Of a stretch of DNA of 44,487 nucleotides, positions 1-44,487 are shown one piece after another. Position numbers and translations under genes: made by a program. Below the pieces are notes generated by a model. That model had not been told where the DNA came from. It did no database searches and saw only the letters and a list, made by a program, of their open reading frames with translations. The DNA lies in IMG/VR virus record IMGVR_UViG_3300040810_000367, positions 1 to 44,487 of that record; one strand, 5' to 3'. Numbering within the stretch: the first letter of the stretch is position 1; every line of letters starts with the position of its first letter. Origin of the DNA: a virus.

Positions 1-2031
1 AAAAATCCAAACTACGCAGCATTAGCAAAAAAGTTAGGTTGGGAAAAGCCTAAGGTAAGAGTACCAGCAGGTTCTAGTAAGCCAGCACAAGCACAACAGC
101 CGGCGCAACCTGAGCAACCCACACAGCCTGAACAACCAGCACCAGCACAACAAACAACCGGTATTGGTAGTAAACAGATACAAACAGCAATGCGCGAATA
201 TGAGAAGATAGTAAAGCAGCGTATGCCTAAAATGGTCAAAGGCGCAATGAAAGAAGTTGAACTTGAGGTTGCTAAGGCAGAGCAACAAGGTATAGACCCT
301 CGTCCAGAACTCACTGATTGGGCCAATGCGTTCTTTACACCCGCTAGTTTTGATGCATCATATACAGGCGAACTTAGCAGAGAAAATATAGAAAAATGGT
401 TAACTGACCTAATTGCTAAAAAGTATTATGAGAAGATGGTAGGCAAGGTTCCAGCAAACTTTTCCGCACCAGATACTAGAAGTCTAATACAACGTGTTTT
501 TAATGATCGATTTAGTGAAGCACAAGAGAAAGACCAAAAAAGTATAAGAGCTAGTGATTTAAACCTAGATGATATCAGTCCAGACCTACGTCCTATTGTT
601 CGTAAGGCAATGGTTAGATTTCCAATGGAAAGAGATAGACTGAGTGCTGTTATTAGAATGATGCAGCAAGATACCGCTCGTCAACAGACAAATATTAATA
701 ACATTAATAGGTTGGATAGAGAAAACGACGAACAGGATATTGAACTAGACAGCGATGACATACGTTTAAATGACTTGGAAAAGAGAGTGGATAGTTTAGA
801 AAAAGGTGGTCCACAAGAAAGTATTAGTGAAGGCAAAGAAGGCAAAAACGTACATATGACTCACTTAGAAGATCTAGTACTAGATCAAGGTTATGATGGC
901 GTAGTAAGTGCTCTACAGTATGTAAACGGTGTACGTGACATGCTAGCACAAGGCGGCGGCAAACAAAAAGTCACAGTCAAGTGGGACGGAGCACCAGCTA
1001 TTATTGCTGGCATTGATCCAGAAGATGGTAAGTTTTTCGTTGGTGCAAAGAATGTATTTGCTAAGTCTCCCAAATTAGTCAAAGACAAAAAGAGTCTCGA
1101 TGAATACTTCAAAGGCCACCCAATACATGGAATACTAAGATATGCATTTGCAAATCTTAAAAAACTAGGAATCAAAAACGTGTTACAAGGAGACTTGTTG
1201 TTTTCTCCTGAGCGTCCACCAGAAGAAGTTGAAATTGATGGTGAAAGATATCTAAGTTTCCGTCCTAATACTATTACATATGCAGTAGCCGCAGATAGCG
1301 ATCTAGCAAAACGTATCAGTAGAGCTAAACTAGGTATAGTATTTCATACAACATATGAAGGTGCAAGTATTCCAGAGATGCAGGCTAGTTTTGGCGCTGA
1401 TATTAGCGGCCTAAATGATGTCGCTGATGTATGGGTAGAGGATGCTTATTACACAGATGTAACAGGCAGTGCTACACTAACAGACCAAGAGAACGCTGAT
1501 CTTGCACGAGACCTTACAGCAATAAGCAAAAGGCTAAGTGGAATAGATAAAGCAAACTTTGATAAGTTTAGAACAGATCAGGACCTAGGCCCCATGTTTA
1601 ACATGTTTATGAATCAACGTGTTCGCGACAATCAAGGAGTTGGTGATCCTAAAGCGTTTGTACAAGACTTCTTAGTGTTTTATAAGGAACGCATTGATAA
1701 AGAAGTTGCTAAACTAAAAACTGGTCCCGAAGGTAAAGCAGGCCAAGCAAAGTTAGAAAAACTAAAACAAACCAATCAGTTTATTAAAGACAACGTGGGT
1801 ACGCTGTATGCAATGTTTGACATTTACAGCAAGTTGATTGATGTAAAGTTGAAAACCATTGCAAAACTAAATACAATACAAGGAATTGGAACATTCCTTA
1901 AAACACCTGACGGATATCAAGTTACAAATCCAGAAGGATATGTCGCTATTGGCCACGAAGGGGGCGCAGTTAAGTTTAATGATAGACTAGAGTTTAATCG
2001 TGCAAACTTTATGCTACCCAAGGAATGGTAA
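1..2031 (+). CDS. DUF6267-like phage protein with KxDG nucleotidyltransferase-like motif (5' truncated)
   Basis: The reading frame is open from the first base, so the true start lies outside the window; the first internal ATG is at 190. Visible residues begin with a Pro/Gln/Ala-rich linker (roughly bases 60-170), then a helical charged region, then a globular domain from about base 855 (MTHLEDLVLDQGYDG) to the end. That domain carries VKWDGAPAI at about 976-1002, which resembles motif I (KxDG) of ATP-grasp-unrelated covalent nucleotidyltransferases/ligases, followed by LQGDLLF, SFRPNTITYAV and GIVFHTTYEG. Similar proteins of unknown function are common in T4-like cyanophages and pelagiphages (I recall the name DUF6267). 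The position at the head of a run of virion/internal head genes suggests it is packaged. An ISE|G site just before the domain could be a gp21-type cleavage site. Enzymatic activity is inference. Confidence 0.7.
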   Translation, partial: KNPNYAALAKKLGWEKPKVRVPAGSSKPAQAQQPAQPEQPTQPEQPAPAQQTTGIGSKQIQTAMREYEKIVKQRMPKMVKGAMKEVELEVAKAEQQGIDPRPELTDWANAFFTPASFDASYTGELSRENIEKWLTDLIAKKYYEKMVGKVPANFSAPDTRSLIQRVFNDRFSEAQEKDQKSIRASDLNLDDISPDLRPIVRKAMVRFPMERDRLSAVIRMMQQDTARQQTNINNINRLDRENDEQDIELDSDDIRLNDLEKRVDSLEKGGPQESISEGKEGKNVHMTHLEDLVLDQGYDGVVSALQYVNGVRDMLAQGGGKQKVTVKWDGAPAIIAGIDPEDGKFFVGAKNVFAKSPKLVKDKKSLDEYFKGHPIHGILRYAFANLKKLGIKNVLQGDLLFSPERPPEEVEIDGERYLSFRPNTITYAVAADSDLAKRISRAKLGIVFHTTYEGASIPEMQASFGADISGLNDVADVWVEDAYYTDVTGSATLTDQENADLARDLTAISKRLSGIDKANFDKFRTDQDLGPMFNMFMNQRVRDNQGVGDPKAFVQDFLVFYKERIDKEVAKLKTGPEGKAGQAKLEKLKQTNQFIKDNVGTLYAMFDIYSKLIDVKLKTIAKLNTIQGIGTFLKTPDGYQVTNPEGYVAIGHEGGAVKFNDRLEFNRANFMLPKEW

Positions 2032-2032
2032 G

Positions 2033-2767
2033 ATGAAAATTACAGAACTTACACAAAAAACACTAAGTGAACAGATAACAGAAGATAGAACTAAACTTGA
2101 TGAGATTGGGCCAGTTGGCGCCCTTGCTGGCGGCGCATTAAGCTATGCAGCATTAGCTGATCAATATGGTTGGAATCCCCGTAACTGGCCAAAAAGCGCA
2201 TGGCTAGAACTTGGTGCCGACGCAGCCCTAGGTGCAACCGGTGTAGGTTTAATAGGAAGTGCAGGAAAAGCAGCAGCTAAAATAGGCGCACGTAGAGCAG
2301 CAGGCGCTCTTGCTCGAAATGTAAAAAAACAAGAAAAACTTGTAGGTAAAGGTAAAGATGCAAAAGCTGCTAAAATTCAACCTAAGATTGATAAACTTCA
2401 AGATAAATTAGCCACTAAAACGGCTAGAGCAAACGAGCCATCATGGACCGGTCGCAAGCTAGCAAAAGGAGCGGCAGCTGGTGCAGTGTATGGTCCTGCA
2501 ATCGGAAAAGGGATTGAAGCAGGAATTGATATTGCAGTATCCGATGATCCAGTTAGTAAAGCAGGCGAAAGAACCGGGGCGGCTGTACGCTCAATTGGCA
2601 AGACTGGAAGTGATATTGCTAAAGCGATCTCAGGCGGTAATCAAAAAGGCGAGTTTGATACATCTAAACCAGCAACAAGTGCATCACCAAGTGCAGCACC
2701 AAAAAAACGTGAACTTACTCAACCAGAAAAATTTAGAAGATTACAAAACATGAGGTTTCCAGACTAA
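2033..2767 (+). CDS. Ala/Gly-rich putative internal head protein
   Basis: ATG at 2033 lies one base after the upstream stop; an in-frame upstream start at 2000 would overlap the previous gene and is less likely. The 244-residue product starts MKITELTQKTLSE|Q, which fits the short N-terminal leaders of T4 internal proteins cut by the prohead protease after (L/I)-x-E. The centre is Ala/Gly/Lys-rich with small hydrophobic stretches (AAAGAVYGPAIGKGIEAG) and no enzymatic motif that I recognise. The stop overlaps the next ATG (TAATG), indicating translational coupling. Function is unknown; packaging in the head is inferred from the leader and the neighbours. Confidence 0.65.
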   Translation: MKITELTQKTLSEQITEDRTKLDEIGPVGALAGGALSYAALADQYGWNPRNWPKSAWLELGADAALGATGVGLIGSAGKAAAKIGARRAAGALARNVKKQEKLVGKGKDAKAAKIQPKIDKLQDKLATKTARANEPSWTGRKLAKGAAAGAVYGPAIGKGIEAGIDIAVSDDPVSKAGERTGAAVRSIGKTGSDIAKAISGGNQKGEFDTSKPATSASPSAAPKKRELTQPEKFRRLQNMRFPD

Positions 2768-3441
2768 TGGCATTTGATTTTCTAAAAGAAGAGCTTACTG
2801 AAGCACGTTACATTAGAACACCCAGAGACGCTATTGGGCGTAGCGGTGATAATATCAGTGAGACTTTTTTTGAGCATCTTCTAGTACTACAGCAGATGCG
2901 TTTTGAAAATCCTGCGTGGGCACAAAAGTATGCAAAAGAAACCTTAAAGTATATGAACTTTACAAATGTACGCACAGGTGCTACGGACTTGCACAACCTA
3001 GCAAGTATTGTAAACAATCCAAGCAAGTTTAGCGGTAAGGTAGATGGATTACCTGGACGTTTTGATGAACTTGCTTTCAAACGTTATCTTAGAAACATTA
3101 TTAACAATAACTATGTACCTGGGCAGGATAGAACCTTCTTAATGCAAATGCAAAAGAATCTAGGTATCAAAGGTGGATTACTAGGCCGTGCCAGACGTGT
3201 AATGGCTGATTATGCAAAATCTACACCAGGCGAAAGAACCGTAGTTACACAGCGTATGATTAATACCTTTAGACACGATGGCCAATTCCGTAGCGATGTA
3301 TTCAAACCTTATAGTAAAACTGCCGTAGCAGCAGGTGCTATTCCTAGTAAACCTAAAGGTAGCATTGCTAAAACAGCCCTTAAAACCGCCGCAATCGCAT
3401 ATGGTGGATGGAAATTAGGGCAATCAAACTTCCTAAACTAG
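2767..3441 (+). CDS. Putative internal head/virion protein
   Basis: A 224-residue protein whose N-terminus, MAFDFLKEELTE|ARY, has the form of a capsid-targeting leader ending at a gp21-like L-T-E|A site. The remainder is mainly helical and basic (GLLGRARRVMADYAK, RTVVTQRMINTFRHDG), with a hydrophobic C-terminus (KTAAIAYGGWKLGQ). No catalytic motif is evident. It overlaps the upstream stop by one base and ends just where a late promoter box for the next unit begins. I do not recognise a named family; a packaged DNA-associated protein is possible from charge and context. Confidence 0.6.
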   Translation: MAFDFLKEELTEARYIRTPRDAIGRSGDNISETFFEHLLVLQQMRFENPAWAQKYAKETLKYMNFTNVRTGATDLHNLASIVNNPSKFSGKVDGLPGRFDELAFKRYLRNIINNNYVPGQDRTFLMQMQKNLGIKGGLLGRARRVMADYAKSTPGERTVVTQRMINTFRHDGQFRSDVFKPYSKTAVAAGAIPSKPKGSIAKTALKTAAIAYGGWKLGQSNFLN

Positions 3442-3448
3442 ATAAATA
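3441..3448 (+). promoter_or_regulatory. T4-type late promoter GATAAATA, followed by hairpin leader
   Basis: The box abuts the stop codon of the previous gene. Transcription would start near 3454, directly before an inverted repeat GCACG (3456-3460) / CGTGC (3473-3477), so the mRNA for the 3492 gene would begin with a hairpin. Confidence 0.6.
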
Positions 3449-3491
3449 ACTGCAAGCACGTATTAGATTTTTCGTGCATTGGAGAAAAAAA

Positions 3492-3908
3492 ATGGCAGAG
3501 ATTACTCGCGTAAACGGCTCCGCATTTGGCGTCGTACATAATGACCGCAGCGCAACAGGCAGCGGTGCTATTTCAGCAGACGAAACAGTTATCCTAAATG
3601 GCCCACAGATGGACTTTTTCAAGATCATCGTTAAGGACGTTTCAGGTAACGTTGAAGACCTACGTAACGAACTAGACGCAGGCGAAGGTGTAGAAGCAAT
3701 TCTACGTCACATTGCTCTACTAGGCAATATTGAGATGTATCAGGTTGAGGGTGACACAACTGGTCAGATCTCAGTTGCTATCTATCCAGCAGGTGCTTAT
3801 ACAGCATCAACACTACAGACAGCAGTTCGCACCCTAAGTGCTGCTGGTTCCAATAACCTCGACTGCTCAACCAGCGATGTAACAGATCCTGGCTTCGAGC
3901 TAGTATAA
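3492..3908 (+). CDS. Small virion protein, strongly expressed type
   Basis: 138 residues starting MAEITRVNGSAFG. An in-frame ATG at 3474 exists, but GGAG at 3481-3484 lies 7 nt before ATG 3492 and decides the start. The protein has a beta-rich, Gly/Thr/Ala-rich composition typical of phage structural subunits, and its codon use shows many C-ending codons compared with neighbouring genes, which suggests high expression. It sits in a two-gene unit with the 3931 gene, between a late promoter and an intrinsic terminator. Possible roles are head decoration or tail/neck protein; none can be assigned by sequence alone. Confidence 0.6.
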   Translation: MAEITRVNGSAFGVVHNDRSATGSGAISADETVILNGPQMDFFKIIVKDVSGNVEDLRNELDAGEGVEAILRHIALLGNIEMYQVEGDTTGQISVAIYPAGAYTASTLQTAVRTLSAAGSNNLDCSTSDVTDPGFELV

Positions 3909-3930
3909 TAACAGAAAAGGAAACAGTTAA

Positions 3931-4233
3931 ATGGCTGATCTAAGTGTAGGCGTTCGTAACGCACAAACATACAGTGGTGACCGTCAGGTAGCCCTAACAA
4001 GTCTCTCAAAGACCAACATGACACAGGACGAGCTCGATGCAGCTATCCAGTTCATCCAGAAGACAGCAACAGTTATCGGTGTTGGCGACGACACAACAGG
4101 TGGCTTTAATGCTGGTGCTTCAGACGTGGTACATGTACTTTCAGAAGGCCCTGCTCCAGAAGCAGGTGCAAACTTCGGTGAAGGCTCAACAGGCGTAACA
4201 GCAGCAGTTGTTGCATACTTTACAAACATCTAA
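3931..4233 (+). CDS. Small virion protein
   Basis: 100 residues, MADLSVGVRNAQTY..., with a good ribosome binding site (AAAAGGAAA) 22 bp after the upstream stop. It shares the Ala/Gly/Thr/Asp-rich composition and C-ending codon preference of the preceding gene, so the two are probably a co-expressed structural pair. There is no signal peptide or membrane segment. A strong terminator follows 25 bp downstream. The family is not recognised beyond similarity in style to short conserved proteins of marine T4-like phages. Confidence 0.55.
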   Translation: MADLSVGVRNAQTYSGDRQVALTSLSKTNMTQDELDAAIQFIQKTATVIGVGDDTTGGFNAGASDVVHVLSEGPAPEAGANFGEGSTGVTAAVVAYFTNI

Positions 4234-4257
4234 GACTTAGTCTTATACTTTATCAAA

Positions 4258-4286
4258 GGGCGGTGTTTTTACATCGCCCTTTTTTA
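4258..4286 (+). terminator. Intrinsic terminator
   Basis: Stem GGGCGGTG/CATCGCCC with one G-U pair, a 6-nt T-rich loop and a T6 tract. It closes the 3492-4233 unit. Confidence 0.9.
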
Positions 4287-4297
4287 TTCTTTATAAT
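4269..4297 (+). promoter_or_regulatory. Sigma70-like promoter giving a leaderless start
   Basis: TTACAT (4269-4274), 17-bp spacer, TATAAT (4292-4297). The -35 is weak and overlaps the terminator. The ATG at 4305 is 7 nt after the -10, so it should coincide with the transcription start. Confidence 0.5.
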
Positions 4298-4304
4298 TAC
4301 TATT

Positions 4305-4712
4305 ATGAAGCATTGTTCGAGCGTGTGGCAGGATCATTCTAGCATACATAGAGTGGATATCAATAAACTAAGTCCAATGAGTTGGCATGCGGACAACCGA
4401 TGGTATTGGCGTGACCTGCCTCGTATAATGGATGATGGCTTGTGGTATCCTTTATTGTACTACAAGTGCTCACTGGACTGGTGGAACACAAGTTTCTTTA
4501 AACGCAAAGGCGCACATGAAATGTGGCCTCATATAAATCCTCCAGTAGTAAACGAAGATGATATGATCTGGGGAGTGTACATGGGCACAAACAGATTGCA
4601 ATGTCTTAAGTTTATGTCGTATAATAGTGTTGATTGTATAGAGTGTAAAGGTCAAGCACAACTAGTTGAACTTGGTACTTGGCTCAGAGATGAGGATCCT
4701 CTACATGCTTGA
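4305..4712 (+). CDS. Conserved phage protein of unknown function
   Basis: 135 residues, rich in Trp, Tyr, Cys and His (MKHCSSVWQDHSSIHRVD...). An in-frame upstream start at 4263 lies inside the terminator and is rejected. The -10 box 7 bp upstream and the lack of any Shine-Dalgarno sequence suggest a leaderless mRNA. The stop overlaps the start of the next gene. No fold can be named; the many aromatic residues (WWNTSFFKRKGAHEMW) suggest a compact globular protein. Confidence 0.6.
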   Translation: MKHCSSVWQDHSSIHRVDINKLSPMSWHADNRWYWRDLPRIMDDGLWYPLLYYKCSLDWWNTSFFKRKGAHEMWPHINPPVVNEDDMIWGVYMGTNRLQCLKFMSYNSVDCIECKGQAQLVELGTWLRDEDPLHA

Positions 4713-5169
4713 TAGTTATAAAGAAACATGGTATGCGCTTACACTAGTTGATATAACAGAAACTGGCGATATCAGAGGTTCAGGAAAGACACGTAATCAA
4801 CAGCGTAACTTTGAAACACTACAGCAATGCATAGGTATGCTTACTCAGCCATGGGGTTTAGGTCCTCCTAATCTAAGAACATTTGCAGCGGTGCATAGTA
4901 GATTCAAAGATATTGGTGTTACGTTTGGAGACAGACACGACTTTACACAAGAGATGATAAGCGATCTCAAAATGTGGACTTGGCGTTTTGGAATTGAACG
5001 TGAACAAACATTAGGTGGTCCTCACGGCGATGCAAGTCTATTAGAAGAGGTACTACAGGATATTCCTATTATTAGTGGACTAGATGAAAATTGTGTGTTA
5101 GACCCTGCTGTATTCAGTGTGCGACAAGAAGATCGTAATATACTATTAATACAAGAAAACGTAAAATAG
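4705..5169 (+). CDS. Conserved phage protein of unknown function
   Basis: 154 residues starting MLDSYKETWYALTLVD. Earlier in-frame starts exist at 4666 (TTG) and 4690 (ATG), but GAGG at 4692-4695 is ideally placed for ATG 4705, which overlaps the upstream stop by 8 nt. The N-terminal part looks beta-rich and the C-terminal part helical, with a Trp-rich centre (MWTWRFGIEREQ). No motif is recognised. It is coupled to the 4305 gene and may work with it. Confidence 0.55.
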   Translation: MLDSYKETWYALTLVDITETGDIRGSGKTRNQQRNFETLQQCIGMLTQPWGLGPPNLRTFAAVHSRFKDIGVTFGDRHDFTQEMISDLKMWTWRFGIEREQTLGGPHGDASLLEEVLQDIPIISGLDENCVLDPAVFSVRQEDRNILLIQENVK

Positions 5170-5176
5170 GTAAATA
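5169..5176 (+). promoter_or_regulatory. Late promoter box GGTAAATA with 100-nt leader
   Basis: Overlaps the previous stop. The 108-bp leader to ATG 5285 contains three copies of TTAGGCA/TAGGCA at about 5199-5232 but no clear hairpin. Confidence 0.45.
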
Positions 5177-5284
5177 CATTATAAGATGCTTCGATTATTA
5201 TAGGCACACAAATTTAGGCACAAATTAGGCATACACAAGGCACTCCATTCAAGCATCGCCCAAGAGTTGGTGAGAACGAGATCA

Positions 5285-5545
5285 ATGGCAGACATTGAAA
5301 AAGAAAGTTTAGAAGCACACGTAGAGTTGTGCTCTGAAAGGTATAAAGCACTGCACGACAAACTAGATGCGGTGAGTGAACGTCTTGACAAGCAGGATAA
5401 GACGCTCAATCACATCTCCAACACTATTACCAAGATGGACCAAAGTCGCAACCGTCAAATTATGAGTTGGTCAACAGGCATAATTGGCGGACTCACTGTA
5501 GCAGTAGGTGCTCTTGTCATTTACATCTTTAGAAGTCTAGCCTAA
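5285..5545 (+). CDS. XhlA-like small coiled-coil membrane protein
   Basis: 86 residues: an N-terminal amphipathic coiled coil (about residues 5-55, with HDKLDAVSERLDKQDKTL), a short basic segment, then one C-terminal membrane span (about 60-82, GIIGGLTVAVGALVIYIF). The order is that of XhlA-type haemolysin/holin accessory proteins and related small phage membrane proteins. TTG at 5267 is in frame, but ATG 5285 gives the conserved-looking N-terminus MADIEKESLEAHVELC. It is not adjacent to the endolysin, so a lysis role is only one possibility; it may be a virion- or membrane-associated protein. Confidence 0.6.
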   Translation: MADIEKESLEAHVELCSERYKALHDKLDAVSERLDKQDKTLNHISNTITKMDQSRNRQIMSWSTGIIGGLTVAVGALVIYIFRSLA

Positions 5546-5552
5546 TAAAAAC

Positions 5553-5560
5553 GCTAAATA
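5553..5560 (+). promoter_or_regulatory. Late promoter box GCTAAATA, leaderless geometry
   Basis: Ends 4 nt before ATG 5565; there is no room for a ribosome binding site. Confidence 0.5.
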
Positions 5561-5564
5561 CTAT

Positions 5565-5882
5565 ATGCGTTTTAAAGATATTACAAACGAAAGCATTATT
5601 CCCCAGTATGACGAGATTGAGTTTGATCTCGAAGAAGGTATGGCTTGGGCCAAGCGTGGGGGAAAAGTAGTCCGTAAGTTTCGCTGCACCAGTGGTAAAC
5701 GTAAAAGTCGTATTGTAAGTAAACCTGCACAGTGTTTTGCAGCACCAGATATCAAAAAACGTAACAAACTGAAACTTACCAAAGCAAGACTTGGTAAGCG
5801 TATGACACGAAAAGCACAACGCACAAAACGAGTAAACCCTGCAAGTAAGCGTGTAGCAGCATTGAATAGGACCAGCCGATGA
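5565..5882 (+). CDS. Highly basic conserved phage protein
   Basis: 105 residues. The first 30 are acidic (MRFKDITNESIIPQYDE...), while the rest is strongly Arg/Lys-rich (KKRNKLKLTKARLGKRM, RKAQRTKRVNPASKRV). It resembles a small protein conserved in T4-like cyanophages and pelagiphages; I do not know a demonstrated function. The charge fits nucleic-acid binding, for instance a packaged DNA-condensing or RNA-binding protein. It overlaps the next gene by 4 nt (ATGA). Confidence 0.6.
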   Translation: MRFKDITNESIIPQYDEIEFDLEEGMAWAKRGGKVVRKFRCTSGKRKSRIVSKPAQCFAAPDIKKRNKLKLTKARLGKRMTRKAQRTKRVNPASKRVAALNRTSR

Positions 5883-6151
5883 AAGCTCTAGACTTTGTAA
5901 AAACAATACAATTAAATGAAGCACCCTTTCAAGTTGTTAACTACGAAGGTAACGTACTTACAGCTATACCACAAGGCGGCGAACAGCCTATTAAGATTGA
6001 TGTAACAGGTTGGGTATTAGAATTTGGAGCACAAGGCCCTGTGCTAAGACAGCCCAAGAGTCCGATGGAAAAAGATCGTAGTTTGCCTCCTGGTAGTATG
6101 GTAGACATTCAAGGACAGCCAAGAGTAATTGGAACTCCAGAGCGAGGCTAA
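5879..6151 (+). CDS. Small putative internal head protein
   Basis: 90 residues. The leader MKALDFVKTIQLNE|APF again ends in an L-x-E|A prohead-protease-like site. The rest is short beta-rich sequence with many Pro/Gly (PKSPMEKDRSLPPGSM) and no recognised motif. ATGA overlap with the preceding gene implies coupled translation. Packaging is inferred from the leader only. Confidence 0.55.
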   Translation: MKALDFVKTIQLNEAPFQVVNYEGNVLTAIPQGGEQPIKIDVTGWVLEFGAQGPVLRQPKSPMEKDRSLPPGSMVDIQGQPRVIGTPERG

Positions 6152-6152
6152 C

Positions 6153-6374
6153 ATGAAGTTTGCAGAGTTCAACCCAGGTATTCAAACGTTCATTACTAAC
6201 GAAGAGCAGGATCTATTTCGCAAGATTCGCAGTGAAGGCAAGGTAAGTAAACGTAGCCTAACTGAAAGAGAACAAGAGATTGCAAACAAACTAGTAGTAA
6301 GAAACTTACTAGTTAGGAAACGTGTCAATGATAGCATCATCTTCAAACCACAAGCTAAAGCAGAATATTGCTAG
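6153..6374 (+). CDS. Small winged-helix-like phage protein
   Basis: 73 residues, MKFAEFNPGIQTF..., with GAGG at 6144-6147 supporting ATG 6153 over the in-frame TTG at 6129. The segment LTEREQEIANKLVVRNLLVRKRV followed by a short strand (IIFKP) has the look of a small winged helix, where a helix-turn-helix is followed by a hairpin; this is pattern reading only. Homologue-like proteins occur next to the following gene in marine T4-like phages, as I recall. A DNA-binding role is plausible but not shown. Confidence 0.5.
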   Translation: MKFAEFNPGIQTFITNEEQDLFRKIRSEGKVSKRSLTEREQEIANKLVVRNLLVRKRVNDSIIFKPQAKAEYC

Positions 6375-6738
6375 TGTTCTAAAACACAAGCCTCGTATAG
6401 TAATAACAGATAACGGTAAAGTAACACAGATCAATCAGTTCAGTGTGGTTGATAATAACGGCGTTTATGTTATACTAGACAAACAGTTTAATCTTAAAAA
6501 GACTGCGGTAGCATATGCTATTGCACTAGTTAATAACGACCATATACTAGCAAGTCAGTTAACTCGAATGGACAGACAAATCAGTAAATTTACAGAAGAT
6601 ATCTACTTGTACAAGCATTATGTAAAGAAAAATCCTAAGAAAAAATATCTTTTGGACAGGATCAGTGATAGTATTTGTAGAGTGAATTGTATAAAATACG
6701 AACTTAACCAAACGCTCAAATCAATTAAAATAGCATAA
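6328..6738 (+). CDS. Conserved phage protein of unknown function
   Basis: 136 residues from ATG 6328 (MIASSSNHKLKQNIASVLKH). GTG 6322 is in frame, but AGGAAA at 6315-6320 is too close to it and well spaced for 6328. The gene overlaps the upstream CDS by 47 nt in another frame. The N-terminal half is a mixed alpha/beta region (VYVILDKQFNLKKTAVAYAI); the C-terminal half is a long basic helix rich in Lys, Tyr and Ile. No enzymatic motif is seen. It belongs to a set of short conserved proteins between the internal head genes and the putative core protein. Confidence 0.55.
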   Translation: MIASSSNHKLKQNIASVLKHKPRIVITDNGKVTQINQFSVVDNNGVYVILDKQFNLKKTAVAYAIALVNNDHILASQLTRMDRQISKFTEDIYLYKHYVKKNPKKKYLLDRISDSICRVNCIKYELNQTLKSIKIA

Positions 6739-6741
6739 ATA
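6734..6741 (+). promoter_or_regulatory. Late promoter box CATAAATA
   Basis: Overlaps the stop of the upstream gene; a 20-nt leader with GAGGGA (6753-6758) leads to ATG 6766. Confidence 0.6.
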
Positions 6742-6765
6742 CAATAACATTAGAGGGAACTCACC

Positions 6766-7788
6766 ATGAATTTAGATGAACTAGCACCAAGACCAAACAG
6801 CAAGAAACTTGCTGAGGTTGCATCAAAAACTTTTGGTTATAGCGTAGACCTAAAGATTCTAGACCTACCAAAAGCACAACAGATTAAAGAAACATTTACA
6901 AATAAACTAAAGAAGTTAGACGAGACACTAGGCGCCAAAGTAGTAAGCGATAAGCGTTACTATGAAGCAAAGCTAGTAGTTGAGACTGTAGATCAGTTTA
7001 TTCGTGAATACAATGATGGTATGAGTGACGAAGCTCATGAGCTAGTACTGTTTGGTGAGAACGACGGCGACTTATATAATCAGCGTACTGTTCCAATTCA
7101 AAAGAACCTTACTAAGAAATGGGACAAGGGCGTTTATGACCATGACCTAGCTGTTAAACTTTGGAAGTATTGGGCAGACGATGCAGCAATGCGTTATGCC
7201 AAGATGCATGGTTCACCAAACATTAAATGGAGCAATATGTTCAGTGTAGCAGATCGTATGCAGGCTGCTGAATATATGGCTGATAATTGGGAAGAAGAAC
7301 TAGAAGCCGGTAACAAGATGGAGTCAGTTGAGACTGTTGAAGAGAGTGTTATTGTTGAAGGCGAAATGGAAGCAGCAGAAGTAGTAATGGCAGCTAGGAG
7401 TATTGTTGATCGTATCCAGGGTATGCTAGAAGACCTTGGTGAGATCATGAACGAAGACGTTCCTCCACTTACAGATACTATTACAGATCAAATGGGCGCT
7501 GACATGGCATCACAATACAGCACCGCAGTCAATGGCGCAGTGCAGGCAGCACTTGATGCAGTCACACAGGCACGTGCAGGCGCTGATGCAGCAGCACGTA
7601 TGCTAACAGGTGAAAGTGCACCAATGATGGGAGAACCAGCACCTGAAGAAATGCCAATGGAACCAACCACTGACATGGAAATGGATATGGAACAGCCCAT
7701 CGAAGAGCCTGCAGAAGAAGGTGATGAGATTGCTACAGCAGATGCAGCACAAGGCGGGGATGAAGCACTAGGTAGAGCACGTAGATAA
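6766..7788 (+). CDS. Virion core/scaffold-like structural protein
   Basis: 340 residues. N-terminal MNLDELAPRPNSKKLAEVAS, then a helical region of about 190 residues, then a segment with IVDRIQGMLEDLGEIMNEDVPPL (about 215-237) and Ala-rich helices, and an acidic Met/Pro/Glu-rich tail (about 285-330). Proteins with this helix pair and acidic tail are annotated as structural in T4-like cyanophages, as I recall. The acidity, helicity and lack of motif fit a prohead core or internal head protein. It has a strong ribosome binding site and its own late promoter; the stop overlaps the following ATG. Confidence 0.6.
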   Translation: MNLDELAPRPNSKKLAEVASKTFGYSVDLKILDLPKAQQIKETFTNKLKKLDETLGAKVVSDKRYYEAKLVVETVDQFIREYNDGMSDEAHELVLFGENDGDLYNQRTVPIQKNLTKKWDKGVYDHDLAVKLWKYWADDAAMRYAKMHGSPNIKWSNMFSVADRMQAAEYMADNWEEELEAGNKMESVETVEESVIVEGEMEAAEVVMAARSIVDRIQGMLEDLGEIMNEDVPPLTDTITDQMGADMASQYSTAVNGAVQAALDAVTQARAGADAAARMLTGESAPMMGEPAPEEMPMEPTTDMEMDMEQPIEEPAEEGDEIATADAAQGGDEALGRARR

Positions 7789-8381
7789 TGCAACCCTATC
7801 GTCATTATCATAAACTTCTAGAAGATCAGGATGCAGTTAGCACAATTATCAGTGTTGCTGAACTACTTCGTAGTGAAGCAGAAGGTGAAGGCGATGCAAA
7901 GACCAGCATGAATAGTTTTATTAACATGCTAAAGAATGCAGGTCTCAATATTGACTACCAAGGTCTTAAAGCCTACTACGAAGCAGAGCCAAGACTTCAA
8001 GGCCAAATACAAGACTTTAACAAAAAGGAAATTGTATTCGTAGGTGACGAAGAAGGCTTAGAGATGAAGCCACAGGGCGAAGTGCCTCCCGAAGAAAAAG
8101 TAGCACAGATGGCTAAGAGTGCTACAGACAAACGTCAAAACGAAGCTAAAGACGAAGGTGCTTCTGAAGAAGAAGAAGATGAGTTCCATAGAGAGTTGGA
8201 CAAACTAGTCCACGCAACTTTTGGTCATAGTAGTGACGAAAAGAAAATGTACAAGAAAGTTGGAGAGAAAGCACCTCCCGGTAGAGAAGATCAAGTCAAA
8301 GCTCTAAAGAAAAAATTTCCTGACAACCCAGGCGCGGCATACGCAATCGCCTGGAGTCAACACAATAAAAGTAAAAAGTAA
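7788..8381 (+). CDS. Acidic conserved phage protein
   Basis: 197 residues. The N-terminal helix-rich part (MQPYRHYHKLLEDQDAV) leads to an acidic linker (EGASEEEEDEFHRELDKL), then a basic C-terminus ending NPGAAYAIAWSQHNKSKK. This Gly-Ala-(A/P)-(Y/F)-Ala-Ile-Ala-Trp-x-x-x-Asn-Lys ending recurs in unrelated cyanophage proteins and may be a small independent module. It is translationally coupled to the core-like gene upstream, so a shared virion assembly role is likely but unproved. No leader of the cleavage type is seen. Confidence 0.55.
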   Translation: MQPYRHYHKLLEDQDAVSTIISVAELLRSEAEGEGDAKTSMNSFINMLKNAGLNIDYQGLKAYYEAEPRLQGQIQDFNKKEIVFVGDEEGLEMKPQGEVPPEEKVAQMAKSATDKRQNEAKDEGASEEEEDEFHRELDKLVHATFGHSSDEKKMYKKVGEKAPPGREDQVKALKKKFPDNPGAAYAIAWSQHNKSKK

Positions 8382-8399
8382 TTTATAATATACCTACAT

Positions 8400-8407
8400 T
8401 ATAAATA
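8400..8407 (+). promoter_or_regulatory. Late promoter TATAAATA (perfect T4 consensus)
   Basis: Predicted start near 8413. It drives the transporter genes after an unusually long leader. Confidence 0.7.
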
Positions 8408-8558
8408 AAAATGCAGCGGCAACACGCCGCCGGTTTATATGGACGCTTCGACAAAAGTCGTTTATGGATTATTCCTAACGCCCGCCGTATATAGTTATAG
8501 ACTATTAGCAAAAAAATCATTAAAATATAAAACTAAACTTAACTTATAAGGAGTTATT
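8408..8558 (+). promoter_or_regulatory. 150-nt structured leader of the ABC transporter operon
   Basis: The leader contains hairpin GCGGC-AACAC-GCCGC (8416-8430), a second small hairpin with CGAC-AAAA-GTCG (about 8448-8460), an AT-rich stretch, and a proper GGAG at 8550-8553 before ATG 8559. A 27-codon ORF starting at 8411 (MQRQHAAGLYG...) spans the hairpins without its own ribosome binding site. I could not match a known riboswitch class. Confidence 0.4.
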
Positions 8559-9542
8559 ATGAAGAAGTTTATTATCGGAATGGCTATTGCTGTGGCTGTA
8601 GTCTTTACTACTATTATTCCTGCAAGTGCAGAAAATACAAAGGCACGTTTGGTTATTGATATTGGTCCACTTGGTGTACATAGTTGGATCCTTAAAGGTA
8701 TCAAAGACGGTGCATTTGCCCGTCGAGGCGTCGACGTAGAATTTATTGGCAAAGGCCCAGGCAGTGTAAAAACTGCACTAGCACTTTCCGCTGGCAAAGC
8801 AGAGCTTGGCTATCATGACTACAGCGGTCTAGTTCTTGTTAATAGCAAGTCTGCTGACCCTAAAGTTACAGCCATTTTTGTTGTAGATGACAAAGCACAA
8901 GACGCTGTTTTTAGCTTGAAAGAAAAAGGTATTACAAGTTTTGATAAGCTAGACGGTAAAACATTGGGCGGCTTTATCACAGGCGTTACAAATAAAGTAC
9001 TACCCGCCGTAACAACTGCAAAGTGGGAAATGGTTAACATGCCTTTTAGTGCTCGTGTTCCCAGTCTTACTACTGGTAAGGTTGATGCAGTAGAAGGTTT
9101 TATTACAACCAATGTTTTTAACTTTGAAAAGGTTGGCGTGACACGTGATAAGCTGAATATTATTAGGATGAGCGATAAGTTTCCAACAGCAGTTAGTCGT
9201 GTTATCACAGTTAACAGCGATTGGGCAGCAGCAAATCCAAAGGCTGTAGTTGCAATTCGCGAAGTACTACGTGAACTAGTTGCAGGCTTTGTTAAGAATC
9301 CAGCAGCAAGCGTAGCAACTTTAAGTGGACCTATTGTGTCAACTGATGCAAAGAGAGCACTAGAATTACGCCGCGCACAATACGGTATTAACGAACTAGT
9401 TAATACACCTTTTGTACAGAAGAACGGTATTAGTAACGCAAAGGCCGTTGGCCCACGTCTAAGTGAATACACTTCGTTGTTAGTTACAAAACTAGATCTA
9501 CCAAACCGTCATTCAGACTCAAAGTATTTTGATCTAGATTAA
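8559..9542 (+). CDS. ABC transporter substrate-binding protein, NMT1/SsuA/TauA type
   Basis: 327 residues. A classical signal peptide (MKKFIIGMAIAVAVVF...PASA|EN) directs it to the periplasm. The mature part has the type II binding-protein pattern of the nitrate/sulfonate/taurine/thiamine-precursor family: a glycine-serine loop followed by AxxAxGKAELGYHDY (GPGSVKTALALSAGKAE), then FDKLDGKTLGG, VPSLTTGKVDAVEGF and a helical C-terminus. Length matches SsuA/TauA. The ligand cannot be read from sequence; small organic sulfur, nitrogen or pyrimidine-type compounds are typical for the family. It overlaps the permease gene (TAATG). The late promoter means it would be made late in infection, which is unusual for a nutrient-uptake protein. 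Confidence 0.9.
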   Translation: MKKFIIGMAIAVAVVFTTIIPASAENTKARLVIDIGPLGVHSWILKGIKDGAFARRGVDVEFIGKGPGSVKTALALSAGKAELGYHDYSGLVLVNSKSADPKVTAIFVVDDKAQDAVFSLKEKGITSFDKLDGKTLGGFITGVTNKVLPAVTTAKWEMVNMPFSARVPSLTTGKVDAVEGFITTNVFNFEKVGVTRDKLNIIRMSDKFPTAVSRVITVNSDWAAANPKAVVAIREVLRELVAGFVKNPAASVATLSGPIVSTDAKRALELRRAQYGINELVNTPFVQKNGISNAKAVGPRLSEYTSLLVTKLDLPNRHSDSKYFDLD

Positions 9543-10282
9543 TGAAACATACAGCTATAACTGTTTCCGCAGTTATTCTGCTATGGGAACTAGTACTCAA
9601 AGGAGGATATATTCCAGGACTATGGGATATCATAACAACCTTCTTTGAGTTACTAGTAAATCCTGACTTTTTATTCAACCTTTGGACTAGTCTATGGCGA
9701 CTTACAGTAGGCTGGTCCATTGGTATGTTTATCGGTTCAACTATTGGGATTGTTATGGGCACGAATTATCATGCACGTAAACTTATAATGCCTCTAGTAA
9801 GTAGCTTATTTCCTATTCCAAAAATAGCACTTCTTCCGCTTTTTGTTGTGTTACTTGGATTAGGAGAAGTAAGTAAAGTTACAACTATCTTCATAGGTGC
9901 ATTTTTTCCAAGTATCATTACAGCATATGGTAGCGTATTACGCACACCAAAAACCTACATAGAAGCTGGCAGGGCATGTGGTGGCAACACATATATGATT
10001 ATACGTAAGATTATACTTCCTTATAACCTTCCTACTATTATACAAGGGTTTAGAACTAGCGGGAGCCTTGCCTTAACTCTATTGGTAGCAGCAGAAATGC
10101 TTGGCGCAAAGCATGGACTAGGACATTGGATATTTCTTACAGGAGGCGAAATGGCATTTGCAGAAATGTTTGCTGGTATTATCTGGTTAAGCATTATAGG
10201 ATTAAGTATTAACTTGGGTGTAGAATACCTTAGGCGAACATTATGTTTTTGGAGTACGCTAAGTGAAGGTAATGATAGATGA
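9542..10282 (+). CDS. ABC transporter permease, SsuC/TauC type
   Basis: 246 residues with about six membrane spans and the cytoplasmic EAA loop EAGRACGGNTYMIIRKIILP (about residues 141-160), the site where the ATPase subunit docks. It belongs to the BPD_transp_1 family of nitrate/sulfonate/taurine importers and pairs with the binding protein just upstream. No ATP-binding subunit is encoded nearby: the next gene, which overlaps by 4 nt, has a PP-loop rather than Walker A/B motifs. The complex would need a host ATPase of the SsuB/TauB type. Start ATG overlaps the preceding stop. Confidence 0.9.
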   Translation: MKHTAITVSAVILLWELVLKGGYIPGLWDIITTFFELLVNPDFLFNLWTSLWRLTVGWSIGMFIGSTIGIVMGTNYHARKLIMPLVSSLFPIPKIALLPLFVVLLGLGEVSKVTTIFIGAFFPSIITAYGSVLRTPKTYIEAGRACGGNTYMIIRKIILPYNLPTIIQGFRTSGSLALTLLVAAEMLGAKHGLGHWIFLTGGEMAFAEMFAGIIWLSIIGLSINLGVEYLRRTLCFWSTLSEGNDR

Positions 10283-11427
10283 TATTATCTGCTGATAAAT
10301 TTGGTTACTATACAGTTGGAGAGCTTAAAACTTATAGTAAATTAGAAGCTATCGAATGGCAAGCTAGAACTGGCAATTTTCCCGAATGGAATTTTAACAA
10401 GGAGATATTTCACACCGCTAGTTGGCGTGTAGAGCCTCCTATTGATTTGTGGGACTTATATAAAAAAAGAGCCAGACAGATCAGAGATCAATATGACTAC
10501 TGTGTAATTTTTTATAGTGGAGGAAGTGACAGTAGTAATTTACTTAAAGCATGGACACAAGCAGATTGTAAAATAGATGAGATTGCATGCTTTGTCGATT
10601 ACGAGGTAACCGGAGATAGAACAGATGTTGTCAACTCCGAACCTAACAATGTTGTGTTTCCTACAATAAAAGCAATGCAAAACTCAGGCATGGATTTTAT
10701 TTTCAGAGAAATAGACATGAGTGCAGACACAATAAATTATGTAGAGGAAGTGAATACAGATTATTTTTATTGTGCAAACCATAGTTTTAGTCCTAATAAT
10801 ATTGTAAAAGGCAGATGGCGCCGCACTATACAGGATTATCAAAACCTTATTAATCAAGGCAAAACAGTTTGTTTTATATGGGGAAGTGAGAAGCCACAAC
10901 TGGGAGTGGACAACAATGGCTGGTACTTCCAGTTCCTAGATATATTTGATAACTGTGTGAGTCCTGAAGTGCAACGGCAATACACAAATGGCTGGTATGA
11001 TGAGTTGTTTTACTGGTCTCCAGATATGCCAGAAATTGTAATTAAGCAGAGCCATGTTATTAAAAGATTTTGCGAAACCTGCAATGATGCTAGTTTTTAC
11101 CAGAGCGACCACAGCCCATATGGATATAATAAAACTCTCAATATGTATGTTACTATGGATGCAGTAAAAAGCATTCTGTATCCTTTCTGGGATAATAAGA
11201 CTTTTGTGCACGGCAAAAGTAAACCAATTAGAGAAGGCATGGGATATCTTGCATTTAGTGAAAGAGATGCCTGGTTTTTTAATAGTAATTTAGAGCAAGC
11301 AGACAGATATGAAAAACATTTATGGAGTTATATCGACAAATTAAAAAAAAATCCGCACTTTGATTGGTTTGACACATCCAGTAAGTCCGTTATAAAAGCA
11401 AGCGTCCAAAGACATTATTTTGCATAA
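10279..11427 (+). CDS. PP-loop (N-type) ATP pyrophosphatase-like protein
   Basis: 382 residues. The PP-loop SGGSDS is at residues 80-85 after a predicted strand (YDYCVIFY), as in asparagine synthetase, QueC, PAPS reductase and tRNA-modifying enzymes that adenylate a substrate. The N-terminus (DKFGYYTVGELKTYSKLEAI) and the C-terminal 250 residues, rich in Trp, Tyr and Phe, do not match a named subfamily I know; C-terminal Cys pairs (FCETCND) are present. It is joined to the transporter genes by ATGA overlap, so it could act on an imported substrate, but similar phage proteins occur without transporters, as I recall. Confidence 0.65.
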   Translation: MILSADKFGYYTVGELKTYSKLEAIEWQARTGNFPEWNFNKEIFHTASWRVEPPIDLWDLYKKRARQIRDQYDYCVIFYSGGSDSSNLLKAWTQADCKIDEIACFVDYEVTGDRTDVVNSEPNNVVFPTIKAMQNSGMDFIFREIDMSADTINYVEEVNTDYFYCANHSFSPNNIVKGRWRRTIQDYQNLINQGKTVCFIWGSEKPQLGVDNNGWYFQFLDIFDNCVSPEVQRQYTNGWYDELFYWSPDMPEIVIKQSHVIKRFCETCNDASFYQSDHSPYGYNKTLNMYVTMDAVKSILYPFWDNKTFVHGKSKPIREGMGYLAFSERDAWFFNSNLEQADRYEKHLWSYIDKLKKNPHFDWFDTSSKSVIKASVQRHYFA

Positions 11428-11430
11428 ATA
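11423..11430 (+). promoter_or_regulatory. Late promoter box CATAAATA
   Basis: Overlaps the preceding stop; TTGGAG (11434-11439) serves ATG 11448. Confidence 0.6.
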
Positions 11431-11447
11431 CTGTTGGAGTTACAAGT

Positions 11448-11807
11448 ATGGCATATCTACCTACAGGTGCACAAGCACGTGAGCGAGCACAGAACAATAA
11501 TACGATAGCACAACAAATTGCTATCATGGAAATTGCAATCCTAGACGCTATTGCAAGTAATGCGTTTGCTGCTACTGTGAGCGATAGTTCAACTGTAACA
11601 ATCCAAGGTACTACTATTACTGGTAGTCCGATGACCGATAATGACACAGATGGTCAGAACTACTACAAAGCATGGCAAGGTACAATCACTGACGCTGTTA
11701 AAACAGAACAGATGAACGAAGTCATTGCACACTTTGAAAGCAAAGGCTATACCATTGCACGTAAGAGTTCAAGCGGAACATATTTTTATTGGTATCTAAC
11801 CTGGTAA
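11448..11807 (+). CDS. Small virion-type protein
   Basis: 119 residues, MAYLPTGAQARERAQNNNTI..., with an N-terminal helix (IAQQIAIMEIAILDAIA) followed by a Thr/Ser-rich beta region (TVSDSSTVTIQGTTITGSPM) and an alpha-beta C-terminus ending in aromatic residues. I have the impression of related structural proteins in T4-like cyanophages near fibre genes. It is co-transcribed with the 11817 gene. No catalytic motif. Confidence 0.5.
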   Translation: MAYLPTGAQARERAQNNNTIAQQIAIMEIAILDAIASNAFAATVSDSSTVTIQGTTITGSPMTDNDTDGQNYYKAWQGTITDAVKTEQMNEVIAHFESKGYTIARKSSSGTYFYWYLTW

Positions 11808-11816
11808 GGATTTATA

Positions 11817-12263
11817 ATGAATATGAGAGGCATTTTAACTAAGCTAGCTGCTATTAGCGAAGCACCTGCTCTAAACCCAAAAGATATAGAAAATAAAACA
11901 GTTGACATCGCAGCACAATGGCAAAAAAATAAAATTGGCGCTGCGGCTGGCGAAATAACTGACAAGTTTGATAAAGCAGCAGACAAGTATACCGGCATGA
12001 GTGACCAGGAGGCCTTAAAGCAACCAGGTGTTACTCCTGAAAATCTTCCTCAAATTAGAGCAGCATGGGCAGACTATAAAAAGACTAGAGCCGGACAAGC
12101 ATATGGAAATCTGCCAGGCCAGAAACCATTGGCATCCTTAGATAAAGATATGATGAATAAAATGGATCCAAAGATGAAAGCTAGAGTGCAAGATAAAAAT
12201 GCACCTAGATTCCTAGGTTTTAAAATTGATAAAGATCAATCAATGCCTGACTATAACGATTAA
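11817..12263 (+). CDS. Putative internal head protein
   Basis: 148 residues. The leader MNMRGILTKLAAISE|APA has the I-x-E|A end of a gp21-type cleavage site; a second in-frame ATG at 11823 would shorten the leader by two residues. The rest is hydrophilic, Lys/Asp/Ala-rich and probably mostly helical or flexible (KFDKAADKYTGMSDQEAL). AAGG lies 8-11 bases upstream. No known domain. A sigma70-like promoter for the next gene starts 4 bp after the stop. Confidence 0.55.
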   Translation: MNMRGILTKLAAISEAPALNPKDIENKTVDIAAQWQKNKIGAAAGEITDKFDKAADKYTGMSDQEALKQPGVTPENLPQIRAAWADYKKTRAGQAYGNLPGQKPLASLDKDMMNKMDPKMKARVQDKNAPRFLGFKIDKDQSMPDYND

Positions 12264-12266
12264 TAC

Positions 12267-12295
12267 TTGCTCTAATTTCTTTTTATTGTTATACT
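12267..12295 (+). promoter_or_regulatory. Sigma70-like promoter giving a leaderless start
   Basis: TTGCTC (12267-12272), 17-bp spacer, TATACT (12290-12295). ATG 12302 follows after 6 nt without any Shine-Dalgarno sequence. Confidence 0.65.
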
Positions 12296-12301
12296 TAATA
12301 C

Positions 12302-12979
12302 ATGATTACAGAACGATATGACTATGGCAGTCTGAGGCGCAAAAGCGTTGACGGGCGTCGTATGTACTCTACGCCTGACGGACTCGCAGTGCCTAGTGTT
12401 ACAACTATTTTAGATAAAACAAAACCTGAACAAGCAAAAAAAGCTCTACGTGAATGGAAAAAGCGTGTAGGCGAAACCAAGGCTGCTGAGATCACAAAAG
12501 AAGCAGCAGGAAGAGGTACACGTATGCATGCTTGGCTTGAACAGTATGTAAAAGAAGATCGCATTGACGAGCCTGGTAGCAACCCCTACAGTCAGCAGAG
12601 TCATAAGATGGCTAATATTATTGTTGAGCAAGGCTTGGACAAAATGGAAGAATGTTGGGGCACAGAAGTGCCCTTGTACTTCCCTCAGGTTTACGCAGGA
12701 ACTACAGACTGCTTGGGTGTGTACAATGGCAAGGCTGCGATTATTGACTTCAAACAAACTAATAAGCCTAAGAAAACAGAATGGATTGGTGATTACTTTA
12801 TGCAGCTCTGTGCTTATGCGGCAGCTCATAATGAAGTGCACGGCACAGACATTCAACAGGGTGTAATACTTATGTGTAGTAAGGACTTCCAGTATCAGAC
12901 CTGGACGATTGAAGGCGAAGATTTTGAGGAATACAGTCGCCAATGGTGGACTAGGGTTGGTGAATACTACGGCGCCTAA
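12302..12979 (+). CDS. PD-(D/E)XK exonuclease (RecB/Cas4-like)
   Basis: 225 residues with the full RecB-type motif series: H76 in GTRMHAWLE, E122 before PLYFPQ, D136 in AGTTDCLG, the catalytic D149-F-K151 in AAIIDFKQT, and Q168-x3-Y172 in FMQLCAYAAA. These match metal-dependent DNA exonucleases encoded by many T4-like marine phages. Likely roles are host DNA breakdown or recombination. The apparent early promoter fits early expression, in contrast to the late structural genes on either side. There is no N-terminal leader, so no sign of packaging. Confidence 0.9.
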   Translation: MITERYDYGSLRRKSVDGRRMYSTPDGLAVPSVTTILDKTKPEQAKKALREWKKRVGETKAAEITKEAAGRGTRMHAWLEQYVKEDRIDEPGSNPYSQQSHKMANIIVEQGLDKMEECWGTEVPLYFPQVYAGTTDCLGVYNGKAAIIDFKQTNKPKKTEWIGDYFMQLCAYAAAHNEVHGTDIQQGVILMCSKDFQYQTWTIEGEDFEEYSRQWWTRVGEYYGA

Positions 12980-12982
12980 ACT

Positions 12983-12990
12983 AATAAATA
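12983..12990 (+). promoter_or_regulatory. Late promoter box AATAAATA
   Basis: Four bases after the exonuclease stop; AGGAG (13006-13010) precedes the GTG start at 13019. Confidence 0.6.
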
Positions 12991-13018
12991 GTATTGTTAT
13001 CTTTTAGGAGTTATTACA

Positions 13019-14599
13019 GTGGCAGTGGTCCAAATCTCGAGAATTCAGCATCGTAGCGGTACAAGCGACAACTTACCACAACTTGCACGTGGTGAGATTG
13101 GTCTTGCTGTTGATACACGCAGAGTATATATTGGTAATGGTGGCTCAGATGCACCAACTACAGAAAACTTAGAAATCCTTACTAATCGTAGCAACATTCT
13201 AGAAGTAAGTGAAACCTACACTTATAAAGACAGCCAAATTGGTTTTAGTGCACAGACAGGTGCAAGCGCAAGTAGTCCTATTGTTCGCACACTACAGAAC
13301 AAATTAGATGATATTGCAAATATCAGAGACTTTGGGGCAGTAGGCGACGGCGAAACAGATGATACCGCTGCTATTAACAGAGCACTTTATGAACTCTTTG
13401 CACGTGAACAAATTATTCGTGTACGCAGAATGCTCTACTTCCCCGCAGGCAAATATCTAGTAACTGGACTGTTAAAGATTCCAAGTTTTGCATACCTAAA
13501 AGGTGAAGGCCCAGACAGTACAATTATTTACGGCAATGATGCAACAGAAAATGCTGTAGCACAGTTTGCTGACAGTAAACAACAGGTAGACGCTAGTGTT
13601 GGTAGTGGTACAGGCTTACCTCCACAATTTATTGTAATTGATGGCATGACACTGGAGTCTGGTGTAGATATTCCTGTACTACACATTGACCAAGCAGAAA
13701 GTTGTTATATCAATAACAGTAAGATTATTGGTCCAAGCAACAGTGCACCAAGTGCTGTAGGCAATTCAAATCCAGCAGTAAAAATTACAAGTACAGCAAG
13801 TTACACAACCAAACATATTAACTTTAAGAACTGCACCATTGGCAATCATGTGTTTGGTGTAAATATTGATCATGATATGAATAGTGTTCACTTTGACAGT
13901 TGTAGATTTGAACACTGTTTCAAAGGTCTAAAGATTGGCGAGAATGTCACGGGACTTGCCCCAGCAATTAATGGACCAAAGAGTGTAAAGATTACAGGTA
14001 GTTTATTCGATGATATCTACAATAGAGGCATTCATGTTTACAATGGTGATAACATTACCAGTGCGTATAATCTATTTAAGGATGTAGCAAACAATAGTTT
14101 GGGTTCAGGCAATGCAAGCACACACGTAATTGATTTTGCAGCAGGCGTAAACAGTAATAGTTTTGGTGATAGTTTTGATCGCGGCGATGGTGACGTTACA
14201 AGTTCAACTAAACGTATACAACTTACAAATGCTAATGCTGCCTACGGCACTACACTTGAAATTGGTTCGTACAATAGAACCTATAACAGTAATGTAAGCC
14301 TTTCAAACAACGTGACTGCAACGACAACTGGTGTACAGTTTGATGAGGACAGCGGTACAGAATATGCTGTTGAAATCGATTATCTAATTAGCCGTAACAG
14401 TAAGTACCGTCAAGGCAAACTACGTATTGTACAGGATGGCACTGCACAGGTATTAGATGATGACTTTACAGAGAATAATGGCGACGTTGGTGTAACATTT
14501 GACCTACAAAGCGACTCGGGCTTTACAAAGTTGCGTTATGCAACAGACAATCAAACAACAGGTACACTTTACCTATCAGTAAGAAAACTTAGCACATAA
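13019..14599 (+). CDS. Tailspike/fibre with pectate-lyase-type beta-helix
   Basis: 526 residues from GTG 13019 (good AGGAG). Residues 1-50 (VVQISRIQHRSGTSDNLPQL...GEIGLAVDTRRVYIGN) form the small particle-attachment module found at the N-terminus of many phage fibres. From about residue 101, IRDFGAVGDGETDDTAAIN is the entry signature of Pectate_lyase_3 right-handed beta-helix domains, continuing with repeated short strands to about residue 400, and a beta-sandwich-like C-terminus. The fold is that of tailspike depolymerases that bind or cleave surface glycans. Catalytic residues cannot be assigned by eye. It is likely to contribute to host recognition. Confidence 0.85.
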   Translation: MAVVQISRIQHRSGTSDNLPQLARGEIGLAVDTRRVYIGNGGSDAPTTENLEILTNRSNILEVSETYTYKDSQIGFSAQTGASASSPIVRTLQNKLDDIANIRDFGAVGDGETDDTAAINRALYELFAREQIIRVRRMLYFPAGKYLVTGLLKIPSFAYLKGEGPDSTIIYGNDATENAVAQFADSKQQVDASVGSGTGLPPQFIVIDGMTLESGVDIPVLHIDQAESCYINNSKIIGPSNSAPSAVGNSNPAVKITSTASYTTKHINFKNCTIGNHVFGVNIDHDMNSVHFDSCRFEHCFKGLKIGENVTGLAPAINGPKSVKITGSLFDDIYNRGIHVYNGDNITSAYNLFKDVANNSLGSGNASTHVIDFAAGVNSNSFGDSFDRGDGDVTSSTKRIQLTNANAAYGTTLEIGSYNRTYNSNVSLSNNVTATTTGVQFDEDSGTEYAVEIDYLISRNSKYRQGKLRIVQDGTAQVLDDDFTENNGDVGVTFDLQSDSGFTKLRYATDNQTTGTLYLSVRKLST

Positions 14600-14605
14600 C
14601 ATAAC

Positions 14606-15064
14606 ATGTGGGACAGCTCTATCCAAGATAGGCTTTCTATTTGGTTTACATTTAGAAAACGCCTAGACCGCTTGCCTTTTGAGCAAGCAGTACATGAAGT
14701 AAATAAATTTTGGTGGCGTGCACCTATAAGCAGTCAATACTACTGTTGTGACATGCCTGATCAGTGGCCTGATCCGTGGCAATTACTTGTGGAAAACCAC
14801 TATGATAATATTGCTCGCGGGCTCGGAATGCTATATACTATAACTCTTACTAAGCACAATCCAAGTGTCGAGTTTCTATGCGTTCGTAGCAGAGAAAAAA
14901 GCTGTGAAGAGGCATTAGTATGGATAGAGCAAGGAAAATATGTGCTTAATTGGGATGTGGAAGTCAGAGTAAATAACACATTGCAATTAGACGCATACCA
15001 AACAATAAACAGGATAGACGCACAGGAACTAATCAATAATGGAAATTCAAGTACAAAAGCGTAA
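14606..15064 (+). CDS. Conserved phage protein upstream of nrdA
   Basis: 152 residues, MWDSSIQDRLSIWFTFRKRL..., rich in Trp (SQYYCCDMPDQWPDPWQLL). I recall similar proteins of unknown function in T4-like cyanophages. It starts 6 bp after the tailspike stop and overlaps nrdA by 26 nt. No catalytic motif; the conserved aromatic/acidic surface suggests a globular enzyme or chaperone, but this is not supported further. Confidence 0.55.
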   Translation: MWDSSIQDRLSIWFTFRKRLDRLPFEQAVHEVNKFWWRAPISSQYYCCDMPDQWPDPWQLLVENHYDNIARGLGMLYTITLTKHNPSVEFLCVRSREKSCEEALVWIEQGKYVLNWDVEVRVNNTLQLDAYQTINRIDAQELINNGNSSTKA

Positions 15065-17327
15065 CGGTGAAAAAGAAAACTTAGAACTAGACAAGCTACA
15101 CAAAGTCGTGTTTTACGCATGCGACGGTATTACAGGTGTTAGCGCAAGTGAAGTAGAGATCCGCAGTCATCTACAGTTTTATGAAGGCATTAAAACTAGC
15201 GATATCCAAGAAACACTAATCAAAGCAGCAGCAGATTTAATTAGCGAAGAAACGCCCGGTTACCAATACGTAGCAGGGCGTTTAATTAACTATCACCTAC
15301 GCAAAATTGTGTATGGTGACTTTGACCCATGGCACGTTTACAAGCTCATACAGCGCAACGTAGACAGTGGCTTCTACGATCCTGCGCTACTTGAAGACTA
15401 CACAGAAGCGGAATGGAACGAGCTTAACGATTATATCAAACACGACAGAGATGAGACACTAACCTACGCTGGTATGGAACAGTGGCGCGGCAAGTATCTC
15501 GTAAAGAATCGTGTTACTGGTGAAGTATTTGAAACTCCACAGATGGCATACATGTGTATTGCTGCTACATTGTTCAGCAAGTACACAGAAGATCGCCTAC
15601 GTTGGGTGAAGGATTATTATGACGCTATCAGTACATATTTTATTAGTCTCCCTACTCCTGTTATGGCTGGGGTACGTACTCCACAGAGACAGTTCTCCAG
15701 TTGTGTCCTTATTGAAACAGCCGACAGTTTGGATAGCATTAATGCTACTGCTAGCAGTATCGTTAAGTATGTTAGCCAAAAGGCTGGTATAGGTATTGGC
15801 GCTGGTAGTATTCGTGCTATTGGATCTCCTATTCGCAAGGGTGATGCTTACCACACAGGCGTGATTCCATTCTATAAACTATTTCAAAGTGCTACACGCA
15901 GTTGTAGTCAAGGAGGCGTGCGTAACGGCGCAGCCACACTATACTATCCTATCTGGCACTTAGAAGTTGAAGACCTACTTGTTCTAAAGAACAACAAAGG
16001 CACAGAAGACAACCGTGTACGTCATATGGACTATGGTGTGCAGTTTAATAAACTAATGTACGAGCGTCTAATCACTGGTGGCAACATCACACTATTCTCA
16101 CCAAGTGATGTCCCAGGATTGTATGATGCTTTCTTCGCAGATCAGGATAAATTTAAAGAGCTTTATGAAACAGCAGAACGTAACACACGTTTGCGTAAAA
16201 AGACTGTTAAGGCTAGTGACTTGTTTAGTGCGTTTATGGAAGAACGCAAGAACACTGGTCGTATCTATCTAATGAATGTGGATCATGCTAATGATCACAG
16301 TAGTTTCAAAGCGGATGTTGCGCCTGTAAAGCAAAGCAACTTGTGTTGTGAAATTGATCTACCCACTAAACCTCTTAACGACTTTAATGATGAAGAGGGT
16401 GAAATTGCACTATGCACACTAAGCGCAATCAACTGGGGACTTATTAGAGATACTAAGGAATTTGAGAAGCCTTGTACACTAGCAGTACGTGGATTGGATG
16501 CACTACTAACATATCAAAACTATCCTGTAAAGGCAGCAGAACGTGCTACAATGCTACGTCGTCCATTAGGCATTGGTATTATCAATCTAGCATATTGGCT
16601 AGCACGTAATGATACAAACTATACTAATCCTAACCTAGAGCTAGTAGATGAATATGCAGAAGCATGGAGTTACTATCTTATCAAGGCTAGTGCTGATCTT
16701 GCAGTTGAACAGGGCGCATGTCCTGGTGTAGATGAGACAAAGTATGGTGATGGTATCACACCTAATCAAACTTACAAGACAGACATGGACGAGCTTGTAA
16801 AGCATAAGGAACGCATGGATTGGAAGGGGTTGCGAAAGCAATTAGCTGACACAGGTATTCGCAACAGCACACTAATGGCACTTATGCCTGCAGAAACAAG
16901 TGCACAGATTTCAAATAGCACTAACGGTATTGAACCACCTCGTGCCTATGTAAGCGTAAAGCAAAGCAAGGATGGCGTACTCAAGCAGGTAGTACCCGGT
17001 TATCCACGTTTAAAAAATAAATATGAACTACTATGGGATCAGGAGTCACCTGAAGGTTATCTAAAGATTATGGCTGTACTGCAAAAGTACATTGATCAGG
17101 GTATTAGTGCTAATACCAGCTATAATCCTACCTTCTATGATGATGAAAAGATTCCAATGAGTACTATGCTTAAACATCTTATTATGTGTTACAAGTATGG
17201 ACTCAAGCAGTTGTACTACTTCAACACCTACGATGGTGCAGGTGATGACGCAGGAGAAAAAGAGCAAATTATTCTCGAGCTACCAGATGTAGTAGAGGAA
17301 GAAGATTGCGAGAGTTGTGTAATCTAG
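15039..17327 (+). CDS. nrdA: Ribonucleoside-diphosphate reductase class Ia, alpha subunit
   Basis: 762 residues, full length. An ATP-cone-like N-terminus (VQKRNGEKENLELDKLH) precedes the catalytic barrel. Active-site residues are in place: C222 (FSSCVLIE), C436 with E438 (NLCCEI), C459 (IALCTLSAINWG) and the C-terminal redox pair C757-x-x-C760 (DCESCVI) at the very end. It reduces NDPs to dNDPs with NrdB and is re-reduced by glutaredoxin, which is encoded two genes downstream. It is the first gene of the nrdA-nrdB-18493-grx-purS run, typical of T4-like marine phages. Confidence 0.98.
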   Translation: MEIQVQKRNGEKENLELDKLHKVVFYACDGITGVSASEVEIRSHLQFYEGIKTSDIQETLIKAAADLISEETPGYQYVAGRLINYHLRKIVYGDFDPWHVYKLIQRNVDSGFYDPALLEDYTEAEWNELNDYIKHDRDETLTYAGMEQWRGKYLVKNRVTGEVFETPQMAYMCIAATLFSKYTEDRLRWVKDYYDAISTYFISLPTPVMAGVRTPQRQFSSCVLIETADSLDSINATASSIVKYVSQKAGIGIGAGSIRAIGSPIRKGDAYHTGVIPFYKLFQSATRSCSQGGVRNGAATLYYPIWHLEVEDLLVLKNNKGTEDNRVRHMDYGVQFNKLMYERLITGGNITLFSPSDVPGLYDAFFADQDKFKELYETAERNTRLRKKTVKASDLFSAFMEERKNTGRIYLMNVDHANDHSSFKADVAPVKQSNLCCEIDLPTKPLNDFNDEEGEIALCTLSAINWGLIRDTKEFEKPCTLAVRGLDALLTYQNYPVKAAERATMLRRPLGIGIINLAYWLARNDTNYTNPNLELVDEYAEAWSYYLIKASADLAVEQGACPGVDETKYGDGITPNQTYKTDMDELVKHKERMDWKGLRKQLADTGIRNSTLMALMPAETSAQISNSTNGIEPPRAYVSVKQSKDGVLKQVVPGYPRLKNKYELLWDQESPEGYLKIMAVLQKYIDQGISANTSYNPTFYDDEKIPMSTMLKHLIMCYKYGLKQLYYFNTYDGAGDDAGEKEQIILELPDVVEEEDCESCVI

Positions 17328-17336
17328 GGGAAGACT

Positions 17337-18509
17337 ATGGCAGTATTAGACACAGAGAACAGAGATCATAAGAATAGAAAAAGTTTCCTTGACGGAGATG
17401 TAGGTGTACAGCGTTACGACGATGTCAAGTATCGTGCGTTTGACAAGCTCACTGACAAGCAACTTGGTTTCTTTTGGAGACCTGAGGAGGTGGATATCCT
17501 ACGTGATGCTAAGGACTTTAAAGAACTTACAGACCACGAAAAGCATATCTTTACTAGCAACCTCAAGCGTCAGATTCTGTTAGATAGTGTACAAGGTCGT
17601 AGCCCTAACCTAGCCTTTTTGCCACTAGTAAGTTTACCAGAACTAGAGACTTGGATTGAAACTTGGGCATTCAGTGAAACTATTCATAGCCGTAGTTACA
17701 CACACATTATTCGTAATGTATATGCAGATCCAAGCAAAGTATTTGACGAACTGTTAGACATTCAGGAGATTGTTGACTGTGCAGATGATATTACCAAGCA
17801 CTATGATGATCTTGTACGTATGGCCGGTTGGTATAATTTACTTGGTGTAGGCAAGCATCTCGTAGTAAGCGGCAAGGAACACGATACATCAAAGGTCAAC
17901 GGCAACTTCAGCAACGTTGCAACAGAGATCAATGTAGATTTATACGAGCTAAAGAAGAAGTTATGGCTTACACTTATGAGTGTAAACATTCTCGAAGGTG
18001 TTCGATTCTATGTGAGTTTTGCTTGCTCATGGGCATTTGCAGAACTTAAGAAGATGGAAGGCAATGCTAAGATTATTAAGTTTATTGCTCGTGATGAGAA
18101 TGTACACTTGGGAAGTACACAACAGTTACTAAAACTACTACCCAAAGAGGACAAGGACTTTGCAAAGATTGCAAACGAAACACTAGACGAATGTACGCAG
18201 ATGTTTGTAAGTGCAGTTGAGCAGGAAAAACGTTGGGCAGAGTTCTTATTCAAAGACGGTAGTATGATTGGTCTTAATGCACAACTACTAAGTCAGTACA
18301 TTGAATGGATCGCTAACAAGCGTATGATTGCTATTGGTATTAAGAGTCCGTTCACAGTGCCAGCAGCAAGTCCACTGCCTTGGACACAGAAGTGGATCAG
18401 TGGCGCAGAAGTACAGGTAGCACCACAAGAAACCGAAATCTCAAGCTACATTATTGGTGGCACCAAGCAAGACGTAGAAGAGGATACGTTCAGTGGACTC
18501 AGCCTCTAA
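17337..18509 (+). CDS. nrdB: Ribonucleoside-diphosphate reductase class Ia, beta subunit
   Basis: 390 residues. The di-iron ligand set and radical tyrosine are visible: Asp in LLDSVQG, SETIHSRSYTHI (Glu, His and the radical Tyr), LEGVRFY (Glu) and RDENVHLG (Glu, His). The protein supplies the tyrosyl radical to NrdA. GGGGAAG precedes the ATG 9 bp after nrdA. The C-terminal tail (EEDTFSGLSL) would be the NrdA docking peptide. The next gene overlaps the end by 17 nt. Confidence 0.98.
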   Translation: MAVLDTENRDHKNRKSFLDGDVGVQRYDDVKYRAFDKLTDKQLGFFWRPEEVDILRDAKDFKELTDHEKHIFTSNLKRQILLDSVQGRSPNLAFLPLVSLPELETWIETWAFSETIHSRSYTHIIRNVYADPSKVFDELLDIQEIVDCADDITKHYDDLVRMAGWYNLLGVGKHLVVSGKEHDTSKVNGNFSNVATEINVDLYELKKKLWLTLMSVNILEGVRFYVSFACSWAFAELKKMEGNAKIIKFIARDENVHLGSTQQLLKLLPKEDKDFAKIANETLDECTQMFVSAVEQEKRWAEFLFKDGSMIGLNAQLLSQYIEWIANKRMIAIGIKSPFTVPAASPLPWTQKWISGAEVQVAPQETEISSYIIGGTKQDVEEDTFSGLSL

Positions 18510-18933
18510 ACAAATAGAGGATTGGATACTTAATTATCTTAGTGTACCAAATCAGGCATTTAATAGCTTACCACCTTGCCCTTACGCTAAACAGGTTTGG
18601 TTAAGTAACAGAGCAAAGGTAATTGAAGTTGACAGTGACGTAGATAGTTATATCAAAACTGTTGTTGAAACTAGTATGAAGGATTGGCCAGAAAACTGTG
18701 ATGTTGTAATAGTGGCTACAGATCCTAAACTATTCTCAGGTAAAAAGCTAGACGAAATGTGCATTGCTGCAAGCAATGATGACTATATATTAATGTGGGA
18801 TCATCCTGAAGATAAAGAAAAAGACAAGCAAGGAAAATATGCAATAACTTTTATACAACCACGACAGGAACTAGAGCAAGCAAGAAAGTCACTTGAAGAG
18901 CAAGGTTATTATAAAAACTTTAGGAAAAAATAA
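18493..18933 (+). CDS. Small protein of the nrd operon
   Basis: 146 residues from GTG 18493, overlapping nrdB by 17 nt. N-terminal IEDWILNYLSVPNQAF and a PCPYAKQVW segment are reminiscent of a protein that accompanies nrdB in T4-like cyanophages, as I recall. The CPYAKQ segment recalls the active-site region of thioredoxin-like folds, but only one cysteine is present, so redox activity is unlikely. The C-terminal third is a charged helix. Role unknown, though the operon suggests a link to ribonucleotide reduction. Confidence 0.6.
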   Translation: MDSASKQIEDWILNYLSVPNQAFNSLPPCPYAKQVWLSNRAKVIEVDSDVDSYIKTVVETSMKDWPENCDVVIVATDPKLFSGKKLDEMCIAASNDDYILMWDHPEDKEKDKQGKYAITFIQPRQELEQARKSLEEQGYYKNFRKK

Positions 18934-18934
18934 A

Positions 18935-19207
18935 ATGCTAACAGTATATACAAAAGACTGGTGTGGCTATTGCAATATGGCAAAAGCATACCTAAAAAAA
19001 TATGATATTCCTTTTGAGGAAATCAATATTGATCACGACAGCAGTGCACGTGAATATATGGTTGCTGAAGGTCATAGAACAGCACCACAAATTTATAAAG
19101 ATGGTAAACTGTTTATTGCAGGCGGCGCTGATGCACTTACTAGTCTGACCGAACAAGAACTACGTGAACGTATGGGAGAGCTAGGACTAGATGGCCTCTC
19201 ACTATGA
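18935..19207 (+). CDS. Glutaredoxin
   Basis: 90 residues from ATG 18935 (MLTVYTKDWCGYC). The active site C10-G-Y-C13 and the cis-proline motif HRTAPQIYKDG define the family; length is normal. An upstream in-frame start at 18893 would lie within the previous gene and add no domain. It is the likely electron donor for the phage NrdAB. Its last 17 nt overlap purS. Confidence 0.93.
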   Translation: MLTVYTKDWCGYCNMAKAYLKKYDIPFEEINIDHDSSAREYMVAEGHRTAPQIYKDGKLFIAGGADALTSLTEQELRERMGELGLDGLSL

Positions 19208-19424
19208 AATAAGAATAATGCTAAAGCGTGGCATTCTTGACAATGCTGGCAAAGCAACAACACGAGCTTTACGAGGCCTCGGCTTTGATTGTGTCGAAGA
19301 TGTACGTATAGGCAAAAGCATATACATCACCACTGGTAATGATCCTGAACTTATTGCTCGTGCTATGGTAAATGAAGTAATGGAAGATTATATTATACTA
19401 CCATATAATAGTACCGATAAATAG
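19191..19424 (+). CDS. purS: PurS-like subunit of phosphoribosylformylglycinamidine synthase
   Basis: 77 residues. The pattern RIMLKRGILDNAGKAT...ALRGLGFDCVEDVRIGKSIYI matches PurS, the small subunit that tethers PurL and PurQ in de novo purine synthesis (FGAR to FGAM). PurS-like genes are known auxiliary genes in marine T4-like phages. No purL or purQ is in the window, so it would act with host subunits. It ends at a late promoter box, whose last base abuts the stop. Confidence 0.88.
   Translation: MASHYEIRIMLKRGILDNAGKATTRALRGLGFDCVEDVRIGKSIYITTGNDPELIARAMVNEVMEDYIILPYNSTDK
19416..19423 (+). promoter_or_regulatory. Late promoter GATAAATA, leaderless geometry
   Basis: Ends 5 nt before ATG 19429 of the PAAR gene; the predicted start coincides with the ATG. 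Confidence 0.55.
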
Positions 19425-19428
19425 TTTT

Positions 19429-19713
19429 ATGGGAAGACCGGTAGTAAGAGTAGGTGATATTAATAGTGCAGGCGGCGTAGCAGTACAAGGCCATCCTAAT
19501 ATCACTGTTAATGGAAGATTAGTAGCAAGACAAGGTAGTAGAGTTACACCTCATAAACCTTGTCCAAAACCCCCTATTCATTGTAGTGCAACAGCCGCTT
19601 ATCCAGGTAGTAGATTGGTTACGATGAACGGAATACCAACATTACGTATCGGAGATGTTGATACCTGCGGTCATCCAAGAGCTACAGGCTCTCCAAACTG
19701 TACGGCTGCATAG
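19429..19713 (+). CDS. PAAR-repeat baseplate spike tip protein (T4 gp5.4 analogue)
   Basis: 94 residues with two PAAR motifs: VVRVGDINSAGG...NITVNGRLVARQG and SRLVTMNGIPTLRIGDVDTCGHP. The family forms a metal-stabilised cone at the tip of the phage central spike; candidate zinc ligands are His in TPHKP, His in PIHCS and the CGH segment. It sharpens the tail spike for membrane piercing. It lies just before a large virion protein, suggesting a baseplate cluster. There is no Shine-Dalgarno sequence before its start. Confidence 0.93.
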   Translation: MGRPVVRVGDINSAGGVAVQGHPNITVNGRLVARQGSRVTPHKPCPKPPIHCSATAAYPGSRLVTMNGIPTLRIGDVDTCGHPRATGSPNCTAA

Positions 19714-19722
19714 GAGAGTAGA

Positions 19723-21516
19723 ATGGTTTGTATAGCTGCGGTTGCAAGTAATTTAGGCATGAGTGCACTAGGCGGCGCAGTAGCTGGCGCTGGCTTAGCC
19801 AATATGGGCGGTGCCATCGCTAGTAGAATTGGTGGTTTGGCTAGTGCAGCACCTGGACTAAGCGCACTCAGCAGCATGAAGGCAGTGACTAGTCTTAATC
19901 CAGCTGCCGAAGTAAATGGAGTTTTAGGTAATCTCAGTTCAGTAGCTGGCGTTAGTAATTTTGGCGCTGGCACACTGTCAGGGGCTCTCAGTAATGCCGC
20001 CGGCGGCAGCTTTAGTAGCATTGGCAGTACATTAACCGGAGGGTTAGGTTCTCACGCAGCTAATTTGATGGGCACAGGGCCAATTCAAGCATTTCAAACA
20101 TTCAACGGAGTTGAAGCATTTAGCAACGTAAGTCAAAGCGTTGCAGGAACACTAAAAGGTGTAGTTGGACAACAGTTTGGACAAGCAGTAAGCAGTATCA
20201 CAAAAACATTACCAATTGGGGGCGCAACAGGAGACTTTGGAAACTTCTTAGGCGCTAGCATTGGAGATGTTCAAGGTATGTTGACCAACGGTATGAGCAG
20301 TCTTACAAATGTAGTAGGTGATATTCCAAATTTTGCAGGCGAACTCGGCAGTCTTGGAACAGCATTTAATGTAGGTAACTTAACAGAATTTGGCAATCCA
20401 GGACAATTAATTCAACAAATCAATTCAGCAGGTGGCTTAGAGATTAGCGGTTTAGGTAATGCACTACAAGAAGTTGGACTTGGCGACGTACCTATTAGTA
20501 GTCTTAGCAATCCTATATTTAATGCAGAACTTACAGATGCACTAGGAATGATTCAAAACCCACAGATGATTGCCAATGCTCAAACTATGCTAGGAAGTAG
20601 CATTAAAGGAATGGAAAGTTTAGCAGACTTTACAGATATGGCGAAAGTTATGCCTGCTAGTTTTGATAGTATTCCATTTGATAACTTCCAACAACTAGGC
20701 GAGCATTTACAGAGTGTAGAGCTTGGTAGTATTTCAAATACAGGACAGCTTGGAGGACTATTAACTAGTCTCAACACAGTAGACATTCCAAATATTATTA
20801 ACACGTCTGATACTATCGATCCAACTGCACTTTCAAATCTAACAAGTGATTTCCTCGGAGGAAGCGGTCCTAATGGGGCGATCTTATCAAGCGACATGAT
20901 GGGAACACTAGGCGGTATTGGTATCAGACAACAGGCTATAGATTACGAAGAGGCTATAAACAATCTTAGTGCACAAGGTGCTTTTGATGATGTAAACGTT
21001 CTCTACGGACAGATCGCCAATGCCATTAACGGCGATTACTTAGATGTGCCTGGTGATTTTGGGGCAAGTACAGAGCATCAAGATCCAGAAGATAGCTCAA
21101 CGCATACAGATTTGGATAGTTTTGTTCAAAACAAACAAGATCAAATCAATAGTGCGATAGCAGCAATAGCTAGTGCATATCCAACAGAGTCAGCTGTAGC
21201 TAGTGCAGCTTATACTCCAATACTAAAGCAAGTTTATGATGAACAACAGTTTGCAGGCAGGACAGACCTCAGACTAGATCTTCGCGACGAAGCAAAAGAA
21301 AACGCCTATCACTTTGTTACCAATCACCAATCTAGATCGGCTCGTTCAGATATTATACAGATTGTAGAAGGTATGCAAGACCAAGCTGTTCAAAATGGCG
21401 ACAAGTTTGGAGAATACTGGCGTGCATTTACAGCAGAAAACAAAAACAGAAACGCCGCAGATACATACAATATTCGTTGGCGTTCAGAAAATCTAGAGGA
21501 ATTTGAATTAATTTAA
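19723..21516 (+). CDS. Large Gly/Ser/Ala-rich virion protein, probably baseplate/tail
   Basis: 597 residues. Residues 1-110 are Ala/Gly-rich and hydrophobic (SALGGAVAGAGLANMGGAI), the middle is a long low-complexity region of Gly, Ser, Leu, Asn and Ile with short quasi-repeats (LSNLTSDFLGG, NVGNLTEFGNP), and the last 130 residues are charged and helical (DSFVQNKQDQINSAIAAIA). It follows the PAAR tip by 9 bp with a GGAG site. The order suggests a tail component, perhaps inside the tube or baseplate. Not similar to a family that I can name. Confidence 0.6.
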   Translation: MVCIAAVASNLGMSALGGAVAGAGLANMGGAIASRIGGLASAAPGLSALSSMKAVTSLNPAAEVNGVLGNLSSVAGVSNFGAGTLSGALSNAAGGSFSSIGSTLTGGLGSHAANLMGTGPIQAFQTFNGVEAFSNVSQSVAGTLKGVVGQQFGQAVSSITKTLPIGGATGDFGNFLGASIGDVQGMLTNGMSSLTNVVGDIPNFAGELGSLGTAFNVGNLTEFGNPGQLIQQINSAGGLEISGLGNALQEVGLGDVPISSLSNPIFNAELTDALGMIQNPQMIANAQTMLGSSIKGMESLADFTDMAKVMPASFDSIPFDNFQQLGEHLQSVELGSISNTGQLGGLLTSLNTVDIPNIINTSDTIDPTALSNLTSDFLGGSGPNGAILSSDMMGTLGGIGIRQQAIDYEEAINNLSAQGAFDDVNVLYGQIANAINGDYLDVPGDFGASTEHQDPEDSSTHTDLDSFVQNKQDQINSAIAAIASAYPTESAVASAAYTPILKQVYDEQQFAGRTDLRLDLRDEAKENAYHFVTNHQSRSARSDIIQIVEGMQDQAVQNGDKFGEYWRAFTAENKNRNAADTYNIRWRSENLEEFELI

Positions 21517-21518
21517 GT

Positions 21519-21668
21519 ATGAAACATTTGAAAGAAACGGGCTATACATATTTCGCCCATATGCGTAGAGCATTTTGTATAGCCTTTGTCCTTGTTGTCC
21601 ATGGTATTTTTCCGGACATTTGGACAGACAAAGCAACCCAAATGCTTTGTGATCACGATAAAGAATAA
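21519..21668 (+). CDS. DUF6356-like small membrane-associated protein
   Basis: 49 residues, MKHLKETGYTYFAHMRRAF..., starting 2 bp after the upstream stop. The arrangement MKHLKET...Y...H..RA...A..L..HG.FP.IW...A matches my memory of the DUF6356 family of short alphaproteobacterial and phage proteins. The centre (FCIAFVLVVHGIFP) is hydrophobic enough to associate with the membrane. The last codons overlap the -35 box of the tmRNA promoter. No function is known. Confidence 0.7.
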   Translation: MKHLKETGYTYFAHMRRAFCIAFVLVVHGIFPDIWTDKATQMLCDHDKE

Positions 21669-21669
21669 G

Positions 21670-21698
21670 TTGACAAATCTCCTAAAATATAGTTAAAT
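21670..21698 (+). promoter_or_regulatory. Sigma70 promoter of the tmRNA
   Basis: TTGACA (21670-21675), exact 17-bp spacer, TTAAAT (21693-21698). The -10 region also reads TTAAATA, so the late machinery may use it too. Predicted start is near 21705. Confidence 0.75.
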
Positions 21699-21704
21699 AG
21701 TATT

Positions 21705-22070
21705 GTAACGTTGAAGCCAAGCAAAAGGCGAACAAGACCCGGGTGCGAATCCCGGCGCCTCCACCATAAACACATGAGGATATAATGAATTGGGATTGGC
21801 ATTGGATTAGTTGGTTTAAAGGAACTCCTTTTCAATGGGGCGAATTTAAATTAAATAGTGGAAATCCTTATAAAAGTTATAGATTTGGGCCATTACTTAT
21901 TCGTGTGTTTCTGAGGGGGGCGAACTAGGTATCGATTGGCGTTGTATAGCGAAGTGGAGTTACCGGTAGGCGAGACCGTAAATCAGCAAAAAACAATAAA
22001 TGCTAACGATAATGTAGCATCTGAGGATTTTGCTCTAGCAGCATAATCTCATGGGGTGGGCAACCTACCT
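21705..22070 (+). ncRNA. ssrA: Circularly permuted two-piece tmRNA (acceptor piece, spacer, coding piece)
   Basis: Acceptor piece (about 21705-21766): T-stem CCGGG (21739-21743)/CCCGG (21751-21755) with 7-nt loop, 3' acceptor strand CGCCTCC (21756-21762), A73 and CCA at 21764-21766. Coding piece from 21916: 5' strand GGGGGCG (21916-21922) pairs with CGCCTCC over 7 bp, with a G-U pair at position 3, the alanyl-tRNA synthetase identity element. Next comes GGTATCGA, the usual D-loop region of tmRNA, then structured sequence, then the tag reading frame GCT..TAA at 22002-22046 encoding ANDNVASEDFALAA. The ANDN start and ALAA end match alphaproteobacterial tags. It would rescue stalled ribosomes and tag proteins for ClpXP. 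The spacer (21767-21915) must be removed by host RNases. The T-loop (TGCGAAT) lacks the usual second T, a small oddity. Confidence 0.93.
21785..21928 (+). CDS. 47-codon ORF inside the tmRNA intervening segment
   Basis: The ORF starts 19 nt after the acceptor CCA with GAGGA at 21776-21780 four bases before the ATG, and ends with TAG at 21926-21928 inside the coding piece, so it reads through the 5' acceptor strand. The product is Trp- and aromatic-rich (MNWDWHWISWF...SYRFGPLLIRVF). Length, ribosome site and composition suggest a real small protein, but there is no known family. Translation and tmRNA processing would compete for the same transcript. Chance ORF remains possible. Confidence 0.5.
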   Translation: MNWDWHWISWFKGTPFQWGEFKLNSGNPYKSYRFGPLLIRVFLRGAN

Positions 22071-22071
22071 A

Positions 22072-22097
22072 GCAACAGAAATGGTTGCATTTTTTTT
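22072..22097 (+). terminator. Intrinsic terminator of the tmRNA
   Basis: GCAAC-AGAAATG-GTTGC stem (22072-22088) followed by A and T8. Confidence 0.85.
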
Positions 22098-22103
22098 GCT
22101 AAA

Positions 22104-22111
22104 AATAAATA
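22104..22111 (+). promoter_or_regulatory. Late promoter box AATAAATA
   Basis: Immediately after the tmRNA terminator. GAGGAG at about 22115-22120 is 20 nt from ATG 22141, unusually far. Confidence 0.55.
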
Positions 22112-22140
22112 GTTGAGGAGCAAGAAAGTAGACACAGTCG

Positions 22141-22416
22141 ATGAAAAAAGTTATAATGTTGATGTTGTTATTAACAATACCTCCAGGCTGTGCTAGTATT
22201 ACTGCCGTAGAATTACTTGGAACTGTAGGAAGCTGGGCAGCAGACGGTATAGTTGAAGCAGAAACAGGAAAAGGTATTGCTGACAAGGTTGTTAGTGATA
22301 TCACAGGCAAAGATTGCACACTTAAAAATGTTTTCAAAGTTAACGAAAACGTATGCAAAGAACTTTTAGAAAAGGAAAATCAAACTAATGGCAAAAGGCA
22401 AGAAGAGCAGCGGTAA
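22141..22416 (+). CDS. Small lipoprotein
   Basis: 91 residues. A short signal sequence ends in the lipobox-like IPPGC (Cys 18), predicting a lipid-anchored envelope protein. The segment TGKGIADKVVSDITGKDCTLKNVF with a later Cys (NVCKE) follows a pattern (TGK...D...SxxTGKDC...C) that I have seen in small lipoproteins of marine proteobacteria. The C-terminus is charged. The end overlaps the next gene by 29 nt. The nearest Shine-Dalgarno match is far upstream, so the start is fairly certain only because of the signal peptide. Confidence 0.7.
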   Translation: MKKVIMLMLLLTIPPGCASITAVELLGTVGSWAADGIVEAETGKGIADKVVSDITGKDCTLKNVFKVNENVCKELLEKENQTNGKRQEEQR

Positions 22417-22663
22417 GCACTATACTTCAAAAGGCGAGCATAACAATGTGTCACGTTGGTTAAAGAAGGCATGCCGTAAAGACTACGTTAAGAACCGTTC
22501 AGTTGAACGTGCAATTAATCAAAGAAATGCTTTTCTAAAAGGCAAGCGTGTAATGCTTACTATTGAAAATCCAAATAAGAACGAAACCAACAAGCGTTTT
22601 ATCCGTGTACCAGCCAGTGAAGTTTGGAAGACTGGCAAATATACTATGAAGAGTTCTGGCTAG
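22388..22663 (+). CDS. Basic conserved phage protein
   Basis: 91 residues, MAKGKKSSGKHYTSKGEHNN..., with the central IENPNKNETNKRFIRVPASE. I recall proteins with this NPNK.xTNKRFIRV segment in nearly all T4-like cyanophages and pelagiphages; function unknown. The N-terminal Lys-rich part is typical of ribosome- or nucleic-acid-binding small proteins. It lies directly before the L33-like gene, and the stop TAG overlaps that gene's GTG. Confidence 0.65.
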   Translation: MAKGKKSSGKHYTSKGEHNNVSRWLKKACRKDYVKNRSVERAINQRNAFLKGKRVMLTIENPNKNETNKRFIRVPASEVWKTGKYTMKSSG

Positions 22664-22863
22664 TGGCAAAGAAAAACAATAATAATAAAGTCTGGATGAT
22701 TCCGGAGGATGAACAGCGCAGCAATGCTACGTTTCATTTTGTTCATCCAAAGACAGTAAGCCAGCTACGTGAAGGTAAGAAGTTACGTATGCGTAAGTAT
22801 CATCCAGTTCGTCGTGAACATGTATGGTTTGTTGAATCAAGGATGCCTCCACACAGTAAGTAA
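22663..22863 (+). CDS. Ribosomal protein bL33-like
   Basis: 66 residues from GTG 22663, which overlaps the upstream stop (TAGTG); an in-frame TTG at 22624 would run through the previous gene. The C-terminal half KKLRMRKYHPVRREHVWFVE (39-58) aligns by eye with bL33 of bacteria (KLxLRKYDPVxRKHVxFxE), and ATFHFVHPKT (22-31) with the TGYFYVTxKN strand. It lacks zinc-binding cysteines, as do C-minus L33 paralogues. The N-terminal extension KVWMIPEDEQRS and C-terminal PPHSK are phage-specific. It could replace host L33 in the large subunit or mimic it. Confidence 0.7.
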   Translation: MAKKNNNNKVWMIPEDEQRSNATFHFVHPKTVSQLREGKKLRMRKYHPVRREHVWFVESRMPPHSK

Positions 22864-22869
22864 TAAATA
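22862..22869 (+). promoter_or_regulatory. Late promoter box AATAAATA
   Basis: Begins in the preceding stop codon; AAAGGAGG (22879-22886) then serves ATG 22894. Confidence 0.6.
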
Positions 22870-22893
22870 GTCTGTCCTAAAGGAGGATCGACT

Positions 22894-23055
22894 ATGGCAT
22901 TAAGAAAAGCAACTAGTGGTAACACTAAACTTACACTCAACAGGCAGGGTACAAAAAAGCGTACAAGCATCGGACAGAGTAAAATGTCCAAACCTAAAAA
23001 CAAACGTGTACGTGCAAGTTTCAAAAAGTATCGCGGACAAGGTAGAACTAGGTAA
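22894..23055 (+). CDS. 53-residue basic conserved phage protein
   Basis: MALRKATSGNTKLTLNRQGT..., about one third Lys/Arg, ending KKYRGQGRTR. AGGAGG 8 bp upstream gives it one of the best ribosome binding sites in the window, and a late promoter lies just upstream. I recall a similar short protein in T4-like cyanophages. The composition is like a ribosomal or DNA-packaging protein, and it sits between the L33-like gene and thermonuclease; function unknown. Confidence 0.65.
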   Translation: MALRKATSGNTKLTLNRQGTKKRTSIGQSKMSKPKNKRVRASFKKYRGQGRTR

Positions 23056-23057
23056 TC

Positions 23058-23065
23058 GATAAATA
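23058..23065 (+). promoter_or_regulatory. Late promoter GATAAATA
   Basis: Three bases after the preceding stop; GAGGAG (23073-23078) then ATG 23088. Confidence 0.6.
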
Positions 23066-23087
23066 TTCCTGAAGAGGAGTATCGATT

Positions 23088-23555
23088 ATGTATGAATATC
23101 GAGTAAATGTCGTCAAAGTTGTAGATGGAGACACTGTAGATGTTGACATCGACTTAGGCTTTGGCGTATGGCTAAAAGACGAACGTGTCCGTATTATGGG
23201 CATCGACACACCAGAATCCCGCACAAGCGACAAAGTAGAAAAAAAGTTTGGACTTGCTGCTAAGGCTAGGCTAAAATCCTTGTTAGGAAAACAAGCAATC
23301 CTTAAGACACAAGTAAACAAAGATGGCGAGGATATGAAAGGCAAGTTTGGTCGTATCTTAGGTGACTTTGTTGCAGAGGATGGTCGCATGGTTACAGAGG
23401 TAATGATTGCAGAAGGACATTGCGTAGCATACTTTGGTGGAAGCAAAGAAGAAATTCAAGGCAAGCATATGGTTAACAGACAAAAACTGCTACGTGAAGG
23501 CATCGTAGATCAAGCAGAATACGACGAAGCAGTGGCACTAATGGAAGGCAAATGA
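23088..23555 (+). CDS. Thermonuclease (staphylococcal nuclease family)
   Basis: 155 residues. The SNase signature is complete: VVDGDTVDVDIDLGFG, then R35, D40, T41 and E43 in VRIMGIDTPES, and R89 in FGRILGDF, equivalent to catalytic R35, E43 and R87. Calcium-dependent cleavage of DNA or RNA is expected. There is no signal peptide, so it acts in the cytoplasm, probably on host nucleic acid, or is packaged. The stop overlaps the next ATG by 4 nt, coupling it to the lysis genes. Confidence 0.93.
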   Translation: MYEYRVNVVKVVDGDTVDVDIDLGFGVWLKDERVRIMGIDTPESRTSDKVEKKFGLAAKARLKSLLGKQAILKTQVNKDGEDMKGKFGRILGDFVAEDGRMVTEVMIAEGHCVAYFGGSKEEIQGKHMVNRQKLLREGIVDQAEYDEAVALMEGK

Positions 23556-23905
23556 TAGAAAGACTTAAAGTAGTTGCAGAAAAGTTTGGCGAAGCCTGGA
23601 CCGCTTGTATGGTCTGTATGGTACAAGCTGACTTGTCTGCTCTTACTTTGGATCACGCAATCACGGCAAGCAAAACAGGTATCCTAACAGGTCTTGCGAT
23701 GCTTGCCGCAAGTTTCCTTCCTTTGAACAACAAATGGCTAGGAATATTTCTAACTGGTGCATTTACAGCAATAGCTGACGCAATAATACACTCAGACCAC
23801 TTCCCAGCAGAACACTTAGTAACAGGCGTAGGTGCTATGGTTTTGGCAATCTTATTTGAAAAAGTATTCAAGAAAGCAGAGTACGATAAACTGATTAACG
23901 GTTGA
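23552..23905 (+). CDS. Holin-like membrane protein
   Basis: 117 residues with three predicted membrane spans (about 40-58 TGILTGLAMLAASFL, 62-81 WLGIFLTGAFTAIADAII, 88-105 LVTGVGAMVLAILFEKVF) and a charged C-terminus. Its position just before a SleB-type hydrolase and the small size suggest the holin of the lysis cassette. The soluble N-terminus with TACMVCMVQ is not typical of a named holin class, so the call rests on topology and context. Confidence 0.6.
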   Translation: MIERLKVVAEKFGEAWTACMVCMVQADLSALTLDHAITASKTGILTGLAMLAASFLPLNNKWLGIFLTGAFTAIADAIIHSDHFPAEHLVTGVGAMVLAILFEKVFKKAEYDKLING

Positions 23906-23929
23906 CAACCACGCAACTCATGTTATTAT
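23902..23929 (+). promoter_or_regulatory. Sigma70-like promoter before the endolysin
   Basis: TTGACA (23902-23907), 16-bp spacer, TATTAT (23924-23929). It starts within the stop of the holin-like gene. Confidence 0.6.
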
Positions 23930-23959
23930 AGTATAAAGTTAACTAGTATGGAGGTTCCA

Positions 23960-24676
23960 ATGGGACCTAGAGCTGGGTTGTTGATTATTGGATTTATGGC
24001 TGGCGTAGTGTCATACTACTACGGCGGTGAACCACGCACAGAGATTCAAGTTGTTGAAGTTGAAAAGACAGTTGAAAAACTTGTACCTATAGACAAGGTT
24101 GTGGTCAAGGAGGTAGAAGTACCCACTGTAGTTGAAAAGGTAGTAATTAAAGAAGTTCCTACCACTAAAACACGTATTGTCTATCTACCAAAACAGCCAA
24201 CTAATGTTAAAATAGACAAAGAAGAACAATACTGCATGGCACTTAACATGTACCGCGAAGCAAGTAATCAAAGCGTTGCTGGTATGATTGCTGTTGGTCG
24301 TGTGGTTATTAACCGTGTAAAGGATAGGCGCTATCCTGGTAGCCCTTGTGAAGTTATCTACGAAGGACCACATCGTGAGAGTTGGAAAACTCGTGGTAAG
24401 GATGTGGACGATAATAAAAGAGAATATTATCCTGTTCGCCACAAATGCCAGTTTAGTTGGTATTGTGACGGCAAGACAGATCCTCCTGCTAACAAGCAAA
24501 GTGTTAGTTGGAAACTTGCTGAAGATGTAGCATATCAGATCTTAGCGTTTGACAAATGGAACGGCATGGTAGAAGGTGCTACACATTACCATGCAGATTA
24601 TGTCAGTCCTCATTGGCGTAAAAGTATGCGTCTGATAACTAAGATTGACGACCATATTTTTTACAGAGAGAACTAG
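23960..24676 (+). CDS. Membrane-anchored cell wall hydrolase (SleB/Hydrolase_2), probable endolysin
   Basis: 238 residues from ATG 23960, chosen because GGAGG (23950-23954) is 5 nt upstream; ATG 23948 would contain that site. An N-terminal span (AGLLIIGFMAGVVSYYY, about 5-21) is followed by a Val/Glu/Lys-rich stalk (25-75) and the hydrolase domain: MALNMYREASNQ with catalytic-type E100, VAVGR-like AVGRVVINRV, YPGSPCEVIY, CQFSWYCDG and GATHYHADYVSPHW. These are family hallmarks of SleB-like peptidoglycan hydrolases. The signal-anchor topology suggests export by the Sec system with the enzyme held at the inner membrane until lysis. Confidence 0.88.
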   Translation: MGPRAGLLIIGFMAGVVSYYYGGEPRTEIQVVEVEKTVEKLVPIDKVVVKEVEVPTVVEKVVIKEVPTTKTRIVYLPKQPTNVKIDKEEQYCMALNMYREASNQSVAGMIAVGRVVINRVKDRRYPGSPCEVIYEGPHRESWKTRGKDVDDNKREYYPVRHKCQFSWYCDGKTDPPANKQSVSWKLAEDVAYQILAFDKWNGMVEGATHYHADYVSPHWRKSMRLITKIDDHIFYREN

Positions 24677-25437
24677 TGTTTAATACTGATAATCTAGATC
24701 AAGCACGGAAGGATTTTGCAGAGAATAGATTCTGCATTATAGACAATGTACTCCAAGACGAGTATATAACAGAAATCTATGATGCTGTTAAACAGATCGA
24801 CTATGGACGTTGGGGATGCATACACACTAGCCACCAAAAGATATCACCTGAAAAACTTGCTAATATAGATGAAGCGGCTCTGCGTGATGAATACAAACAT
24901 GGCGCACAAGGTACTTTTGGCTACTGGCATATGGCTAAATGGATTCTTAAAGATGAGGATTGTGTTTTTATAGACCATCCACTAACTACAGAGTTCACAA
25001 GAGTTTGTGTAGAAGATTACCAGTTAGGTAAGCCTGATACTAGTTTTATGGATGTAGCAGAGTATGTTAGTAGTTTTACGAATATGTACACACATCAGCC
25101 CACATACAGTGCATATGATCACACAAGTTGGCTAAAGGCACACCATGATCCTAGACGATGGATGGCATATATATTCTACCTAAATGATACATGGGAAACG
25201 CATTGGGGCGGACAACTATGTATAATGAACGACGATGAGCACACTATTAAAACAAGTGTAGAACCTTTTGGTAATCGCTTGCTATTAATGGATGTTAGTG
25301 CTACAATTAAAGATAGGATAAACAAGCACTTTATTAGTCCTGTCAGCTATGCGGCGGATCATCCCCGCTATACATTAACAGGTTGGTTCTATCAAAAGGA
25401 AACCGATGGACCTAGCCCGCTTGGAGAAAACACATGA
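24676..25437 (+). CDS. 2-oxoglutarate/Fe(II)-dependent oxygenase
   Basis: 253 residues from GTG 24676 overlapping the endolysin stop. The prolyl-4-hydroxylase-like core has the iron ligands H156-x-D158 (KAHHDPRRW) and H218 (NKHFISPV), and R231 (PRYTLTGWFY) placed to bind 2-oxoglutarate. THWGGQLCI is the conserved strand after the first ligands. Such oxygenases are frequent in T4-like marine phages, where their substrates (protein, nucleotide or lipid) are not known. The next gene overlaps by 4 nt. Confidence 0.88.
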   Translation: MFNTDNLDQARKDFAENRFCIIDNVLQDEYITEIYDAVKQIDYGRWGCIHTSHQKISPEKLANIDEAALRDEYKHGAQGTFGYWHMAKWILKDEDCVFIDHPLTTEFTRVCVEDYQLGKPDTSFMDVAEYVSSFTNMYTHQPTYSAYDHTSWLKAHHDPRRWMAYIFYLNDTWETHWGGQLCIMNDDEHTIKTSVEPFGNRLLLMDVSATIKDRINKHFISPVSYAADHPRYTLTGWFYQKETDGPSPLGENT

Positions 25438-25718
25438 ATGACAACGATGATGACAACGTTGTTCACCTAAACGTTGTAAGTAAAGAAGAAGAACTATCAC
25501 CGGATGAACGTAACCGTGCTAGTGTTATTGAAGTACTAGAAGAGATGCTCGAACGTGCACGATCTGGAGATATTACTGAACTAGTTGCTACTAGCGTTGA
25601 TGCAGACGGCGATGCTTGTATTCATGTAAGTAGTGCAGATTGGCTAGGAGCAGTTGGGTTGTATGAAGTAGGTAAGCATATTTTTGTTACACAATATAAC
25701 GAAAGAATGGTTGACTAA
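25434..25718 (+). CDS. Acidic hypothetical protein
   Basis: 94 residues. An acidic N-terminus (MNDNDDDNVVHL) is followed by a helix (RASVIEVLEEMLERARSGD) and a short alpha-beta region (ELVATSVDADGDACIHVSS). No family recognised. ATGA overlap with the oxygenase gene implies coupling. The -35 box of the next promoter overlaps its last codons. Confidence 0.5.
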   Translation: MNDNDDDNVVHLNVVSKEEELSPDERNRASVIEVLEEMLERARSGDITELVATSVDADGDACIHVSSADWLGAVGLYEVGKHIFVTQYNERMVD

Positions 25719-25738
25719 CCTGTAGTCCGTGCTATTAT
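25711..25738 (+). promoter_or_regulatory. Sigma70-like promoter giving a leaderless start
   Basis: TTGACT (25711-25716), 16-bp spacer, TATTAT (25733-25738), then 6 nt to ATG 25745. Confidence 0.7.
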
Positions 25739-25744
25739 TAGCAT

Positions 25745-25978
25745 ATGAAATACAAAGCACGATACTTCAAGCCTGCAGAAATGAACACAGAAGATCATTT
25801 CATGCTAGGTACAATTTGGCCTATCACAGGTAGCAAGGGTAACTCATACGATGTAGAGTTACACCCACACGGGTTTGACTGCTCCTGTCCTGGGTTTGGT
25901 TTTCACGGTAAATGCAAGCACGTTAAGAGTGTAGCAGATACCTTTACGTGTGAGGATGTGCCTGAATATGTTATATGA
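25745..25978 (+). CDS. SWIM-type zinc-finger protein
   Basis: 77 residues. CSCPGFGFHGKCKHV gives the SWIM zinc ligands C46-x-C48...C57-x-H59. The preceding strands (YDVELHPHGFDC) fit the SWIM fold. SWIM domains bind nucleic acids or proteins, as in MuDR transposases, plant FAR1 and bacterial SWI2/SNF2 neighbours. A stand-alone SWIM protein of this size suggests a regulator or adaptor. No Shine-Dalgarno sequence is present; the mRNA should be leaderless. Confidence 0.8.
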   Translation: MKYKARYFKPAEMNTEDHFMLGTIWPITGSKGNSYDVELHPHGFDCSCPGFGFHGKCKHVKSVADTFTCEDVPEYVI

Positions 25979-26249
25979 TCAGCAGTGTATAGATGCTATT
26001 GAGAACCCAAATATGATGGTTCCCTGGTATCTCATGGCAGCATATTCATACTACGAACAGGACGATCCCATATTGAGTGATGCATTGTTTGATGGTCTAG
26101 CCAAACGTATGCTAGAGTGTTGGGACGATATAGATCACTGGCACAAGGATCTAATCACAACTGAAGACCTAGAAGCAGGAACCCTGCTCACTAGGGATTT
26201 TCCAGAACGTGTAAAAGGTGCGGTGAAGCATCTACGTTCAAATAAATAG
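25968..26249 (+). CDS. LigA subdomain Ia-like protein
   Basis: 93 residues from ATG 25968, overlapping the SWIM gene by 11 nt. The segment AAYSYYEQDDPILSDALFDGL (about 25-45) resembles subdomain Ia of NAD-dependent DNA ligases (Y-Y-x-x-D-x-P-x-(I/L)-S/T-D-x-x-F/Y-D-x-L), the part that binds the nicotinamide moiety. The nucleotidyltransferase domain itself is absent. I recall database entries naming such phage proteins DNA ligase LigA-related. It might act on NAD or on host LigA; it cannot be a ligase alone. Confidence 0.65.
   Translation: MLYDQQCIDAIENPNMMVPWYLMAAYSYYEQDDPILSDALFDGLAKRMLECWDDIDHWHKDLITTEDLEAGTLLTRDFPERVKGAVKHLRSNK
26241..26248 (+). promoter_or_regulatory. Late promoter box AATAAATA
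   Basis: Overlaps the preceding stop; AGGAGA (26254-26259) then ATG 26267. Confidence 0.6.
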
Positions 26250-26266
26250 GCTATAGGAGAAAAGTT

Positions 26267-26686
26267 ATGAAGTCTATTATTATCGCGGGTGCAGTTGCTC
26301 TAAGTCTAACTGCTTGTAACAGCGTAACAAATCAACAGGGTGGTGCAGTAGTAGGCGGTGTAGCCGGCGGCATTCTTGGTAACACAATCGGTGGTGGATC
26401 TGGTAATACTGCGGCTACCATTGGCGGCGCTATTATTGGAACTATTGTTGGGAGTAGTGTTGGACAAAACATGGATAAGCAGCAGCAGACTCCTCAGGTT
26501 ATCGTACAACAGCCACAGCCTGTTCCTATGCATCCACAATATAAAAATTACCCTGCAGACGCCTGTAGCCGTTACATTGGCAACGAAGGTGCTTATGCTA
26601 GCTGTCAACGCGGTGTAGCACAACGTAATGCTGAAATTCAGCAACAGTTGGAGCGTGAAGCATATCAAGCAGGAAAAGGTAACTAA
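26267..26686 (+). CDS. Glycine-zipper outer-membrane lipoprotein (17 kDa antigen/SlyB-like)
   Basis: 139 residues. Signal peptide with lipobox LTAC17, then the Gly-zipper region GGAVVGGVAGGILGNTIGGG...IGGAIIGTIVGSSVG (about 25-66), a Gln/Pro linker, and a C-terminal part with a Cys pair (ACSRYIG...ASCQRG). This order is that of alphaproteobacterial 17 kDa surface antigens. A host-type envelope lipoprotein under a phage late promoter suggests late modification of the infected cell surface, for example superinfection exclusion or lysis help (inference). Confidence 0.85.
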   Translation: MKSIIIAGAVALSLTACNSVTNQQGGAVVGGVAGGILGNTIGGGSGNTAATIGGAIIGTIVGSSVGQNMDKQQQTPQVIVQQPQPVPMHPQYKNYPADACSRYIGNEGAYASCQRGVAQRNAEIQQQLEREAYQAGKGN

Positions 26687-26691
26687 AACGG

Positions 26692-26719
26692 TTGACGTAT
26701 TGCTAATACCTGCTAATAT
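26692..26719 (+). promoter_or_regulatory. Early-type promoter TTGACG-N16-TAATAT
   Basis: TTGACG 26692-26697, TAATAT 26714-26719. It shares GTTGACGTA and GCTAATATGTA with the promoter at 27093. Confidence 0.7.
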
Positions 26720-26742
26720 GTACATAACAAAGGAGCAGACAT

Positions 26743-26964
26743 ATGCAAGTAGGCGATAAGATTACGCTCAAAGGTAAGAGCAAACACGGTAAGAATCGTA
26801 TCCAGCAGTTTGGTACAGAATTCTGGGTTAGCGAGATTCGTGACAGTATCCAAACCACAAAGCATACTGGTGTACTAGGTCCTTTTGCGATGGTTTTTAG
26901 TCCAACGGGCGACAATCGTTGGATTTCGTTGAAAGACGATCCTGACTTTGAAGTAATAAGGTAG
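26743..26964 (+). CDS. Small basic conserved phage protein
   Basis: 73 residues, MQVGDKITLKGKSKHGKNRI..., a short beta-barrel-like pattern of alternating strands (EFWVSEIRDSI, FAMVFSPTGDNRWISL). AAGGAG lies 8 nt before the ATG. I recall similar KGKSKHGKNR proteins in cyanophages without a known role. It has a single-gene early promoter and a downstream terminator. Confidence 0.6.
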   Translation: MQVGDKITLKGKSKHGKNRIQQFGTEFWVSEIRDSIQTTKHTGVLGPFAMVFSPTGDNRWISLKDDPDFEVIR

Positions 26965-27052
26965 CTATGCCAGCTGACTGCCGTGATATAGGGTCAAGGG
27001 AACGGCTCCCAAAAGTGTCACAGAGCGGGCAAAAATAGCATTTACACTACAG
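26965..27052 (+). ncRNA. Possible structured 3' RNA between 26743 gene and terminator
   Basis: The segment contains hairpin GGGA-ACGGC-TCCC (about 26998-27010) nested between GTGA (about 26983) and TCAC (about 27019), more GC-rich than its surroundings, and ends at an intrinsic terminator. It could be a 3'-UTR-derived small RNA. A 23-codon ORF (ATG 26967) also spans it. No Rfam family recognised. Confidence 0.3.
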
Positions 27053-27080
27053 AAAAAAGCTCACCTAAGTGAGCTTTTTT
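27053..27080 (+). terminator. Intrinsic terminator
   Basis: A6-GCTCAC-CTAA-GTGAGC-T6; the A-tract and T-tract make it effective on both strands. Confidence 0.92.
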
Positions 27081-27092
27081 CACATAAAATGG

Positions 27093-27120
27093 TTGACGTA
27101 AACCCTACGTGTGCTAATAT
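27093..27120 (+). promoter_or_regulatory. Early-type promoter TTGACG-N16-TAATAT
   Basis: TTGACG 27093-27098, TAATAT 27115-27120; predicted start near 27127. It drives the small early-type genes 27155-28694. Confidence 0.72.
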
Positions 27121-27154
27121 GTATATGTAGGAAATGAGAAACGAAAGAAACACG

Positions 27155-27559
27155 ATGTACACCTTTAGCAACGAACTGATCTCCGACCTCCACAAAGATG
27201 CTCTTGGTTTCCGTCCTCTCGAAGCCTTTTACGAGGGTTGGACCCAGTCCGATGACGACAAAAAGCAGGCTATCTGGGATGGTCTCTGTCGTGAGATGTG
27301 CCGCCGTGAAGAGGAGGAGAAGATTGCGGAACTGGCTGCTGAAGCCAAGTTCGAAGGTCGCATTGTTGAGAGCATTAAGATGGGTGCTGAAAGCCGTGAG
27401 GAGGCTATTCGTTGGATCCTCCAGGCGGAAGGGCTGGACAAGGAATATGACGCTGGCTATATTTGCTATAGCCTAGGTCTGCCCTACAGCCGCGAGGCTA
27501 AGTTTAAACAGTTTGTTAGTTGGGATAATGATCCCCGTAATGAGGAGAACTGGAAATGA
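27155..27559 (+). CDS. Helical conserved phage protein
   Basis: 134 residues from ATG 27155 (MYTFSNELISDLHKDALGFR). ATG 27134 is in frame but has AGGA only 2 nt before it; homologue-like proteins in cyanophages start at the MYTF position, as I recall, so 27155 is preferred with moderate certainty. The centre is an acidic/basic helix (REEEEKIAELAAEAKFEGR). Codons are rich in C/G endings (CTC, GCC, CGC), unlike most of the window, which suggests recent acquisition or selection for high expression. Function unknown. Confidence 0.6.
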   Translation: MYTFSNELISDLHKDALGFRPLEAFYEGWTQSDDDKKQAIWDGLCREMCRREEEEKIAELAAEAKFEGRIVESIKMGAESREEAIRWILQAEGLDKEYDAGYICYSLGLPYSREAKFKQFVSWDNDPRNEENWK

Positions 27560-27732
27560 TTGAAGTTGATATGGGCGGTTGTGTTGTTGAGGAACTTGTT
27601 GGATTGAAGCGAGTTGAACGCAGTGGCGACAAGATCAATCTTGTCTTTGAGGGCATGAACGGGCATGAGGTTTTTCTTACTGCAAGTGCAATGCGTGATG
27701 GTATGGTTTGGAATGTAAAGGAGTATGCGTAA
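27556..27732 (+). CDS. 58-residue hypothetical protein
   Basis: MIEVDMGGCVVEELVGLKRV..., a small all-beta protein by eye. It overlaps the upstream stop (ATGA) and its own stop overlaps the next ATG (TAATG), so it is embedded in a coupled operon. No family recognised. Confidence 0.6.
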   Translation: MIEVDMGGCVVEELVGLKRVERSGDKINLVFEGMNGHEVFLTASAMRDGMVWNVKEYA

Positions 27733-28067
27733 TGATTGGAATATTTGACAGCGGTGACACTGTAGATGCTGTAGGTACAAGCCTGCAGGGTTATGTTATG
27801 GCAACCTATGCAGAACTTGAAGCAGTGTTTGGTGAGAACCTCGGTCCTAGTGACAAGGTTTTTAACGAGTTTCGTGGTGAGATTACAGTGTACAATCCTG
27901 TGCTTGATTGTTATGATGACTACACAGTAACCCTTTACGATTGGAAGGAGGGTAGTCCACTGACTGCTCGTACTGGAACTTTCCGTTGGCATGTTGGCGG
28001 CTTTGCCGCAGATGCTCCTTACCTCGTCGAAGATATTTTGGAAGATTATCGAAGGAACAAGGTCTAA
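27732..28067 (+). CDS. Hypothetical protein
   Basis: 111 residues from ATG 27732; AGGAG at 27718-27722 favours it over the in-frame ATG at 27708. The first part has small strands (MIGIFDSGDTVDAVG), then an acidic helix (YAELEAVFGENL) and a beta-rich end (TARTGTFRWHVGGFA). No family recognised. Both ends overlap neighbouring genes. Confidence 0.58.
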   Translation: MIGIFDSGDTVDAVGTSLQGYVMATYAELEAVFGENLGPSDKVFNEFRGEITVYNPVLDCYDDYTVTLYDWKEGSPLTARTGTFRWHVGGFAADAPYLVEDILEDYRRNKV

Positions 28068-28255
28068 TGGCTAAGAAGATGACAGTCGAGGACGAACTCC
28101 TCGCAATTCCAAACTTTCTAAATCGTACTATTAACCCTGAGAAGGTTGCTGTTGGCTACACTAATGTAGACGGCAAGCTCTACAAGGTTGATAGTGAAGG
28201 TAACCTTTTTGATGCCCATACTAACAAGCTCAAGCGGGGCAAGAAGAATGGATGA
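28067..28255 (+). CDS. 62-residue hypothetical protein
   Basis: MAKKMTVEDELLAIPNFLNR..., with a short beta C-terminal part (VDGKLYKVDSEGNLFD) and a basic end (KLKRGKKNG). TAATG overlap with the previous gene and an 8-nt overlap with the deaminase gene. No known domain. Confidence 0.6.
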   Translation: MAKKMTVEDELLAIPNFLNRTINPEKVAVGYTNVDGKLYKVDSEGNLFDAHTNKLKRGKKNG

Positions 28256-28694
28256 CGTACCGCCGCCGCCGCCCTTGGGGCGTCGTGATTATAGAGTAAT
28301 GGACTTCCTGCGTAGACAGGCTATTGACAATGAAGGCGCTAGTCGTGCAAAACTAGCCGCCTGCGTCGTAATTAAGAATAGAATTATTAGTACAGGACGA
28401 AACCAGTACAAAAGTCATCCTCTCGCAAGACAGTATGGTAAGAATAAAGAAGCAATCTTTTTGCATGCCGAAGTAAACGCTATTGCCAACAGCCTTAACC
28501 ATTTGGATAAGGATGATTTGCGTAAAGCGACTCTGTATGTCTATAGAATCAAACACCCTGATAACGACAAGCGTGAATGGGTGAACGGTATGGCAAAGCC
28601 CTGCAAGGGCTGTATGCGGGCTATTGCTGAGTTTGACTTTAAGCGTGTAGTTTACACCACAGATAACCCTGAGGAGTTCGCTGTCCTACAATAA
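28248..28694 (+). CDS. Cytidine/deoxycytidylate deaminase-like zinc enzyme
   Basis: 148 residues from ATG 28248. The zinc-site motifs H73-A-E75 (FLHAEVNAIA) and P118-C119-x-x-C122 (KPCKGCMRAI) are intact, with CVVIKNRIISTGRNQ as the first strand pair of the fold. Most T4-like phages use a dCMP deaminase to make dUMP for thymidylate; the short length here is nearer to generic CMP/dCMP deaminases. It is the last gene of the operon and fits the nucleotide theme with nrdAB and the MazG-like gene. Confidence 0.88.
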   Translation: MDDVPPPPPLGRRDYRVMDFLRRQAIDNEGASRAKLAACVVIKNRIISTGRNQYKSHPLARQYGKNKEAIFLHAEVNAIANSLNHLDKDDLRKATLYVYRIKHPDNDKREWVNGMAKPCKGCMRAIAEFDFKRVVYTTDNPEEFAVLQ

Positions 28695-28697
28695 ATA
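28690..28697 (+). promoter_or_regulatory. Late promoter box AATAAATA, leaderless geometry
   Basis: Overlaps the deaminase stop; ATG 28702 is only 4 nt downstream. Confidence 0.55.
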
Positions 28698-28701
28698 CAG
28701 T

Positions 28702-28995
28702 ATGGATACTAGTGAACTTATTAAACGCCTATTGGGTGTAATTGACGAATATCAACAGGTTAATGAGCCTGTTGACGATAATCATTTCCGTCAGATTGAA
28801 GATTTAACTGACGATGATCGCAGTGAGTGCGAACCAGCTAACGCACCTAACGAGCAATACGCAGATATTGAAAGCGTAACAACTCATGCAGGCGGCGGGG
28901 TAAATGGCCCCAAACATGCTGCTGATTTGCGCACAGATTCACCAAGCCTGTATCATTACCTAACACAGTTGGAGCATGACCGTGGCCAACATTAA
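28702..28995 (+). CDS. Acidic hypothetical protein
   Basis: 97 residues, MDTSELIKRLLGVIDEYQQV..., an N-terminal helix followed by an acidic, probably disordered segment (IEDLTDDDRSECEPANAPNE) and a C-terminal helix. No Shine-Dalgarno sequence. It is the first gene of a late unit with the two structural genes downstream, so it may be a chaperone or minor virion protein; not recognised. Confidence 0.5.
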   Translation: MDTSELIKRLLGVIDEYQQVNEPVDDNHFRQIEDLTDDDRSECEPANAPNEQYADIESVTTHAGGGVNGPKHAADLRTDSPSLYHYLTQLEHDRGQH

Positions 28996-29428
28996 CATTA
29001 CATACAAAGGTCTAACAGGACTACACAATTCCCTTACAATCGACGACGGACAAACAATGGCACAACTTCGTACTGCTATTATTAGTGACGAAGGTCTAAC
29101 AAGTTCATATTATGGACGAGTAAGCATTCACAAAAATGGACTTGTAAAAGACAGCACGGACGATGCTAGTACTACACTAGTCAATGCAGGCATTGAAGCA
29201 GGCGATGTGATTACAGTAGCAGCAGACCGCAATCAGGCTACTAAACAAGCAAGTCAAGAAATGACACTAGACATTGCACAGGCAAAGCGTCAAGCAGTTG
29301 GACAGCCATATAGCAGAACACTTAATACATATGATGTAACAATATTACCCACACGCTACGTAGGTGACACTGTAACAGACAACACAGGCGACGGAGGCAA
29401 TCTTACTCAAGGTCGCCCTTGGACATAA
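28982..29428 (+). CDS. Virion protein with ubiquitin-like N-terminal pattern
   Basis: 148 residues from GTG 28982; GGAG at 28971-28974 is 7 nt upstream, while ATG 28976 is too close. Residues 1-75 (INITYKGLTGLHNSLTIDDG...DVITVAAD) have the strand-helix-strand order and spacing of a beta-grasp/ubiquitin-like fold, followed by a helix (QEMTLDIAQAKRQ) and a Thr-rich tail. It overlaps the previous gene by 14 nt and precedes a large structural gene by 3 nt. A structural role is inferred from context. Confidence 0.5.
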   Translation: MANINITYKGLTGLHNSLTIDDGQTMAQLRTAIISDEGLTSSYYGRVSIHKNGLVKDSTDDASTTLVNAGIEAGDVITVAADRNQATKQASQEMTLDIAQAKRQAVGQPYSRTLNTYDVTILPTRYVGDTVTDNTGDGGNLTQGRPWT

Positions 29429-29431
29429 ACC

Positions 29432-30832
29432 ATGGTTGATCGTTCAGACACTAGTAGAGACAACACCACACAATACGAACATCCACAGGAAACAAACCTA
29501 CTTAACCTGCATAAAGCCATGGAATATAATCCATCAGGGCAACCTGTTATGCGTATTAAAAACTCCACTGGTCCAGGCGACGAAGGCGGACTAACTTCCA
29601 AAGGTAGACAAAAAGTAAGTCCTTATGAAACTGTGTTCTTTAACACATTCCAATTTGGTACCGAAACTGACGTATGGGAGACTGATGTAACAGGCACTGG
29701 CAGCGCAACTCATGTACCAGCCAGCAGTCAAGTACAGTTGAGCATCGCTGGAGACAGTGGCGATAAAGTTATTAGACAAACTCTTCTCGTACAAAGATAT
29801 GTTCCAGGAAGAACCAGCACAGTGAGTTTTGCTATCACAATTGGAGCTCCTGTAGAAGGTATTCGCAAAAGATGGGGAATGTTCGATCAAAATGGCGATG
29901 GCTTTTGGTTTGAAGACAGTGGAGTGTGGGTAGATGGTGCTCCAGTTTATAACTGCACAGTATCAAACGGCGGCGCTGACATTGTAACTCCAAGAAGTGC
30001 TTGGAATGGCGACAAACTTGACGGCACTACAGCAAGTGGTCTCACCGCAGACGCAACCAAGCTACAGTTAGTCAGCTTTGAATATGAATGGTATGGCGCA
30101 GGTGAAGTTAAGTTTGGTTTTGTAATTGATGGTGCAACTCGTGTTGTGCATCGACACCGAACTGCCAACAGATATACCGATCCTTGGGCAAAGACTCCTT
30201 TTCTTCCAGTTAGAATGGAAATAGAAGCACTGACTACAGTAGCAGGTGGACCATTCACAATGCTTCAAGGATCCAATAGTGTGATCTCAGAAGGCACAGT
30301 GGGTAAACTTGGTATTGCACAAAACATCAGCGCACCTTTTTATGGTACACGGATGTCAAGTGCCTTGACCAACGCAGGAAGTTCAGACAATTGGTATCCA
30401 GTTTTAAGTATCAGATTAAAGTCAACAGCACTGAACGGAATCGTTCTTCCAACCTTCTTCCAGGTTGCTACCATTGACAACACCAACGTCTTTTATAAAC
30501 TAGTGCGTAATCCCACAATACCTGCTGAAGTCACAGCAGGAGCGTCAGGACCGCAACCTTGGCTAGATGTTCCGGATCCAGATGCGTTTACACAATATCA
30601 GACATATATTACTCCAGCTAATATCACAGTTGCCAATCATGGTGAAAGTCTTGATAGTGGATTTATCATTACTGGTGGTGGTGGCGCAGGTGTTCGATTA
30701 GATCGAGATACAGCATATCAGATAGGTCGATCTTCGCTTGGTACAGTCAGCGATGTATTCACCATCCTGTGTGCTTCAAACGGCACGGGTAAAGACGCAC
30801 TGGCATCATTCACTTGGATTGAACAGCGTTAA
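29432..30832 (+). CDS. Virion structural protein, probable fibre/tail component
   Basis: 466 residues, beta-rich and poor in Cys and Lys. The N-terminal 60 residues are polar (NLLNLHKAMEYNPSGQPVM), then a jelly-roll-like region (VFFNTFQFGTETDVWETDV) and long stretches with conserved-looking motifs RWGMFDQNGDGFWFED (about 145-160) and a Gly-rich C-terminal domain (FIITGGGGAGVRLDR). I recall this RWG.FD..NG.FF.. pattern in structural proteins of cyanophages and other large phages. Receptor binding or fibre base is possible. Last gene of its late unit. Confidence 0.65.
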   Translation: MVDRSDTSRDNTTQYEHPQETNLLNLHKAMEYNPSGQPVMRIKNSTGPGDEGGLTSKGRQKVSPYETVFFNTFQFGTETDVWETDVTGTGSATHVPASSQVQLSIAGDSGDKVIRQTLLVQRYVPGRTSTVSFAITIGAPVEGIRKRWGMFDQNGDGFWFEDSGVWVDGAPVYNCTVSNGGADIVTPRSAWNGDKLDGTTASGLTADATKLQLVSFEYEWYGAGEVKFGFVIDGATRVVHRHRTANRYTDPWAKTPFLPVRMEIEALTTVAGGPFTMLQGSNSVISEGTVGKLGIAQNISAPFYGTRMSSALTNAGSSDNWYPVLSIRLKSTALNGIVLPTFFQVATIDNTNVFYKLVRNPTIPAEVTAGASGPQPWLDVPDPDAFTQYQTYITPANITVANHGESLDSGFIITGGGGAGVRLDRDTAYQIGRSSLGTVSDVFTILCASNGTGKDALASFTWIEQR

Positions 30833-30835
30833 ATA

Positions 30836-30864
30836 TAGACGTTAGAGTAAAAAGGTAGTATAAT
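30836..30864 (+). promoter_or_regulatory. Sigma70-like promoter giving a leaderless start
   Basis: TAGACG (30836-30841), 17-bp spacer, TATAAT (30859-30864), then 6 nt to ATG 30871. Confidence 0.65.
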
Positions 30865-30870
30865 ACACAG

Positions 30871-32628
30871 ATGTTTCTAGGTATCCTTACATTATTAGTT
30901 GCCCTTTGTATATCTGGCATTGCGGCGTACTATAGTATTATTGGTTTAACTGCTATCTTTGCAGCAGCCTTTGTGCCTATTGTTCTAATGGGCAGTGTAC
31001 TAGAAGTTGGTAAGATCCTAACAACTGTATGGCTACATCAGAACTGGAATCGTGCGCCTAAGATTATACGTGCCTACTTAACCGGGGCGGTTATAGTGCT
31101 TATGTTTATTACAAGCATGGGTGTGTTTGGTTTCCTAAGTAAGAGTCATATTGAACAGGCTAGTGTAGGCGCAGAACAGATTGCACTTGCAGAAGCTATT
31201 GACGAAAAGATGGCTAGGTCAGAAGCCAAAATCAAACGCTGGCAAGAAAACATACAGGATTTAAACAAGGGCGAAACTGGTGGTCGAATCGACAGTCTCA
31301 TTACCCGAGAGCAACAGCGTATTAAGGATGCTAATGCTAGACTACAACCACAGATAGATGCTGAGAACGCTAAGATACCTGGGCTACGCAGCCAAGCACA
31401 AACAGAGATTGGTCAGCAGGAAAAGCGCCTAGTTGATGCACAGAAACGTGCAGAGGCTAGTATTAAAGTAGCACAGGACGAACTTACAAGACTAGACAAT
31501 GATGTAGAAGCATACACCAAGCAGGGTACTACAGGGTCAAGTGGATTGTTTAGCAGTTCAACAGACAACGTTGCTAAGGGTGCTGAACTAAGAGCTAGAC
31601 AAAAGCCAGAGCGTGATAAACTACAGGCTGACATTGACCAAGCCAAAGCAAATGAACTAACCATTGCTAGTAGAGTGCAGGCAGAGATTCGTGCAATCAA
31701 CGGTCGTCTAGCAGCTAGTATTAAAGAAGTTGAAGCACGTATTGCCACTATTCGCAAGAGCGTTGAACCAACAGTAAAGAGTGCTAACGACAATATTGCA
31801 CGTTACACACTTGAAGCAGGCAATGCTAATAAAGGTGTAGACACACGTATTGCTGATATTGAGAAACTAATAGAAGCTGAACAGCCAGTTATTGATCAGC
31901 TACGAGAAGAGAAGTTTGTATTTGAGAAAAAGTACAGACAGTTTGAAGCAGAAGTAGGCCCAGTAAAATACATCGCAGAACTTATCTATGGCGCAGCAGA
32001 TAAGACATTATTAGAAGAAGCGGTGCGTTGGGTGATAATTATAATAGTAGCAGTTTTTGATCCACTTGCTGTATGTTTAGTTCTTGCTGGTACAATGACT
32101 ATATCATGGTGGAGACAGGACAGAGGCAAAAACGTCAAACGTAAAGTGGTACGAGTTGACGACCCTAGATTAGAGGAACTTGAAATGAAACTAGGCCAAC
32201 ATAATGACATTCTCGGTGAACTTGAGAAACTACTAGATGACAATCTAGGTAAGATGGATCCTGCAGAGTATGCAAAACTCAAAGCAGAATATGACAGCAT
32301 GGTGCAAGAACGTGACACACTTGCAGCCTCCCTCGCAGAAGCAAAAGCAGAGTCAGATGGTCTAGTTGACAAGGTTGTTGCTACTGAGGCAGAGCGTGAT
32401 GCACTTGCTAAACGTTTAGATGATGTTGCCGCTGGCAGTACAGCATTTGAAGCACGTATTGAGGAACTATTAAAGCGTATTGCAGATCTCGAAGCAGAAG
32501 TTGAACGTAGAGATGCAGTGGTACTAAAAATGGCTGAAAAGTATCAGCTAGTAGAAAAAGACAGTTTTGGTGATGATCTAGTTGCCGCAGCTAACACCAC
32601 GGAAGCAGAAGAAACAAAAAATACCTAA
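30871..32628 (+). CDS. Large membrane coiled-coil protein
   Basis: 585 residues: three N-terminal membrane spans (about 3-20, 24-41, 68-88), a long charged coiled coil (about 95-370), a fourth span pair (about 385-412, WVIIIIVAVFDPLAVCLVLAG) and a second coiled coil to the end. Similar membrane/coiled-coil proteins of about this layout occur throughout T4-like marine phages, as I recall; none has a proven function. The topology puts coiled coils in one compartment, like a scaffold tethered to the inner membrane; an early promoter suggests a role in takeover rather than in the virion. Confidence 0.68.
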   Translation: MFLGILTLLVALCISGIAAYYSIIGLTAIFAAAFVPIVLMGSVLEVGKILTTVWLHQNWNRAPKIIRAYLTGAVIVLMFITSMGVFGFLSKSHIEQASVGAEQIALAEAIDEKMARSEAKIKRWQENIQDLNKGETGGRIDSLITREQQRIKDANARLQPQIDAENAKIPGLRSQAQTEIGQQEKRLVDAQKRAEASIKVAQDELTRLDNDVEAYTKQGTTGSSGLFSSSTDNVAKGAELRARQKPERDKLQADIDQAKANELTIASRVQAEIRAINGRLAASIKEVEARIATIRKSVEPTVKSANDNIARYTLEAGNANKGVDTRIADIEKLIEAEQPVIDQLREEKFVFEKKYRQFEAEVGPVKYIAELIYGAADKTLLEEAVRWVIIIIVAVFDPLAVCLVLAGTMTISWWRQDRGKNVKRKVVRVDDPRLEELEMKLGQHNDILGELEKLLDDNLGKMDPAEYAKLKAEYDSMVQERDTLAASLAEAKAESDGLVDKVVATEAERDALAKRLDDVAAGSTAFEARIEELLKRIADLEAEVERRDAVVLKMAEKYQLVEKDSFGDDLVAAANTTEAEETKNT

Positions 32629-32651
32629 GGGTACCTAATTCAGTAGACGCC

Positions 32652-32948
32652 ATGTTAGGTGCCCTTGATATTGACAAGGCAGCAGAAGTACAGTTTGGTG
32701 TAGAGTTTCCCAGAGGGAATAAGGGTGATATTTTTGTTAGAGTAGATTTCTTACCTAACAAAATCTATCGTTTCACAGGCGATAGATGGATTGAAATACC
32801 CAAAACCTATACACAAACTTACTTGGACAATAACGAATACATTGAACATTTAGCACGTGAACTAGCTGCTAAGAGAATGGAAATCGACGACCTAACACCA
32901 GAGGAACAAGACGAAGTTGCCAAATATCTTAGTAACCGTAGTAACTGA
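32652..32948 (+). CDS. Conserved phage protein of unknown function
   Basis: 98 residues, MLGALDIDKAAEVQFGVEFP..., with GDIFVRVDFLPNKIYRFTGDRWIEI as a short beta sheet followed by a helical acidic C-terminus. No clear Shine-Dalgarno sequence; it probably depends on read-through from the 30871 gene. It overlaps the next gene by 32 nt. Confidence 0.55.
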   Translation: MLGALDIDKAAEVQFGVEFPRGNKGDIFVRVDFLPNKIYRFTGDRWIEIPKTYTQTYLDNNEYIEHLARELAAKRMEIDDLTPEEQDEVAKYLSNRSN

Positions 32949-33279
32949 ACCTGATTTATATTTTAATGAACAGCCCTGCTTTCTTATAATAGGAGATGAA
33001 GTTTACAGTAAAAACTTCGCAGAGTTCCTTAGTAACTACTCCGAAAACACTACAGTCTACGTAGGCAACAGTTCAAATGAACTAAGTTGGTTAATGACAG
33101 TTTATGCACAATGTACCGCGGTTATACTTGATGCAGGATATAATGACTTTTTGACAGGTCTTTTTATTGACAAACCAAAGACACACTATTACAATAGTAA
33201 GAACAATGTAGATTGTGTAAATATCAATCGCATTGAAGACCCAATGGATTTTATTACAAATTGGGTCGTTAATAATTGA
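32917..33279 (+). CDS. Conserved phage protein of unknown function
   Basis: 120 residues with a TTG start at 32917, the only good start codon before the conserved core; the start is therefore uncertain. The sequence alternates strands and helices (ILVTVVTEPDLYF, CFLIIGDEVYS, TAVILDAGYNDFLTG), like a small Rossmann-type protein, with no catalytic motif seen. I recall similar proteins next to S21 in T4-like marine phages. It ends 7 bp before rpsU. Confidence 0.55.
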   Translation: MPNILVTVVTEPDLYFNEQPCFLIIGDEVYSKNFAEFLSNYSENTTVYVGNSSNELSWLMTVYAQCTAVILDAGYNDFLTGLFIDKPKTHYYNSKNNVDCVNINRIEDPMDFITNWVVNN

Positions 33280-33286
33280 GGAAATT

Positions 33287-33529
33287 ATGGCACAAGATAG
33301 AGAATTTCGTAACGAATTTCGTAAACGCGGATTATGCGTAGAAGTAAAGAATAACAACATCAATCGTGCTTGGCGTAAGCTAAAGCGTCTATTACAAGAT
33401 GAAGGTGTTAACCAAGAACTACGTGAACGCCAGTATTACGAAAAGCCCAGCGCAAAGCGCAAGCGTAAAAAGGCTATGGCTAAGAAGCGTTGGGAAAAGA
33501 AGCGTCAACAGATTGAAGCCAACTGGTAA
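33287..33529 (+). CDS. rpsU: Ribosomal protein bS21
   Basis: 80 residues from ATG 33287 with GAGGAAA upstream. VKNNNINRAWRKLKRLLQDE followed by NQELRERQYYEKPSAKRKRKK is plainly bS21, including the basic C-terminal helix. bS21 sits near the anti-Shine-Dalgarno end of 16S rRNA and affects initiation. Phage-encoded S21 is known in marine phages, particularly of SAR11. Supplying it late could bias ribosomes toward phage mRNAs, which matters here because many phage messages seem to be leaderless. Confidence 0.95.
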   Translation: MAQDREFRNEFRKRGLCVEVKNNNINRAWRKLKRLLQDEGVNQELRERQYYEKPSAKRKRKKAMAKKRWEKKRQQIEANW

Positions 33530-33536
33530 TCAATAG

Positions 33537-33567
33537 TTGACAAAATACATAAAATTGTGTATAAATA
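33537..33567 (+). promoter_or_regulatory. Composite promoter: TTGACA-N17-TATAAATA
   Basis: TTGACA (33537-33542) and TATAAA (33560-33565) form a good sigma70 promoter, and the same -10 reads TATAAATA (33560-33567), a perfect late box. The hsp20 gene could be transcribed both early and late. Confidence 0.7.
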
Positions 33568-33572
33568 TATAT

Positions 33573-33597
33573 GTAACATGCCGAAGTCGGGTGTTAC
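33573..33597 (+). promoter_or_regulatory. 5'-terminal hairpin of the hsp20 mRNA
   Basis: GTAACA..CCGA-AG-TCGG..TGTTAC, a two-part stem that begins at the predicted transcription start. It does not include the ribosome site at 33621-33626, so it is more likely a stabiliser than a simple thermometer. Confidence 0.5.
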
Positions 33598-33633
33598 GTA
33601 AAGTATATCTTGCTTATTAAAAGGAGAAATGCA

Positions 33634-34056
33634 ATGAATACACTCACAACTCTTGACATCCCTACACTACATCGTAACTTTATTGGCATCGATCGACTAT
33701 TAGATCGTATGGCATATAATGTGGCACAGGATGGATACCCACCCTACAATATTATCCAGGAATCAGAAGACCGATTCGTTATCGAGCTTGCAGTAGCAGG
33801 CATCGATGAGGATGCTATTGACGTCACTGAACATCAGGGAGTTCTTACTGTAGAAGCAAAGAACAAAACTGAAAGCGATGAAACAAACTACCTACATAAA
33901 GGTATTAGCACACGCCGCTTTAAGCGTACATTTACACTTGCAGAGCATGTTTATGTGCAAAGCGCAGATGTAAAGAATGGTATTCTTAGCATCGTGCTAG
34001 AACGTGACATCCCAGAAGAGATGAAACCACGTTCAATCCCAGTTAAATTTGGGTAA
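33634..34056 (+). CDS. hsp20: Small heat shock protein (Hsp20/alpha-crystallin)
   Basis: 140 residues from ATG 33634; AAGGAG 8 nt upstream decides it over the in-frame 33610 start. The alpha-crystallin domain runs from YNIIQESEDRFVIELAVAG to GILSIVLERDIPEE, with FKRTFTLAEHV as the central strands and a C-terminal I-P-V motif (RSIPVKF) for oligomer assembly, as in IbpA. Hsp20 is a core auxiliary gene of marine T4-like phages, holding partly folded proteins during heavy capsid synthesis. Confidence 0.95.
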   Translation: MNTLTTLDIPTLHRNFIGIDRLLDRMAYNVAQDGYPPYNIIQESEDRFVIELAVAGIDEDAIDVTEHQGVLTVEAKNKTESDETNYLHKGISTRRFKRTFTLAEHVYVQSADVKNGILSIVLERDIPEEMKPRSIPVKFG

Positions 34057-34059
34057 ATA
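34052..34059 (+). promoter_or_regulatory. Late promoter box GGTAAATA
   Basis: Overlaps the hsp20 stop. Predicted start about 34065, at the base of the next hairpin. Confidence 0.55.
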
Positions 34060-34063
34060 CAGT

Positions 34064-34087
34064 GTAGGGGGAGGCAACTCCCCCTAC
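34064..34087 (+). promoter_or_regulatory. Perfect 10-bp hairpin with GCAA tetraloop at the 5' end of clpS mRNA
   Basis: GTAGGGGGAG-GCAA-CTCCCCCTAC. No T-tract follows, so it is not a normal terminator, although it could help end the hsp20 message. The GNRA loop makes it very stable. Confidence 0.7.
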
Positions 34088-34106
34088 TAACCCTAATGGA
34101 GTTAGA

Positions 34107-34409
34107 ATGGAAGATACAAAGACTACACTAGATCTAAAGAGTGTGCTGAATATCGATCCACCAAGGGATTTTAAAGTCATTTATATGAATGACGATGTAA
34201 CAACATTTGACTTTGTAAGTGGCAGTCTCGTAAGAATTTTCGATTATGATGAAGATCCAGCACAACAAAAAGCAGTAGAAATCAACAACAACGGTAGCGG
34301 AGTTGTTGCACTACTACCTTTTGAGATCGCAGAACAAAAAGGTGTAGAAGTTTTATTGGCTGCACGTAATCACGGTTACCCACTTCAAGTTCGTATCGAA
34401 CAAGAATAA
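34107..34409 (+). CDS. ClpS-like protease adaptor
   Basis: 100 residues. DFKVIYMNDDVTTFDFVSGSL matches the ClpS core with N28-D29, which bind the N-terminal amino group of substrates, and FEIAEQKGVEVLLAARNHGYPL matches the C-terminal half. At the place of the invariant His of ClpS (V-H-x-x-G) this protein has E58-I-N60-N-N, so the second ligand of the N-degron pocket is changed. The N-terminal extension that activates ClpAP is short but present. It may divert or block host ClpAP. GGAG is 6 nt before the ATG. Confidence 0.85.
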   Translation: MEDTKTTLDLKSVLNIDPPRDFKVIYMNDDVTTFDFVSGSLVRIFDYDEDPAQQKAVEINNNGSGVVALLPFEIAEQKGVEVLLAARNHGYPLQVRIEQE

Positions 34410-34410
34410 T

Positions 34411-34439
34411 TTGCATTAATCAACTAACCATAGTATAAT
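34411..34439 (+). promoter_or_regulatory. Sigma70-like promoter giving a leaderless start
   Basis: TTGCAT (34411-34416), 17-bp spacer, perfect TATAAT (34434-34439), then 7 nt to ATG 34447. Confidence 0.72.
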
Positions 34440-34446
34440 ATCAATT

Positions 34447-35517
34447 ATGAGAATAGAAAACGACTTAAAGTTGGATTATTCTAATGTCCTACTGCGTCCG
34501 AAGCGCAGCACATTAGGCAGCAGAAAATCTGTTGATCTAACTAGAACCTATACATTTAGAAATAGCAAACAACAGTATAAAGGTATTCCTATTATGGCTG
34601 CTAACATGGATGGTGTTGGCACATGGGATATGAATGACGTGCTAGCCAAACAAGGCATGCTTACCGCTATTGTAAAACACTATCCTATTGCAACACAAGT
34701 TGAGCACTTTAATCATCCAGGGAGCGACTTTGCTGTTTACAGCATGGGCATTACAGAAGATGATCTTGCTAAGTTTCGTGCGGTAAACTCGGGTGCTACG
34801 ATCAAATATGTTTGCATTGATGTTGCCAATGGCTACAGTGAACGCTTTATTGATTTTGTAGCAAAATTTAGAGAAGAGTTCCCAGACAAAGTTATCATGG
34901 CAGGTAACGTTGTCACAGGAGACATCACAGAAGAATTAATACTACGCGGTGCAGATATTGTCAAAGTGGGCATTGGTCCTGGCAGTGTTTGTACTACGAG
35001 AATTCAAACAGGTGTTGGCTATCCGCAGTTGAGTGCTGTTATGGAATGTGCAGACGCAGCTCACGGTTTGGGTGGACATATCATTGCTGATGGTGGCTGT
35101 ACATGTCCTGGTGACGTTAGTAAAGCGTTCGCAGGTGGCGCTGATTTTGTAATGCTAGGCGGTATGCTAGCAGGACATGATGAAGGCGGCGGCGAAGTAA
35201 CTACCAAATACTACCGTGAAGGTGAGATCGACGAAGACGGTAATTGGGTACTAGAGGAGCGTAAGTTTGTAGAGTTCTATGGTATGAGTTCAGAAGCTGC
35301 AAACGAAAAGCACTTTGGTGGACTTAAAGAGTATCGCAGTAGTGAAGGTAGAGAAGTTCTAGTACCTTACAAAGGCGAAGTAGCAGATACAGTACAAGAT
35401 CTGCTAGGTGGTATTCGCAGCACCTGCACTTATGTTGGAGCAAAACGTCTCAAGGATATTTCAAAGTGTGCAACATTTATCCGTTGTACAGACACACACA
35501 ATAGGACTTATGAATGA
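34447..35517 (+). CDS. guaC: GMP reductase
   Basis: 356 residues that can be aligned by eye over nearly the full length with E. coli Gua[21 protein letters not shown] at the N-terminus, [26 protein letters not shown], the catalytic loop [18 protein letters not shown] with C182, and [11 protein letters not shown]. No CBS domains, as expected for a reductase rather than IMP dehydrogenase. It converts GMP to IMP with NADPH. A leaderless early transcript is predicted. The purpose may be to rebalance purine pools from host RNA breakdown toward adenine nucleotides in an AT-rich phage. Confidence 0.95.
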
Positions 35518-35858
35518 GTTTAAATCAAATTGATCCGGATCGTAGACTCTGGATGTATGATGGTATGGGTAACAAGGTTTACAAGGGCGACTACAATCAG
35601 CCGTATGATGGAATTGACCTAGAGAAACTACTTGTTATCCTCATGGAAGAGTGCGGTGAACTAACGCAACGTTGCAGTAAAGTATTGCGACATGGTGCTG
35701 GCCACAAACAGATGCAGGATATTCACGAAGAAGCAGCAGATGTAAAATGTCTTATGGATATCCTAATTGCAGAAGACTTTCTAAACGAAACGGAAATTGA
35801 CAGACTCGCAGAACTGAAGAAGCAACGACTAATTAAGCGAGGGTTTGTTAGCAAATGA
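35514..35858 (+). CDS. MazG-like all-alpha NTP pyrophosphohydrolase
   Basis: 114 residues with E46-x-x-E49 ([11 protein letters not shown]) and E73-x-x-D76 (HEEAADVKC), the magnesium-binding pattern of MazG/dUTPase-2-like enzymes. MazG-like genes are typical of T4-like marine phages. It could remove non-canonical or alarmone nucleotides or hydrolyse dNTPs. ATGA overlaps join it to guaC and to the next gene. Confidence 0.85.
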
Positions 35859-36589
35859 CAAGTATTTTCCCTCATCTAGATGATGTGCTGGCCCTAAAAA
35901 GACTTAAACTCAATACCGATCCTATTGCTGTCAGTTGTTATATGCATGACAACAGACTAACAAACTATACAGAGGTTTTTACGTATGCTGACCTAGATCA
36001 AAGTGTAAAACGTTTGGGTCCGATTACTACACTTTTACTTGCAGCAACTAAAGACAAATATCAAAAACAAGCACAAGAAATACGCAACTACTATTCTCAA
36101 AAATTCACAATGATGTTGATGCGTAGTACTAATCCGCATACACTTACACGGTTCAGGAAACAATTATTAGAGTTTCTAACATTTACTGATAATGAATTTA
36201 CTATGGATCATGTGGGTATGATTGCAAGTCTACCTCGCATGTATAAAGAAGACAGTATACTAGAAGATCTTAAAGATTGTTTCAACAACAGTCCGTGGGA
36301 AGATAGAGAACCACACGGTAAAGAAATAGAACTTGATCTTACCTATGTAGATCATCATTCCAAGCGAGCATTTAGACACGCAGGTCATATTAAAGATGAA
36401 TGGTTGTGTTACTGGTGTCACGACGAGAATGACAGGCTATATATGATCGAAATGGATTATAGTTGTCCTTTTCGTAACTTCTGGGCTAACACTATTGAAC
36501 ATACGTTTCGTATTAAAGGCTCTCCTATTAAACACGAAGCAAAAGATGGTATGCGATATTATACACTAGTGGATTGGCAGATTTTATAA
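35855..36589 (+). CDS. Hypothetical protein of the guaC operon
   Basis: 244 residues, [20 protein letters not shown]..., largely helical in the first half (EIRNYYSQKFTMMLMRSTN) and rich in His, Tyr and Trp in the second (DEWLCYWCHDENDRLYMIEM). A C-x-W-C-H element is present but no standard zinc finger. Coupled by ATGA to the MazG-like gene. Not recognised. Confidence 0.55.
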   Translation: MTSIFPHLDDVLALKRLKLNTDPIAVSCYMHDNRLTNYTEVFTYADLDQSVKRLGPITTLLLAATKDKYQKQAQEIRNYYSQKFTMMLMRSTNPHTLTRFRKQLLEFLTFTDNEFTMDHVGMIASLPRMYKEDSILEDLKDCFNNSPWEDREPHGKEIELDLTYVDHHSKRAFRHAGHIKDEWLCYWCHDENDRLYMIEMDYSCPFRNFWANTIEHTFRIKGSPIKHEAKDGMRYYTLVDWQIL

Positions 36590-36592
36590 ATA
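36585..36592 (+). promoter_or_regulatory. Late promoter TATAAATA, leaderless geometry
   Basis: Overlaps the upstream stop; 7 nt to ATG 36600. Confidence 0.62.
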
Positions 36593-36599
36593 CTGTACT

Positions 36600-37994
36600 A
36601 TGTTTTTAAAAGAGCTATTATTCGAGAATGATCTCACAGAAGCCAAAGGTGTTTTTGGCAGATCGGAAAAAGATGCATGGGAAGACGCTGGCGGCGTTAG
36701 GCATTTGTTTATGTCAGTAAATAGTTATCCTGATGCACAAACCAATGGAGGTCAATTCGAATCTCCAGAACAAAGAGATCAATGGATTGCTGATTTTGAA
36801 AGTGGAAAAAATAGTCCACAGAGTGGACCAATTGAATGGACAAATGTTCCAAACAAAAGTGCTCTAGCTGTTGGAATATTGCACACCCGTACAAGCGACG
36901 GTATTGATACCTTTGTTGGAAGATACTTTAAAAAGACTGACCCAAACATGATAGGTAAATGGGCAAACAATGCATTACCGGCTGGATGGAAGTTAGCAAC
37001 TAGTGCTGGCGCAGCAAAGTTAGATGCAGGACTAGACCCACAACACTTGATTGGTAATGAAAATAAATACACAGGTGCAGCAAGTATTATAAGCACAGTC
37101 AATAAAAATTTACAAGGTAGACCAGAACAGAAAGTTTTGGTAGACGCATTAAACTCTATCGCAGCTGGTCAAGTAGCAGAATTTCCTGGAATGAGAGACC
37201 AAATGCCTGTTCTCAGAGATTATTTTGGCGAGATTATGGGACCTATTGCCCTTATGTCGGGTATGGTATCGGGCGATGCTGATGTAGCTTTACGTGATCT
37301 TGGTGCTGGTGGCAACTGGAATAATATGCCAGTTTTTTGGCCTCAGGCCATGAACTACAATCTAGTTGATAGTGTTTTTATTGCACCAGATGGTAAAGAA
37401 ATTGGTATTAGTAGTAAGGGTGCGCCGGCTGGTGCAGCAGCTAGTGCGAAGAATCTTTTTGATTCCTTGAAGAAAAACAAGGACAACAAAGAACTTATGG
37501 ATGGTACAAAATTTGTAGCAGAGATTGTGACCGCAGTACAAGAAAATAGTGCACAACTTGCTCCTTTTATATTGGGCGAAAAGTTAGGGCTTATAAGTAC
37601 TGAATTAAAAACTGAAGCGGGTAACCTAATTAAATCTGGAGCAACTGACTTATCACAAGTAAGTACTGAAGCAGCAAACCTTCTAGCACCATATGAATGG
37701 AAAACAGAGACTGCTGGATTCAATGTAGGCTTGGCACTTATTAGTGCAGTTGCTAAAGCAGTTGCAAATCAAGTGAATAAAGATCCAAGATTCAGTGAAC
37801 AAGCACTAAAATTATTAAACACAGCTAGTATTGTTCAGCTTTATACTAAGTTGGGCGTAAAAGGCGATTCAACGTTCGTAAGTAATTATAAAGCCCTTTA
37901 CCCTCCTAACTTTAAAGGCAGGGTTGTCTTAGACGGCGGTAAGAACTACTACAGTTCACGTATCGGTGGTAAGTTCGCATTTAAGTTCGTATAG
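36600..37994 (+). CDS. Putative internal head protein with nuclease-like motif
   Basis: 464 residues. The leader MFLKELLFENDLTE|AKG is the clearest capsid-targeting-like sequence in the window. The body is Ala/Gly-rich; a central segment DSVFIAPDGKEIGISSKGAP (about 257-276) resembles the D...(D/E/S)-x-K core of PD-(D/E)XK-like restriction nucleases, a weak match. The C-terminus (DGGKNYYSSRIGGKFAFKF) is beta-rich. Similar-sized proteins with an ISSKG element occur in cyanophages, as I recall. If packaged, it would be injected with the DNA. Confidence 0.55.
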   Translation: MFLKELLFENDLTEAKGVFGRSEKDAWEDAGGVRHLFMSVNSYPDAQTNGGQFESPEQRDQWIADFESGKNSPQSGPIEWTNVPNKSALAVGILHTRTSDGIDTFVGRYFKKTDPNMIGKWANNALPAGWKLATSAGAAKLDAGLDPQHLIGNENKYTGAASIISTVNKNLQGRPEQKVLVDALNSIAAGQVAEFPGMRDQMPVLRDYFGEIMGPIALMSGMVSGDADVALRDLGAGGNWNNMPVFWPQAMNYNLVDSVFIAPDGKEIGISSKGAPAGAAASAKNLFDSLKKNKDNKELMDGTKFVAEIVTAVQENSAQLAPFILGEKLGLISTELKTEAGNLIKSGATDLSQVSTEAANLLAPYEWKTETAGFNVGLALISAVAKAVANQVNKDPRFSEQALKLLNTASIVQLYTKLGVKGDSTFVSNYKALYPPNFKGRVVLDGGKNYYSSRIGGKFAFKFV

Positions 37995-38054
37995 CTAGTA
38001 CATTTCCGCATAACTGATTTTACATTAGATAAACGCATTTTTCCTTTACAAATG

Positions 38055-38062
38055 GGTAAATA
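38055..38062 (+). promoter_or_regulatory. Late promoter box GGTAAATA with structured 115-nt leader
   Basis: Predicted start about 38068. The leader starts with TGTACT-ATTAC-AGTACA (38067-38083), then GGCATG-ACG-CATGCC (about 38088-38102) and CCGG-AAAAGA-CCGG (about 38116-38129), before GGAGA and ATG 38177. Confidence 0.5.
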
Positions 38063-38176
38063 ATGTTGTACTATTACAGTACAGTATGGCATGACGCATG
38101 CCTCAAAAGCGCGACGCCGGAAAAGACCGGGGTATTGCTTTCCTCAAGCACACACATATACACATGGAGAAAAATT

Positions 38177-38347
38177 ATGTCTTTTTTAACAAGTACCTTA
38201 ATGGTAGAAACAGGCTTATGGGACGCCTTTAAGACCCGTACTCAGAAATTTGGTAAAAACTTTGCAGCAGCTTGTGTTCGCTACGGCACATCACGTGCTC
38301 GTTCAGCGATAAAGATGCATAATCTAGGTATGTATTACGATAACTAA
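38177..38347 (+). CDS. 56-residue basic protein, weakly DUF1127-like
   Basis: MSFLTSTLMVETGLWDAFKT..., from ATG 38177 with GGAGA upstream; the longer frame from 38063 would translate the structured leader and is rejected. WDAFKTRTQKFG...YGTSRARSAI recalls the N-terminal part of small alphaproteobacterial DUF1127 proteins, but the conserved C-terminal part of that family is missing. A strong terminator follows. Function unknown. Confidence 0.5.
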   Translation: MSFLTSTLMVETGLWDAFKTRTQKFGKNFAAACVRYGTSRARSAIKMHNLGMYYDN

Positions 38348-38371
38348 TACCACTAGATTAGTTTAAGAATT

Positions 38372-38402
38372 AAACCGCTAGTTTATCGCTAGCGGTTTTT
38401 TC
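38372..38402 (+). terminator. Intrinsic terminator before the curli cassette
   Basis: AACCGCTAG-TTTATCG-CTAGCGGTT plus T-tract. It isolates the csg-like genes from upstream transcription. Confidence 0.92.
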
Positions 38403-38410
38403 TATAAATA
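38403..38410 (+). promoter_or_regulatory. Late promoter TATAAATA of the curli-like operon
   Basis: Perfect consensus directly after the terminator; GGAGGAG (38415-38421) lies 8 nt before ATG 38430. Confidence 0.75.
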
Positions 38411-38429
38411 TGGGTGGAGGAGTACGGAT

Positions 38430-38876
38430 ATGCGAACTGTTATAGCTACAGTCTTTTTCAGCATGATTCTTTTCACCCAAGCAGCCGCTGGGGAACTTAG
38501 ACACACTTGGCGTTCACCTGCCTTTAGTGGTGTGGGCTATAGCAGTCATGTATTGACTATTGAAAACCTTACACACCAACGCAAGGCTGATATTAAAGCC
38601 AAAGAAGAAGCTAAGGCTAGAGAGTTAGAGCGTGAAGCTGAAAATACAAACATTAACAAGTTTATGAAGAACTTTGAAAGTCGCGTTTACGCTGAATTAA
38701 GTAAACAGTTGAGTGAGCAGTTATTTGGGGAATCAGCTTCAAGCGAAGGCACTATTGAAATACTAGGAAACACTATTGATTATACTAGCGATGGTACAAA
38801 TCTAACAATGACTGTTACCGAAGCCAGTGGTACAACAACCACACTTACTGTACCACTTACTGGATTTGGATTCTAA
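38430..38876 (+). CDS. csgF: CsgF-like curli assembly factor
   Basis: 148 residues. Signal peptide MRTVIATVFFSMILFTQAAA, then the CsgF-type opening ELRHTWRSPAFSGVGYSSHVL, comparable to the FxFRNPxFGGNP region that inserts into the CsgG pore. A charged helix (KADIKAKEEAKARELEREAE) is longer than in E. coli, followed by FESRVYAELSKQLSEQLFG and the C-terminal IEILGNTIDYTSDGTNLTMT beta region, both typical of CsgF. It would couple subunit secretion to nucleation at the cell surface. Stop and next start overlap (TAATG). Confidence 0.88.
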   Translation: MRTVIATVFFSMILFTQAAAGELRHTWRSPAFSGVGYSSHVLTIENLTHQRKADIKAKEEAKARELEREAENTNINKFMKNFESRVYAELSKQLSEQLFGESASSEGTIEILGNTIDYTSDGTNLTMTVTEASGTTTTLTVPLTGFGF

Positions 38877-39718
38877 TGTTTAAACTTGCTGCAACAATAG
38901 TAATGGCACTTAGTCTAACAGGATGTGTGGTTGGCAATGAGATTGCTAAAACAATGCCACCTACACCTACAGTCACTCCATTACAAAAGGGACTTAGAGA
39001 TTTTCCAAAGATCTCTAACAACAAACCTGTGACGGTTGCAGTTTATAACTTTTTAGATAAAACAGGACAGCGTAAACCTGCAGATAATATTGCAAACATC
39101 AGTACCGCTGTAACACAAGGTGCAGAGATATATTTGATCAAAGCATTAGATGACATTGCAGATGGTAACTTCTTTGATGTGGTCGAACGTGGTGGAATGG
39201 AAGCTCTGGTTAAAGAACGACAGATCATTCGTCAAGCAAGACAGAAGTTTCAACCAGATAAAGGACTTGCTCCGCTAAAGTTTGCAGGTGTAATTATTGA
39301 AGGTGGCATTGTAGGCTACGATACAAACAAGTTTACAGGAGGTGCTGGCGCACGTATTATGGGCATAGGGCCTATGACAGAATGGAGGGCCGACATTGTA
39401 ACTATAGGCTTACGAGCAGTTAGCGTACTCACAGGTGAAGTTATTCTAGCAGTAAGTGCAGAGAAAACAATACTCAGCACAAATACTTCTATTAATGTAT
39501 TCAAATTTTATGATTTAGGTACAAAGGTATTAGAGATAGAAGCAGGCACAAGCACAAATGAACCAGTAAACTATGCTGTGAGACAAGCAATAGAGTTTGC
39601 TGTTGTGCAAATGGTTAAAGAAGGCAAGCGCAAGGGATACTGGAACTATGACAGTACAAAGGTTCCAGAAAAATTTATTCAAAAGGAGTCTAATCTAGAT
39701 ATAGAAGACGTCAAATAA
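38876..39718 (+). CDS. csgG: CsgG-like outer-membrane curli secretion channel
   Basis: 280 residues, the family length. A lipobox ends at C17 (LSLTGC). VAVYNFLDKTGQRKPADN, NISTAVTQGAE, FFDVVERGGMEALVKERQIIRQ, VIIEGGIVGYDTNKFTGGAGAR and the later TSINVFKFYDLGT...STNEPVNYAVRQAIE follow CsgG closely. Of the constriction residues, Tyr57 and Asn74 are kept, while the Phe is Ile75. The protein should form the nonameric secretion channel in the host outer membrane. It partners CsgF and the curlin-like substrates encoded next to it. Confidence 0.95.
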   Translation: MFKLAATIVMALSLTGCVVGNEIAKTMPPTPTVTPLQKGLRDFPKISNNKPVTVAVYNFLDKTGQRKPADNIANISTAVTQGAEIYLIKALDDIADGNFFDVVERGGMEALVKERQIIRQARQKFQPDKGLAPLKFAGVIIEGGIVGYDTNKFTGGAGARIMGIGPMTEWRADIVTIGLRAVSVLTGEVILAVSAEKTILSTNTSINVFKFYDLGTKVLEIEAGTSTNEPVNYAVRQAIEFAVVQMVKEGKRKGYWNYDSTKVPEKFIQKESNLDIEDVK

Positions 39719-39741
39719 ACAAGAACTTTAGGAGGAATACT

Positions 39742-40440
39742 ATGAGGAGCATAGTAGTAGGAGCAGCACTACTGTTGGTAATGTCTAGTCCAGCATTTGC
39801 CGACAACTTGATCTATATTGATCAAACAGGTAGTAGTGCAACAATTAATATTAACCAAGACGGTTCAAGTAACCGTGTTGGTGCAAGTGGAGACGATAGC
39901 GTCAGCGATGGTGCAACTACCACTATGGACATCGATCAAGTTGGTACAAGCAACGAATTAGATTATGATATCTATGGCGACAACGCCAATATTACTTCTA
40001 ACATAACCGGTAACTCATCAGACGTTGACGTCCAGGTTGGTACTACAGGCGGTAGCAACGGTGGATCAGATGATGTCGACATTACTATTAACGCAAGTGG
40101 TGGTAACTCAAATACAGTTAGTACTAGTGTAGGATCAACTGCCAGTGGCGTTGAAGATGTTGACATTGATGTTGATATTACTGGCGGAAGTAATAGCGTA
40201 ACTATCACAGAAAACTCAACAGCAGCTAGTGTAACAGATAAGATCACAGACGTTGATATTACTGGTAGCACTAACACTGTTACCATTACTAAGAGCGGTG
40301 CATCACAGCATGACACTACACTAGGAATTACTGGTTCGTCTAATACAACAAGTATAACTCAATCAGGTGCAGAAGCGAGTACTGTAGATGTTACAACTAA
40401 CGGGTCTAGTTCTAGCGTTACTATTACTGTTACAGATTAA
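39742..40440 (+). CDS. Curlin-like repeat protein 1
   Basis: 232 residues. Signal peptide ends AFA|DN. The mature protein is almost entirely Ser, Thr, Asn, Gly, Asp, Ile and Val, with repeats built like curlin strands: YIDQTGSSATININQDGSSN, MDIDQVGTSNELD, VTITKSGASQ, TSITQSGAEAS. The I/V-x-Q/K-x-G-x-x-N/S spacing is as in CsgA/CsgB, though Asp is more frequent. It is the likely amyloid-forming substrate of the CsgG channel. GGAGG is upstream. The FecR gene starts within its last 53 nt. Confidence 0.82.
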   Translation: MRSIVVGAALLLVMSSPAFADNLIYIDQTGSSATININQDGSSNRVGASGDDSVSDGATTTMDIDQVGTSNELDYDIYGDNANITSNITGNSSDVDVQVGTTGGSNGGSDDVDITINASGGNSNTVSTSVGSTASGVEDVDIDVDITGGSNSVTITENSTAASVTDKITDVDITGSTNTVTITKSGASQHDTTLGITGSSNTTSITQSGAEASTVDVTTNGSSSSVTITVTD

Positions 40441-41476
40441 TTTTGTAACCGTAGCGCATGCCGCAGTAGGCAAAGTCGAACAGCAGATGGGAACTGCTGA
40501 AGTGCTTCGTAGTGGCGATAAGCAACTAAGCCAAGTAGGCTTTGGTATTGAAATGCGTGATGACGTTAGAACCGGAAACGGTATTGTAGGAATAGGATTT
40601 GACGATAAAACTAAAGTTCGTGTTGACAAACACTCGAAATTGGTAATAGACGAATTTGTCTATGATCCAAAAAAGCCTAACGCAAGCAAACTAGGACTTA
40701 AGATTGCGTTGGGTACTGTCCGATACGCCAGTGGACTCATTGCAAAACAGAACCAACAGTCTGTTAGCATCCGCACTCCCACCGCGTCTATTGGTGTTAG
40801 AGGAACGGCATTCAGTATGACCGTGGACGAGATCGGTCGTTCTCTGGTCATACTGTTGCCTAACCCGGACGGTACAGTAGGTGAAATAGCAGTTACAAGT
40901 GATGTGGGCACTGTCATTATGAACAAGGCTTTTCAAGCAACACTTGTAACTGCCACCGAAAAGACTCCAGCAAAGCCAGTAATATTGGATTTGTCTGAAG
41001 CACAGATTAACAACCTGTTGATTATTCAGCGACCAAAAAAGATTGAAAAAGAATATGAAACAGACGAAGAAAGTAACAATGTACTAGATTTTAATGAACT
41101 AGACGTTGACTTACTAGCAGTAAATGAATTGGAAGAAGAACAATTAGCATTTACAAGACTTGACTTTAACTTACTGGATGTTGATCTACTGGCTAATATT
41201 CTAGATATTTTAAACAGAAGATTGTACGAACAAACAGATCGTTTTCCAACCAATCCCATTGTAGCAGGTGTTTATGAAGAAGGCAATACACAAATATTTG
41301 GCGGTGAACAGGAAGACTGGGAAATATACAGACAGGTTGATGGACGTGTGGTAAGCATTAAAACACCTAGTACACAGGATACACGTATTACATTGCGTCA
41401 GGCTGGCACGCCTGATCTTATGCTACACACTACGGAGGGCGCGAATGATTCGCAAATTATTATTAATCAAAACTAG
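40388..41476 (+). CDS. FecR-domain exported protein
   Basis: 362 residues. A signal peptide (MLQLTGLVLALLLLLQINF...VAHA) is encoded within the overlap with the curlin gene, in another frame. VGKVEQQMGTAEVLRSGDKQ...DDVRTG opens the FecR domain, whose signature TPTASIGVRGTAF is at about 131-143. C-terminal to it are Leu/Asp repeats (LDFNELDVDLLAVNELEEE, LDFNLLDVDLLANIL) and an end LHTTEGANDSQIIINQN that looks like one curlin repeat. FecR domains sense or bind in the periplasm; no sigma factor gene is adjacent. It may link fibre assembly to signalling. Confidence 0.85.
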   Translation: MLQLTGLVLALLLLLQINFVTVAHAAVGKVEQQMGTAEVLRSGDKQLSQVGFGIEMRDDVRTGNGIVGIGFDDKTKVRVDKHSKLVIDEFVYDPKKPNASKLGLKIALGTVRYASGLIAKQNQQSVSIRTPTASIGVRGTAFSMTVDEIGRSLVILLPNPDGTVGEIAVTSDVGTVIMNKAFQATLVTATEKTPAKPVILDLSEAQINNLLIIQRPKKIEKEYETDEESNNVLDFNELDVDLLAVNELEEEQLAFTRLDFNLLDVDLLANILDILNRRLYEQTDRFPTNPIVAGVYEEGNTQIFGGEQEDWEIYRQVDGRVVSIKTPSTQDTRITLRQAGTPDLMLHTTEGANDSQIIINQN

Positions 41477-42239
41477 TTTCGTCCTTATGATGAGTGTAGC
41501 ATATGCTGATAACCTCATCACTATTGAACAGGTTACCAGTGGTAACTCAAACAGTATTACTGTCTCTGTAGAGGGCAGTAACAACGAGGTAAATTTTAGT
41601 TTTGGTGGTGCGAGTAATACAGTAGACATTGACCAAAAAGGTGACAATAGTTATGTTGGATATACCTCAGCATGGGGCAGTGGTGCACTATGGGGTGGCG
41701 ACTTGGATGGTGACAGTAACAATCTAAATGTTACACAGACATGTAATCAATCTCCATGTGGCGGTGATAAGTTTGAGTTTCATATAGCAGGCAATTCTAA
41801 TGATGTTGATTTCTATCAAGGACACAGAGTTGATGCTGACGGAACACTACATAGTATAGATGATTATGAATATGGTGGACATTTTACACGATTAGATATT
41901 CATGGTTCTAACAATAAGTTTTTGGGAAGTCAACGCTCAGATAACTCAGGACACGAACATTCAAACATTACCAACATCTATGGCAGTAATAATGATGTTT
42001 ATACAAGACAGACAAATAACCAAGATAAAACACTAAACTTAACCATCAACAATTCTAATAATGATGTTGATATGATACAGAAGGGAAGTGCAACTCACAG
42101 TGCCACGGTTACGATAGGTGGTTCGTATGCAACAACACTATACATGTTGCAACAAGGTAGCACTGCACAATCATATAGTTTGACGCAAGACTGTCAAACC
42201 ACAGGTGGTTGTAGTGTAAGTGTTACACAGGGTAACTAA
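41445..42239 (+). CDS. Curlin-like repeat protein 2
   Basis: 264 residues. Signal peptide ends AYA|DN, and the mature start DNLITIEQ mirrors DNLIYIDQ of curlin-like protein 1. Asn/Ser/Gly/Asp-rich strands recur (GNSNSITVSVEGSNNEVNF, NLNVTQTCNQ, HGSNNKFLGSQ, YGSNNDVYTRQTNNQ) with spacing of about 20-25 residues. Four Cys are present, unusual for curlins. It overlaps the FecR gene by 32 nt. It may be the nucleator or a minor fibre subunit (inference). Confidence 0.75.
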   Translation: MIRKLLLIKTSFVLMMSVAYADNLITIEQVTSGNSNSITVSVEGSNNEVNFSFGGASNTVDIDQKGDNSYVGYTSAWGSGALWGGDLDGDSNNLNVTQTCNQSPCGGDKFEFHIAGNSNDVDFYQGHRVDADGTLHSIDDYEYGGHFTRLDIHGSNNKFLGSQRSDNSGHEHSNITNIYGSNNDVYTRQTNNQDKTLNLTINNSNNDVDMIQKGSATHSATVTIGGSYATTLYMLQQGSTAQSYSLTQDCQTTGGCSVSVTQGN

Positions 42240-42245
42240 TAAATA
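42238..42245 (+). promoter_or_regulatory. Late promoter box AATAAATA with 106-nt leader
   Basis: Begins in the preceding stop. The leader holds an inverted repeat GATTCAAT (42263-42270)/ATTGAATC (42291-42298) and GAGGAGAG before ATG 42352. Confidence 0.55.
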
Positions 42246-42351
42246 CAATTGTTATAGAGATAGATTCAATAGCAAATCAATAATTATAGAATTGAATCAA
42301 CACAGCATACATCGATAATATTATAACGCCCTTATTCTAGAGGAGAGAGAA

Positions 42352-44289
42352 ATGAGGCGTCTATTATTGACTAGCGTCAGTGCGGCTGCACTGATGATGA
42401 CAACAACAGCCATGGCTGATACAGCAAGTATCGGCACATACGTAGATGGTATGGGTGTTCTTGAAAACGATTACGTTAAAGCTGGTGTTAACGAATCCAC
42501 TGGTACATTTGGTAGCGGTGGCAATACAAGCCCTGGTCTGTTATTCGATAGTACAGGCACAGGCACATTTAATACAAGTTATGACTATCTAACTCCAGGA
42601 TCACCATTTGATGGTTGGAGTATTAAGATTGATGGTACAAACTACACAAACAACAACGCAAGCACAGGTAGTGAAACTTGGACTGACAGCGACGGGCTCT
42701 CAGACGGTGACGGAACACTAACTTGGCAAGGTACAAACAGTAGTCTTTCAGGTTGGCAAGTAGAGCACATATATAGCTTAGGCGCTACAAGCCAATATAT
42801 TGATATTACAACAAATATCACAGCAGGTTCTAGTGCAAGCAACAGCACAGTGTATTTTGGTAGATTTATTGATCCAGATGCTAGAGCAGCAGATGGTGAT
42901 AGTAGTGCGACAGACAACGTATTAGGATACTCAGGTATTCCTGATAGCAACGTTGCATTTAGTGAAGCAACAACATCACGTTATGCTCTAGGTTTATATA
43001 CAACAAACTCGAATGTTGATGCAGGTATCACAGGCTGGACCACAGAGGCTGATAGCTATACAGATTCAAAGTATACTGATAGCGATGGTAACACAGTAAA
43101 CTATGGTACCGGCGATGATACTATTGGTTTAACTTGGGTATGGACAGGTGTAGAAGCAGGTGATATTCTAAATGCTGACTACAGTTACATCTTTGGACCA
43201 AGTGCCTTTGATGCAGCAGATGAAGCTATTGATGGCGGAGCCGGCGGCGGTACTGCTGGCGAAACTCCAAGTGAATGGGGTACTGTTAGCGACGTTGGTT
43301 CAGCAACTGAAGCTGCTGAAAGTGGTGGTAGCCCAACAGTTACAGGTACAGCAACAAGTTCACTAACTCGTCATACAGCTACAGAAGCAGATGGTGTACA
43401 GACAGTTGGCCGAGTTAAGACAACTAGTACATGGGATGTTTACTCAGACGGTTTAACAGGAACACCAAGTGCTACAACTGAAACACTTACACCTTTCACA
43501 GGTCGTATTGATCAATACAACAAAATGACTGCTATTGGTACAAGCATTAACCGTAATATGCATGTCAATCCTTGGCAGACAGGTGGCGTACAAGCCCAAT
43601 GGGGTAAGATGTGGATCACCGGTGACTATGGCAAAACTAGTATGGACAATGGTTACGATGCAGACACAAAGGGTTATGGAGCACAGATTGAGTTCCAGTT
43701 TATGCCCGAATGGCGTGTAAGCGTGGGTGTTGCAAAGTCAACAACCGATCTCACCGGTTCAGATAGTGCAAGCACAATGGATAAAATCAATGTTAACATT
43801 GGCAGTATCTTTGAAATGGATAAGTTAATTTTTGCTACAGACATTGGTGCAGCAAAAAATGACTACACAAGTGCAAGAACTATCAGTACATATGCAAACG
43901 CAAGTGAGACAGCAGGTCGTGATATTATGGCAAAGCAACGTGTTTACTATAAACTAAGCGATAGTATTATTCCATTCGTAGGTGCAGGTATTACTAAAAC
44001 AACTAGAGACGGATTTACAGAATCTGGATGGGTAGTAAGTGCACGTACAGTTGAAGCAGTAGATGAAATTAACAAGTATGCTGAAGGCGGTATGCGCCTA
44101 CAACATTCATTTGGCGATTTAAATCTATACGCACAAGGTAGTTACACTACAGATAAAATTGCAACCGGTAGTGTGGGTGCAGGCTATCAAATAGCCGAAA
44201 ATGCTAGCATTAATGTTGGTGTTACAATGACAGAACAAGACGAAGCAAGACATACCTCAGGTAGGTTAAGCGTAAACATCAAGTTCTAA
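42352..44289 (+). CDS. Autotransporter-like outer-membrane protein
   Basis: 645 residues. Signal peptide MRRLLLTSVSAAALMM...AMA|D. A secreted N-terminal region (about 23-395), Gly/Ser/Thr/Asp-rich and beta-type (FGSGGNTSPGLLFDSTGTGT), is followed by about 230 residues with alternating amphipathic strands (GAQIEFQFMPEWRVSVGV, INVNIGSIFEMDKLIFAT, SINVGVTMTEQDE) that end in SVNIKF, the C-terminal Phe signature recognised by BAM. This fits a type Va autotransporter or large barrel protein. It sits in the curli cassette and may be displayed on the infected host cell. GGAGAG is 7 nt before ATG. Confidence 0.78.
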   Translation: MRRLLLTSVSAAALMMTTTAMADTASIGTYVDGMGVLENDYVKAGVNESTGTFGSGGNTSPGLLFDSTGTGTFNTSYDYLTPGSPFDGWSIKIDGTNYTNNNASTGSETWTDSDGLSDGDGTLTWQGTNSSLSGWQVEHIYSLGATSQYIDITTNITAGSSASNSTVYFGRFIDPDARAADGDSSATDNVLGYSGIPDSNVAFSEATTSRYALGLYTTNSNVDAGITGWTTEADSYTDSKYTDSDGNTVNYGTGDDTIGLTWVWTGVEAGDILNADYSYIFGPSAFDAADEAIDGGAGGGTAGETPSEWGTVSDVGSATEAAESGGSPTVTGTATSSLTRHTATEADGVQTVGRVKTTSTWDVYSDGLTGTPSATTETLTPFTGRIDQYNKMTAIGTSINRNMHVNPWQTGGVQAQWGKMWITGDYGKTSMDNGYDADTKGYGAQIEFQFMPEWRVSVGVAKSTTDLTGSDSASTMDKINVNIGSIFEMDKLIFATDIGAAKNDYTSARTISTYANASETAGRDIMAKQRVYYKLSDSIIPFVGAGITKTTRDGFTESGWVVSARTVEAVDEINKYAEGGMRLQHSFGDLNLYAQGSYTTDKIATGSVGAGYQIAENASINVGVTMTEQDEARHTSGRLSVNIKF

Positions 44290-44295
44290 TGTGAA

Positions 44296-44315
44296 GGGGG
44301 CTATATGCCCCCTTT
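44296..44315 (+). terminator. GC-rich hairpin with short T-tract, probable terminator
   Basis: GGGGGC-TATAT-GCCCCC followed by TTT only; termination may be partial. Confidence 0.6.
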
Positions 44316-44317
44316 GC

Positions 44318-44325
44318 ACTAAATA
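44318..44325 (+). promoter_or_regulatory. Late promoter box ACTAAATA, near-leaderless geometry
   Basis: Ends 8 nt before ATG 44334, with no ribosome binding site between. Confidence 0.5.
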
Positions 44326-44333
44326 CGTGTGCG

Positions 44334-44487
44334 ATGGGAAAACTTTTAACCAGCACATGGATTGCTGCTGTTACTCTATTACTATTAGTCACCTTCCGTG
44401 TTTGGGATCCTACTCCTATAGAAACACTAAGGCTGAAAGGCTTCGACTATCTTCAAAGCACAGAGCAAACACAACAAAGCAAAGAAA
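44334..44487 (+). CDS. CHASE2-like membrane sensor (3' truncated)
   Basis: 51 codons before the window ends. An N-terminal membrane span (WIAAVTLLLLVTF) is followed by RVWDPTPIETLRLKGFDYLQ, the opening of CHASE2 extracytoplasmic sensor domains (R-x-x-D-P-x-P-x-x-x-L-R-x-x-x-F-D). In bacteria CHASE2 proteins end in adenylate cyclase, kinase or GGDEF-type domains and often sit beside FecR-domain proteins; the output domain here is not visible. Its presence in a phage late region is surprising. Confidence 0.65.
   Translation, partial: MGKLLTSTWIAAVTLLLLVTFRVWDPTPIETLRLKGFDYLQSTEQTQQSKE

Follow-up and report, generated by a model that had tools for sequence, protein, structure and literature searches.

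A permuted tmRNA gene of a tailed marine phage and its intervening sequence as a probable slot for small protein genes

Permuted tmRNA genes of the alpha type (Rfam families RF01849 and RF04321) have a fixed order of two pieces, an acceptor stem with a G3-U70 pair, a T-arm, an encoded CCA and a tag that ends in LAA, and the locus described here shares all of these. Two-piece tmRNAs are already known from phages. According to PMC9004378, 402 phages hold 133 unique tmRNA structures, and 53 of these are two-piece as called by ARAGORN. The cultured phage Melnitz carries a two-piece tmRNA that is closest to the alphaproteobacterial ones, yet its host, OM43, is not one of the Alphaproteobacteria (PMC9004378). 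The type of a tmRNA therefore does not give its host. PMC11915505 counts 11,946 permuted tmRNA sequences and 79 from phages.

The two pieces of a permuted gene are separated by an intervening sequence (IVS), and foreign content has been reported there. PMC11915505 describes single cases in which the IVS holds a tRNA-Ala gene or a repetitive element; these resemble the window in having foreign IVS content and differ from it in having no protein genes. The available text of that paper, with its one IVS tRNA gene, does not mention a protein gene in an IVS, nor does the available text of PMC3978253, a review of permuted tRNA genes, mention one in the IVS of a tmRNA. Other tmRNAs are interrupted by group I introns, some of which carry homing endonuclease genes (PMC11915505). 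As in the window, a protein gene lies in a segment that is removed; group I introns, however, are self-splicing, sit in the T-loop and encode endonucleases, whereas in the window the host segment is a permuted gene's spacer and the small proteins come from different families. Among the matches listed in a search of open-licence papers, no published description of a protein gene in the IVS of a permuted tmRNA was found. Some tRNA precursors, too, carry small protein genes; an example is tpr, on the tyrT transcript of Escherichia coli. There, one transcript is both the precursor of a stable RNA and the mRNA of a small protein, as proposed below for the phage gene, but the ORF trails the tRNA, whereas in the window the two halves of a single RNA enclose it.

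The DNA analysed here, referred to as the window, is the whole of a viral contig of 44,487 bases. The same record carries a virion structural gene (phrog_1645, E 3.8e-110). An earlier note, made from the sequence alone, had placed a phage-encoded, circularly permuted two-piece tmRNA in it, and its coordinates proved accurate. Rfam covariance models and ARAGORN identify positions 21705-22091 as a complete permuted tmRNA gene. With cmscan, RF04321 (tmRNA_permuted) matches 21705-22046 at 115.2 bits (E 6.5e-22, cut-off 47). The search with the alpha-tmRNA model that the note had proposed gives 91.5 bits for RF01849 (alpha_tmRNA) at 21666-22091 (E 1.1e-23, cut-off 50). Both matches are full length and untruncated. 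ARAGORN calls a permuted tmRNA with the tag ANDNVASEDFALAA, and this frame terminates in the proteolysis signal LAA. The acceptor strands CGCCTCC and GGGGGCG form the seven pairs that the note had recognized, including G3-U70, with a pairing probability of 0.97-1.0 in the folded precursor. By homology, the IVS would be absent from the mature tmRNA. In a blastn search against phage records, the tmRNA matched 8 records, in each case over a short stretch near the T-arm. The Rfam matches, in a virus record with a virion gene, support a two-piece tmRNA that is encoded by a phage and is of the alphaproteobacterial type.

The note had gone further on three points. It implied that a two-piece tmRNA in a phage is new, which the 53 structures cited above contradict. 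It held that the tmRNA identifies the host class, and Melnitz argues against this. Its third point, active ribosome rescue under phage control, is an inference that the analysis does not itself support. An attempt to derive the host from NrdA was uninformative, as the ten isolate matches listed were diverse large phages with 58-62% identity.

The tmRNA gene is preceded by a promoter that the note had called a consensus sigma70 promoter. The -35 element TTGACA is perfect, but the -10 element 17 nt on, TTAAATAG, is weak, so "consensus" is too strong, and a consensus promoter scan did not list it. The architecture itself recurs: of 124 distinct regions upstream of related tmRNA genes, 79 have TTGAC(A/C/T), 16-18 nt and a TA-type -10, compared with a mean of 1.7 in shuffles. 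The most frequent form has 17 nt and TATAAA (63 of the 79). At the other end, the intrinsic terminator that the note had seen was recovered by a terminator scan as the stem GCAACAGAAATGGTTGC with a T run at 22072-22088. The stem lies within the RF01849 match and is therefore also the last hairpin of the tmRNA itself. The features of the locus are listed in Table 1.

Table 1. Features of the tmRNA locus in window coordinates.
Feature	Position	Strand	Basis
DUF6356 protein gene, 49 aa, directly upstream of tmRNA	21519..21668	+	Pfam PF19883, E 3.6e-6
Promoter: TTGACA 21670-21675, 17 nt, weak -10 TTAAAT 21693-21698	21670..21698	+	Sequence; architecture in relatives
tmRNA acceptor piece	21705..21766	+	RF04321 alignment; fold
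Parts of acceptor piece: T-arm; 3' strand CGCCTCC; A73; CCA	21739-21755; 21756-21762; (A73); 21764-21766	+	RF04321 alignment; fold
Intervening sequence (IVS), 149 nt	21767..21915	+	Long insert in both Rfam alignments
IVS closing stem, left arm AAACACA	21768..21774	+	Pairs with 21904-21910 (probability 0.85-1.0)
Shine-Dalgarno site GAGG, 5 nt ahead of ATG	21776..21779	+	Sequence; SD-like motif in 20/24 surveyed nested ORFs
Nested protein gene, 47 aa, MNWDWHWISWFKG...LLIRVFLRGAN	21785..21928	+	ORF; 43 related contigs; pN/pS 0.16
IVS closing stem, right arm TGTGTTT, also encoding the end of the peptide	21904..21910	+	Fold
tmRNA coding piece; acceptor 5' strand GGGGGCG 21916-21922	21916..22091	+	Rfam, fold; end from RF01849
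Tag reading frame ANDNVASEDFALAA and stop	22002..22046	+	ARAGORN
3' hairpin and T run: end hairpin of tmRNA, doubling as intrinsic terminator	22072..22097	+	Terminator scan; RF01849 match to 22091

The note was correct on the tmRNA and overlooked a 144-nt ORF that spans the IVS. Its translation is MNWDWHWISWFKGTPFQWGEFKLNSGNPYKSYRFGPLLIRVFLRGAN. The last codons and the stop codon, the TAG of GAACTAGG, fall within the coding piece of the tmRNA. Among 18 full-length variants, pS is 0.22 and pN 0.036, a ratio of 0.16 that points to purifying selection, and the variable columns number 6, 7 and 21 at codon positions 1, 2 and 3. For this set, four of 44 loci fell outside the extraction pattern, one truncated variant was excluded and only the first of two copies in one contig (L278) was used. 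Judged by these substitutions, the IVS ORF is a protein gene and evolves as a protein. The ORF belongs to no family in Pfam or PHROGs, and a tblastn search of 50,697 phage records with it found nothing at E 1; a diverged homologue (L082) likewise has no match in the phage records. A PDB profile search returned five weak matches, four of them antibody chains, with a best E of 0.089, and these were dismissed. The structure model of the peptide is poor, with a pLDDT of 64 and three predicted strands. A group I intron with a homing endonuclease gene was rejected for this tmRNA on its uninterrupted T-arm and on the missing Pfam or PHROG match of the ORF.

Relatives of this nested (MNWDWHW) gene were found in 43 other viral contigs by alignment search and in 38 viral stretches by a DNA pattern. 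In the bacterial and archaeal genome collection, 16 stretches fitted a pattern, none of which was confirmed. In 35 of the 44 contigs, window included, an acceptor piece precedes the ORF and a coding piece follows it, and the strands of the two pieces pair. In L288 it starts at the contig edge and a coding piece follows, and in L280 an acceptor piece is followed by an ORF that reaches the contig edge. Three contigs (L273, L286 and L287) have the ORF after an acceptor piece without an adjoining matching coding piece, and four (L256, L257, L262 and L278) have it outside any tmRNA, so the IVS is not obligatory for the gene. The copies in L256 and L257 have longer C-termini. In L082, a tRNA-like sequence with a terminal CCA precedes the diverged homologue. 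Several arrangements were seen by the way. L278 has two copies, at 2187 and 3001, about 800 bases apart and both outside a tmRNA. In L241/L273 (at 1110) and L214/L286 (at 106), an acceptor piece and the MNWDWHW ORF stand without a coding piece and a second, complete tmRNA lies further on, which looks like a partial duplication of the acceptor half. In L262 (2900-3200, on a contig shared with L219), a copy is inserted where another gene starts, and its flank shows a duplication of about 14 bases, identified by eye; this looks like illegitimate recombination at micro-homology.

The nested gene diverges less than the tmRNA around it. In the 120 pairwise comparisons among 16 representatives, DNA identity averages 0.95 for the ORF, 0.76 for the acceptor piece, 0.73 for the coding piece and 0.62 for the left flank, where unrelated pairs give about 0.6. 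In an alignment of the window locus with four relatives, the IVS of L209 is nearly identical to that of the window, and the tmRNA halves and the tag have diverged. With 95% identity in the ORF against 73-76% in the tmRNA halves, the gene seems to have been exchanged between phage tmRNA genes, although constraint from the IVS closing stem, described below, could explain part of its low divergence instead of recent exchange. The tmRNAs that hold the gene look functional, as their acceptor stems differ in compensatory fashion. In a test where the coding strand was placed by a downstream motif, independently of pairing, the strands around the ORF pair at 7/7 positions in 32 of 33 copies, and at 6/7 in the remaining one (L268). 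The combinations are CGCCTCC/GGGGGCG (25), CACCTCC/GGGGGTG (6) and CGACTCC/GGGGTCG (1). A fourth, CAGCTCC/GGGGCTG, was located in L276 and L277 with pairing as the criterion. The cargo of the window is a W/Y/F-rich protein of 43-51 aa that seems to be spreading between phage tmRNA genes.

A survey of permuted tmRNAs over all viral loci covered 130 distinct combinations of IVS and ends. A narrower set came from two scans with tmRNA patterns alone, each listing about 120 stretches and favouring certain tmRNAs. In this set the strict scan, which accepted only tmRNAs with 7/7 acceptor pairs, gave 116 distinct IVSs among the matches listed, with a median of 74 nt and 32 of at least 105 nt. With the loci called only by ARAGORN added, there were 158 among the matches listed, with a median of 81 nt and 48 of at least 105 nt. 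Nested ORFs were counted in the 32 long IVSs of the strict scan, the 16 long IVSs from ARAGORN alone standing outside the count. They were defined as at least 30 codons long, starting no more than 50 nt from the CCA and ending no more than 30 nt from the end of the IVS. Among the matches listed, 24 of the 32 contain such an ORF, compared with 2.8 in shuffles (sd 1.5, maximum 9, 300 trials), and an SD-like motif precedes 20 of the 24; the other 8 long IVSs have none by this rule. ORF length alone is a weak test: p 0.05 is reached by 16 of 43 IVSs of at least 105 nt and by 3 of 51 IVSs of 60-104 nt. Among the matches listed for a tag pattern, 119 viral loci, ARAGORN called 64 with a permuted tmRNA and 8 with a standard tmRNA. 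In one set, 3 of 83 tmRNAs were left unparsed. Rfam tmRNA models match all 15 loci that were checked (12 viral with IVS ORFs and 3 from MAGs). In 10 loci with an IVS of about 60-100 nt, Rfam shows only tmRNA and tRNA as structured RNAs.

The ORFs in these IVSs belong to several apparently unrelated families, and the selection seen in them is stronger evidence than ORF length. Four further families, one of them in two length classes, have pN/pS ratios of 0.17-0.31 in the frame of the ORF, compared with 0.48-3.4 in the other two frames. The membrane-like peptide MKNPLV... gives 0.26 and 0.18 in its two length classes (four and three sequences; one member was taken from L311, where the contig ends, and not from L371, which has the same protein). 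With two sequences each, MEIIWHILL... gives 0.27, MTKITKEN... 0.17 and MDEV... 0.31. The IVS ORF of L354 belongs to Pfam DUF6356 (E 5.1e-12), and that of L379 is weakly DUF2061-like, under the curated cut-off. Two other IVS families have no match in 50,697 phage records. Our conclusion from these patterns is that phages probably use the IVS of their permuted tmRNA genes as a slot for small protein genes. Two loci stood out in other respects. In L025, a glutamine riboswitch (2150-2198) lies upstream of a tmRNA with a nested IVS gene, and L112 (8151-9439) has two permuted tmRNA genes with different tags on one contig, their starts about 930 bases apart.

The slot has an anatomy of its own. The ends of the IVS pair with one another, with 9.3 bp on average for an IVS's own arms and 5.2 bp (sd 0.16) for arms swapped between phages. 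The test used 104 distinct pairs of IVS ends, 82 of them with at least 6 bp, and the closing stem, by this comparison, covaries across phages. The position of the stop codon differs among the 24 nested ORFs of the matches listed: it lies one base before G1 in 12, 7-28 bases before it in 5, and, as in the window, 13 bases into the coding piece in 7.

Bacterial tmRNAs served as a control. Among 77 distinct bacterial IVSs, the median is 28 nt and a single one is at least 105 nt long, whereas the IVS of the window has 149 nt and holds a protein gene. The control comprised 120 loci from bacteria and MAGs, found with a slightly different pattern; ARAGORN called 79 permuted tmRNAs and none in the other 41. 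Two bacterial tmRNAs and one phage tmRNA were left unparsed, and two ARAGORN hits that ran off the contig start were dropped. The single long control IVS belongs to a MAG contig that also carries T4-like replication genes. A stricter scan of the bacterial and MAG loci added three more long IVSs. In three of the four long-IVS loci (L417, L448 and L465), the contigs match phage families of replication, nucleotide metabolism or lysis and are taken for phage contigs within MAGs; the fourth (L484, from a MAG), with an IVS of 196 nt, was assigned to neither the phage nor the bacterial class. The MAGs of these three phage-like contigs with tmRNA genes are labelled Euryarchaeota, Muricauda and Rickettsiales, and such contigs could explain some reported archaeal tmRNAs.

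Some of the families found in the slot also stand beside tmRNA genes. DUF6356 is encoded ahead of the tmRNA in the window and inside the IVS in L354. In Melnitz, a homologue of the MEIIW peptide terminates 3 nt ahead of the annotated SsrA. L063 (MEIIW family), L127 (L465 family) and L290 (DUF2061-like protein) each have an ORF that ends within a few bases of a tmRNA start, as located by ARAGORN or by the scan. Other ORFs of IVS families lie 20-424 bases upstream or at least 178 bases downstream, and some loci have no detected tmRNA; as most loci were fetched for a tmRNA, proximity is inflated in these distances.

Melnitz and its relatives (PMC9004378; MZ577097) are the closest described phages, and share with the window a two-piece tmRNA, an upstream promoter, curli genes and the nature of a tailed marine phage. 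Our analysis found an IVS of 142 nt in Melnitz, with a 54-codon ORF that has an SD site, as in the window, and a stop 42 bases into the coding piece. This ORF has no homologue among the loci collected here and is a candidate nested gene. The available text of PMC9004378 describes no gene in the IVS of Melnitz. Unlike Melnitz, the window has no glutamine riboswitch at the Rfam gathering score.

The window carries other genes of interest. A ClpS adaptor is encoded at 34107-34409 (PF02617, E 2e-20), adjoining a gene for an HSP20 small heat-shock protein (33634-34056). Relatives of ClpS were found in 109 stretches of viral contigs but in only 14 of 50,697 phage records, the latter with 32-36% identity. 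ClpS affects the substrate choice of ClpAP, and the ClpS of the window may bear on tmRNA-tagged proteins. A curli block at 38430-42239 encodes CsgF, CsgG and a FecR-like protein, together with a pair of proteins that have curlin-type repeats; one of the pair scores just above the Pfam cut-off and the other below it. As the available text of PMC9004378 mentions only pore genes, the curli subunit-like genes of the window may be new. Parts of an ABC transporter, an NMT1/THI5-like substrate-binding protein and an inner-membrane permease, are encoded at 8559-10282.

Taken together, it is very likely that in this tailed marine phage the IVS of the permuted tmRNA gene is a gene slot and that the precursor, besides giving rise to the tmRNA, acts as mRNA for a small protein. 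A single precursor would be transcribed, comprising the acceptor piece, the IVS and the coding piece. The acceptor stem and the covarying closing stem of the IVS would stack as one long helix, and the small protein gene, led by a Shine-Dalgarno site of its own, would form its loop. Serving twice, the precursor would yield both tmRNA pieces through processing of the tRNA type (RNase P before G1 and 3' trimming to the CCA), and the IVS would remain as a short, stem-closed mRNA. Unrelated small genes of about 32-78 codons occupy the slot in different phages, and some of their families adjoin the tmRNA gene in others. The benefit may be co-expression with the tmRNA at almost no genome cost. The covariance-model matches of the tmRNA, the protein-level selection on the nested ORF, the variety of the cargo, the covariation of the closing stem and the unequal divergence of gene and tmRNA are direct results; the exchange between phages, the processing, the translation and the benefit we infer.

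Other explanations have to be weighed against this one. By its length alone (p 0.07), the ORF of the window could have arisen by chance in the AT-rich spacer of a permuted tmRNA of the ordinary kind. Its pN/pS over 18 variants, its SD site, the 43 related contigs and the reading frame kept in copies outside tmRNAs make this most improbable; the codon-level conservation rules it out unless the variants should prove to be artefacts, though the length test alone is weak. The genes might instead be hitch-hikers in an IVS that tolerates insertions by illegitimate recombination, expressed by read-through or from other promoters, so that their location would be incidental. The cargo families, which look mutually unrelated, the MNWDWHW copies outside tmRNAs (in L256, L257, L262 and L278) and the insertion in L262, with its short duplicated flank seen by eye, speak for this explanation. 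Against it stand the ORFs that fill the IVS in 24 of 32 cases among the matches listed, mostly behind an SD-like motif, the closing stem that is kept and the promoter architecture upstream of the tmRNA, and we regard it as possible but somewhat unlikely.

Rather less likely is that the genes are retained for their function, with IVS proteins acting on trans-translation or the proteolysis linked to it, where SmpB, RNase P and Clp adaptors would be conceivable targets. The recurrence of families within or directly beside tmRNA genes fits this, as does the ClpS adaptor also encoded in the window, but ClpS is 12 kb distant, and the mix of cargo (short hydrophobic membrane-like peptides, DUF6356, the weak DUF2061-like protein and others) ill fits one function.

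A further possibility, which we hold to be doubtful, concerns regulation in the proposed dual-purpose precursor. In the window, the nested gene runs on into the coding piece, where the acceptor strand and the bases after it hold its last codons and its stop, so translating ribosomes would have to melt the acceptor stem. Peptide and tmRNA production might then be mutually exclusive for each transcript. The RNase P cut would remove the stop codon and so create a nonstop mRNA; the released tmRNA would tag the product of this mRNA for destruction, and the gene would both report on tmRNA maturation and be silenced by it. The logic would be like that of ArfA. As a general rule, this autoregulation was rejected, as the stop precedes the cut in most other IVS families; the 43-aa variants of the window's own family also have their stop ahead of the cut.

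If the gene-slot reading is right, a segment of tmRNA genes that has been treated as a discarded spacer would be a place where phages keep and trade small genes, and the pre-tmRNA would be a dual RNA, at once an mRNA and the precursor of a stable RNA. The analysis also carries a warning, as the type of a tmRNA does not reveal the host. A simple rule would follow for finding unannotated small proteins of phages that are co-expressed with ribosome rescue, and the reading can be tested in the cultured phage Melnitz. It would also suggest a reason why some phages retain permuted tmRNA genes.

Follow-up and report, generated by a model that had tools for sequence, protein, structure and literature searches.

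A phage ClpS homologue with an altered N-degron pocket and a conserved ClpA docking face, encoded beside hsp20

The clpS gene and its product

The window (the whole stretch of viral DNA that we analysed, 44,487 nucleotides with a GC content of about 41%) is IMG/VR record IMGVR_UViG_3300040810_000367, and it carries an ATG-initiated open reading frame of 100 amino acids plus stop at 34107-34409 on the plus strand that encodes a ClpS homologue. ClpS is the reader of the bacterial N-end rule and picks proteins that are fed to the Clp protease. The product matches the Pfam ClpS profile (PF02617) over profile positions 2-79 of 80, with an E-value of 2.2e-20 and a score of 72.6 bits where the cut-off is 23, and its residues 19-99 align without gaps to Caulobacter ClpS (3dnj) and E. 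coli ClpS (1mbu, 3o2b). An AlphaFold2 model, for which an alignment of 49 ClpS sequences was the input, has an overall pLDDT of 90.2 (96-98 from residue 21 on) and superimposes on Caulobacter ClpS (3dnj/3gq0) in VIA-align with Z 17.2 and an rmsd of 0.7 Å over 81-82 residues. The same fold is found in the cellular ClpS2 of Agrobacterium tumefaciens (4yjm, Z 15.3). The first-pass annotation of this DNA, made from the sequence alone, had called the protein a ClpS homologue with an altered pocket and had proposed structure modelling as a check. Profile, gap-free alignment and modelled fold all agree with it, and the reading frame is a genuine, complete member of the ClpS family with the ClpS fold.

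Residues 1-19 (34107-34163, plus strand) form an N-terminal extension that is predicted to be disordered, with pLDDT values of 51-71 over residues 1-20. Bacterial ClpS likewise has a disordered N-terminal extension, and in E. coli this segment goes into the ClpA pore (PMC9663308).

The hsp20-clpS pair and its spacer

Directly upstream of clpS on the plus strand lies hsp20, encoding a small heat shock protein (33634-34056; PF00011, E 2.3e-17), and a ribosomal protein bS21 homologue is found two genes upstream of clpS (33233-33529, plus strand). Both neighbours recur: of 130 phage ClpS loci, 123 have hsp20 directly upstream of clpS in the same orientation, with a median gap of 72 nt, and 96 have a bS21 homologue near clpS. 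The pairing, or a close linkage, extends to unrelated jumbo phages, where the two genes are adjacent in Pseudomonas phage Cassandra and have one thymidine kinase gene between them in Agrobacterium Atu_ph07 and Sinorhizobium Phosso. The next gene downstream in the window encodes an IMPDH/GMP reductase family protein (34447-35517, plus strand; PF00478, E 1.6e-69); such a gene is present at 18/130 loci and is given here as context only. The cyanophage genomes and Melnitz have hsp20, and a divergent ClpS beside it, considered on the strength of a weak phrog_485 match, was rejected because no reading frame scored above threshold.

The spacer between hsp20 and clpS contains a stem-loop, GTAGGGGGAG-GCAA-CTCCCCCTAC, at 34064-34087 on the plus strand (z -4.4). 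Stem-loops with z below -2 occur in 94 of 98 distinct hsp20-clpS spacers, and control stretches are without such a signal. Given that there are 77 different left arms among them, it is the pairing that is conserved and not the sequence. Most of these stem-loops have no T-tract. At loci where hsp20 and clpS are apart the stem-loop stays beside hsp20, so we regard it as a 3' element of hsp20 and rule it out as a control element of clpS, although as an hsp20 3' structure it may reduce clpS output. No earlier report of the hsp20-clpS pairing with a stem-loop was found in the papers searched, which cover part of the literature.

The window's second strong hairpin (38348-38429, plus strand) is followed by a T-run and resembles an intrinsic terminator. 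The gene at 38430 precedes, and in relatives accompanies, a gene whose product (38876-39718, plus strand) is 46% identical to an HTVC008M protein annotated as the curli transport component CsgG.

Residues of the pocket and of the docking face

In Caulobacter ClpS, the alpha-amino group of the substrate is contacted by Asn47, Asp49 and His79, which correspond to N34, D36 and H66 in E. coli, where Met40 is the gatekeeper of the pocket (PMC12493166). We use E. coli numbering for alignment positions below. In the window protein the Asn-Asp-Asp motif of the alpha-amino site is kept as N28-D29-D30 (34188-34196, plus strand; E. coli N34-D35-D36), and the pocket His is replaced by N60 (34284-34286, plus strand), so that two of the three alpha-amino contacts, N28 and D30, are present. 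Two more pocket residues differ from E. coli: F34 (34206-34208, plus strand) stands at the gatekeeper position and A56 (34272-34274, plus strand) at the specificity-pocket position Met62. The canonical N-degron adaptor features that are missing are thus the pocket His and the Met gatekeeper.

The retention of N28-D29, the loss of the His and the role of that His in touching the alpha-amino group had all been noticed on first reading, and all three hold. Two details need correction: the aspartate that makes the contact is D30 rather than D29, and D30 is kept too, while the His, described as invariant, is nearly so (79 of 80 cellular sequences). The first-pass annotation had also allowed that an alignment might put a His in the right place, and the gap-free alignments put Asn60 there. 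The missing His is explained neither by misalignment, since gaps are absent here and, in our first alignment, from 8/8 close relatives at this column, nor by sequencing error, since independent contigs from other samples have N or S at the site. N60 lies within E58-I59-N60, and we discarded E58 as an informative residue because its position is variable throughout ClpS.

ClpS contacts the ClpA N-domain through E79, E82 and K84 in E. coli (PMC12493166), which the window protein has as E73, E76 and K78 (34323-34340, plus strand). Across 153 phage ClpS sequences, E79 and E82 are invariant and K84 is present in 150.

Distribution of the altered pocket

Phage ClpS sequences were gathered from IMG/VR in five scans, and merging identical cores left the 153 distinct sequences. 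The pocket-His site is H in 139 of these, N in seven, S in six and a gap in one; of the 80 closest cellular sequences, 79 have H and one has D. Outside this pattern we noted a Nautiliaceae MAG with Asp at the site and the Atu_ph07 protein, with Glu at the site plus Asp in place of Asn34.

Other pocket positions differ along with the His. The gatekeeper is F, Y or V in 13/13 non-His phage forms and M in 114 of the 139 His forms, the remaining 25 also being without Met. Position 62 is A or S in 12/13 non-His forms versus 6/139 His forms, where T is the rule (133/139), and position 36 is D or E in every non-His form and N in 68 of the His forms. When the change in the window's clade was weighed against conservation elsewhere over 80 columns, position 66 ranked first, 62 fifth and 40 seventh.

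In a ClpS tree built without the pocket-His column, the window falls in a clade (SH-aLRT 97) in which 13 of 14 rows have N or S and one has H, and a single further N form is placed outside it. The N and S forms are therefore almost entirely confined to a single marine clade. The His form within it is 75% identical to the Ser forms and has the same gene context. Over the whole tree at least four changes between H and non-H are needed. Since the clade is one lineage, the coupled pocket changes represent few events and not thirteen, and the correlation between them is partly shared ancestry. Taken together, these comparisons show that the clade's pocket has been remodelled while its docking face was held constant. 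A clade-wide Asn/Ser pocket had no earlier report in the papers we searched, a partial coverage of the literature.

The change of a normally conserved residue could also be a sign that clpS is losing function by decay or drift, and it is the one point in favour of that explanation. Three close pairs within the clade have dN/dS of 0.026/0.52, 0.039/1.17 and 0.018/0.32, far below 1, so these genes are under purifying selection; the reading frames and docking face are intact and gene order is conserved. Decay is already contradicted by these observations, and we consider it extremely improbable.

Clp machinery and tmRNA in the window and its relatives

Neither clpA nor clpP was found in the window, which is a 44-kb fragment. 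Longer records contain them: among 12 ClpS-bearing records of more than 140 kb, clpP is present in 11 and a Clp_N protein in nine, and all five records of more than 280 kb that were chosen for ClpA have both clpP and clpS. A DnaJ gene was present in every ClpA-bearing record checked for it and adjoins clpA wherever the flanks were read. Seven phage Clp_N proteins, examined over their whole length, resemble ClpA: they have 751-763 amino acids, a pair of Walker A motifs and the IGF loop with which ClpA-type unfoldases dock ClpP. In their N-domains the partner residues of ClpS are conserved, with E28, T81 and R86 in 7/7 and E or Q at E23.

The N/S clade is represented by a single long record, G004 (203 kb), which has a Ser-form ClpS, a DnaJ gene and, adjoining it, a full-length clpA on the minus strand (contig L347, 1258-3510) whose product has the ClpP-docking type of IGF loop; ClpP was not detected in this record. 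Full-length phage ClpA adjoining a DnaJ gene is also found on six further contigs of relatives (L348-L353). Because it would rest on this one record, we make no claim that loss of the His is tied to a missing phage ClpP. The ClpA partner of the window protein is inferred from relatives, chiefly G004. Host ClpA had been the only target considered at first, and this has to be widened: genes for ClpA, in many cases accompanied by clpP, are present in related phages, and the adaptor may therefore work with a phage enzyme.

In several relatives (L354, L355, L356, L357) a canonical ClpP and a divergent paralogue are encoded near each other; by eye, the divergent one retains Ser, His and Asp where they would be expected. 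A search for a virion gene shared by the window's lineage and the marine ClpA contigs matched only two records (G009 and G011) and so did not establish the link, and no phage Leu/Phe-tRNA-protein transferase, a possible supplier of N-degrons, was found in 16 records.

A phage tmRNA had been proposed for the window, and ARAGORN and Rfam both find it. It is a permuted, alphaproteobacterial-type tmRNA at 21671-22137 on the plus strand, with the tag ANDNVASEDFALAA and scores of 115 bits (RF04321) and 91.5 bits (RF01849). Across the clade and its nearest kin, 11 of 15 records have a tmRNA of this type.

Comparison with known ClpS proteins

The window protein is about 31-35% identical to the ClpS of E. 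coli and Caulobacter, with which it shares the fold, N34/D35/D36 and the docking residues. It differs from them in His66 to Asn, Met40 to Phe and Met62 to Ala, and in being phage-encoded beside hsp20. Natural loss of the pocket His is already known from Leptospira interrogans, whose ClpS1 has Asp62 at this site and Tyr36 as the gatekeeper (PMC12493166). That protein is cellular and of another lineage, and it has lost the docking Lys84 (Val80), whereas the window protein keeps the Lys. Leptospira ClpS1 binds ClpA with a Kd of 0.44 uM, inhibits the ClpA ATPase and suppresses degradation of ssrA substrates (PMC12493166).

ClpS has been reported earlier in jumbo phages (PMC7824862), and a phage Clp suite is also known: seven Clp proteins were reported for Atu_ph07, including a ClpA whose gene neighbours that of DnaJ, and ClpP is among its genes (PMC6102473). 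The jumbo-phage proteins (PA5oct group, Atu_ph07, Phosso) are, like ours, encoded next to or near hsp20 (PMC7824862, PMC6102473), and where tblastn found them they are about 32-34% identical to the window protein. The Pseudomonas PA5oct-group and Phosso proteins keep the His, in contrast to the Glu of Atu_ph07 and the Asn of the window.

A retuned adaptor and its alternatives

Recognition of other degrons and occupation of ClpA had both been proposed on first reading, and the sequence alone is compatible with either. Our preferred reading, which we hold to be moderately probable from sequence comparison, is that the window protein functions as a ClpA adaptor whose N-terminal recognition pocket has been retuned. 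Support comes from the 0.7 Å superposition, the docking residues conserved on both phage ClpS and phage ClpA, the full length of phage ClpA, purifying selection, the coupled pocket changes and the ClpA binding of Leptospira ClpS1, by analogy with which docking and ClpA redirection should survive the loss of the His (PMC12493166). The core would dock on the N-domain of ClpA, phage-encoded in relatives and otherwise host-encoded, and docking would divert ClpA from ssrA-tagged and self-degradation substrates, while the disordered tail would assist the hand-over of bound proteins to the ClpA pore. In the marine clade, the pocket that reads the first residue would have been retuned by His66 to Asn or Ser, Met40 to Phe or Tyr, and Ala or Ser at 62, with Asn34 and the acidic residue at 36 staying in place. 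Such a protein would probably still hold free N-termini but prefer other first residues, or fewer of them. From gene content, delivery would be to phage ClpA, and clpS would be expressed downstream of hsp20, whose product may retain unfolded proteins for this Clp machine. Weighing against this reading are the small number of evolutionary events behind the coupled pocket changes, the absence of clpA and clpP from the window and the lack of the transferase in the 16 records.

The loss of the His could merely weaken binding, since joint alanine changes of D35, D36 and H66 strongly lower substrate binding by E. coli ClpS (PMC9810338); in the window protein the equivalents of Asn34 and Asp36 remain. 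If the pocket were too weak for N-degrons, ClpS would mainly sit on ClpA and block self-degradation and degradation of ssrA substrates, which would protect phage proteins or route tmRNA-tagged products to ClpXP. The intact docking face with one alpha-amino contact lost, the tmRNA in the window and most clade records, and the inhibition of ClpA by a Leptospira ClpS1 with a changed His (PMC12493166) are consistent with this. We nevertheless think it unlikely that this is the main role, given that every non-His form retains two of the three contacts and an acidic residue at 36 and that the hydrophobic pocket is rebuilt and not degenerate, which a pure occupant of ClpA would not need. Retuned recognition is favoured over a dead pocket for the same reason, with N28, D30 and the docking residues still in place and a hydrophobic pocket that has been rebuilt and not eroded.

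Alternatively, Asn and Ser may simply be tolerated, with the usual Phe, Leu, Trp and Tyr N-degrons delivered much as by host ClpS. Both residues keep the ability to donate or accept hydrogen bonds, and the His form inside the clade (contigs L005/L006), so close to the Ser forms, fits such tolerance. However, the constraint on the His is strong and general in both cells and phages, and the gatekeeper and position 62 have changed as well; we therefore rank an unchanged adaptor as rather unlikely, behind the occupant of ClpA and the retuned adaptor, in that order. A more speculative extension, which we offer as doubtful, is a private phage degradation code, in which the rebuilt pocket would read N-termini ignored by host ClpS and work with a phage ClpA and with ClpP of either the host or the phage, with Hsp20, DnaJ and tmRNA making up a phage-borne proteostasis separate from the host N-end rule.

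Significance

The pocket of ClpS is nearly invariant in cells, and here a virus may choose different proteins for destruction. The natural, selected series of His, Asn and Ser phage forms with an unchanged docking face is a ready experiment on the role of the pocket His and also on whether the specificity for N-degrons is open to rewriting. A group of phages related to T4-like marine phages pairs clpS with hsp20 and clpA with dnaJ, in many cases together with clpP and tmRNA, so the phage may itself control how proteins turn over in the infected cell.
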